Source of the DNA: Methylocystis sp.
GTDB taxonomy: Bacteria; Pseudomonadota; Alphaproteobacteria; Rhizobiales; Beijerinckiaceae
Assembly (NCBI GenBank): GCA_022843405.1
Contig: JALHNQ010000036.1
Coordinates: 1-35,243, forward strand
Direction: 5' to 3'
DNA: 35,243 bases
Both the position numbers and the translations under genes were made by a program. Shown in pieces: positions 1 through 35,243 of the stretch; the first letter of the stretch is position 1; each line of letters opens with the position of its first letter. Under the pieces are notes generated by a model. It saw nothing but the letters and a program-made list of their open reading frames with translations, did not search any database and had not been told where the DNA came from.

Positions 1-203
1 AACTCCGGAAAGTCCACGTCGAGATAGGTGTCGAGCTTTGCACGCCACGCCTCGACGTCGAAGGGCGGCTTTTCCAACGGCTCCAAAATGATCTTGTCGC
101 CGACTTTGCTGACGCGCACCTCCGTGCCCGGCATCCGAAATTCCTTTGGAAGCCGAACGGCTTGGCTGCGGCCATGCTTGAATAATTTCGCGGTGGCGGT
201 CAT
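1..203 (-). CDS. vapB: VapB-type antitoxin, AbrB/MazE-like (partial; C-terminus beyond the window)
   Basis: Seen: reading leftward from an ATG at 203, 67 codons run off the window edge without a stop. The N-terminus reads MTATAKLFKHGRSQAVRLPK and continues with EFRMPG, a hydrophobic-basic pattern typical of the swapped-hairpin DNA-binding domain of VapB antitoxins (the K-hydrophobic-F-x-x-G-R-S-Q-A-V-R-L-P signature). An AAGAGG ribosome site lies about 5 bases before the ATG. Known: VapB proteins are short (about 75-90 residues), bind and neutralise the PIN-domain RNase VapC, and repress their own operon. Inference: vapC should follow just outside the window on the same strand. A perfect inverted repeat immediately upstream (215-239) is the likely operator. 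It could also be an AbrB-type antitoxin paired with a different toxin. Confidence in the family is high; the partner is unseen. Confidence 0.85.
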   Translation of the reverse strand, partial: MTATAKLFKHGRSQAVRLPKEFRMPGTEVRVSKVGDKIILEPLEKPPFDVEAWRAKLDTYLDVDFPE

Positions 204-214
204 GCGGCCTCTTA

Positions 215-239
215 TGATATCTATTCATGGTAGATATCA
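215..239. promoter_or_regulatory. Perfect inverted repeat, probable autoregulatory operator of the vapB operon
   Basis: TGATATCTA and its exact reverse complement TAGATATCA (9 bases each) are separated by 7 bases. The repeat ends about 12 bases upstream of the vapB start at 203. It is AT-rich in a GC-rich background. VapB/VapBC complexes bind short palindromes overlapping their own promoter, so an operator role is the natural reading; binding itself is inferred. Confidence 0.65.
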
Positions 240-378
240 GATTTTGGACCACTGTCCACCGGCGATGATTTAAGTGAGCCCCGCGTCATACCGCGCCTGT
301 AAAATTTGATTAAGCTGAACGCTCGGCGGCCCTCCAAGAAGGCTACGCCGGCGGCTCCTCTCGTCATAGGATGAACAC

Positions 379-1965
379 ATGCCGCCGCGCGTTCTCATCT
401 CTGATTCTCTTTCGCCCGCCGCCGCGCAGATTTTTCGCCTGCGCGGCCTCGACGTCGATTTCGAACCGACGCTCGGCAAGGACAAGGACAAGCTCGCCGC
501 CGCGATCGGCGACTATGACGGACTCGCCATCCGCTCGGCGACCAAGGTCACTGCCGATATCTTGGAGCGCGCGCTGCGGCTCAAGGTCGTCGGCCGCGCC
601 GGCATCGGCGTCGACAATGTCGACGTGCCCGCCGCCACGGCGCGCGGCGTCATCGTCATGAACACGCCCTTTGGCAATTCCATCACCACCGCCGAACACG
701 CCATCGCCCTGATGTTCGCTCTGGCGCGCGAAATTCCGGCGGCCGACGCCTCGACCCAGGCCGGCAAATGGGAAAAGAACCGTTTTATGGGCGTCGAGAT
801 CACCGGCAAGACTCTCGGCGTTCTCGGCTGCGGCAATGTCGGCGCGAATGTCGCCGAACGCGCGCTCGGGCTCAAGATGCGCGTCATCGCTTTTGACCCC
901 TATCTCACCCAAGAGCGCGCCGAGGAGCTCGGCGTCGAAAAGGTCGAGCTCGACGAACTCCTGGCGCGCGCTGATTTCATCACGCTGCATACGCCGCTGA
1001 CGACGCAGACGAAGAATATTCTCTCGGCGGAAAACATCTCCAAGACATGCAAAGGCGTGCGCATCGTCAATTGCGCGCGCGGCGGTCTCGTTGATGAAGA
1101 GGCGCTGCGTAAGGCCCTCGATGAGGGGCATGTCGCCGGCGCCGCTTTCGATGTCTTCGCGCAGGAGCCGGCGACCGAAAATCCGCTGTTCGGCCATCCG
1201 CATGTGGTCTGCACGCCGCATCTCGGCGCTTCGACGAGCGAGGCGCAGGAAAAGGTCGCGCTGCAGATCGCCGAACAGATGGCGGACTATCTGACGCGCG
1301 GCGCGATCGCCAACGCCGTGAACTTCCCCTCGATCAGCCCCGAAGAGGCGCCGCGACTCAAACCCTTCGTCGAACTTGCCGAAAAACTCGGCCTCTTCGT
1401 CGGCCAGGTCGCGCGCGCCGGCGTCGACAAATTGTCGATCGTCTATGAAGGCGTCGTCGCCTTCCAAAAGACCCGCGCGATTACTTCTGCGGCCATTTCG
1501 GGATTGCTTCGGCCGATTCTGGAAGACGTCAATCCGGTCTCGGCGCCAATCCTTGCCAAGGAGCGCGGCTTGGCGATCGAGGAAATCACCCGCGAGGCGC
1601 AAGGCGATTATGAATCGCTCGTCACGCTCAGCGCCCATACGGCGCAAGGCGAAATCCGCGTTTCCGGCACCGTCTTCCATGACGGCAAGCCGCGCATCAT
1701 CGGCATCGGCGAGATTGGCGTCGACGCCGAATTCTCGCCCTCGATGATCTATGTGACGAATGAGGACCGGCCCGGCTTTATCGGCAGATTCGCCGGCGCG
1801 CTGGGCGACGCCGAGGTCAATATCGCCACCTTTGCGCTGGGCCGGGACAGTCCCGGAGGCGTGGCCGTCGCGCTCGTCGCCATTGACGGCGAGTTGCCGG
1901 CGCGCGCGCTTGCCGCCTTAAAGAACCTGCCAGGCGTCAAACAGGCGACCACTTTGAAATTCTGA
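379..1965 (+). CDS. serA: D-3-phosphoglycerate dehydrogenase
   Basis: Catalyses NAD-dependent oxidation of 3-phosphoglycerate to 3-phosphohydroxypyruvate, the first step of serine synthesis, in the cytoplasm. The 528-residue length matches the long SerA form. Visible features in order are the N-terminal substrate-binding half, the Rossmann dinucleotide motif GCGNVGANVAERA near residue 150, the NCARGGLVDEEAL block carrying the catalytic Arg region, the PHLGAS block with the catalytic His, an intervening ASB-type domain, and a C-terminal ACT domain (MIYVTNEDRPGFIGR) that normally mediates serine feedback. The ATG at 379 follows an AGG at 368-370. The gene stands alone: the divergent vapB is upstream and about 185 non-coding bases follow. 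In serine-cycle methanotrophs serine biosynthesis links to one-carbon assimilation, but no serine-cycle gene lies next to it. The serA assignment is secure. Confidence 0.95.
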   Translation: MPPRVLISDSLSPAAAQIFRLRGLDVDFEPTLGKDKDKLAAAIGDYDGLAIRSATKVTADILERALRLKVVGRAGIGVDNVDVPAATARGVIVMNTPFGNSITTAEHAIALMFALAREIPAADASTQAGKWEKNRFMGVEITGKTLGVLGCGNVGANVAERALGLKMRVIAFDPYLTQERAEELGVEKVELDELLARADFITLHTPLTTQTKNILSAENISKTCKGVRIVNCARGGLVDEEALRKALDEGHVAGAAFDVFAQEPATENPLFGHPHVVCTPHLGASTSEAQEKVALQIAEQMADYLTRGAIANAVNFPSISPEEAPRLKPFVELAEKLGLFVGQVARAGVDKLSIVYEGVVAFQKTRAITSAAISGLLRPILEDVNPVSAPILAKERGLAIEEITREAQGDYESLVTLSAHTAQGEIRVSGTVFHDGKPRIIGIGEIGVDAEFSPSMIYVTNEDRPGFIGRFAGALGDAEVNIATFALGRDSPGGVAVALVAIDGELPARALAALKNLPGVKQATTLKF

Positions 1966-2150
1966 GCCTATTGTCGCGCTTGCGCTCAATCTTACTGTTG
2001 CAACTCTGCCACATCCGCTGGAGAAACGCCGCCTCGCGGGCCTTCCCCGCTTGCTTGCGCGAACGTGCTGCGAGACTAATCGTCGCCAGCGATCGCGCCG
2101 ATTTTCTGAATCGACGCGGCGTACGCCCACTCTTTAAAAAAGGGATCATC

Positions 2151-2774
2151 ATGCGGCGTCTTGCACTTGCATTGATTTGCGCGGTCGGCGCGCTTTGCGG
2201 CGTTTCTTCCGAGGGATTTGCGCGCAGCCCGGCGCCGCCGCAGCCGGCGCCCGCGCCGGCGTTCGACCCTTTCGGCGCGCTTTTCGGCGGCGGTTTCGCG
2301 CCTCAGACCAGCGACGGCCGGCCCCAGGCGGTCGCCGTTCCGCGCGAGATCGTCGCCTTTGACGCGAAATACGCGCCGGGCACGGTGATCATCGCCACTA
2401 ATGAGCGGCGTCTTTACTACACGCTCGGCAATGGCCAGGCCATTCGCTACGGCGTCGGCGTCGGCCGCCCGGGATTCGAATGGGCCGGCACGCGCTACAT
2501 CTCCCATAAGCGCGAGTGGCCGGACTGGACGCCGCCGGCGCAGATGTTGCGCCGCCGCCCCGACCTGCCAAGGCATATGGAGGGCGGATTGAGCAACCCG
2601 CTCGGCGCGCGCGCCATGTATCTGTCCGGCACGCTTTACCGCATTCACGGCTCCAACGAGCCTTGGACGATCGGCCAGGCTGTGTCGTCGGGCTGCATTC
2701 GCATGACCAATGACGACGTGGTCGACCTCTATAGCCGGGTCAAGGTCGGCACCCGCGTGGTCGTGACGCGGTAA
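2151..2774 (+). CDS. L,D-transpeptidase, YkuD domain, exported
   Basis: Periplasmic enzyme that forms 3-3 peptidoglycan cross-links or anchors proteins to peptidoglycan by cysteine transpeptidation. The 207-residue product starts with a signal peptide (residues 1 to about 25, ending GFARS), then a Pro/Ala-rich linker, then the YkuD domain with His166 in IHGSNEPW and Cys182 in SSGCIRM, the conserved His and catalytic Cys. An in-frame open stretch begins at 1971, but the ATG at 2151 is preferred because it gives a clean signal peptide and sits after an AAAAAAGGGA ribosome site; the upstream extension is not signal-like. It is a single-gene unit facing a convergent DUF971 gene, with a hairpin between them. 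Which cross-link or partner it serves cannot be told from sequence. Confidence 0.9.
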   Translation: MRRLALALICAVGALCGVSSEGFARSPAPPQPAPAPAFDPFGALFGGGFAPQTSDGRPQAVAVPREIVAFDAKYAPGTVIIATNERRLYYTLGNGQAIRYGVGVGRPGFEWAGTRYISHKREWPDWTPPAQMLRRRPDLPRHMEGGLSNPLGARAMYLSGTLYRIHGSNEPWTIGQAVSSGCIRMTNDDVVDLYSRVKVGTRVVVTR

Positions 2775-2794
2775 AGCCTCGGCAGCGCATGTTA

Positions 2795-2820
2795 AGCGGC
2801 CGGCGCGCGCGTCGGCCGTT
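2795..2820. terminator. Stem-loop between convergent genes, probable bidirectional terminator
   Basis: AGCGGCCGGC at 2795-2804 pairs with GTCGGCCGTT at 2811-2820 (10 pairs, two of them wobble) around a 6-base loop. A T-rich stretch (ATTATTTTTC) follows a few bases later on the plus strand. It lies between the stops at 2774 and 2831. The U-run is displaced, so this is moderate evidence only. Confidence 0.45.
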
Positions 2821-2830
2821 GCTATCTTGA

Positions 2831-3205
2831 TTATTTTTCTCCAGGCCGATCGCGATCGAGCCCCTTCGCCGCAAGTTCTTCGAGATAGGCGTCGAATCGC
2901 GCCGTCGCCGTCTCTCCGAGTTCGCGCAAATAGCGCCAAGTGAAGATACCGGTGCGATGCATGTCGTCGAAATCGAGCCTCACGGCGTAATTGCCGACCG
3001 GCGCGACGGCGATGATCGCGACATTGCGCTTGCCGCCGACGGTCTTGCATTCTCGCGCCGAATGGCCTTGAACTTCCGCGCTCGGGCTTTGCGTGCGCAG
3101 CAGTTCGGCGCTGAGCGCGAATCGCGCGCCGTCGTCGAAAGCGACGCTCAGCAGGCGTCCGCGCTCCAAGAGGCGGAGTTCAGTCGGCCAGGGCTCATGC
3201 CCCAT
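2831..3205 (-). CDS. DUF971 domain protein (gamma-butyrobetaine hydroxylase N-terminal-like)
   Basis: A 124-residue cytoplasmic protein with no signal peptide. It matches the small stand-alone DUF971 family by its opening WPTELRLLERGRLLSVAFDDG, the FALSAELLR segment, the NVAIIAVAPVGNYAVRLDFDD strand block and the GIFTWRYLRELG motif. The fold is related to the small N-terminal domain of gamma-butyrobetaine hydroxylase, but stand-alone members lack the catalytic oxygenase domain and have no firmly established role. Often-cited links to iron-sulfur or cofactor metabolism rest on gene neighbourhood in other genomes and are not supported by neighbours here. The downstream neighbour on the same strand begins its stop-side sequence across a 75-base gap, so co-transcription is not assured. 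Confidence 0.85.
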   Translation of the reverse strand: MGHEPWPTELRLLERGRLLSVAFDDGARFALSAELLRTQSPSAEVQGHSARECKTVGGKRNVAIIAVAPVGNYAVRLDFDDMHRTGIFTWRYLRELGETATARFDAYLEELAAKGLDRDRPGEK

Positions 3206-3280
3206 GATGCGTCTCCTGCGCCGCGCGAGAGGTTGAGGAATATCTCTATCGCTTTCGGGCGCGGGCCGCCAACGCGACGC

Positions 3281-5146
3281 TTAACGAGGTTGAGCGCCCT
3301 GCATCCACCAAGTCTCCAAAGTGAAGCCGAACGGGAACATCGGAAAGAGCGGGGCGCGCTCAGGATGGCGGATGGCGGCGGTATGCGCGCACCAGATGGC
3401 GTTCGTATGCTGGAGCGGCACGAAATAGAATCCTGAAAGCAATATGCGATCGAGCGCGCGCGCCGCCCAAATGCTGTCCTCATTGGTTCGCGATGCGAGC
3501 AGATTGGCGATCGCGGCGTCCAGCGCGGGCGAGGCGGCGCCGGCGAGATTAACCGAGCTTTCCCGGTTGAGACTTTTCGTCGTCCACCGATTCAACTGTT
3601 CCTGACCGGGAACCGCGGCGGGCAGCCATTGCCCGATCATCATATCGTATTCGAATCGCAGTCGCCGCCGCTGGTACTGGACTTCGTCGAATAAGCGCGG
3701 ATTGGCTTCGATGCCGATGCGTTTCGATGAAGAGGCGAAATTGAGCGCAAGCCGCTCTTCGTCGCGATCGCGAATCATGATTTCCAACGCGACCGGAACG
3801 CCATCCTTTTGCAGACGCCCATCGACGAGGACGTAGCCGGCGTCGGCGAGAAGCGCTTGCGCGCGCTTTGCGACCGTGCGATCGCGCCCCGAACCGTCGT
3901 GCTGAACCGGTCTCCAGCGGCCTTCGAGAATGTCGTCGCGAACGACGCCGGGAAAATTCGCAAGAAAGGCGCGCTCGGCGGCGCTCGCCGGACGCCCCGT
4001 CGAGGCATAGTCCGACTCGCCGAAATAGCTTTCCGTGCGGACATATTGTCCGCTGTAGAAATTGGCGTTGATCCACTCGAAGTCATACATCATCGCAATC
4101 GCTTCGCGCAGCCGCGCATCGCGAAAAATCGGTTTACGCAAGTTGAAAACAAAGCCTTCCATTCCCGTCGGCCGGCCTGGCCGCAAGACTTCCTTCACGA
4201 CGGCGCCGTTGCGAACGGCGGGGAAATCATAGCCCGTTGACCAACGCGCGGCGCTCGTCTCCTCGCGATAGTCGATCAGTCCTGCTTTCAGCGCCTCAAA
4301 CAGCGCGCCCTCGTCGCGATAGAAATCCAGGTTGATCTCATCGAAGTTATACAGCCCGCGTTGGCTCGGGATGTCGCGGCCCCAATAGTCCGGGTCGCGG
4401 CGCAGAGCCAGACGCGCGCCGACCTTGACTTCGGAAATCACATAAGGGCCTGAGCCGAGCGGGATCGTCATATCGACATCGTCAAATCGCGCCACATTGG
4501 TCGCCTGCTTTGACAGAACCGGCATGGCGGCGAGAACGAGCGGCGCTTCACGATCCGTCACGCCGGTGAGGTCGAAGCGCACCGTGCGATCGTCGAGCGC
4601 AACGGCAGACTTGACCGAGGCGAAAGCCGCGCGATACGCCGGCCGACCTTTCGACTTCAGCAGTTCGAAGGAAAACAGAACGTCCGCGGCGATGATCGAC
4701 GTCTTGTCGGAAAATCGCGCCCGTGGGTCGATGTGAAAGGTGAGAATCTCGCGAGCGTCGTCGATATCGACGGATTGGGCGATCAGCGGATAAAGCGAAT
4801 AGGGCTCGTCCTGCGACCGGGTCATCAGGCTTTCCACGACATTACCGATGATGAGTTGCGGCGCATCTCCGAATCTGGCGTTGAACGGATTGAGACTTTC
4901 GAATCCCCCGCGCCTGCCGAGCCGCAGCGCGCCGCCTTTTGGCGCGCGGGGATAGGCGTAGGGAAAATGAGCGAAATCCTTCGGCAGCGCAGGTTCGCCA
5001 TAGAGCGCGAGACCATGCGTGACGGGAGCGCTCGAAGGCTTATCGGCTAGCGCCGAAACTGATGGCAGGAACGCGATGGCTTGGATCAAAGCCGCGAGAC
5101 GCGCGGCGGCGATCATGCGTCCGATTGCGTGGCCAGCGTGAAGCAT
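3281..5146 (-). CDS. ABC transporter periplasmic solute-binding protein, family 5 (YejA-like)
   Basis: Extracellular binding subunit, probably for oligopeptides or a related solute. The 621-residue form starts at the ATG at 5146, which follows a GGAGG six bases upstream. The open frame extends to 5560, but that extension looks unlike protein and is rejected. A signal peptide (residues about 10-35, ending VSALA) precedes the mature start. Family 5 features are GLALYGEPALP near the mature N-terminus, the conserved GGALRLG and FESLNPF block, the SGPYVISEVKVGARLALRRDPDYWG block, and a C-terminal WW motif (TLETWWMQ). YejA-type proteins (about 600 residues) share the ALPKDFAHFPY opening. No permease or ATPase gene is adjacent, so the rest of the transporter must be elsewhere or lost. 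Confidence 0.88.
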   Translation of the reverse strand: MLHAGHAIGRMIAAARLAALIQAIAFLPSVSALADKPSSAPVTHGLALYGEPALPKDFAHFPYAYPRAPKGGALRLGRRGGFESLNPFNARFGDAPQLIIGNVVESLMTRSQDEPYSLYPLIAQSVDIDDAREILTFHIDPRARFSDKTSIIAADVLFSFELLKSKGRPAYRAAFASVKSAVALDDRTVRFDLTGVTDREAPLVLAAMPVLSKQATNVARFDDVDMTIPLGSGPYVISEVKVGARLALRRDPDYWGRDIPSQRGLYNFDEINLDFYRDEGALFEALKAGLIDYREETSAARWSTGYDFPAVRNGAVVKEVLRPGRPTGMEGFVFNLRKPIFRDARLREAIAMMYDFEWINANFYSGQYVRTESYFGESDYASTGRPASAAERAFLANFPGVVRDDILEGRWRPVQHDGSGRDRTVAKRAQALLADAGYVLVDGRLQKDGVPVALEIMIRDRDEERLALNFASSSKRIGIEANPRLFDEVQYQRRRLRFEYDMMIGQWLPAAVPGQEQLNRWTTKSLNRESSVNLAGAASPALDAAIANLLASRTNEDSIWAARALDRILLSGFYFVPLQHTNAIWCAHTAAIRHPERAPLFPMFPFGFTLETWWMQGAQPR

Positions 5147-5316
5147 TGATCGCCTCCTTCGCCAGATCGGCGAACTGAAACTATTCGGCCCGGGCAATCT
5201 CCAATTTAAAAAAAACTGCTGATCGCGATCGCCGGCTCGCGCGGCGCATGATCGGTTCAAAGAGGATGCCTGTCGGAAAGCGTCCTCGAAGCTTCGCTGT
5301 AAAGGCGCTCGTCCGG

Positions 5317-5348
5317 CGCGCGCCGCCCCAAGGAGGGGGCGGCGCGCG
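5317..5348. terminator. Perfect 13-base-pair GC hairpin after the TonB receptor gene
   Basis: CGCGCGCCGCCCC-type arm at 5317-5329 pairs perfectly with 5336-5348 around a 6-base AAGGAG loop. The structure sits 6 bases past the stop of the receptor gene at 5355 (minus strand). There is no U-run on either side, so it may act as an mRNA 3'-end stabiliser or a factor-assisted terminator rather than a classical intrinsic one. Confidence 0.5.
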
Positions 5349-5354
5349 ATCTTG

Positions 5355-7817
5355 TCAGAACTGAAGTTTGACGCCTCCGGTGAAACTGAGCGGCTGGCCG
5401 GCGATGAGACCCGCGCCCTGCGCCGTCGCCAATCCGCCGGTCGGCCAGACGATCGGCGTTTGAAACGGAGTTCCGGCGATGAGCGTGTTGCCGAGAACGA
5501 ATGCGCCGGAGGCATAGGTCCGATTGAAGACGTTCTGGACGTCGAAAAAGAGCTCGACATTCTTGATATAGAAGTTTGTCAGGTCGTGCTTATAGTGAGC
5601 GTTCAAATTGACGAGGCTGTAGCTCGGCACAGTGGTGTAATTGGCGTTGTCGATCGTATAGTCGCTCTTGAAAATATATTCGACATAGGCGCCGAGACCG
5701 GCGAGATCGCCGTGCGGCTGATCATATCCCAAGCGCATCGTCACCGTATGCGGCGGCACATTGGGGATTCGGTTGCCCGAACGATTATAAACAACAGGAA
5801 CGCCCCCGATCGTCCCGAGATCGTCCCAAAAATTGGTGAAGAACTGATTGTTGAACGTATAGGCCGTGATCAGCCGCCATCCCTCAAACGGCCGCCAATC
5901 GGCGTTGAGTTCGACGCCGCGGTGGAGAGAGGCGGGAGCGTTTATGAAATAGCTGACGAGCGCATTGTTCAACCTCAAAATCTCGTTGCGATGCCATTCG
6001 TTGAAGCCGGTCACGCTGACCGTGAGATCCGAGCGCGGCGTCCAGTCGATCCCGAGATCGACGCCCATGTTGGTTTGCGCCTTCAGCGGATTTTGTCCGA
6101 TGCCATTTCGCGTATTGGTGAGAAACACGAATGTCGGCGTGCTGTAGGCGGTCGCATAGCGCGCTCTCACCTGCCACTCGGGACTATAGCGATAGGTGAG
6201 CGACGCTTCCGGCGCCGTGTTCCAATAGTCATTATCGACGGCGATCTGAGTGGGAAATCTGGGCGCCAGATTGGCCGGGTAGTTATAGGCGGTATTGACG
6301 CCCCAGACCCGGTTCCAGTTGGCGCTGAAGCCGACGACGCCGGTCAGGCCCGGCGCGAGCGCAATTTCTTCGCGCGCGCGCAAGCCGATGTTTGACGTGT
6401 AGTAATCCATCTTGCCGATTTGCGCGCCGATTGCGCCGCTATACCAAGTATTCGCGATCTGGTTAAAGAGCGGGTTGGTGGTTTTGGCGTTGTTATAGAA
6501 GAACTGGAGAAAATGCGTCGCCGGGAAGCCGAACAGCGGCGCATGACTGGTAATGTCGGTCTGCGCGGTGATGCCCACCGTCGGGCCCCGCAAAGCCACC
6601 GGGCCGCCCTGGCCGCCCGGGCCAACGATCGGCGGCGGCCAAGCTCCATTGATGTTATCGAGATAGTCGTAAGTGAATTGCGATCGCCACGTGGTGCTGC
6701 TGTCAAAATCATGTTCGAACTGAACGCCGCCGATCTGTCTGAGCGCGTGCGAGTGAGTGCCAAGCTGCCAGACGCTTTGGCGAACGGTCGCGCCGGAGAT
6801 GCCATTGGCCGGCACGTTCAGATTGTTGCACAAGTTGAGATTCAGGGCGACCGGGATAGAGCAGCCATAATTTTTTTGAAACGGATTGAGGTAGAACACC
6901 GTAAAATTTTCTCGGTTGATGAACTCCGCTCGCAAGTCGTTGACGAGATATTTCACGATGACTCGATCGGTTGGCGTCACATCCCATCTGCCGAGAAGCT
7001 TGGCTTGCTTGCCTGAGAAGGAATTGCGGGTCCAGCCGGTGCTGTTGGCGTCGGAGGCGAAAAACGACAGATCGAAGTCGCCGAGCACGCTGTCCTTCAC
7101 CGCCTTGCCGACGCGAATGTAATTGTTGACATAGCCGAAGCTGCCGAATTCCGAACCTGTGTGGACGCCGTCGATTTGGGCGCCGGTAAAGCTGCGAAAA
7201 TTGATCGCGCCGCCATAGGCGTAATTGCCAAAGAGAGCGGATGAGGGGCCGCGATAGACGTCGACGGCGGCGTAAGCGTGCGGATCGAGCAGGTCGGTGC
7301 GGCCATTGCCGTCCGCCGTCATGATCGGAAAGCCGTCTTCCCACAGCATGATGTTGCGGACGCCGAATGGGAACCCGACGCCGAGCTGGTTGCCCGAGCC
7401 GCGAATCGAGATCATCAGATCGCGCGCGTTATTGCCCTGTTGGATGGAGACGCCGGGGCTGTAATTAAGCACCCCTCGGACGTCGACCAGCGGCGTTGGC
7501 GACAGGAATTTGGTGTCGATCATCGTCACCGTCTCGCCAGGCGGATCGCGGTAGATCGGCAGCTTCGCGCGGGCGGCGCTAAAGCCGGGCGCATATCCAG
7601 CTTCGCCCGCCGTCGACTCCCTCACCGCCGGAGTCGTCTCAGTCGGCGTTCCGACCGTGGGTCCCCGCGGAACTGCTCGAACGCCCGCGCCGGTGCGAAG
7701 CCGGCCGCCGATGTCGATCGTCGGAAGCGCGTGCTGCGCCTGCGCAAGGGACGCGGAGGACAGGAGAGCGAGAGCGCCGAGGGCCGCTCCATGCATCAAT
7801 TTCGACCGGGCGTTCAT
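5355..7817 (-). CDS. mbnT: TonB-dependent outer-membrane receptor, candidate methanobactin receptor MbnT
   Basis: An 820-residue outer-membrane active-transport receptor driven by TonB. Residues 1-27 form a signal peptide (ending SLAQAQ). A plug domain spans about 100-225 (VNYSPG-like segment, ISIRGSGNQLG, MLWEDGFPI, VDVYRGPSSALFGNYAYGGAI). A 22-strand-type barrel follows and ends in KLQF with the terminal Phe used for barrel assembly. No N-terminal signalling (STN) domain is evident, and no FecI/FecR-type genes are adjacent. An AGGAAAG ribosome site precedes the ATG at 7817. The gene begins 30 bases after the mbnH-like remnant on the same strand, so they look like one operon. The MbnT name rests on this context beside mbnM, mbnF and mbnS; a copper or siderophore receptor of another kind cannot be excluded. 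The frame is complete. Confidence 0.72.
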   Translation of the reverse strand: MNARSKLMHGAALGALALLSSASLAQAQHALPTIDIGGRLRTGAGVRAVPRGPTVGTPTETTPAVRESTAGEAGYAPGFSAARAKLPIYRDPPGETVTMIDTKFLSPTPLVDVRGVLNYSPGVSIQQGNNARDLMISIRGSGNQLGVGFPFGVRNIMLWEDGFPIMTADGNGRTDLLDPHAYAAVDVYRGPSSALFGNYAYGGAINFRSFTGAQIDGVHTGSEFGSFGYVNNYIRVGKAVKDSVLGDFDLSFFASDANSTGWTRNSFSGKQAKLLGRWDVTPTDRVIVKYLVNDLRAEFINRENFTVFYLNPFQKNYGCSIPVALNLNLCNNLNVPANGISGATVRQSVWQLGTHSHALRQIGGVQFEHDFDSSTTWRSQFTYDYLDNINGAWPPPIVGPGGQGGPVALRGPTVGITAQTDITSHAPLFGFPATHFLQFFYNNAKTTNPLFNQIANTWYSGAIGAQIGKMDYYTSNIGLRAREEIALAPGLTGVVGFSANWNRVWGVNTAYNYPANLAPRFPTQIAVDNDYWNTAPEASLTYRYSPEWQVRARYATAYSTPTFVFLTNTRNGIGQNPLKAQTNMGVDLGIDWTPRSDLTVSVTGFNEWHRNEILRLNNALVSYFINAPASLHRGVELNADWRPFEGWRLITAYTFNNQFFTNFWDDLGTIGGVPVVYNRSGNRIPNVPPHTVTMRLGYDQPHGDLAGLGAYVEYIFKSDYTIDNANYTTVPSYSLVNLNAHYKHDLTNFYIKNVELFFDVQNVFNRTYASGAFVLGNTLIAGTPFQTPIVWPTGGLATAQGAGLIAGQPLSFTGGVKLQF

Positions 7818-7847
7818 CTTCTTTTCTTTCCTATTGGGGGTTGAAAC

Positions 7848-8804
7848 TCATTGAGCAGGCGCACGCGTTGGTCCGCTTGCGGTCGACGCCGGTTTCCACG
7901 GGTCGGCGAAGCGGGGGGAAGTCAGCAGGGAGTCGTCGGTCAGCGTTTTCAGAAAGGCGATCAGATCGTTCTTTTCCTGGGGCGACAGATCAATCGGGAC
8001 GATCAGCGCGCTCTTGTTCGGATTGTAGCGACCGTCGCCCTTCAGGGGACCGCTGGCGACGTTGCGGCCGCCGGCCGCGTAAATGTCGATCACGTCCTCG
8101 AGCGTCGCGACGCTGCCGTCGTGCATATAGGGCGCGGTGACGGCGATGTTGCGCAGGCTCGGCGCGCGAAACGCGCCCATCTCGGTGGGGTTGTGGGTAT
8201 TTTCGAACACCCCGCGATTGGGCTCCGGATAGGCGCCCTTGCCGTCGAGATCGTAAAGACCGGTATTATGAAACGGCGTCTCGATCTCGCGGGTTTTCGC
8301 GTGATAGAACTGATCGTCGAAATTCACGCTGCCATGGCAGTGGTGGCACTCCGCCTTTTCGCCGAAGAAGAGGTCCTTGCCGCGAGTCTCTTCGGGAGTG
8401 AGCGTCGCCTTGCCGAGAAGATAGAGATCATATTTCGAGGAGGCCGACACCACGCCGCGCTCGAAGGCCGAGATCGCCTTGATGATGTTGCCGAAGCTGA
8501 TCGGGTCGGCCTCGCCGGGAAACGCCGCCGCGAAGTCGCGACGATAGCCCGCGTCGCCCGCAAAGCGCGCGACGATTTCTTTGCGGTTGTTGTCATTGAC
8601 GCCCATTTCGATGGGCTCTTCGCCAAACAGCGGCCCTTCCATCTGCTTTTCGAGCGTCACCATCGCCGGATTGGCCCAGGTCAGCGTGGCGCGCCAGGCG
8701 GCGTTGGCGATGCTCGGAGAATTGCGCGGCGTATGCTGGCCGGTGGCGCCGACGCCGACCGGCCTTCCGTCGGTGAAGGCCAGGCGCTGCTCATGGCAGG
8801 AGGC
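7848..8804 (-). pseudogene. mbnH: MbnH-like di-heme cytochrome c peroxidase, 5'-truncated
   Basis: Intact MbnH is a periplasmic MauG-like di-heme enzyme that converts a tryptophan of its partner MbnP to kynurenine. Here 318 codons remain. Seen: the second heme site CHHCHG, the FHNTGLYDLDGKGAYPEPN segment, the RAPSLRNIAVTAPYMHDGS block and a normal C-terminus. Reading upstream of the first available ATG (8663), the frame continues with family-like sequence (NSPSIANAAWRATLTWANP, AFTDGRPVGVGATGQ) up to SCHEQ. That is the end of the first CxxCH motif; the expected first Cys codon is replaced by Ala and then TAA at 8808-8810. The signal peptide, the N-terminal region and the first heme Cys are therefore gone. 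No start codon restores export. I judge it non-functional. It ends 30 bases before the TonB receptor gene. Confidence 0.85.
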
Positions 8805-8917
8805 AGCTTATCGAGCCCGAGGAGCCCTTGCCGGCGCCGCCGGATATTTTCGGTTACTTTACCTTGCCGACTTTTGAACTCGACATTTTTCCGGGGTGGC
8901 AAGGCCTCGCGCGATGA
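8805..8917 (+). pseudogene. mbnC: 3' remnant of a gene read as mbnC (last 36 codons)
   Basis: An open frame with no start codon runs from about 8807 to a TGA at 8915-8917. It encodes a tail containing PAPPDIFGYFTLPTFELD and FPGWQGLAR. Two observations show it is the end of a real gene. First, the stop overlaps the mbnM start as ATGA, the same coupling seen at mbnM-mbnF. Second, the tail resembles, from memory and without an alignment, the C-terminus of MbnC (a GYF...FE.D.FPGW pattern). MbnC partners the iron enzyme MbnB to make the oxazolone and thioamide groups of methanobactin, and its gene normally precedes mbnM. Everything 5' of this tail is replaced by the truncated mbnH. The family call is inference from position plus remembered motif. 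Confidence 0.7.
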
Positions 8918-10215
8918 CCGGCGCGCCGCTGTGGCGCGGATACTGCTTCCTATTCGCCAGCACTTCCGCAGCCGCTTTCATCATGCAGATCGATCTCGCA
9001 ATGGTTGCGAGATTAGGCGGCCGTGCGTCGGGCGCCTACGCGATTCTGATGCGCGTCACGCTCCTCGATGTCGCGGTCACCATCGCTTGCGCCGCCGTCG
9101 CCGCCATTGCGCTCGGACATGCGCAGAAAAATGGGGAGACGGCCGACGCGATTGAGAAGACCAGCGCGCTCGCCCTCGCGCTGGGCGCCGCGACGGCGAT
9201 TTTCGGCTTCTTCGCCTATCCGATTTTTCTCGGCGCGCTCATGGGCGACGCGGCCGCCGCTCCCTATGTCGGGGCGCCGATCCTTTGGCTTGTCGCTGGC
9301 GCCCCCTTTCGCGTTCTTTCGAATACGCAAGGATTTTTGTTGCATGCGCTCGGACGCGGCGGCTCGGTGCTCGCTTGGAAGCTCGCGGAAATTCCGGTGA
9401 AAGCTGCGGCCAATATCCTCTTCATGCAGACGCTTGGGTTTGGATTCGCTGGCTGCTTTCTTGCTGGCTGCTTCGTTGCGGCGGCTTCGTCATTCTGGTT
9501 GTGGAGCCGACTGCAAGCGCATGGCGCGCGAAGAATCCGCATTCCCGAAATCGCTTTCATACGCTCCTTTCTGAGCGGAACCTTCTGGGAAGCTCTGCGG
9601 GTGCTCTCGCCGCAAGCGGCGATGCTCTTCACGCTGACGCTCTTCTCGCTTCCTTGGCCCAACGGCGCCAATGGTCATCGTCTCGACTCATTTGCCGCCG
9701 CCCAAACCTTCATGCTGTTCATTCTTGGTCCGTTGCTGACGTTGACGCGCTTTCTCGCCATTCACCTGCCGACGAAATCTCAGGGCGACTGGCCGCCCGC
9801 GCTCGCGCCAGTCGTCCGGGTCGGCGCGCCAATCGCGCTGACGGCGGCCATTTTGCTACTGCTCGGGCGCGATTGGATCGGCGCTAATCTCTACCGCCAA
9901 GAGGGAACTTGGTGGTCCGTCTTCGTCGCTTGCCTCGCCCTTTCCTTGCCCATCCGCTTCGTTGGAAGCCTCGTCCGAGGCCTAACGCTCGCTCGCAGGT
10001 CCTTCGCAGAGCTGACCTCCGTGGATATGCTTTCGCAGTGGCTCATCGCGCCGCTGTTCATTCTAATTGGCCTTTCAGGCAACTGTCCGGAGATCGCCTA
10101 TCAGTCTCTGATCTGGCCCGAAGTCCTCGCCGTTTTCTTGCTCTGGCGCGGTTTTCGATCCGCGCCAGAGGAGCCGGCTGGCGTTTCGTTGCCCTTGAAA
10201 GGACATGTCCGATGA
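8914..10215 (+). CDS. mbnM: MATE-family efflux protein, probable methanobactin exporter
   Basis: A 433-residue inner-membrane protein with about 12 hydrophobic segments and the MATE layout of two similar bundles (first bundle from FASTSAAAFIMQIDLAMVARLG, second after about residue 225). MATE proteins export cationic or amphipathic compounds using H+ or Na+ gradients; MbnM is the proposed exporter of apo-methanobactin. The ATG at 8914 is preferred over the in-frame GTG at 8896 because it forms a 4-base ATGA overlap with the upstream stop. Its own stop overlaps the mbnF start in the same way. The MbnM name follows from the order mbnC tail - MATE - FAD monooxygenase - sulfotransferase, which matches Methylocystis methanobactin operons. 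With mbnA and mbnB absent it may have no native cargo. Confidence 0.82.
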   Translation: MTGAPLWRGYCFLFASTSAAAFIMQIDLAMVARLGGRASGAYAILMRVTLLDVAVTIACAAVAAIALGHAQKNGETADAIEKTSALALALGAATAIFGFFAYPIFLGALMGDAAAAPYVGAPILWLVAGAPFRVLSNTQGFLLHALGRGGSVLAWKLAEIPVKAAANILFMQTLGFGFAGCFLAGCFVAAASSFWLWSRLQAHGARRIRIPEIAFIRSFLSGTFWEALRVLSPQAAMLFTLTLFSLPWPNGANGHRLDSFAAAQTFMLFILGPLLTLTRFLAIHLPTKSQGDWPPALAPVVRVGAPIALTAAILLLLGRDWIGANLYRQEGTWWSVFVACLALSLPIRFVGSLVRGLTLARRSFAELTSVDMLSQWLIAPLFILIGLSGNCPEIAYQSLIWPEVLAVFLLWRGFRSAPEEPAGVSLPLKGHVR

Positions 10216-11864
10216 GCGTGGAGCGGGTTCCTGTTCTCATTGTCGGCGCCGGCTACGCTGGCTTGTCGGCGGCGGCGCTGCTCGCCTGGCGCGGCGTCCC
10301 CTGTCTTCTGGTGGAGCGACGCCCCTCAACGTCGCGACTGCCGAAAGCACATGGGATCAACCGGCGCAGCATGGAAGTTTTGCGTGTCGTCGAGGGTCTG
10401 GAAGATGCCCTGTTTGCGGCAAGCCGCACGGGCGCCAATGAATCCACGCTCATCATCGCCGAGAGTGTAACAAGTCCGCCGATCGAAACGCTCGTGACCA
10501 AGATGTCGCTTGACGCGACATGCGTGTCGCCGAGCAAAATATGCACGGCGGGCCAGGACCGGGTCGAACCGGTCTTGCTGCGCTTCGCCCGCGAGAACGG
10601 CGCCGAGATTAGGTTTTCGACGGCGCTAGCTCGCTTTTCGCAGCGAAGCGACGGCGTTGAAGCGATCTTGCGCGACGAAGCTTCCGGCAAAGAGACAACC
10701 ATATTGGCGGACTACATGATCGCCGCTGACGGCGCTGGCGGAACGATCCGCGACGCCGGCGGCGTGTCGATGCAAGGGCCGGGATTTCTTGCCGACACGA
10801 TCTCGGTTCTGTTTGAGGCCGATCTCAGCGCGATCCTGCCAAGCGATGGATTTGTGCTCTATTATTTGCGCAACGCGGCGTTCAGCGGCGCCTTCGTCAC
10901 CTGCGACGAACCCAACCACGGCCAGATCAACATTGAATATGAGTCCTCGCGCGATCAGGAATCCGATTTCGACGAAGAACGATGCAAAGAGCTCGTTCGA
11001 CAATCGATTGGCGTCCACGACTTAGCGGTGAATATTCTCGACATTCGTCCCTGGCGGATGGCCGCGCTTGTCGCCGACCGCATGTCCTTCGGACGGGTGT
11101 TTCTTGCGGGCGACTGCGCGCACATCACGCCGCCGGTCGGTGGGCTCGGCGGACAGGCCGCAATTCAAGACGCCGCGGACTTGGCCTGGAAACTGGCGCT
11201 TGTGGTCAAAGGCCATGCCGCGCCCGTTCTGCTCGACAGTTATGAGGCCGAACGAAAGCCGGTGGCGCGGATCGCGATCGCGCGAGCCATCGCCAATTAT
11301 GTCGAGCGCCTCCTGCCCGATCGTCAGGACTTGCGCATTCGGGAAGACGAATACGGCCTTCTCGAAACCGCGATGGGCTATCGATATCGCTCGGACGCGA
11401 TCATCGCCGACGACGCTGACGACGGGGCGCCGGTCGAGGATCCTTTTCGCCCGACCGGCGCGCCGGGAACGCGCCTTGTGCATGTCTGGCTGAGGCGGGG
11501 CGAGGAGACGATCTCCTCTCACGATCTGGTCGGACGCGATTTCATGCTCTTCGCCGGGCCGCAGGGAAGCGACTGGATCGAGGCGGCGCAGCATGTCGGC
11601 CTTCGTTCAGGCGCGCCGCTTGGCGTCTGCCGCTTGGGATTTGACGTCGACGATCCCGAAGGGCTTTTTCTGCCGCGTCTCGGCGTTTCGCCTGAAGGCG
11701 CGCTGCTCGTGCGGCCCGATGGATTCATTTGTTGGCGTTCGCGAGGCCATAGTCCCCGTCCGCTTTCCACTCTGGAAGAGAGTTTTGCGCGCGTGCGCGG
11801 CTTCGCAACGCGCGAATCCAACGGCATTCGCGAGACCGCGCTCGCGGGCGCAACCTCGGCGTAA
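10212..11864 (+). CDS. mbnF: FAD-dependent aromatic-hydroxylase-type monooxygenase, methanobactin tailoring
   Basis: A 550-residue cytoplasmic flavoprotein of the PheA/TfdB class. Seen: the dinucleotide motif VGAGYAGLSAA at residues 11-21 followed by the acidic strand end VERR; the middle DG motif (AADGAGGTIRDAGG); the flavin-phosphate GD motif LAGDCAHITPPVGGLGG near residues 298-314; and a C-terminal thioredoxin-like domain as in the family. In Methylocystis methanobactin operons MbnF is proposed to modify the N-terminal heterocycle (pyrazinedione formation from an oxazolone). The start at 10212 overlaps the mbnM stop as ATGA. The frame is complete with all cofactor motifs, so the enzyme itself looks functional. 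In isolation the sequence could be any phenol-type hydroxylase; context decides the name. Confidence 0.82.
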   Translation: MSVERVPVLIVGAGYAGLSAAALLAWRGVPCLLVERRPSTSRLPKAHGINRRSMEVLRVVEGLEDALFAASRTGANESTLIIAESVTSPPIETLVTKMSLDATCVSPSKICTAGQDRVEPVLLRFARENGAEIRFSTALARFSQRSDGVEAILRDEASGKETTILADYMIAADGAGGTIRDAGGVSMQGPGFLADTISVLFEADLSAILPSDGFVLYYLRNAAFSGAFVTCDEPNHGQINIEYESSRDQESDFDEERCKELVRQSIGVHDLAVNILDIRPWRMAALVADRMSFGRVFLAGDCAHITPPVGGLGGQAAIQDAADLAWKLALVVKGHAAPVLLDSYEAERKPVARIAIARAIANYVERLLPDRQDLRIREDEYGLLETAMGYRYRSDAIIADDADDGAPVEDPFRPTGAPGTRLVHVWLRRGEETISSHDLVGRDFMLFAGPQGSDWIEAAQHVGLRSGAPLGVCRLGFDVDDPEGLFLPRLGVSPEGALLVRPDGFICWRSRGHSPRPLSTLEESFARVRGFATRESNGIRETALAGATSA

Positions 11865-11912
11865 CCGCGTCTTCCTCTCTCAAGGAAGGTCTTCGCAAAG
11901 GAGAGTGGTCGA

Positions 11913-12920
11913 ATGTCCATCCTTTCGCCGGAACTCCACATGCCTCCCAAATCAGAACGAGTCCTGGCGGTCGATCCGAAAAGGCTCGAAACGATCCAGA
12001 CCCCATACCAGGACTTCAACCGGATTTCGCGCGCCAGCGGCGTTTTGGAAGTCCTGCCTCTGCAGGCGAAGCGCCAATTCAGATCCTACTATTTTTTCAA
12101 TCCTCCGAAGTGGAGAGTCTGGGCGCGTTCGCTGAGCCGAAGCCAACGCATGGAGCCGTCCTTCGCATCGATCGGCGCGGTGCGCTCCGGCACGTCTTTC
12201 CTGTCCTCTTATATTCTTCAGCATCCGCACGTGGTCCTGCCCTTGTCGAAGGAAATCTCCTTCACGGATACGATGCGCGAACTCATGGCGCATTTTCCGA
12301 CGCTCGCAGCGCAACGGGCGGCGGAGCGGCGCAACGGCGGCGCGATCACAGGATACTGCACGCCGGTGATGCCCAATCCGCTATGGATATTTCTGGCGAA
12401 GTCGATGTTTCCGAATATGCGCATCATATGCGTTCTGCGCGATCCGGTTGATCGCGCGTTTTCGCATTGGCGGTGGGATCAGAAGCGGTTCATCAGCCGC
12501 AAGATGCAGGATCCGCACTGGAGGGGTTTTCCAGATTTCGAAACCCTGGTTAAGACCGAAATCGCGACGATACGCGGCGGCGGCATGGAGCCGCACGCAT
12601 TTTCGGGCGCGCGCGCCGGCTATTTGCGGCACAGCATCTACGCGCCCTTCATGCGTTTGCTCTTCGAGCAATTCGGCAGAGATCGCGTTTTCATCGTCGA
12701 CGCGGCGAAATTTTTTCAAGGCCCGCGATCGACGGCGAAGGAGATTTATGCGTTTCTCGGACTGCCCCAGGTTGAGCCGCTCCTGATCGAGGAGCGCAAT
12801 TCCGGGCCTTCCGGCGAGCTTGATGTCGGGGCTCGGGAGGATTTGGCGGCGTTTTTCCGGCCCTATAATGAAGAGCTCTACGCGCTGCTCGACAAGGATT
12901 TCGGCTGGGGCGCCCGATAG
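11913..12920 (+). CDS. mbnS: PAPS-dependent sulfotransferase, methanobactin tailoring
   Basis: A 335-residue enzyme that transfers sulfate from PAPS. The 5'-phosphosulfate loop [14 protein letters not shown] lies at residues 88-101 and the 3'-phosphate motif [16 protein letters not shown] at 173-188, both standard for the NodH/heparan-type superfamily. The C-terminal [21 protein letters not shown] segment is also typical. Methanobactins of several Methylocystis strains carry a sulfated threonine, and MbnS is the proposed source. It follows mbnF by 48 bases with a GGAGAG ribosome site (AAAGGAGAGTGGTCGA before the ATG), so it is the last gene of the cluster. The frame and PAPS sites are intact. 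The substrate is inferred from context, because sulfotransferase substrate range cannot be read from sequence. Confidence 0.82.
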
Positions 12921-13032
12921 CAGGGCGCGCCGCGGACCTCGAACCTGGTCCCGAGTCGGCATGTGGGCTTCACGCGCCCGCATTCCGGCAATATATGGAA
13001 GACGCCGAAACTTCCGCCGGTTCGAGGACAGG

Positions 13033-14070
13033 ATGAACGCCCACGCCAGGACGCCCGCGGTCGCCGCGCCGGCGCCGCTTGTCGACCCCTTCGGGCGGAC
13101 GATCTCCTATCTGCGCGTCTCCGTCACCGACCGGTGCGATTTTCGCTGCGTCTATTGCATGTCCGAACATATGCAGTTCCTGCCGCGGCGCGATCTGCTG
13201 ACGCTCGAGGAGCTCGATCGACTCTGCTCCGCCTTTGTCGAGCGGGGAACCAAGAAGCTGCGCATCACCGGCGGCGAGCCGCTGGTGCGCCACGACGTGA
13301 TGAAGCTGTTTCGGGCTCTGTCGCGCCATCTTGCATCCGGCGCGCTGGAGGAGCTGACGCTCACCACCAACGGCTCGCAGCTTTCGCGTTTCGCGACCGA
13401 ACTCGCCGACTGCGGCGTGCGGCGGGTCAATATCTCGCTCGACACGCTCGATCCCGACCGATTCAAGGCGCTGACCCGAACCGGCGCGCATGAACAGGTG
13501 CTGGCGGGGATCGCCGCCGCTCGCGCCGCCGGTCTCAAGGTGAAGCTCAACGCGGTGGCGCTGAAAGGCGTCAACGAAGACGAGTTTGTCCCGCTCGCGC
13601 GCTTCGCGCATGAAAGCGGAATGGACATGACCTTCATCGAAGTGATGCCGCTCGGCGAACTCGATGGGCCGGAACGCGCCGACCAATATCTGCCGATGCA
13701 GGCGGTTTGCGATCGGCTGAGCGAAGCCTTCACGCTCGACGAGATCGACTATCGCACTGGCGGACCGGCGCGTTACATGCGCGCGCGCGAGACCGGCGGG
13801 CGCATCGGCTTCATCACGCCGCTCACCCATAATTTCTGCGAGAGCTGCAACCGGGTGCGCGTCACCTGCACCGGGACGCTTTATATGTGCCTTGGCCAGG
13901 AAGACGCGGCCGACCTTCGCGCGCCGTTGCGCGAAAGCTCAGACGACGCGCTGCTGCACCAGGCGATCGAGACCGCCATCCTGCGCAAGCCCAAGGGCCA
14001 CGATTTTGTGATCGATCGCGCGGCGCCGGCGCCCGCCGTCTCTCGCCATATGAGCATGACGGGCGGCTGA
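13033..14070 (+). CDS. moaA: GTP 3',8-cyclase, molybdenum cofactor synthesis
   Basis: Radical-SAM enzyme that rearranges GTP in the first step of molybdopterin synthesis (with MoaC). The 345-residue product has the N-terminal radical-SAM cluster C35-x3-C39-x2-C42 ([11 protein letters not shown]), the [13 protein letters not shown]-binding block, and the C-terminal second 4Fe-4S site [14 protein letters not shown]. It ends in the invariant Gly-Gly tail (MSMTGG) needed for activity. The ATG at 13033 follows GAGGACAGG; the in-frame stretch back to 12820 overlaps mbnS in another frame and is rejected. The gene lies 112 bases after mbnS and is probably separate from the mbn unit. It is followed within 3 bases by a dehydrogenase-family gene. 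Confidence 0.95.
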
Positions 14071-14073
14071 TTG

Positions 14074-14949
14074 ATGGAGCCCACGTTAGTCGCTTTTATC
14101 GGCCTCGGGGTCATGGGCTATCCCATGGCCGGCCATCTCCATCGCGCCGGCCACAAGGTGCGGGTCTACAACCGCACGATGGCCAAGGCCGAGAAATTCG
14201 CCGCCGCCCATGCCGGCGCGGAAGGGTTCTCGACTCCGGCCGAAGCGGCGAATGGCGCCGAATTCGTCTTTTCCTGCGTCGGCAATGACGACGATCTGCG
14301 CGCGGTGACGGTCGGCGGCGCGGGCGCCTTCGCGGGCATGTCGGCGGGCGCGATCTTCGTCGATCACACGACCGCCTCGGCCCAGGTCGCGCGGGAGCTC
14401 CACGCGGCGGCGGCCGAGCGCGGGTTCGGCTTCGTCGACGCGCCGATCTCCGGCGGACAGGCCGGGGCGGAAAAAGGGGCGCTGACCGTGATGTGCGGCG
14501 GCGATCCGGCGGCCTTCGCCAGGGCGGAGCCGGTGATCGCCTGCTACGCGCGCGCCTGCCGGCTGATGGGGCCGCCGGGCGCCGGGCAGCTCACCAAGAT
14601 GGTCAATCAGATCGTCATCGCCGGCCTGATCCAGAGCCTGGCCGAGGCGCTGCATTTCGCCGGCGCCGCCGGACTCGACGCGGAGAATGTCGTCGACCTT
14701 CTCAAGAACGGTGCGGCGCAGTCGTGGCAAATGGAAAATCGCACGAAAACAATGGTTGCGGGCGAGTTCGACTTCGGCTTCGCCGTCGAATGGATGCGCA
14801 AGGATCTGGCGATCTGCCTCGCCGAAGCGCGGCGCAACGGCGCGCGCCTGCCGGTCGCGGCGCTCGTCGACCAGTTTTACGCCGAGGTGGAACGGATGGG
14901 CGGACGGCGCTGGGACACGTCGAGCCTCATCGCGCGGCTTGAACGATGA
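14074..14949 (+). CDS. NAD(P)-dependent oxidoreductase, 3-hydroxyisobutyrate dehydrogenase family
   Basis: A 291-residue beta-hydroxyacid dehydrogenase. It shows the Rossmann motif FIGLGVMGYPMAGHL at residues 8-22, followed by an Arg-containing strand end (VYNRT) that hints at NADP preference. It also has the substrate-binding DAPISGGQAGAEKG block and the catalytic Lys in GQLTKMVNQ. Members act on 3-hydroxyisobutyrate, tartronate semialdehyde, glyoxylate or related acids; the exact substrate is not decidable here. Glyoxylate/succinic-semialdehyde reductase or tartronate-semialdehyde reductase activity would fit one-carbon metabolism but is only a guess. It starts 3 bases after the moaA stop, so the two are likely co-transcribed despite unrelated functions. 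Confidence 0.85.
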   Translation: MEPTLVAFIGLGVMGYPMAGHLHRAGHKVRVYNRTMAKAEKFAAAHAGAEGFSTPAEAANGAEFVFSCVGNDDDLRAVTVGGAGAFAGMSAGAIFVDHTTASAQVARELHAAAAERGFGFVDAPISGGQAGAEKGALTVMCGGDPAAFARAEPVIACYARACRLMGPPGAGQLTKMVNQIVIAGLIQSLAEALHFAGAAGLDAENVVDLLKNGAAQSWQMENRTKTMVAGEFDFGFAVEWMRKDLAICLAEARRNGARLPVAALVDQFYAEVERMGGRRWDTSSLIARLER

Positions 14950-14990
14950 GGCCGGTTTAGGGCGAAATCTTAAAATTTCGTGACTACGGC

Positions 14991-15015
14991 GGAACCATTG
15001 CCGGGGCGGCGCGTT
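14991..15015 (+). promoter_or_regulatory. EcfG-type general-stress promoter (GGAAC-N16-CGTT)
   Basis: GGAAC at 14991-14995 and CGTT at 15012-15015 are separated by exactly 16 bases, matching the alphaproteobacterial EcfG (PhyR-NepR controlled) consensus. Transcription would begin near 15022 and leave a leader of about 85 bases before the small exported protein at 15107. The spacer and start region also hold a 9-base perfect inverted repeat (TTGCCGGGG / CCCCGGCAA, 14998-15027). The match is seen; sigma-factor use is inferred. Confidence 0.6.
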
Positions 15016-15106
15016 TTCCCCCGGCAAAAAGAGGAAACGTCCAGGGTCGCAGTGTTCGCGTAGCGATCCGAGGTTGAGTTCCCGGTCACCCTGTGGGGAG
15101 CCCTAA

Positions 15107-15427
15107 ATGGCCGTTTCGCGCGAAAGCCCTTTCGCAAGCCGTACGTCTCGGATTGTCCTCGGATTCACCGTCGCCATTTGCGCGGTCGCTGCTGTCGCGG
15201 CTGCGCCGTCGGCGACGTCTGAACCGAAGCTGCAATCCTCCGCCACTGGCGTCCAAGCCGCCGTGAGCCTCAATGACGTTGGCATGCGTCCGCTGGCGCG
15301 TGGAGCGGCGATCCGAGTGGGGCGCGCCTATGGCGCGGAGGATGAAGACTGCACGCTCGTCATCACGCCGAATGCTGACGAGCGAGGTCGCGTCCGTTAC
15401 ATGCGTAGCGTCTCCTGCGCGAATTGA
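15107..15427 (+). CDS. Small exported protein of unknown function
   Basis: I do not recognise a family. The 106-residue product has a twin-basic N-terminus and a hydrophobic segment (residues about 16-34, VLGFTVAICAVAAVAAAPSA) that reads as a signal peptide. This leaves a mature domain of roughly 70 residues with two Cys (one in DEDCTLVI, one in SVSCAN near the end) that could form a disulfide in the periplasm. The ATG at 15107 follows a GGGGAG ribosome site. It has its own EcfG-type promoter upstream and a strong terminator downstream, so it is a self-contained transcription unit probably induced by general stress. Coding is supported by the ribosome site, signal peptide and flanking signals, not by homology. 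Confidence 0.7.
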   Translation: MAVSRESPFASRTSRIVLGFTVAICAVAAVAAAPSATSEPKLQSSATGVQAAVSLNDVGMRPLARGAAIRVGRAYGAEDEDCTLVITPNADERGRVRYMRSVSCAN

Positions 15428-15472
15428 CGCCGAGAGTCGCGCACCCGGATAAAGGCCAAAGGGCAGGCCTTG

Positions 15473-15507
15473 GGCGAGGATCGTTCGGAAACGATCTTCG
15501 CCTTTTT
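15473..15507 (+). terminator. Intrinsic terminator
   Basis: GGCGAGGATCGTT at 15473-15485 pairs with AACGATCTTCGCC at 15490-15502 (13 pairs with one G-U wobble) around a CGGA loop. TTTTT follows at once. It closes the small stress gene unit ending at 15427 and separates it from the convergent porin gene. Confidence 0.88.
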
Positions 15508-15526
15508 GTTTCTAGCTGCCGTTTTC

Positions 15527-16873
15527 CTAAAACTTCGTTTGCAGACGCAGGCCGAGATAGCTCGCCCGCATCCTCGCCGGATTCCACGGATCGATGATCT
15601 GGACGTCGCCTGAAAGCCGCAGCCAACGGGTCACCGCGAAATTATAGAAGGCCTCGACGCCGCCTTCGCTGCGGCGATTGATCCGCCGCATCGCCAGTCC
15701 GGAGAGGAGCGGCTGGGTCAGGCCGTAATGGTAATAGCCGACGCCCCAGAGATCGTCTTCGCGGCCCGTCATCAGATTATTGCCGGCGAGTCCGACGAGC
15801 ATGCTCCATCTGACCGGATTGGGATTGCCGTCCGAAAGGGTCGCGAGCGTGAACAGGCCCCAGCCGAGTTTGGGGTTCGTTTCGCTCTGCATAAGATATT
15901 GCTGGACCGCGTAGGAAACGAACCAGAAGCCCTTTTTGGTCAAGCCGCGGAGCCGGGCGATCGACTGCCGGGTCTCGCCGATGTCGTCGAGGTCGAAGCC
16001 CCTGGCGTTGCTGTAGGCGAAGCGCAGCGTATGGAAGCCGCGGAGGCCGCCGATCTCGACGGGCACGGTCGCCACCAGACCGGCGCCGACGCCGCGCTCG
16101 AACGGCCGCTCAATGACCCGCGGCTGCTGAGCGTTACGCGGGTCGGCGACCATCACCTTGAGGTCGAAATATTTGGTCTTGAGCGCGGCGACGCCGCCCA
16201 GGAGATAGGGCGGCGCGATAATCAGCCGGTCGGCGACGCTTTCCGGCGAGCTGACGCCGATGCCGGTCGAGGGCAATGCGAAAGCCCGGTTCATGAAAGT
16301 GTCGATGCCGCCGCCGCCGACCAGCGGCGTCTGCGCGGCGAGGGTCAACATGTTGAACTTGCCGATCGTCACCGAAAGGTCTTCGCTGAGTTCCTGCGTC
16401 AGCGTCATCGACAAGGCCGAGTGATAGCCGTCGATCTCGATAAACGCCTGGGCGACGTTGACCGGCAGCAGCGCCAGATCCTGCCGGTTCAAATTGCGGC
16501 CGAAATAATGCTCATATTGGGCGTTGAATTTGAGCCCTTTCCAGAAGCCGAGCTTCTCGCCGTCGACGCGCAGAAACATGTCCATCTTGCCGCCGTAGCG
16601 GGCCGTCCGATCAATCGCGCCGGCGGTTATGCCCTGGTAGAATTGAGTCATCCAGACGTCGACGTCGATCCCGAACTTGCGCAGCTGGTCCTTAGGGCCG
16701 CCCGGCGTGTCGGTCAGCGACTTCTGCTTGGCGAGGGCGACGGCGTTGTCTTCGGCGCGGGCGGGGGCGTAAAAGGCTGGGATGATGACGCAGACCGCGG
16801 CCAAGAGGCTGCGTGTTCCTGCCCGTCGCCTTTTTGCGGAGGCCGGCCCGCTCGACTCCCTCCGCCGCCACAT
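15527..16873 (-). CDS. OprB-family porin
   Basis: Outer-membrane beta-barrel of the carbohydrate-selective OprB family. The 448-residue form starts at the ATG at 16873. A GTG at 16906 would add 11 residues but lacks support. A long basic N-terminus precedes the hydrophobic signal core (LLAAVCVIIPAFYAPARA). The mature part opens with GGPKDQLRKFGIDVDVWMTQFYQG, followed by YGGKMDMFLRVDGEKLGFWKG and FNAQYEHYFG, typical OprB blocks. It ends in LRLQTKF with a C-terminal Phe. OprB porins take up sugars in pseudomonads; in methanotrophs the natural solute is unknown, and the protein may act as a general porin. The gene is convergent with the small stress gene and divergent from lysK. Confidence 0.85.
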   Translation of the reverse strand: MWRRRESSGPASAKRRRAGTRSLLAAVCVIIPAFYAPARAEDNAVALAKQKSLTDTPGGPKDQLRKFGIDVDVWMTQFYQGITAGAIDRTARYGGKMDMFLRVDGEKLGFWKGLKFNAQYEHYFGRNLNRQDLALLPVNVAQAFIEIDGYHSALSMTLTQELSEDLSVTIGKFNMLTLAAQTPLVGGGGIDTFMNRAFALPSTGIGVSSPESVADRLIIAPPYLLGGVAALKTKYFDLKVMVADPRNAQQPRVIERPFERGVGAGLVATVPVEIGGLRGFHTLRFAYSNARGFDLDDIGETRQSIARLRGLTKKGFWFVSYAVQQYLMQSETNPKLGWGLFTLATLSDGNPNPVRWSMLVGLAGNNLMTGREDDLWGVGYYHYGLTQPLLSGLAMRRINRRSEGGVEAFYNFAVTRWLRLSGDVQIIDPWNPARMRASYLGLRLQTKF

Positions 16874-17085
16874 CCTATTCGGCCCCGTAGGCTGATGGTG
16901 AATCACATGCGCCGCGAAGCTTAGCGCCCTAGCCGCGCTTGTCTATCGACGGCGCGCCACAGTCGCGAGCTTTCGTTCGCCGACGCCCCGGCCCTCGGCC
17001 GAAGATGGCCGGCTTCTTCGTTGACGCCCCGAGCCCCTCTCCCTACTGTGCGCGCCTCCCCTACAGAATGGCCAGCACGCATCCC

Positions 17086-18774
17086 ATGTCCGCACCGCTC
17101 CTTTTGTCGCCCGAACTCGTCGAAGCCGCGCGCGTCTCGCCCGCCTGGCCGTTCGAGGAGGCGCGAAAGCTGGTCAAGCGGGTGGAGGCGAGCGGCCAGA
17201 AGAGCGTGCTGTTCGAGACCGGCTACGGCCCGTCCGGCCTGCCCCATATCGGCACTTTCGGCGAGGTCGCCCGCACCAGCATGGTGCGCCGCGCTTTTGA
17301 GGTCCTGACCGAGGGCAGGATCGCGACGCGGCTCCTCGCCTTCTCGGACGATATGGACGGGCTGCGCAAGGTCCCCGACAATATTCCCAACAAGGCGCTC
17401 GTCGCCGCCAATCTCGGCAAGCCCTTAACGCAGGTGCCGGACCCTTTCGGCACGCATTCGAGCTTCGGCGCGCACAACAATGCGCGGCTGCGCGCCTTTC
17501 TTGACGCCTTCGGCTTCGATTACGAGTTCGCCTCGTCGACGGAATATTACAGAAGCGGCCACTTCGACGCCGCCCTGAAGCATATGCTCGCCCGCTACGA
17601 TGCGGTGATGGAGATCATGCTGCCGAGCTTTCGCGAGGAGCGCGCCGGCACCTATTCGCCGTTCTTACCCGTCCATCCCAAGACCGGCATCGTCATGCAG
17701 GTCCCGCTCGACGCCTATGACGCGGAAGCCGGAACGATCTCCTGGACCGATCCAGATACGGGCGAAAAATTCACCACTCCGATTACCGGCGGCCATTGCA
17801 AGCTGCAATGGAAACCGGATTGGGCGATGCGCTGGTATGCGCTCAATGTCGACTACGAGATGGCCGGCAAGGACCTCATCGAGTCGGTGAAGCTCTCCGG
17901 CGCCATCGTACGCGCGCTCGGCGGTCGGGCGCCGGAAGGCTTCAATTACGAACTCTTCCTCGACGAAAAAGGCCAGAAGATATCGAAGTCGAAGGGCAAT
18001 GGGCTGACGATCGAGGAATGGCTGACTTACGCCAGCCCCGAGAGTCTGGCGCAATTCATGTTCCAGAAGCCGACGGCGGCGAAGCGGCTCTATTTCGACG
18101 TGATCCCGCGCGCGGTCGACGATTATCTGAATTTCCTCGACGCTTACCCGCGCCAGGATTGGAAAAACCGTCTCGGCAATCCGGTCTGGCACATACACGC
18201 CGGCGATCCGCCGGAGGCGGAAGTACTTGTACACACGGGCGAGGCGAAGGGAACCAGCGTCTCCTTCTCGATGCTGCTCAATCTCGCCGCCGTCGCCAAC
18301 GCCGAAGACCCGGCGGTGCTCTGGGGCTTTCTGCGCCGCTATGCGCCCTCAGTGACGCCGGAAACTCATCCGCGGCTCGATAGGCTGGTGGGCTACGCCG
18401 TCGCCTATTTCCGCGATTTCGTGAAGCCGGCGAAGACCTATCGCGCGGCGGACGAGACGGAACGAGAGGTCCTGCGAAAGATCGACGAGACTTTGGGCGA
18501 GCTCCCTGCAGGCGCGAGCGCCGAAGAGATTCAGGCGGCGCTTTACGACGTCGCCCGCGCCGTGCCGCGCTATCAGGATTTTAACGCCAAGGGCGCGACG
18601 CCGGAACGTCCCGGCGTCTCCAACGACTTCTTCAACATGCTCTATGAGGTGCTGCTCGGCGAGAAGAAGGGGCCGCGCTTTGGCTCCTTCATCGCGCTCT
18701 ATGGCGTCGCCGAGACGCGCAAGCTGATCGAGGATGCGCTCAGCGGCGCTTTTGTCGCGCGCGAAACCGCCTGA
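17086..18774 (+). CDS. lysK: Lysyl-tRNA synthetase, class I
   Basis: Charges tRNA-Lys in the cytoplasm. The sequence is the class I (archaeal-type) enzyme: the HIGH-like motif [10 protein letters not shown] near residue 50, the KMSKS-like motif KISKSKGNG, and none of the class II LysRS motifs. Class I LysRS is the normal form in many alphaproteobacteria. The ATG at 17086 gives 562 residues; an ATG at 17068 (6 residues longer) is an alternative. The open frame back to 16939 is rejected as an unconserved extension. The stop at 18772-18774 overlaps the next gene's start by one base (TGATG), so the two are translationally coupled. Confidence 0.93.
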
Positions 18775-19322
18775 TGCGGGTCGCCGACGCCGAGATTCTC
18801 GTCGTGTCGGGCTGGAGCGATTCCGGCCCCGAACATTGGCAAAGCCGGTGGCAGGCGAAACTCTCGACAGCCAGACGCGTGACGCAACGCGACTTCGAGA
18901 AACCGATTCGCGCCGAATGGGAAGAGAAAATCGCGCGAGAGGTTCTCGACAGCGCGCGGCCCGCGGTGATCCTCGCGCATTCGCTCGGCGTCATCGCGAC
19001 GCTGCATGCCGCTCAGCGCGTCGGCGGCAGAATCGCCGGCGCATTCCTCGTCGCGCCACCCTCGGAGGCGGTGATCCGAGAAATGCCGTCGATCGATTCC
19101 GCTTTTCTGCCGGTTCCCCGCGCGCGGCTTCCCTTCCCGGCGGCGATGGTCGGCAGCAGCGACGACCCTTACGCCGATCTGCTCTTCGCCCGTCATCTCG
19201 CCCAGGACATTGGCGCTGAGTTCATCGACGCCGGCGCGAGCGGCCATATCAATGTCGACAGCGGCCATGGACCCTGGCCGGAAGGTTCGCTCGCCTTCGC
19301 CAATTTCATGACGAAACTCTAG
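18774..19322 (+). CDS. RBBP9/YdeN-family serine hydrolase
   Basis: A 182-residue alpha/beta hydrolase. Family marks are the opening VSGWSDSGPEHWQSRW, the nucleophile elbow AHSLGV (Ser in A-H-S-L-G), the acid region SSDDPYADL, and the catalytic His in GHINVDSGHGPWP. Length matches the family (about 180-190). Substrates of bacterial members are mostly unknown. The protein is cytoplasmic, with no signal peptide. It overlaps the lysK stop by one base and is surely in that operon, but no functional link to lysyl-tRNA synthesis is evident. Confidence 0.88.
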   Translation: MRVADAEILVVSGWSDSGPEHWQSRWQAKLSTARRVTQRDFEKPIRAEWEEKIAREVLDSARPAVILAHSLGVIATLHAAQRVGGRIAGAFLVAPPSEAVIREMPSIDSAFLPVPRARLPFPAAMVGSSDDPYADLLFARHLAQDIGAEFIDAGASGHINVDSGHGPWPEGSLAFANFMTKL

Positions 19323-19450
19323 CGCGCGTCATCAATTCAAACTATTGAAACCTTATTGGCGATCATCGGCGCTCGCGCTGAGCTGGCCCAAGCGTATTTT
19401 GCATCGGCTTTTTGGCGCTTTGCAGCGGCCGTTCATTGAGAAGATTTGAG

Positions 19451-21208
19451 ATGAGCCTGACCAAAGCCTTCCGCTCCGCTGCGCTTGCCGCCGTCATTCT
19501 CGCCGCAAGTTCGTCCGCTTCGATGGCGTTCGAACGAGTCGAACAGCCATCCTCGATTCCGGGCGCCGGTCCCTGGGACGAAAGGGCCTGGAACGATTAC
19601 TACAGTGTGAGCCAGGGTTCGCGCCTCATTCCCTGGGACTGGATCAAGGCGCTCAAGCAAGCCGACGGCCAGCCATTCCTTGCGGATGGATTCGCCCGTT
19701 ACGGCTATCTCGCCAATCCTGCGAGCCCGACGCCGGGGGCGCCGGTCGGCTTCGTCGTCGCCGACGGCGTGTTCGGTCCGACATGCGCCGCATGCCATAC
19801 AAGGCAGATCGAGGTCGAGGGTAAGGCCTATCGCATCGACGGCGGCCCGTCGTTCGCCGACATCGGCGCGCTTTGGGCCGATCTCGATACGGCGGTGGGG
19901 AAGGTTCTCGCAGATACGACGGGTTTTTCGGAATTCGCCAAGGCCGTTCTCGGAAACGCCTACGATCCGCAAAAGGAAATCAAGCTGCGCGGCGAAGTCG
20001 ATCTTTGGCATGCGCGCCACCACGCCATCACCGACAAGGGTCTGCCGAAAGACAAGCCCTGGGGCGCCGGACGCATCGACGCCGTCGGCATGATCCTCAA
20101 TCGCGTCGCCGGCCTCGACATCGGGCCGGGGCCGACGCACATGATTCCTGAAAACATGCGAAAGGCCGACGCGCCGGTGCGGCCGCCGTTCCTCTGGAAC
20201 GCGCCGCGGCAGGATCATACGCAATGGCCGGGATTTGCCGATAATGGCGACCGCATCCTGGCCATGTCCAGAAACGTCGGACAGGTGTACGGCGTTTTCG
20301 GCGAATTCTTTCCGGAGAAGGACGCCTCGCATCTCCTCGGTTTCAACTATGTCAAATCCAATTCCGTCGACTTTAAAGGGCTGATCGAGCTGGAGCGGCT
20401 CACCGAGCGGATCGGTCCGCCGAAATGGCCATGGCCCGTGGACATCACGCTCGCCGGGCAGGGCAAGCTCATCTATCAGCGCCCCTATGAAGAGGGTGGA
20501 TGCGCAGATTGCCATGGCATTGATCAAGGACAGCCGCGACTGCTCAATCCGGACACCTGGTGCACGCCGGTTCAGGACGTCGGCACCGACGCGCGCGAAT
20601 ATCAATATTTCGCGCCGGACTGGAAGGTCGACACCGGCGTGTTGACGGGCGCCTCTATCCCCTTCGTGTCGCCGCCGCTCGAGAAGACAGACGCGCCGGT
20701 CTCGGTTCTGGCGACCGCGACGCGCGGCGCGATGCTGCAACATTTCATGCCGGTCACGATGGAAGCGCCGGAGCGCCAGAGAGCCGACGTGGCGCTGGCG
20801 CTTATGCAGCCCCTGATCGAAGAGCTGAAGGGCGTCTTCAAGATTCCCGGCACGCCCGGCGCCGGACGCTGGGCCTGCCGCCGCGCGCCGGAAACGGACG
20901 GCAAGATCAAATATGAAGCCCGCGTCCTTCAAGGCGTCTGGGCTGCGGCGCCCTATCTGCACAACGCTTCGGTGCCTTCGCTCGCCGAGCTGTTGAAGCC
21001 GCCGCAGGAGCGCGTCAATGATTTCAAAGTCGGTCCAGCCTATGACATTTCCGCTGTCGGCTTAGCTGCTGAGCAAAAGCCGTCGGCGTTCCCGATGAAA
21101 ACGGATTGCAACAGAGGCTCGGGCGTCAGCCATTGCGGCCATGGCTGTGGAACGGGCCTGAGCGCGGCGGATAAGCGCGCCCTGCTCGAATATTTAAAGA
21201 CGCTTTGA
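19451..21208 (+). CDS. Periplasmic di-heme cytochrome c peroxidase-like protein (RoxA-related)
   Basis: A 585-residue exported protein: signal peptide 1-30 (ending SASMA), first heme site CAACH near residue 115, second heme site CADCH near residue 355, and the family blocks SQGSRLIPWDW, IDGGPSFADIG, RPPFLWNAPRQDHTQWPG and VWAAAPYLHNASVPSLAELL. This is the long di-heme 'cytochrome c peroxidase-like' family that includes the rubber oxygenase RoxA. Peroxidase or dioxygenase activity on a given substrate cannot be claimed. The C-terminus before the final helix has an unusual cluster HCGHGCGTG where many relatives have a simple GH.YGT motif. The ATG at 19451 is preferred over a TTG at 19412 because it leads directly into the signal peptide. 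The gene is monocistronic by spacing (129 bases from the previous gene and 106 to the next). Confidence 0.82.
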   Translation: MSLTKAFRSAALAAVILAASSSASMAFERVEQPSSIPGAGPWDERAWNDYYSVSQGSRLIPWDWIKALKQADGQPFLADGFARYGYLANPASPTPGAPVGFVVADGVFGPTCAACHTRQIEVEGKAYRIDGGPSFADIGALWADLDTAVGKVLADTTGFSEFAKAVLGNAYDPQKEIKLRGEVDLWHARHHAITDKGLPKDKPWGAGRIDAVGMILNRVAGLDIGPGPTHMIPENMRKADAPVRPPFLWNAPRQDHTQWPGFADNGDRILAMSRNVGQVYGVFGEFFPEKDASHLLGFNYVKSNSVDFKGLIELERLTERIGPPKWPWPVDITLAGQGKLIYQRPYEEGGCADCHGIDQGQPRLLNPDTWCTPVQDVGTDAREYQYFAPDWKVDTGVLTGASIPFVSPPLEKTDAPVSVLATATRGAMLQHFMPVTMEAPERQRADVALALMQPLIEELKGVFKIPGTPGAGRWACRRAPETDGKIKYEARVLQGVWAAAPYLHNASVPSLAELLKPPQERVNDFKVGPAYDISAVGLAAEQKPSAFPMKTDCNRGSGVSHCGHGCGTGLSAADKRALLEYLKTL

Positions 21209-21314
21209 TCGGATCGGGACGAACGCCGACTCGAACACGGCGAAATCTCCGACCTTGGCGAAGGCGCGCAGTTCCGGGCGACCGTTCATCCTTCCTCTCT
21301 GCTAGGCTTGAACG

Positions 21315-22523
21315 ATGAATCGGATAAGCGCCAGGCATGGCGAGCCCTCCTCGCAGATCGACGCAAGATCGCTCACTGCATTAATAAAGACGCGCGCGCG
21401 AGGAGCGACGCGCGTGACGCTGCTTGCATCGTTGGCCTTTGCCGGCGCGGCGCAGGCCGAACTTCTAAAATTCGAGACGCGGCCCAATGGCGCGGACGAG
21501 GCTGTGTCCGCGACTGGGAAGCTCGACGGCGAGTCTTACGAGATCGTTGGAACGCTATCGAAGCCGGCGCAGCCGCCAACTGGCGGCGCCAAGTCGATTT
21601 TGATCGAGACGCAGCCAAGCGAAAATGTGAAACCCCTCGCGCTCGAGCGAGGGCTTGCCGTGCTGACGCTCGATTTCGCCAAGCTCGCCGCCAAAGCCAA
21701 AGAGCCGGTCCTGCGCGACATCCTCGGACATCTTCGCGGCGCGCTCAAGATGAAGCGCATCCTCGGCCGCGCGCAAGGGACGGACGCCGACGCAATGTCG
21801 GACGCGGGTTCGGCGTTCGACGGGCTGTTGCTCGAAGACGCCGCTCGCGAGCCCGCTGCGCCGACGCGTTTCATCGCAAGCTGGGGCGCCGACGCCTATT
21901 GGCGCGAGACGCCGCACATCGAATTCACGAAAAACGCGCCACTGAACGGCCGGCGCTTCTATCTCGCCGGACTCGTCTCGTCGACCTCCGCGACGAATTG
22001 CGTCGCGCCAATCAACGCGCGCGCATCCGCGCCGGCGCAGCGGGCGCTTTTCGTCGCGCTCGACGAATGGACCGTGAAAGGCGTCGCGCCGCCCGCCTCG
22101 CGCGCGCCGCTCGACGCCGATCTGACGCCTGCGCAGGAATTGAAATGGCCGAAGGTCCCAACTTTGCCGCCGCCGCCGGAAGGCCCGCGCCGCGCGCCAA
22201 AAATCGACGCCGACGGCAATGAGATCGTCGGCCTGCGCATGCCGGACCTCGCGCTGCCTGTCGCCTCCTTCGCAGGCTTCAACGCGCAAAAGGACAAGAA
22301 GGGACCGCGCTGCGCCGCGGGCGCGGCGATTCCCTTCGCCGCCACAAGGGCGGACCGCGAAAAGAACGCCGATCCGCGTTTTTCTCTCGTCGAGCGCTAT
22401 GGTTCGCGCGCCTATTTCGTCGCGACGATGAGGGTCGTCGCCGACAAGCTCGTCAAGGAGCGGCTGCTGTTGCAAAAAGACGCCGACGCCTATGTCGCCA
22501 CCGCGCGATCGGCCCCGTTCTAA
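21315..22523 (+). CDS. Shortened alpha/beta-hydrolase-domain protein (Abhydrolase_10-like), nucleophile region missing
   Basis: A 402-residue protein with a hydrophobic segment near 35-48 (VTLLASLAFAGAAQA) that may be a signal peptide after an unusual charged N-terminus. The C-terminal half fits the Abhydrolase_10 family: the RFYLAGLVSS strand, RALFVALDEWTVKGVAPPAS, KIDADGNEIVGLRMPDLALPVASFAGFN, AAIPFAATRADREKNADPR and SLVERYGSR. The N-terminal half, where relatives carry the Gly-x-Ser-x-Gly nucleophile elbow, is short and shows no such motif; the region around residues 110-180 is a charged, low-similarity stretch. It is either a degenerate enzyme or a variant using a different mechanism. Its stop overlaps the tspO stop on the opposite strand (tail-to-tail, 22520-22523). 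Confidence 0.65.
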   Translation: MNRISARHGEPSSQIDARSLTALIKTRARGATRVTLLASLAFAGAAQAELLKFETRPNGADEAVSATGKLDGESYEIVGTLSKPAQPPTGGAKSILIETQPSENVKPLALERGLAVLTLDFAKLAAKAKEPVLRDILGHLRGALKMKRILGRAQGTDADAMSDAGSAFDGLLLEDAAREPAAPTRFIASWGADAYWRETPHIEFTKNAPLNGRRFYLAGLVSSTSATNCVAPINARASAPAQRALFVALDEWTVKGVAPPASRAPLDADLTPAQELKWPKVPTLPPPPEGPRRAPKIDADGNEIVGLRMPDLALPVASFAGFNAQKDKKGPRCAAGAAIPFAATRADREKNADPRFSLVERYGSRAYFVATMRVVADKLVKERLLLQKDADAYVATARSAPF

Positions 22524-23023
22524 GAATTGAGGACAAAAATTCCGGCGTTGAGATAGATCGCGAAGCCTACCCAGAAAGCGGTAGGCGCCAGAGCGTATGC
22601 CGCGACGCGATCAAGCCGAGCGAACAGAACGATCGTCGCGATGAGGAGCGCCTCCATCGGCAAAATGACGACGAGTCCGAGCAAGGGACTTCGCGCCGAA
22701 AAGAAAGCGAAGGACCAGGCCGCGTTCAAAACGAGCTGGGCGAAAAACATCAGGATCGCGGCGCGCCGGCCCGGCGTCGCCGGCTTGAGCCGAAGAACGC
22801 GGTAAAGGGCGTAGGCCATGAGAATATAGAGGGTGGTCCATGCGGGGCCGAACAGCCAGTTTGGCGGCGTCAGCGGCGGTTTGGCGAGCGTTTCATACCA
22901 TGGCGCGATATTCGGCGTCGTCGCCAAATTGCCGAGCAGCGATGCGGCGAGCACGGGCGCCGCGGCGGCGATGGCGGCGACAAGAGGCGACGACCGATCA
23001 GGATAAGACATTGAACCGCTCAT
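22520..23023 (-). CDS. tspO: TspO/MBR family protein (tryptophan-rich sensory protein)
   Basis: A 167-residue inner/outer-membrane protein with five transmembrane helices. Conserved blocks seen are the PNIAPWYETLAKPPLTPPNWLFGPAWTTLYILMAYA region (given here as landmarks PWYETLAKPPLTPPNW and FGPAWTTLY) and the QLVLNAAWSFAFF helix, with a further Trp in the last helix. Bacterial TspO binds porphyrins and affects tetrapyrrole and stress responses. The ATG at 23023 is chosen because AGGAGG lies four bases upstream; 23050 and 23011 are weaker alternatives. It is probably a single-gene unit, convergent with the hydrolase-like gene. Confidence 0.93.
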   Translation of the reverse strand: MSGSMSYPDRSSPLVAAIAAAAPVLAASLLGNLATTPNIAPWYETLAKPPLTPPNWLFGPAWTTLYILMAYALYRVLRLKPATPGRRAAILMFFAQLVLNAAWSFAFFSARSPLLGLVVILPMEALLIATIVLFARLDRVAAYALAPTAFWVGFAIYLNAGIFVLNS

Positions 23024-23080
23024 TGCGCCTCCTGACGCTGCGTCCCGCATATCGGGCGCCGCGCGGCGGCTTCAAGGCTG

Positions 23081-23971
23081 CTAGGGCGCCGGGAAAAACA
23101 CCGGCGTGGCGCCCGTGCGAACGCTGTTCTGCGAGGCGAACATGTCGTCCTTCAGCCAGTTCGGCGCATCGTCTTCGCGGTGTCTGCTGATGAGGGTCTT
23201 GTCGCTCTCGCCGAGATAGATGCGAATGCCGCCCCAGACGGCCTTGTAGTCATCCTCGCCGACGCGGCTTTCGACGAAGCCGGTGATCGCCGAACTGCCG
23301 AGATTCCAGACGAGCGCCTCGCCGCTGAGCGCCGCCGCATGACGGCCGCCGACGTAACGATGTCCGACCGAGATTTTGACGTTGTAGGTCGGATAGACGC
23401 TGATATCGACCATGTCGAAGAAGCGCCCGCGCCGCGGCTGCCATTGATAGGCGAGAACCCCCGGCCCATAGCCCAGCGGCGTAAAAAAATGTCCCGAACT
23501 CTCCTCATAGCCGGCGACGCTGGCGAGCGAAAAGGGTCCGTAATAATAGGCGCCTTCCGCGCCGAGGCGGAAACGGGTGTCGTCGAGACGCTTGTCGTTG
23601 CCGATCGATCCGTAGGTCCCGAGGAGACCGACGCTCGGATCGCGCCAGAAGGCGTGCCCGGCGCCGGCGGCGACGAAGAAGCCGCGATGCGCGGCCGCCA
23701 GCGTGTCGATCTGAAAGCCGAAGCGGTCGCCGACGGGGGCGGCGATCGACCCCGCGCCGCCGGCCGAGGCGTTGTTCAAGCGCGCGAAGCCGAGCCAGTC
23801 CGAGCCGCCGCCGAAACCTTCGAGCTTGCCGTTAACGCCGTCGACAGCGCGCTTGGGGCCGGCCTTTTCAGAGATCGGCGGCTTCCACCACGAAGGATGG
23901 TCGTCGGCCCGCGCCGAAGACATGGCGAAGGCGACCGCCACAATGGCGAGAAGCTGACGCGTGAATGACAT
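23081..23971 (-). CDS. Exported outer-membrane beta-barrel-like protein, unknown function
   Basis: A 296-residue protein with a clear signal peptide (residues 1-22, ending SSARA). The mature part alternates short aromatic and Gly-rich strands (FGFQIDTLAAAH, GFFVAAGAGHAFW, FRLGAEGAYYYG, GGIRIYLG), as in small outer-membrane barrels. Its first mature segment (WWKPPISEKAG) is polar. The last strand GIRIYLGE is followed by a 45-residue tail, unlike barrels that end in an aromatic residue. I do not recognise a named family. The divergent or upstream region to 24100 holds no other gene. It is likely an outer-membrane or periplasmic structural protein; solute or partner unknown. Confidence 0.65.
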   Translation of the reverse strand: MSFTRQLLAIVAVAFAMSSARADDHPSWWKPPISEKAGPKRAVDGVNGKLEGFGGGSDWLGFARLNNASAGGAGSIAAPVGDRFGFQIDTLAAAHRGFFVAAGAGHAFWRDPSVGLLGTYGSIGNDKRLDDTRFRLGAEGAYYYGPFSLASVAGYEESSGHFFTPLGYGPGVLAYQWQPRRGRFFDMVDISVYPTYNVKISVGHRYVGGRHAAALSGEALVWNLGSSAITGFVESRVGEDDYKAVWGGIRIYLGESDKTLISRHREDDAPNWLKDDMFASQNSVRTGATPVFFPAP

Positions 23972-24100
23972 GTGATCGATGTTCCGTGCGCTGATCGTCG
24001 CGAGCGTTAGACCCTAACGGGGTTCAGTCGCGCTGGCTGTCACATTGTCGCAACAGAACGCTAAAATTGGGGCGTTTTCGGAACCAAAATCGCTCAGCGG

Positions 24101-25318
24101 TTAATATTGCGGATCAAGGCTTTGGCCGGCGGCGTTGAGATGTTCGCTCAAGTTCTCGCGGGTCGCCGGATCGACGACGGCGAATGGCGCGGCGACCGCC
24201 GCGCCGGCGACGCCGCCAACCGCCGACACCGCGCCCGACGTCATCAGCCCGAGCCGATCGCCGACGCCCGCCTGGCCTTCCCTGAGCGGCTGCCCCTGCG
24301 CAAGCCTCATCCCGATCGAGCGCACGACTTCCGGGGAAGAGGCGAAGGTGCCATGCCCCAAAGGATCGCTGGAAGAGACGTTGGTTAGATCAATGACTTT
24401 GATTTGATCGCGGTCGAGGACTTCGTTGTAGGGCGGCGCGTTCGGATCGACGGCTCCCAATCGCGTATTGCCCCAGAACCGGCGGGAAGCGGCGAGCGCG
24501 TCATCGTCTCGCGAGGCGAACAGCGTGAAGACGGAAGGCCGAATACCGATTTCGGCGATTTGGCGCCGGAAAACGTCGAAATCGACGTCAGGCGCGGCAA
24601 GCATGACATTCTCGATTTTCGAACCGATCTGGCCGTTGCGGATCGCCATTTGGCGCAGCGCTTCGAGCGTCGCCCAATTGCCCATGGAATGCGCGAGGAT
24701 TGAGATTTCGCCGACGTCCCGGTCGCGCTGAAGCGCCTGAAGAACGGTTTCCAGCGCGTCCCGCGAATAGCTGGCGCTCTCATGATCATAGCCATACTGC
24801 AACAGCCGGCCGCGTGACGGCCAGGTGAACAGCACGGGCGTCACGTCGGCGCGCGAGTCATGGACGATTTGCGCGAAACGATAGACGGCTTCCTCGAAAC
24901 GCGTGTTGTAGCCGTGAACGAAGAGCAGCACCTGGCGCTTGGGCGTCTTGCGGATGCGCGCGTTGAACGCCGCGATCGCCGCCTCCTTGCTGAGCACGTC
25001 GGCGTGAACGGTGGCGAATTGAGTGGCCGGATCAGGCGTCGGCGCTTGCGGCCATTGCACCTCGCCGACCACGCGGGCGGCGTCGGGCGGAATCGATACG
25101 GCGATGTCGGCGAAATGGACGCCCCGACCGCGTTCGCCGGAGAAGATGACGCCGGGCTCCGTCAGCTCCGGCTGTCTGGTCGTCACGACAAGCAGATCGA
25201 CGACGCTCGCGCCGGGCGCGACCTGATGCGTCGCGACGAGCGTTCCGTGCGGGCGGCTCGCGCAAGCGCTGACGGCGAGCGCAAAAAATGCCGCCAATAT
25301 GATCCGTCCGCGCCCCAT
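24101..25318 (-). CDS. Lipoprotein alpha/beta hydrolase, DUF900 family
   Basis: A 405-residue lipoprotein: signal sequence ending in the lipobox AVSAC with lipidated Cys19. The DUF900-type hydrolase domain follows, with FVHGYNTRFEEAVYRFAQI (oxyanion HGYN), VLFTWPSRGRLLQYGYD, the nucleophile elbow ILAHSMGNWATLEAL, the acid region LFASRDDDAL, and the late His in GHGTFASSP. These place it in the 'esterase/lipase superfamily' seen across alphaproteobacteria. The hydrophobic Ala/Val-rich C-terminal segment (AVSAVGGVAGAAVAAPFAVV) may be an extra membrane contact. Substrate unknown. It is transcribed alone; 258 bases separate it from the next upstream gene start, a stretch that contains only a short palindrome GTGCGCAAGCGCAC at 25439-25452. 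Confidence 0.85.
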   Translation of the reverse strand: MGRGRIILAAFFALAVSACASRPHGTLVATHQVAPGASVVDLLVVTTRQPELTEPGVIFSGERGRGVHFADIAVSIPPDAARVVGEVQWPQAPTPDPATQFATVHADVLSKEAAIAAFNARIRKTPKRQVLLFVHGYNTRFEEAVYRFAQIVHDSRADVTPVLFTWPSRGRLLQYGYDHESASYSRDALETVLQALQRDRDVGEISILAHSMGNWATLEALRQMAIRNGQIGSKIENVMLAAPDVDFDVFRRQIAEIGIRPSVFTLFASRDDDALAASRRFWGNTRLGAVDPNAPPYNEVLDRDQIKVIDLTNVSSSDPLGHGTFASSPEVVRSIGMRLAQGQPLREGQAGVGDRLGLMTSGAVSAVGGVAGAAVAAPFAVVDPATRENLSEHLNAAGQSLDPQY

Positions 25319-25576
25319 AAAACCGCCGTGCTCGAAAATCGTCGCGCCGCCATCCCCGCCGAGGCGAAGCTAACTATGCTCCACTCCGTCATTTTTGCGG
25401 CGCAAATGCGGCGTTGCGTCCGACGTATGATCCGAGTTGTGCGCAAGCGCACTGATTTGTTGGGAGAAATGCGGCATGATCGCCACGCTCGCACGAGAGT
25501 GGAGCGTCGGCGGCGGGGCTGGGACGAATCGCCGCCGGCTGCGCAGGGGAGAGTCTTGACGGCTTTCCCCTGCCTC

Positions 25577-26026
25577 TCAGCCTCGGGTAAGCGCCTTTTC
25601 GATATCCTTCAGCGGATGGCGGGTCAGGTCCTTGGCGAGTTCGCCGACCATCTTGCCCTGCGCCTTAGCCGACAGCTCCTTGCGGATTTCGCCCAGGGCG
25701 CGCGGCGGCGCGACGATGGCGATGGCGTTCAATTCGCCCGATTCGGCGGCCCGATTGATGCGGTCCGCCATGGCGCGGGCGAAACGCTCCTCCTCCAGCT
25801 CATGCCAGTCGGCGTCTTCCACCGCGCTGCGCACGCCGCCTTTCGAGGCGAAGCTGCGGCCGGGTTTATCCGTACCCTGTTCGCGCGTCGCGGGATTTTC
25901 ATCGATGCGGGTCTCGATCACGCGAAGGTCAAGCAGATCGGCGTCGCCGTGGTTTTGAAAAAAGAGCGCGCGGCGGCCGTCCCCAACCAGAACCCAGGCG
26001 CCGTTGCCGACGGAAAATTCGCTCAT
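25577..26026 (-). CDS. Host-attachment-family protein (Host_attach / baeRF12-like)
   Basis: A 149-residue soluble protein. Family marks are the opening AWVLVGDGRRALFFQN, the FASKGGVRSAVEDADWHELEEERFA block, and the ending IRKELSAKAQGKMVGELAKDLTRHPLKDIEKAL. The family was named from a plant-attachment gene in Agrobacterium; the fold relates to archaeal/eukaryotic release-factor-like domains, and its real biochemical role is unsettled. The ATG at 26026 follows GAGGACATC. The open frame extends to 26317 but that part overlaps another gene and is rejected. It lies on the same strand as, and 242 bases after, a small membrane-protein gene. Confidence 0.85.
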   Translation of the reverse strand: MSEFSVGNGAWVLVGDGRRALFFQNHGDADLLDLRVIETRIDENPATREQGTDKPGRSFASKGGVRSAVEDADWHELEEERFARAMADRINRAAESGELNAIAIVAPPRALGEIRKELSAKAQGKMVGELAKDLTRHPLKDIEKALTRG

Positions 26027-26268
26027 GATGTCCTCGCCTTCCATATCGTTCGCATTGTTCTTGGCGGCGCGCGCTTGGCGCTTGCGCGGACGATTTATCC
26101 CGCCGGCGCAGGTTTGCGCCGTTCGGCTCTCGTTCAAGGATAGCGCGCCGCCGGGCGCGCTCAAATCGCCCGTTGCGACCAGATCGTGTTGTATTGGACG
26201 CAATCGGCCAATTGTAAATGACGGATCGGTTTCGAAAAACTGGAGAGGCGCGCTTTCTTTGCGAAAAA

Positions 26269-26562
26269 CTATGCGGCGAGCTTCTCTTCCTTGCCGGCCG
26301 GGTCCTTCATCTGCCACAGCGCGGCGTCGGGCGCGCCGGCGCTTGCGGCTACATGCGCCATTTGCCGGCGTAGGGCGGCGCTCCGCCTGATCGAGCGTTC
26401 ATTGAGCGCCCAGAGCAGCCAGCACGCGCCTAAAATGCTCAGCAGCGCCGTATAGGGTTCGCCAAGGGCGAAGGATGAAAGGAATGAGAAATCGGGGACG
26501 CATTCCTTAGCGTATTCGCACGCGTCCGACCAATCCTGAAACCACTGCCTGATCGCCTCCAT
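26269..26562 (-). CDS. Small single-pass membrane protein, unknown
   Basis: A 97-residue product. It has an N-terminal amphipathic part with two Cys (DACEYAKECVPDF), one hydrophobic segment (about residues 37-53, YTALLSILGACWLLWAL), then a basic stretch (NERSIRRSAALRRQ) that would face the cytoplasm, and a charged C-terminal tail. The start at 26562 is set by a near-ideal ribosome site AAGGAGG five bases upstream; the 25-residue upstream extension is rejected. I recognise no family. The good ribosome site and sensible membrane topology support it as a real gene. Confidence 0.65.
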   Translation of the reverse strand: MEAIRQWFQDWSDACEYAKECVPDFSFLSSFALGEPYTALLSILGACWLLWALNERSIRRSAALRRQMAHVAASAGAPDAALWQMKDPAGKEEKLAA

Positions 26563-26748
26563 CGAGACCTCCTTGCCGCGCAGCATTCGAATAGCGCACG
26601 CCCCGCCGTCGAATCGTATAGCGCAGGTACATTGCAAGGATTGTGCGAAGCAGCATATCGCGCGTCAATTGTGGCGATCTCGGTCAAATTGGCGCGCTGC
26701 CTTGAAATTAGGCAGAAAACTTGCAGGTCGGCGCGACTGCGCATAGCG

Positions 26749-26770
26749 GATCGCCGCCGAAACGGCGATC
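26749..26770. terminator. Stem-loop downstream of the SoxYZ-like gene
   Basis: GATCGCCG at 26749-26756 pairs perfectly with CGGCGATC at 26763-26770 around CCGAAA. It sits 35 bases past the stop at 26805 of the minus-strand relay genes. It lacks a U-run, so its role as a terminator is uncertain. Confidence 0.35.
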
Positions 26771-26804
26771 GTCGACTATCCCGGCGAGACTTGTGGAGCG
26801 CCGA

Positions 26805-27590
26805 TCAGGAAGCTTCGCCGATCGGCCATTCGCCCTTATAGACGCCGCCCTTGTTGTCATGGGCTTCGACGCGGATCGTCTTCGCGCCATTCGGCGCATA
26901 GGTGAAGCGGAAGGCAGGGTCTTCGGAAAGCGAAATGCCGCCTTCCATTTTGAAGATCGGCGCGTCGCCCTGAAAGACTTCGACGGAGTCGATGAAATGC
27001 GCCGGCAGATAGGCGCGCGAGACTGGGTCCATCTGCATGCCCGAGGCGTTCGGGTGGCGGATCATGATCTGCGCTTCGCGCTTTGAGGCGTCGGCGCTCT
27101 TAAACTCGCGATATTTCATCTTGCCGATATTGGCGACCGCCTCGTCCTGGTCCTTGACGGCGGGCGCCGAACAGCCGCCCGAGGCTTTGACGAATTTGGC
27201 GTCGGCGCGAAGCTTGCCGTCGCTTGTCTCCGCCACCGCATGGACGTTGGAATAGGAATTGACCCGCACGCGGGTCTCGATGAAGCCGACGCCGGATTTG
27301 TCGCCGAGCGTGAAGGCCGCCGCCATCGGCATCGGGTTCTGGTCGATGACCAGCGTCGCGACTTTGATCTGCGAATGGTTCGAAAAGCGCATGGTCACCG
27401 GCACGATGGCCGCGTCCTCGGCGCGCGCCGGCGCGTCGAGCGTGATGACGCCGTCGGCGTCGGCGATGGCGCGGTTTTGGAAAATGTCGACGACCAAGCC
27501 GGGCCAAGGATCAGGCGCGGTTTGGGCGAGGGCGCCGGTCGCAACGATGGCGAAGAGGGCGCCGGCGGCGCGTTGGGCTGTTTTGTTCAT
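26805..27590 (-). CDS. Quinoprotein dehydrogenase-associated SoxYZ-like carrier
   Basis: A 261-residue periplasmic protein with a signal peptide (residues 1-22, ending GALA). The first domain is SoxY-like and ends in a Gly-Gly-Cys motif at Cys140 (KASGGCSAPAV), which echoes the substrate-carrying Cys of SoxY although here it is internal. The second domain is SoxZ-like (REAQIMIRHPNASGMQMD, AYLPAHFIDSV, TIRVEAHDNKGGVYKGEW). Fused SoxYZ-like proteins of this type recur beside PQQ dehydrogenases and are thought to shuttle something, but the cargo is unproven. The ATG at 27590 follows GGAAGGA. It lies about 100 bases downstream of the metallohydrolase gene, and the pair diverges from xoxF. Confidence 0.85.
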   Translation of the reverse strand: MNKTAQRAAGALFAIVATGALAQTAPDPWPGLVVDIFQNRAIADADGVITLDAPARAEDAAIVPVTMRFSNHSQIKVATLVIDQNPMPMAAAFTLGDKSGVGFIETRVRVNSYSNVHAVAETSDGKLRADAKFVKASGGCSAPAVKDQDEAVANIGKMKYREFKSADASKREAQIMIRHPNASGMQMDPVSRAYLPAHFIDSVEVFQGDAPIFKMEGGISLSEDPAFRFTYAPNGAKTIRVEAHDNKGGVYKGEWPIGEAS

Positions 27591-27688
27591 CCGGCGTCCT
27601 TCCAGCAGTTCCGTCGTCGCCATGGACGAGCGATGATCTGCGCGCGAGAATAAGCGGCGCCGCCATCGGCGTCACGTGACAAAGTCAT

Positions 27689-28612
27689 TTACGGCCCTTC
27701 CCACTCCAACTCCGCGAAGCCCGCCGTCGCGTTGCGGGCGTTGTAATCCTCGAACAGCCGCCATTTCTCCCGTTCCTCGCCGCCCGCGGTCTTGGCGGCG
27801 GCCGCGACGCCCTCGCCCTTTTTGATCGCGGCGCGAAGATCGGCGGTGAGCCGCGTCAGATAGACGCGCTGATCGTCGAGCGCCTTGGGCCAAGGCGCGG
27901 GCAGGGGCCCATGGCCGGCGACGACCTGCGTCGCCTTGATCGCCGCGAGCCTGTCGGCCACGTCGAGAAAGCCGAGGAGGCTCCCGTCGACGACCGGCAC
28001 ATGCTGCAAAAAAAGCAGATCGCCGGCAAACAACACGCCGCTTTTTGGATCGAGAATGGTCAGGTCGCATTCGCTATGCGCCGTGCGCCAGGCCTGCAGG
28101 ACGATCTCGCGATGGCCGAGATCGAGCGTCATCGTTTCATCGACGGTCATGGTCGGCGCCACGATCGTGACGCCGTCGAGCGCGTCGCCCATCTGATCGC
28201 GAAACGCCGAGAGATAATGCGGCCCGCGCGCAGCGAGCGCGCGCGGCAGATTCTTATGCCCGACGAAAATCGCGCCGGTCTCGACGAAGGCGCCATTGCC
28301 AAACGTGTGGTCGGGATGGGCGTGGGTGTTGATGACATAGCGGATGGGCTTCTGCGTCTTCTCGCGTAATGCCGCGAGGAAGGCGCGTCCTTCGATCAGG
28401 CTGCCGCCAGTGTCGATCACCGCAACGGCGTCATCGCCGACGATCGCCCCAAGATTGGCGATGTCGCCGAAATTCTCCTGAGTCATTAGGGAAGTTTTCC
28501 CCTGATGCGCGTAAACGCCCGGCGTGATTTCATTTAAGGCGAAGGCCGGCGCCGCCTTTGCGGCAAAGAGCGGAGCGATCGCCGCGACGAGCGTCAGCAT
28601 GAAGCGCAACAT
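27689..28612 (-). CDS. Quinoprotein relay system zinc metallohydrolase
   Basis: A 307-residue exported metallo-beta-lactamase-fold protein. Signal peptide residues 1-25 (ending APAFA). Metal ligands seen: H97, H99, D101 and H102 in NTHAHPDHTFGN; a His in TAHSECDL; an Asp in LFAGDLLF; and the final His in VVAGHGPLP. The set is complete, so a binuclear Zn enzyme is expected. It is SoxH-related and pairs with the SoxYZ-like carrier just downstream; the two define an uncharacterised 'quinoprotein relay' module. The ATG at 28612 is chosen for the signal peptide (an ATG at 28600 is possible); a much longer open frame to 29596 merely shadows xoxF. Substrate unknown; release of a carrier-bound group is plausible by analogy with Sox. 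Confidence 0.85.
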   Translation of the reverse strand: MLRFMLTLVAAIAPLFAAKAAPAFALNEITPGVYAHQGKTSLMTQENFGDIANLGAIVGDDAVAVIDTGGSLIEGRAFLAALREKTQKPIRYVINTHAHPDHTFGNGAFVETGAIFVGHKNLPRALAARGPHYLSAFRDQMGDALDGVTIVAPTMTVDETMTLDLGHREIVLQAWRTAHSECDLTILDPKSGVLFAGDLLFLQHVPVVDGSLLGFLDVADRLAAIKATQVVAGHGPLPAPWPKALDDQRVYLTRLTADLRAAIKKGEGVAAAAKTAGGEEREKWRLFEDYNARNATAGFAELEWEGP

Positions 28613-28684
28613 GTTGTTAGCCTTGGCTGTTTGACGCGCTGCCAGATGTGGTGCATCGCATGGCCGCACCATTGTTTTTTGCGA

Positions 28685-28713
28685 TTGCGATTCAACCGTT
28701 AGCGACATATTAT
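28685..28713 (+). promoter_or_regulatory. Candidate housekeeping-type promoter of xoxF
   Basis: TTGCGA at 28685-28690 and TATTAT at 28708-28713 are separated by 17 bases, an ideal sigma-70-like spacing in an otherwise GC-rich 291-base divergent intergenic region. Transcription from near 28720 would give a leader of about 184 bases before xoxF. No operator for a known lanthanide or copper regulator was recognised. Confidence 0.5.
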
Positions 28714-28768
28714 CCCGCCGTTTCCGAGTAAAAGATGCCTCCCGGACGGGAACTGGGAGCTTCTCGCC

Positions 28769-28794
28769 GCCGACGGAGTTTTCGTCCCGTCGGC
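28769..28794 (+). other. Stem-loop in the predicted xoxF leader
   Basis: GCCGACGG at 28769-28776 and CCGTCGGC at 28787-28794 form a perfect 8-base-pair stem with a 10-base loop. A second short palindrome GCGCCT-AGG-AGGCGC lies at 28832-28846, ahead of the GGAGG ribosome site at 28891-28895. They could affect mRNA stability or translation. No known riboswitch class was recognised. Confidence 0.4.
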
Positions 28795-28903
28795 ATGAGA
28801 CATAAACGGAAATCGCCTTCCCAATGTCGAGGCGCCTAGGAGGCGCGACGTCGGCGGCGGCGCAACATAACGCGCGCCACGGCGTCGTCAGGAGGAAAAG
28901 CTC

Positions 28904-30712
28904 ATGCATAAACTGTTGTTGTCGACTTCGGTGGCGGCGCTCGCGCTCGCCGGCGCGGCGAAAGCCGACGAATTGCTGACCCTGCAGAAAGACCCCAAGC
29001 AATGGGTAATGCCGACGGGCGATTACGCCAATGTGCGCCATTCCGCTCTCAAGCAGATCACGACCGAGAACGTCGGCAAGCTCGCGCCGGCGTGGCAGTT
29101 CTCGACCGGCGTTCTGCGCGGCCATGAAGGCGCGCCGCTCGTCATTGGCGACGTCATGTATCTCCACACGCCGTTTCCCAACATCGTTTATGCGCTCGAC
29201 CTGAAGGATCCGGACCACAAGATCATCTGGAAATATGAGCCCAAGCAAGACCCCTCCGTCGTGCCGGTGATGTGCTGCGACACGGTCAATCGCGGCCTCG
29301 CCTATGGCGACGGCAAGATTTTCCTGGCCCAGGCCGACACCACGCTGGTCGCGCTCGACGCCAAGAGCGGCAAGCTCATCTGGTCGGTCAAGAACGGCGA
29401 TCCCTCTAAGGGCCAGACCTCGACCGCAGCCCCGCATGTCTTCAAGGACAAGGTGTTCGTGGGCATCGCCGGCGGCGAGTTCGGCGTTCGCGGCCATATT
29501 ACGGCTTACGACGTGAAGACCGGCCAGCAGGTATGGCGTGGCTATTCGATGGGCCCCGACGCCGACACGCTCATCGAGCCGGGCAAGACCACCCATCTCG
29601 GCAAGCCGGTCGAAAAGGACTCAGGGATCACGACCTGGGAAGGCGATCAGTGGAAGATCGGCGGCGGCACCACCTGGGGCTGGTACAGCTATGATCCGGA
29701 CCTGAACCTCGTCTATTACGGCTCGGGCAACCCCTCGACCTGGAACCCGGCGCAGCGTCCGGGCGACAATCGCTGGTCGATGACCATCTGGGCGCGCGAC
29801 CTCGACACCGGCAAGGTGAAGTGGGTTTACCAGATGACGCCCCACGACGAGTGGGACTATGACGGCATCAACGAGATGATTCTCGCCGACCAGGATATGG
29901 GCGGCCAGAAGCGCAAGACTCTCGTCCATTTCGACCGTAACGGCTTCGCCTATACGCTGGACCGCACCAATGGCGAGCTGCTCGTCGCCGAGAAATATGA
30001 TCCGGCGGTGAACTGGGCGACCAAGGTCGACATGGACAAATCGTCCAAGACCTATGGCCGTCCGCTGGTCGTCGATAAATATTCGACCCAGCACAACGGC
30101 GAAGACGTCAACACGCAATATGTCTGCCCGGCGGCGCTCGGCTCCAAGGACCAGCAGCCGGCGAGCTATGACGCGGCGACGGGCCTGTTCCTGGTCCCGA
30201 CCAACCACGTCTGCATGGACTATGAGCCGTTCCGCGTGAGCTATACCGCGGGCCAGCCCTATGTCGGCGCGACGCTCGAAATGTTCCCGGCGGGCAAGGA
30301 CAAGGGCGAGACCCACACCGGCAACTTCATCGCCTGGGACGCCAAGACCGGCAAGATCGTATGGTCCAACAAGGAGCAGTTCTCGGCCTGGGGCGGCGCG
30401 ACGTCGACTGACGGCGGCGTCACCTTCTACGGCACGCTGGAAGGCTATCTGAAGGCCGTCGACACGAAGACCGGCAAGGAGCTCTATAAATACAAGACTC
30501 CGTCGGGAATCATCGGCAACGTCACCGTCTATGAGTCGGGCGGCAAGGAGTATGTTGCAGTGCTGTCGGGCGTTGGCGGCTGGGCCGGCATCGGCCTCGC
30601 GGCGGGACTTTCGAAAAGCAACGAAGGCCTTGGCGCCGTTGGAAACTATGCGTCGCTCGCCAATTATACGGCGCTCGGCGGCGTCTTGACGGTCTTCGCT
30701 CTGCCGAATTAA
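28904..30712 (+). CDS. xoxF: PQQ-dependent, lanthanide-type methanol dehydrogenase
   Basis: Oxidises methanol in the periplasm using PQQ and a lanthanide ion, passing electrons to cytochrome XoxG. The 602-residue product has a signal peptide (residues 1-21, ending GAAKA), an eight-bladed propeller with repeated AxDxKTGK-type W motifs, the vicinal disulfide Cys124-Cys125 (MCCDTV) that covers PQQ, and the active-site block [11 protein letters not shown]. There Asp318 is the catalytic base position and Asp320 is the extra acidic residue that marks lanthanide enzymes (calcium MxaF has Ala here). The ATG at 28904 follows GGAGG by 8 bases. It heads the xoxF-xoxG-xoxJ-CXXCW unit and diverges from the relay pair. 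XoxF rather than MxaF is firmly supported; clade XoxF5 is likely by neighbours. Confidence 0.96.
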
Positions 30713-30732
30713 GCGAGACGCGAAGGTAACGA

Positions 30733-30780
30733 ATGTCGGCGCTCGGCGGCCCCCGAAAGGTGGGCGCCCAGCGTCGGCGT
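30733..30780 (+). other. Long imperfect stem-loop with GAAA tetraloop between xoxF and xoxG
   Basis: Arms 30733-30754 and 30759-30780 pair along about 22 positions with three mismatches and a few wobbles, capped by GAAA at 30755-30758. It starts 20 bases after the xoxF stop and ends before the xoxG ribosome site (AAGGAG at 30804-30809). There is no U-run, so it is unlikely to be a full terminator. A role as a 3'-end stabiliser or processing site giving more xoxF than xoxG mRNA is plausible. Confidence 0.6.
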
Positions 30781-30816
30781 TTAAAAGTGTATGGGAAGAG
30801 ACCAAGGAGACAGGTA

Positions 30817-31326
30817 ATGAGATCGCCGCTGGCTGGAGCACTGGCTCTGGGCGTCATTTTGTGCGCGGGAGGCTCCGCGATGGCTGATCCGCCGGGAGAT
30901 CCCAAGGCCGTCAAATCGACCGACGGCAAATATTTCGACGCCAAAGGCGACCCAACCTATAATGTCGGCCCTGACGGCAAGGTGGACTGGTACACCTTCT
31001 CCGGCTACCGGCGCTATCACGCGGAATGCCACGTCTGCCACGGTCCGAACGGCGGCGGCTCGACCTATGCGCCGGCGCTCAAGGATTCGGTGAAGCGTTT
31101 CAATTACGCGGAATTCGCCGGCATCGTCATCGGCGGCCGCCAGAACGGCAACAGCGTCATGCCGGCATTCGCCGACAATAAGAACGCCTCCTGCTATATC
31201 GACGACCTATATGTCTATCTTCGCGCGCTCTCGACTGGCGCGATCGAGCCCGGCCGTCCGGGCAAGAAAGAAGATCGCCCCGAGGCCTTCGCCAAGGCCG
31301 AGGCCGAGTGCATGGCTCAGAAGTAA
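30817..31326 (+). CDS. xoxG: Cytochrome c, electron acceptor of XoxF
   Basis: A 169-residue periplasmic c-type cytochrome. It has a signal peptide (residues 1-24, ending SAMA), one heme site CHVCHG near residue 72, and a Met-bearing segment (NSVMPAFAD) supplying the likely axial ligand. Two further Cys (ASCYIDDLY and the near-terminal AECMAQ) fit the methanol-metabolism cytochrome subfamily noted for four Cys. The start at 30817 follows AAGGAG by 7 bases; the open frame upstream to 30733 crosses the stem-loop and is not used. Position directly after xoxF makes it the dedicated electron acceptor by analogy with characterised xox clusters. Confidence 0.92.
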   Translation: MRSPLAGALALGVILCAGGSAMADPPGDPKAVKSTDGKYFDAKGDPTYNVGPDGKVDWYTFSGYRRYHAECHVCHGPNGGGSTYAPALKDSVKRFNYAEFAGIVIGGRQNGNSVMPAFADNKNASCYIDDLYVYLRALSTGAIEPGRPGKKEDRPEAFAKAEAECMAQK

Positions 31327-31344
31327 GGGCGTCGAAACGATCGC

Positions 31345-32247
31345 ATGATCGGCTTGAACAATCGCCGGCGCGGCCTGGCTGCGCGTTACGGGGCTCACGC
31401 CGCCGCAATTCTCTTTGCGGCGGCGCCTGCGTTCGCACAGCATATGGGGCCGGACTTCGGCGCCAAGGGCGACGACAACCAGGGTTCGATCGAACTCGTC
31501 GATCAAAAGACGCTGCGGGTTTGCGCCGATCCGAACAATCTTCCCTTTTCAAACGATAAGGGCGAAGGCTTCGAAAACCGGATCGCCGAATTCCTGGCCA
31601 AGAAGATCGGCAAGAGTCTCGCTTATTCCTATTATCCGGGCGCGACGGGTTTTGTGCGCAACACGCTCAATGCGCATCTTTGCGACGTGATCCTCGGCAT
31701 GCCGCAAGGCAATGATTTGGTGCAACCCACCAATCCCTATTACCGCACCACCTACGCCATCGTCACGCGCGTGGGCTCGGAACTCGACGGCGTAACATCG
31801 CTCGACGATCCGCGACTGAAGGAAAGGCCGCGTCGCATTGGTCTCGTCGCCAATACGCCGCCGGGCAATGTGCTGGCGATGAACGGCTTGATGGCGTCGG
31901 TCAAGCCCTATCCGCTGATGGTCGACACGCGGGTTGAATCTTCGGGCGCGGCAATGACCCACGATCTCGAAAAGGGAGAGATCGACATTGCGCTGCTGTG
32001 GGGGCCGATCGCTGGCTATTACGCCAAACATTCGAGCGAGAAGCTGAATGTGACCCCGCTGCCGGAAACGCCCGGCGCCCGCATGGCGTTTCGCATCGGC
32101 TTCGGGGTTCGCCATTCCGATCAGAACTGGAAGCGCGAACTCAATACGCTGATCGCGCAGAACAAGGCGGAGCTGGAGCGCATTCTTCTCGAGTACGGCG
32201 TGCCGTTGCTCGATGAGTCGGGACATGCCATCACGGTTGCGCGATGA
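31345..32247 (+). CDS. xoxJ: XoxJ, periplasmic binding-protein-like partner of XoxF
   Basis: A 300-residue protein of the family 3 solute-binding fold (quinoprotein-associated type). It has a signal peptide (about residues 15-31, ending PAFAQ), the opening TLRVCADPNNLPFSN, and GFENRIAEFLAKKIGKSLAYSYYPG, NAHLCDVILGMPQG and YYRTTYAIVTR blocks as in MxaJ/XoxJ. These proteins are not transporters; structural work on XoxJ shows a large hydrophobic cleft, and a role in activating or maturing XoxF is proposed. It starts 18 bases after the xoxG stop, and its stop overlaps the next gene's start as ATGA. Confidence 0.92.
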   Translation: MIGLNNRRRGLAARYGAHAAAILFAAAPAFAQHMGPDFGAKGDDNQGSIELVDQKTLRVCADPNNLPFSNDKGEGFENRIAEFLAKKIGKSLAYSYYPGATGFVRNTLNAHLCDVILGMPQGNDLVQPTNPYYRTTYAIVTRVGSELDGVTSLDDPRLKERPRRIGLVANTPPGNVLAMNGLMASVKPYPLMVDTRVESSGAAMTHDLEKGEIDIALLWGPIAGYYAKHSSEKLNVTPLPETPGARMAFRIGFGVRHSDQNWKRELNTLIAQNKAELERILLEYGVPLLDESGHAITVAR

Positions 32248-32807
32248 GCTCAATCAAACGTCAGGCATGCGGCCTTCTGGTTTTTGTGGCGTTCGGCGTT
32301 TTCGGCTCAGCGGCTTACGCTCAAACGCCGCCGGAGCCGGATTCCTATCGCATGGACAATTATCATGCGCCGACGCCCGCGACGCTTAAAGGCGCGACGG
32401 TGCTCGACACGCCGCAGGCGTTTGAACTGTGGAGCGGCAAAAAAGCCGTCTTTATCGACGCGCTGGCGCATCCGCCCAAGCCCGCGGGGCTGCCCAAGAA
32501 CGCGGTGTGGCGCGATCCCAAACGCTTCGACATTCCCGGCAGCATCTGGCTTCCCGACACCGGCTTTGGCGAATTGTCCGAACCGATGGCGCGCTATTTC
32601 GAGCAAGGACTGACGCGCGCGAGCGGCGGCGACAAATCAAAGCCGCTTGTCTTCTATTGCCGCACCAATTGCTGGGCGTCGTGGAACGCGGCGAAACGCG
32701 CGCTGACGCTCGGCTATACGAATGTGATGTGGTATCCGCCCGGCGCCGACGCCTGGGAACAGGCCGGCCATCCGGTCGAGGAACGCCAGCCCGAGCCGCG
32801 CGAATAA
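32244..32807 (+). CDS. PQQ-dependent catabolism-associated CXXCW-motif protein
   Basis: A 187-residue exported rhodanese-like protein. It has a signal peptide (residues 1-26, ending AAYAQ), an acidic loop VFIDALAHPPKPAGL, the IPGSIWLPDTGFGE block, and a Cys pair in YCRTNCWASWNAAKRAL. The family is named for a CXXCW motif and recurs beside PQQ dehydrogenases and the SoxYZ-like carrier, both present here. A redox or sulfur-relay role with the relay pair is an inference from co-occurrence. It is coupled to xoxJ by an ATGA overlap and closes the xox unit. Confidence 0.85.
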   Translation: MSSIKRQACGLLVFVAFGVFGSAAYAQTPPEPDSYRMDNYHAPTPATLKGATVLDTPQAFELWSGKKAVFIDALAHPPKPAGLPKNAVWRDPKRFDIPGSIWLPDTGFGELSEPMARYFEQGLTRASGGDKSKPLVFYCRTNCWASWNAAKRALTLGYTNVMWYPPGADAWEQAGHPVEERQPEPRE

Positions 32808-32831
32808 GGCGTCGCGACGACTCGCCATCCG

Positions 32832-32907
32832 TCATTGCGAGCGAAGCGAAGCAATCCAGGCGGGCGCCGTCCTCTGGATTGGTTCGTCGCTTCGCTCCTC
32901 GCAATGA
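32832..32907. repeat. REP/BIME-like palindromic dispersed repeat
   Basis: TCATTGCGAGCGAAGCGAAG with a following CAATCCAG is mirrored by CTGGATTGGTTCGTCGCTTC and a following GCTCCTCGCAATGA around a central GC-rich spacer. This gives an imperfect inverted repeat of about 76 bases. The CATTGCGAGCG...GAAGCAATCCAG core is a familiar intergenic repeat in alphaproteobacterial genomes. It lies between the convergent stops at 32807 and 32918, where such elements often act as transcription barriers or mRNA 3' ends. Confidence 0.75.
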
Positions 32908-32917
32908 GGAAAAACTC

Positions 32918-33538
32918 TTACCCCATCGCCTGCTGGATCATGCGCGCGAGCGCGCCGAAACGCTGCTCGATGAGCGCCGGGCTTTCGCACACATAGCCGA
33001 CCATGCGCCGCTGCTCATCAAAGAGCCGAAAACGCCACTGCAGCGCTTCGCTCGCCTTCCTGATCGCTTCTGGGTCTGGCGGCTTTTGGTCCTGCAGGTC
33101 GCGCAGCGTCTGCGTCTCCTCGCGCGCCTTCTCCGCCATGTCCTTCAGGCGCCGCCCAAACCGATCAAGGCCGTTGACGACATCGCGCCGCTCGTCATTC
33201 ATGCGCTCATAGACTCCGGCGAACAGCATTGTCAGACGCTCCTTGCGCCTGTCGCCGGAAGATTTGGCGAATTGCGCGATGAGCTGCTCGGCTTCGCCGA
33301 TCTGAGTGCGACGCTCCGACACGCGGACGACAAGATCGGCGATCGATTGGTCGTCGCGCCAATGTTTTATCGCTTCATCGAGCGGCGGACCGGTCCAGAC
33401 GCTGGCGATTGCGAGCTCGGGCACACGCACCTGTCGGCACGGCCAATCTGGCTGGCTCTGCAGCTGCGGCGCCTGCGCCGTTGCGGCGCCAGCGAAGACG
33501 AGCGAAAAGAGCGCTGGAAGCAGGCTGCGATGAATCAT
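32918..33538 (-). CDS. Exported coiled-coil-rich protein of unknown function
   Basis: A 206-residue protein with a signal peptide (residues 1-22, ending AATAQ). A Cys pair (one in PDWPCRQV, one in VGYVCESP) may be disulfide-bonded. The middle part is strongly helical and charged (RVSERRTQIGEAEQLIAQF through DLQDQKPPDPEAIRKAS), typical of a periplasmic coiled coil. I know no named function. Its placement between the xox cluster and the HisA-like/fae genes suggests a link to one-carbon metabolism, which is inference only. The ATG at 33538 is preferred over a TTG at 33550 because it leads into the signal peptide; the ribosome site is weak. It is divergent from the HisA-like gene by 45 bases, so they may share a promoter region. 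Confidence 0.75.
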   Translation of the reverse strand: MIHRSLLPALFSLVFAGAATAQAPQLQSQPDWPCRQVRVPELAIASVWTGPPLDEAIKHWRDDQSIADLVVRVSERRTQIGEAEQLIAQFAKSSGDRRKERLTMLFAGVYERMNDERRDVVNGLDRFGRRLKDMAEKAREETQTLRDLQDQKPPDPEAIRKASEALQWRFRLFDEQRRMVGYVCESPALIEQRFGALARMIQQAMG

Positions 33539-33583
33539 GAGGTCCGCCAAGCGCCGCAGGAGCGCGACGCGCTATAATGCCCC

Positions 33584-34351
33584 ATGCAGATCATCCCCGT
33601 CATCGATATTCGCAGGGGCGCCGTCATGCGCGCCCGCGCCGGCGACCGAGAGAGCTACAAGCCCATCTCGTCGCCGCTTGCGGCGACGAGCGCGCCGCCC
33701 GACGTCGTCGCCGGCTATATGAGGCTATATCCCTTCGAGAGAATATACGTCGCCGATCTCGACGCGATCGAGGGAAGAGGCGACAACCGCCGCGACATTC
33801 TCGCGCTGACGGAACGCTTCCCCGCGCTGCGCTTCATGGTCGACGCCGGCGCGAAGTCTTGCGACTGGCGTGGGTTCGCGCGCGTCGAATGCGTCATCGG
33901 CAGCGAAACTTCGCGCGACGGAGAAATCATTCGCGCTTTGAACAATGATCCAGATGCCGTTCTCTCGCTCGATTTTCGCGACGATGTTTTTTTGGGTCCC
34001 AAGTCGCTTCTCGATTGCGAGCGGCTATGGCCGCCTCAGGTCATCGTGATGGCGTTGGCGCGAGTCGGCGTCAGAGCGGGGCCGGATTTCGACCGCCTTG
34101 CAAATATCGTCGAGCGCGCAGGCGAGCGGCGCGTCTATGCCGCCGGCGGGGTTCGCGACGGGCGCGATCTTGCGCGGCTCGAAGCGATCGGCGCCGCCGG
34201 CGCGCTCGTCGCGACGGCGCTGCACGACGGCAGCCTGGCGCGGGCGGACCTCGAACGCTTCACGCCCGAGCAAAAAAAAGGGAGCCCTGAGGCTCCCTTG
34301 GCAGGAGAAGCGCCGGCGGTCAGTTCGCGGCGAAAGGATGTTTCGCGGTGA
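33584..34351 (+). CDS. HisA/HisF-like TIM-barrel protein linked to the tetrahydromethanopterin pathway
   Basis: A 255-residue TIM-barrel protein: [20 protein letters not shown] at the start, [14 protein letters not shown] as the first phosphate-side strand, [18 protein letters not shown], and the C-terminal phosphate-binding [13 protein letters not shown] and [14 protein letters not shown]. It resembles HisA but differs in the active-site strands, and the neighbours are fae and xox rather than his genes. HisA/HisF-related proteins of this kind are known from methanogens and methylotrophs that use tetrahydromethanopterin, with a suspected role in cofactor synthesis. The last about 23 residues run past the usual family end, through a fae terminator, and overlap the end of convergent fae by 32 bases; that tail may be non-functional or mis-framed. 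Confidence 0.8.
34272..34299 (-). terminator. Intrinsic terminator of fae
   Basis: On the minus strand AAGGGAGCC (34299-34291) pairs with GGCTCCCTT (34286-34278) around a 4-base loop and runs into a tract of eight T (34279-34272). It lies 21 bases past the fae stop at 34320, inside the 3' end of the opposing HisA-like frame. Confidence 0.88.
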
Positions 34352-34889
34352 CGCGGGCCGAAAGCACGCTGCGCGCGCTCGGATCGCCCTTCATCGCGCG
34401 GGCGATGGCTTCCTTGGTGGCGCCGTAGTTGAAATCCTGGATTTTCTGATCGTCGTTGGCGTCCCAATGGATGAAGACGCCGACGCAAATGAAGAGGTCG
34501 TCCGCCTGGCTCATCGGAATGACGCCCTCGGCGACGCTGTCGGCGACGGCCTTGGCGACGCCATATTGCGCCGGGCCGAACATCTGAACCGCCTGCTTGG
34601 CGTTCTTGATGGTCACCTTGTTGAACATCATCGTATAGGGCTTCACCAGCAGGTTCGGCGCAACGACGGCGAGCAGGGTGGTGAAGCCGTCCTTGTTGTT
34701 GACGAGGCCGTTGGCGAAGGCCTTTTCGGCCGCTGACCCGCGCGGACCCATGATCAGGTCGATATGCGCGACCTCATTGCCGTCGCCGACGAGCGATTCG
34801 CCGACGCTGGTCTTGGCGCTGCTCGAGGTGAAGCTGGACGACGGCTTCGGAAAGAGCGCGCCCAGTATTTTCTCAAAGAACGAAGCCAT
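34320..34889 (-). CDS. fae: Formaldehyde-activating enzyme with N-terminal extension
   Basis: Condenses formaldehyde with tetrahydromethanopterin to methylene-H4MPT in the cytoplasm, directly downstream of methanol oxidation. The 189-residue product has the full Fae domain: [19 protein letters not shown] with catalytic His42 (His17 in the Methylobacterium enzyme), [39 protein letters not shown] and the terminal AKHPFAAN. It carries about 25 extra residues before the domain (a short amphipathic helix [10 protein letters not shown], then a Ser-rich linker), which standard about 170-residue Fae lacks. The ATG at 34889 follows GGGAGGAG. A strong terminator follows. A second fae lies upstream on the same strand, so this is one of a tandem pair. 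Confidence 0.93.
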
Positions 34890-35136
34890 AATCCCACTCC
34901 TCCCGGTACGTACGCGTCCCAGCGGCGTCTTTGAGACTTTTCGCGTGTGGACTGCCCGTATTACTCGATGCGCCTTAAGACGTCATTACCACTGGCCGCC
35001 GTCCCGGCGCGCCAGACTTCAATCGCCGCCGACCCACCGGATTGGGCGGTCACATCGCCGTATCAGCGGCGTGCGCTGGTCGACGGCGCGAGCGGGAAGC
35101 CTCGAACTCCCCGCTGCGCATGTTCGTCGCGCGGTC

Positions 35137-35243
35137 TCAGTTCGGCGCGAAGGGGTGCTTGGCTTCGTTGCGCTTGGCGACGACTTCCGAGGCCTTCGGC
35201 TCGCCCTTGACGGCGCGCGCGATCGCTTCCTTCGTCGCAGTGT
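35137..35243 (-). CDS. fae: Formaldehyde-activating enzyme, second copy (partial; N-terminus beyond the window)
   Basis: Reading the minus strand into the window gives the last 34 or so codons of a Fae: [20 protein letters not shown] followed by VAKRNEAKHPFAPN and a TGA at 35137-35139. This matches the C-terminus of Methylobacterium Fae (VNGEPKAS, HPFA) more closely in the GEPKAS stretch than the neighbouring copy does (GDPSARS). The gene enters from the right edge, so its length and active-site His cannot be seen. It lies 247 bases upstream of the first fae, in the same direction. No third gene lies between them. Confidence 0.9.
   Translation of the reverse strand, partial: TATKEAIARAVKGEPKASEVVAKRNEAKHPFAPN

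Follow-up and report, generated by a model that had tools for sequence, protein, structure and literature searches.

The window, the whole stretch of 35,243 nucleotides of Methylocystis sp. that we analysed, carries what appears to be a methanobactin locus from which the biosynthetic core is missing. Its minus strand holds a solute-binding protein gene (SBP), a receptor gene and the remnant of mbnH, and its plus strand holds the remnant of mbnC followed by exporter and tailoring genes and moaA:

3281..5020 (reading frame continuing to 5560), minus strand: ABC-type solute-binding protein gene, SBP (PF00496), left landmark
5355..7817, minus strand: mbnT, TonB-dependent receptor, 820 aa, reading frame whole, assigned from its position and its likeness to mbnT of relatives
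7848..8804, minus strand: mbnH remnant, 318 codons, covering positions 33-336 of the 336 of TIGR04039
8804..8805, no strand: putative deletion joint, with 4,875 bp at the same spot in the closest intact relative, L037
8805..8917, plus strand: mbnC remnant, two bases plus the final 36 codons with their stop (TIGR04160, E=1.9e-9)
8914..10215, plus strand: mbnM, MATE-type methanobactin exporter, 433 aa, whole (NF045578, 518 bits, cut-off 285)
10212..11864, plus strand: mbnF, FAD monooxygenase, 550 aa, whole (NF045577, 881 bits, cut-off 800)
11913..12920, plus strand: mbnS-like sulfotransferase gene, 335 aa, whole (PF13469, PF00685; same place in relatives)
13033..14070, plus strand: moaA, right landmark in relatives (TIGR02666, 370 bits, cut-off 284)

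At 8804/8805, the minus-strand mbnH remnant, which reads from ASCHEQ onward, directly abuts the last 36 codons of mbnC, confirming to the base the junction that a first-pass annotation of this DNA had placed there. Upon aligning the region with ten relatives, we found that likeness on the mbnH side stops at 8804 and likeness on the mbnC side starts at 8805 in all ten. The annotation had mbnH cut at its first heme motif with SCHEQ left, and the mbnC tail beginning at 8807; the cut does lie in that motif, but the Ala codon of C-A-S-C-H survives as well, and while the 36 codons indeed align with MbnC, the homology begins two bases earlier, at 8805. These codons (8807-8914, plus strand) are followed by a TGA at 8915-8917 that overlaps the mbnM ATG at 8914-8916, as had been described. 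The annotation had staked its reading on the tail aligning with MbnC proteins, which it does: the 36 residues match the MbnC model TIGR04160 at positions 149-180 of 181 (E=1.9e-9), where their 37 bits lie far below the whole-protein cut-off of 185 bits because the tail is a fragment. The tail protein is identical at 36 of 36 residues to that of the closest intact relative (L012/L037), and a profile search of the assembly found this tail (model positions 147-180) and no second copy of MbnC.

The region 7848-8804, which the annotation had proposed to align with MbnH, matched the MbnH model TIGR04039 over positions 33-336 of 336 with E=8.4e-127. Missing from the remnant are the start and signal peptide region, along with the Cys that opens the first heme motif. 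Its frame is open up to the joint and meets a TAA one codon past it, leaving the remnant with no preceding start codon, and the longest open reading frame with a start inside the remnant spans 7848-8663 (271 aa). We infer that mbnH is dead, as its product should not work without the first heme cysteine and the signal peptide. MbnH-family matches occur in all 39 genomes of the genus, with eight in the window's genome; the mbnH remnant is the best of these, and the other seven are weaker, those with scores listed falling under the cut-off. The loss of mbnP had been put forward as probable, and a profile search with the MbnP model TIGR04052 returned no match in the window's genome, although three other MbnM-bearing drafts (G029, G030 and G031, among 22 MbnM-bearing genomes) also have none; MbnP matches were found in 21 of the 39 genus genomes. 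The MbnP/MbnH copper-protein pair is hence incomplete here on both sides, with MbnH lacking its first heme Cys and its start, and with the MbnP match absent.

The receptor, exporter and tailoring genes remain, as had been read earlier from the sequence. The reading frames of mbnT, mbnM, mbnF and mbnS are whole, MbnM and MbnF score above their curated cut-offs, and the sulfotransferase gene is in place; its name mbnS follows from that place and the Pfam domain, with no NCBIfam model matching 11913..12920. The mbnT product is 86% identical to that of L037 over residues 1-820. Rfam and tRNA scans of the window returned no matches.

Comparison with relatives revealed the arrangement from which this locus probably derives. 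Among the 39 genomes of the genus, MbnM exceeded its cut-off in 22, and a 23rd has an MbnM fragment at a contig end, whereas MbnC exceeded its cut-off in 21, the window's genome alone having a fragment match. The same pattern held across 397 genomes of the family, drawn evenly from a larger group: MbnM was over the cut-off in 29 and MbnC in 28 of the same 29, the exception being the window's genome. We fetched the stretches around MbnM as 23 loci, and named records with MbnM (10 loci) include Methylocystis rosea SV97, Methylocystis sp. B8 and the metagenome-assembled genome ND1_Bin_1_1. As read from L037 and L040, the parent locus comprises a minus-strand part with SBP, mbnT, mbnH, mbnP and a DUF2946 gene, and a plus-strand part with a small gene without family, an ECF-sigma/mbnA gene, mbnB, mbnC, mbnM, mbnF, mbnS and moaA. 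The ECF sigma gene continues in frame into mbnA (8269-9198 in L037 and the same place in relatives): of 10 loci examined, 9 gave a match in one frame and L050 showed a frame change; passages of PMC3621798 noted this fusion in 2013 for M. rosea SV97 and strain SC2. The gene order of the window and the landmarks on both sides match those of the relatives (SBP, mbnT and mbnH on one side; mbnM, mbnF, mbnS and moaA on the other), including the intact loci of M. rosea SV97 and ND1_Bin_1_1, whereas one block, from the mbnH start through mbnP, the DUF2946 gene, the small gene and ECF-sigma/mbnA to mbnB and most of mbnC, is absent from the window. By BLASTN, 12 of the 23 fetched loci matched both flanks, and an ungapped alignment of 10 of these put the missing DNA at 4,875-4,967 bp between collinear flanks; those of the window are 93% and 91% identical to the L037 flanks.

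Some relatives depart from this arrangement in other ways. In G028 (VGEB01000066.1; loci L035/L057), the locus is rearranged, with a copy of the mbnC tail and a full mbnM lying downstream of mbnS and next to moaA, and with a remnant matching mbnM residues 1-76 between mbnC and mbnF. The mbnH near mbnC/mbnM in G023 (L048, about 13684-14601) is split by a frame change and the neighbouring mbnP is broken in two; another place in that genome holds a full-length mbnP/mbnH pair. Two mbnT-like genes stand in tandem in G025:C56 (part of it in L050), behind mbnH, and likewise in tandem in G031:C10.

The collinear flanks and the single missing block of ~4.9 kb indicate one event, in support of the earlier claim that mbnA, mbnB, the greater part of mbnC, probably mbnP, and the 5' end of mbnH went in a single event. 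Not in that list but also within the block were the DUF2946 gene, another small gene, the mbnA-fused ECF sigma gene and the divergent intergenic region. In a comparison of the sequences, no bases were common flush to both parental breakpoints. The word AGCTT occurs near both, right at the joint for mbnC but two bases further on for mbnH, and within 60 bases the parental flanks have no longer word in common than an 8-mer, which is out of register. We considered an insertion element and flush microhomology and set both aside, having seen neither at the breakpoints, with AGCTT out of register by two bases on the mbnH side. Without flush homology, and with the shared words out of register, neither a repeat nor an insertion element fits the joint as well as end joining without homology. 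We suggest that, in a methanobactin-producing Methylocystis lineage, one recent deletion of ~4.9 kb by such end joining (illegitimate recombination) would have taken mbnA with its ECF sigma factor, mbnB, most of mbnC, mbnP, the mbnH start and the divergent intergenic block shared by the two sides.

The joint might instead be an artefact, if the DNA were intact in the organism and a misjoin had skipped the 4.9 kb, the skipped piece having been lost or left out of the bin. The genome is known from a single draft assembly of 98 contigs (99.98% complete, contamination estimate 2.33%), from which a short contig can escape the bin, and remnant genes without significant decay are also what an intact locus would present. 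Yet no repeat lies at the joint, and with nothing longer than an out-of-register 8-mer in common within 60 bases, the parental flanks give an overlap assembly no ground to join them; the lost block was found on no other contig of this nearly complete assembly; and a random misjoin would not yield the collinear order. A misjoin at a repeat is likewise unlikely, because the other genome matches to 7848-9200 were three (40 of 192 candidates scored), of 46-69 bp, all at 8088-8163 and none at the joint. We therefore regard an assembly artefact as improbable, though to be reckoned with. Still less credible is that the core genes were moved to a plasmid or a second cluster and not lost. Two MbnM/MbnC matches do occur in some relatives (G008 and G114), but a search of the window's genome with a 5,001-bp piece of L037 spanning the lost block matched at the two flanks and otherwise gave 10 hits of at most 47 bp with E>=0.001 (40 of 195 first-look candidates scored). 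The part of L037 holding ECF-sigma/mbnA was unmatched in that genome, a search that a short mbnA of another type could escape. Three DUF692/MNIO genes are present, all with the bufferin maturase as nearest model, two of them above its cut-off and the third below it; all three stay under the MbnB cut-off, and their best long alignment to MbnB is at 24% over 248 residues. A DUF2063 gene adjoins two of these MNIO loci (L072 and L073, of L072, L073 and L074). With MbnC present as a tail, MbnP unmatched, every MNIO protein below the MbnB cut-off and the lost DNA without a long match, a second mbn cluster or a transplanted core is very unlikely, and the whole-genome search that the first-pass annotation had called for thus found in this assembly neither mbnB, mbnP or the rest of mbnC, nor the mbnA region as known from L037. 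One deletion, recent and illegitimate, of ~4.9 kb that turned a methanobactin producer into a genetic non-producer and left an early remnant is the account we consider likely.

To date this loss, we fitted a branch codon model, from several starts, on per-gene trees of ten sequences (the window and 9 of the 23 fetched loci); the 14 other loci were left out because one side of the locus was missing, because they were too distant or, for L047, by choice. For the mbnH remnant, dN/dS was 0.057 on the window branch versus 0.038 on the rest (p=0.49) and was below 1 with p=1.3e-5. The values for mbnT (0.211 versus 0.165, p=0.22) and for the control moaA (0.085 versus 0.044, p=0.21) were slightly raised without being significant, and neither mbnM (0.180 versus 0.169) nor mbnF (0.111 versus 0.153) nor mbnS (0.118 versus 0.133) differed significantly. 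With the branch of L037 marked in its place, values were alike or higher (mbnT 0.250, p=0.053; mbnM 0.296, p=0.16), indicating that the window branch is not out of the ordinary, given that an intact locus behaves in the same way. The mbnH dN/dS has an upper limit of ~0.16, interpolated from the profile, from which we infer that, assuming drift after the loss, no more than ~13% of the branch postdates it. The lack of significant relaxation in the mbnH remnant, mbnT, mbnM, mbnF and mbnS points to a recent loss if the joint is not an assembly error; judged from these sequences, the loss is recent relative to the split from the nearest relative compared, and an assembly error would give the same picture.

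The deletion probably also removed the promoters of the genes that it left. The divergent intergenic block inside the deleted stretch is conserved in the 10 aligned relatives, with TTGACAAG invariant, and is probably the promoter region that serves mbnP-mbnH-mbnT in one direction and the biosynthetic genes in the other. A weak scan for sigma-70-like sites found three in the intact stretch versus 1.2 expected and none in 7700-9100 of the window, a null result of little weight given that 0.3 were expected there. The start of mbnT follows 30 bp after the broken mbnH, and the text of PMC9601215 places mbnPH upstream of mbnT in Methylocystis sp. SB2. With the divergent block lost, the genes that remain are probably not expressed, or are expressed from chance promoters; mbnM, mbnF, mbnS and mbnT would be without their native promoters and at the start of decay.

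From its gene content, the cell should be unable to make methanobactin. MbnB with MbnC acting on MbnA is presented as the core machinery in PMC8888699. PMC8788703 reports MbnC as dispensable for the N-terminal ring, one of two, in OB3b, so it is the absence of mbnA and mbnB that carries the argument for non-production. A laboratory counterpart is the Methylosinus trichosporium OB3b mbnABCMN mutant, in which the core was likewise removed and which PMC9601215 describes as unable to produce its methanobactin. That mutant was engineered and lost mbnM too, whereas the window would record a natural event in which mbnM was kept and mbnP and the mbnH start are gone. The presence of mbnT, mbnM, mbnF and mbnS in a genome annotation does not, by this example, imply methanobactin production.

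Methanobactin, which is secreted and can be shared, scavenges copper for the particulate methane monooxygenase, and the PmoA/AmoA family is a marker of this copper enzyme. The window's genome carries a PmoA/AmoA-family gene and, with a whole MbnT-type receptor and its biosynthetic core absent, falls among the receptor-bearing non-producers. Since mbnT is whole and is the only match to itself in the genome at E<=1e-60, and since a PmoA/AmoA-family gene is present, importing the methanobactin of others would be useful to the cell, and the receptor might still import that of neighbours; mbnT would be the one remaining part of possible use, taking up others' copper-methanobactin if another promoter serves it. 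One might go further and see a selected cheater, a strain that lost the core, retains the receptor under selection and lives on its neighbours' methanobactin. The whole and not significantly relaxed mbnT accords with such a cheater, as do two genomes of the set (G003 and G012) that have no MbnC, MbnM or MbnP match and yet carry MbnT-like receptors, 63-65% identical and beside a 66% identical solute-binding protein gene by identity and neighbourhood comparison. These two receptors (L075, 5.0-7.4 kb; L076, 5.2-7.7 kb) also lie beside a two-component system. Receptor-only strains are described as well: passages of PMC12997803 list Methylomicrobium album BG8 and Methylocystis sp. Rockwell with mbnT and without methanobactin biosynthesis genes, and cite a paper on 'methanobactin theft'. 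Against selection for cheating, however, the exporter and tailoring genes, useless to a cheater, look as constrained as the receptor, and mbnT, whose start lies 30 bp behind the broken gene, has lost its likely promoter. Because the surviving genes look equally constrained, what the pattern shows is that the loss is recent, not that the receptor is selected, and selection on the receptor alone could not be told apart from mere recency. We consider a selected cheater unlikely, and it is with similar reserve that we entertain the locus as a natural snapshot of a public-good producer turning cheater, now reliant on the methanobactin of its sister strains.

Receptor-bearing non-producers are already known, and BG8 and Rockwell share with the window a receptor without a biosynthetic core; here the exporter, the tailoring genes and both gene stumps are still in place, so that the route of loss is visible. 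The first-pass annotation knew of no described example of this exact scar, and we found no report of one in the open-access literature searched. The locus would be a fresh intermediate in the origin of receptor-only methanotrophs, of a kind for which that literature yielded no other case. As a recent deletion flanked by whole genes, it would amount to a natural mutant lacking the core, mbnP and mbnH at once, and, if the snapshot holds true, it would capture a step toward the receptor-only state of other members of the genus.
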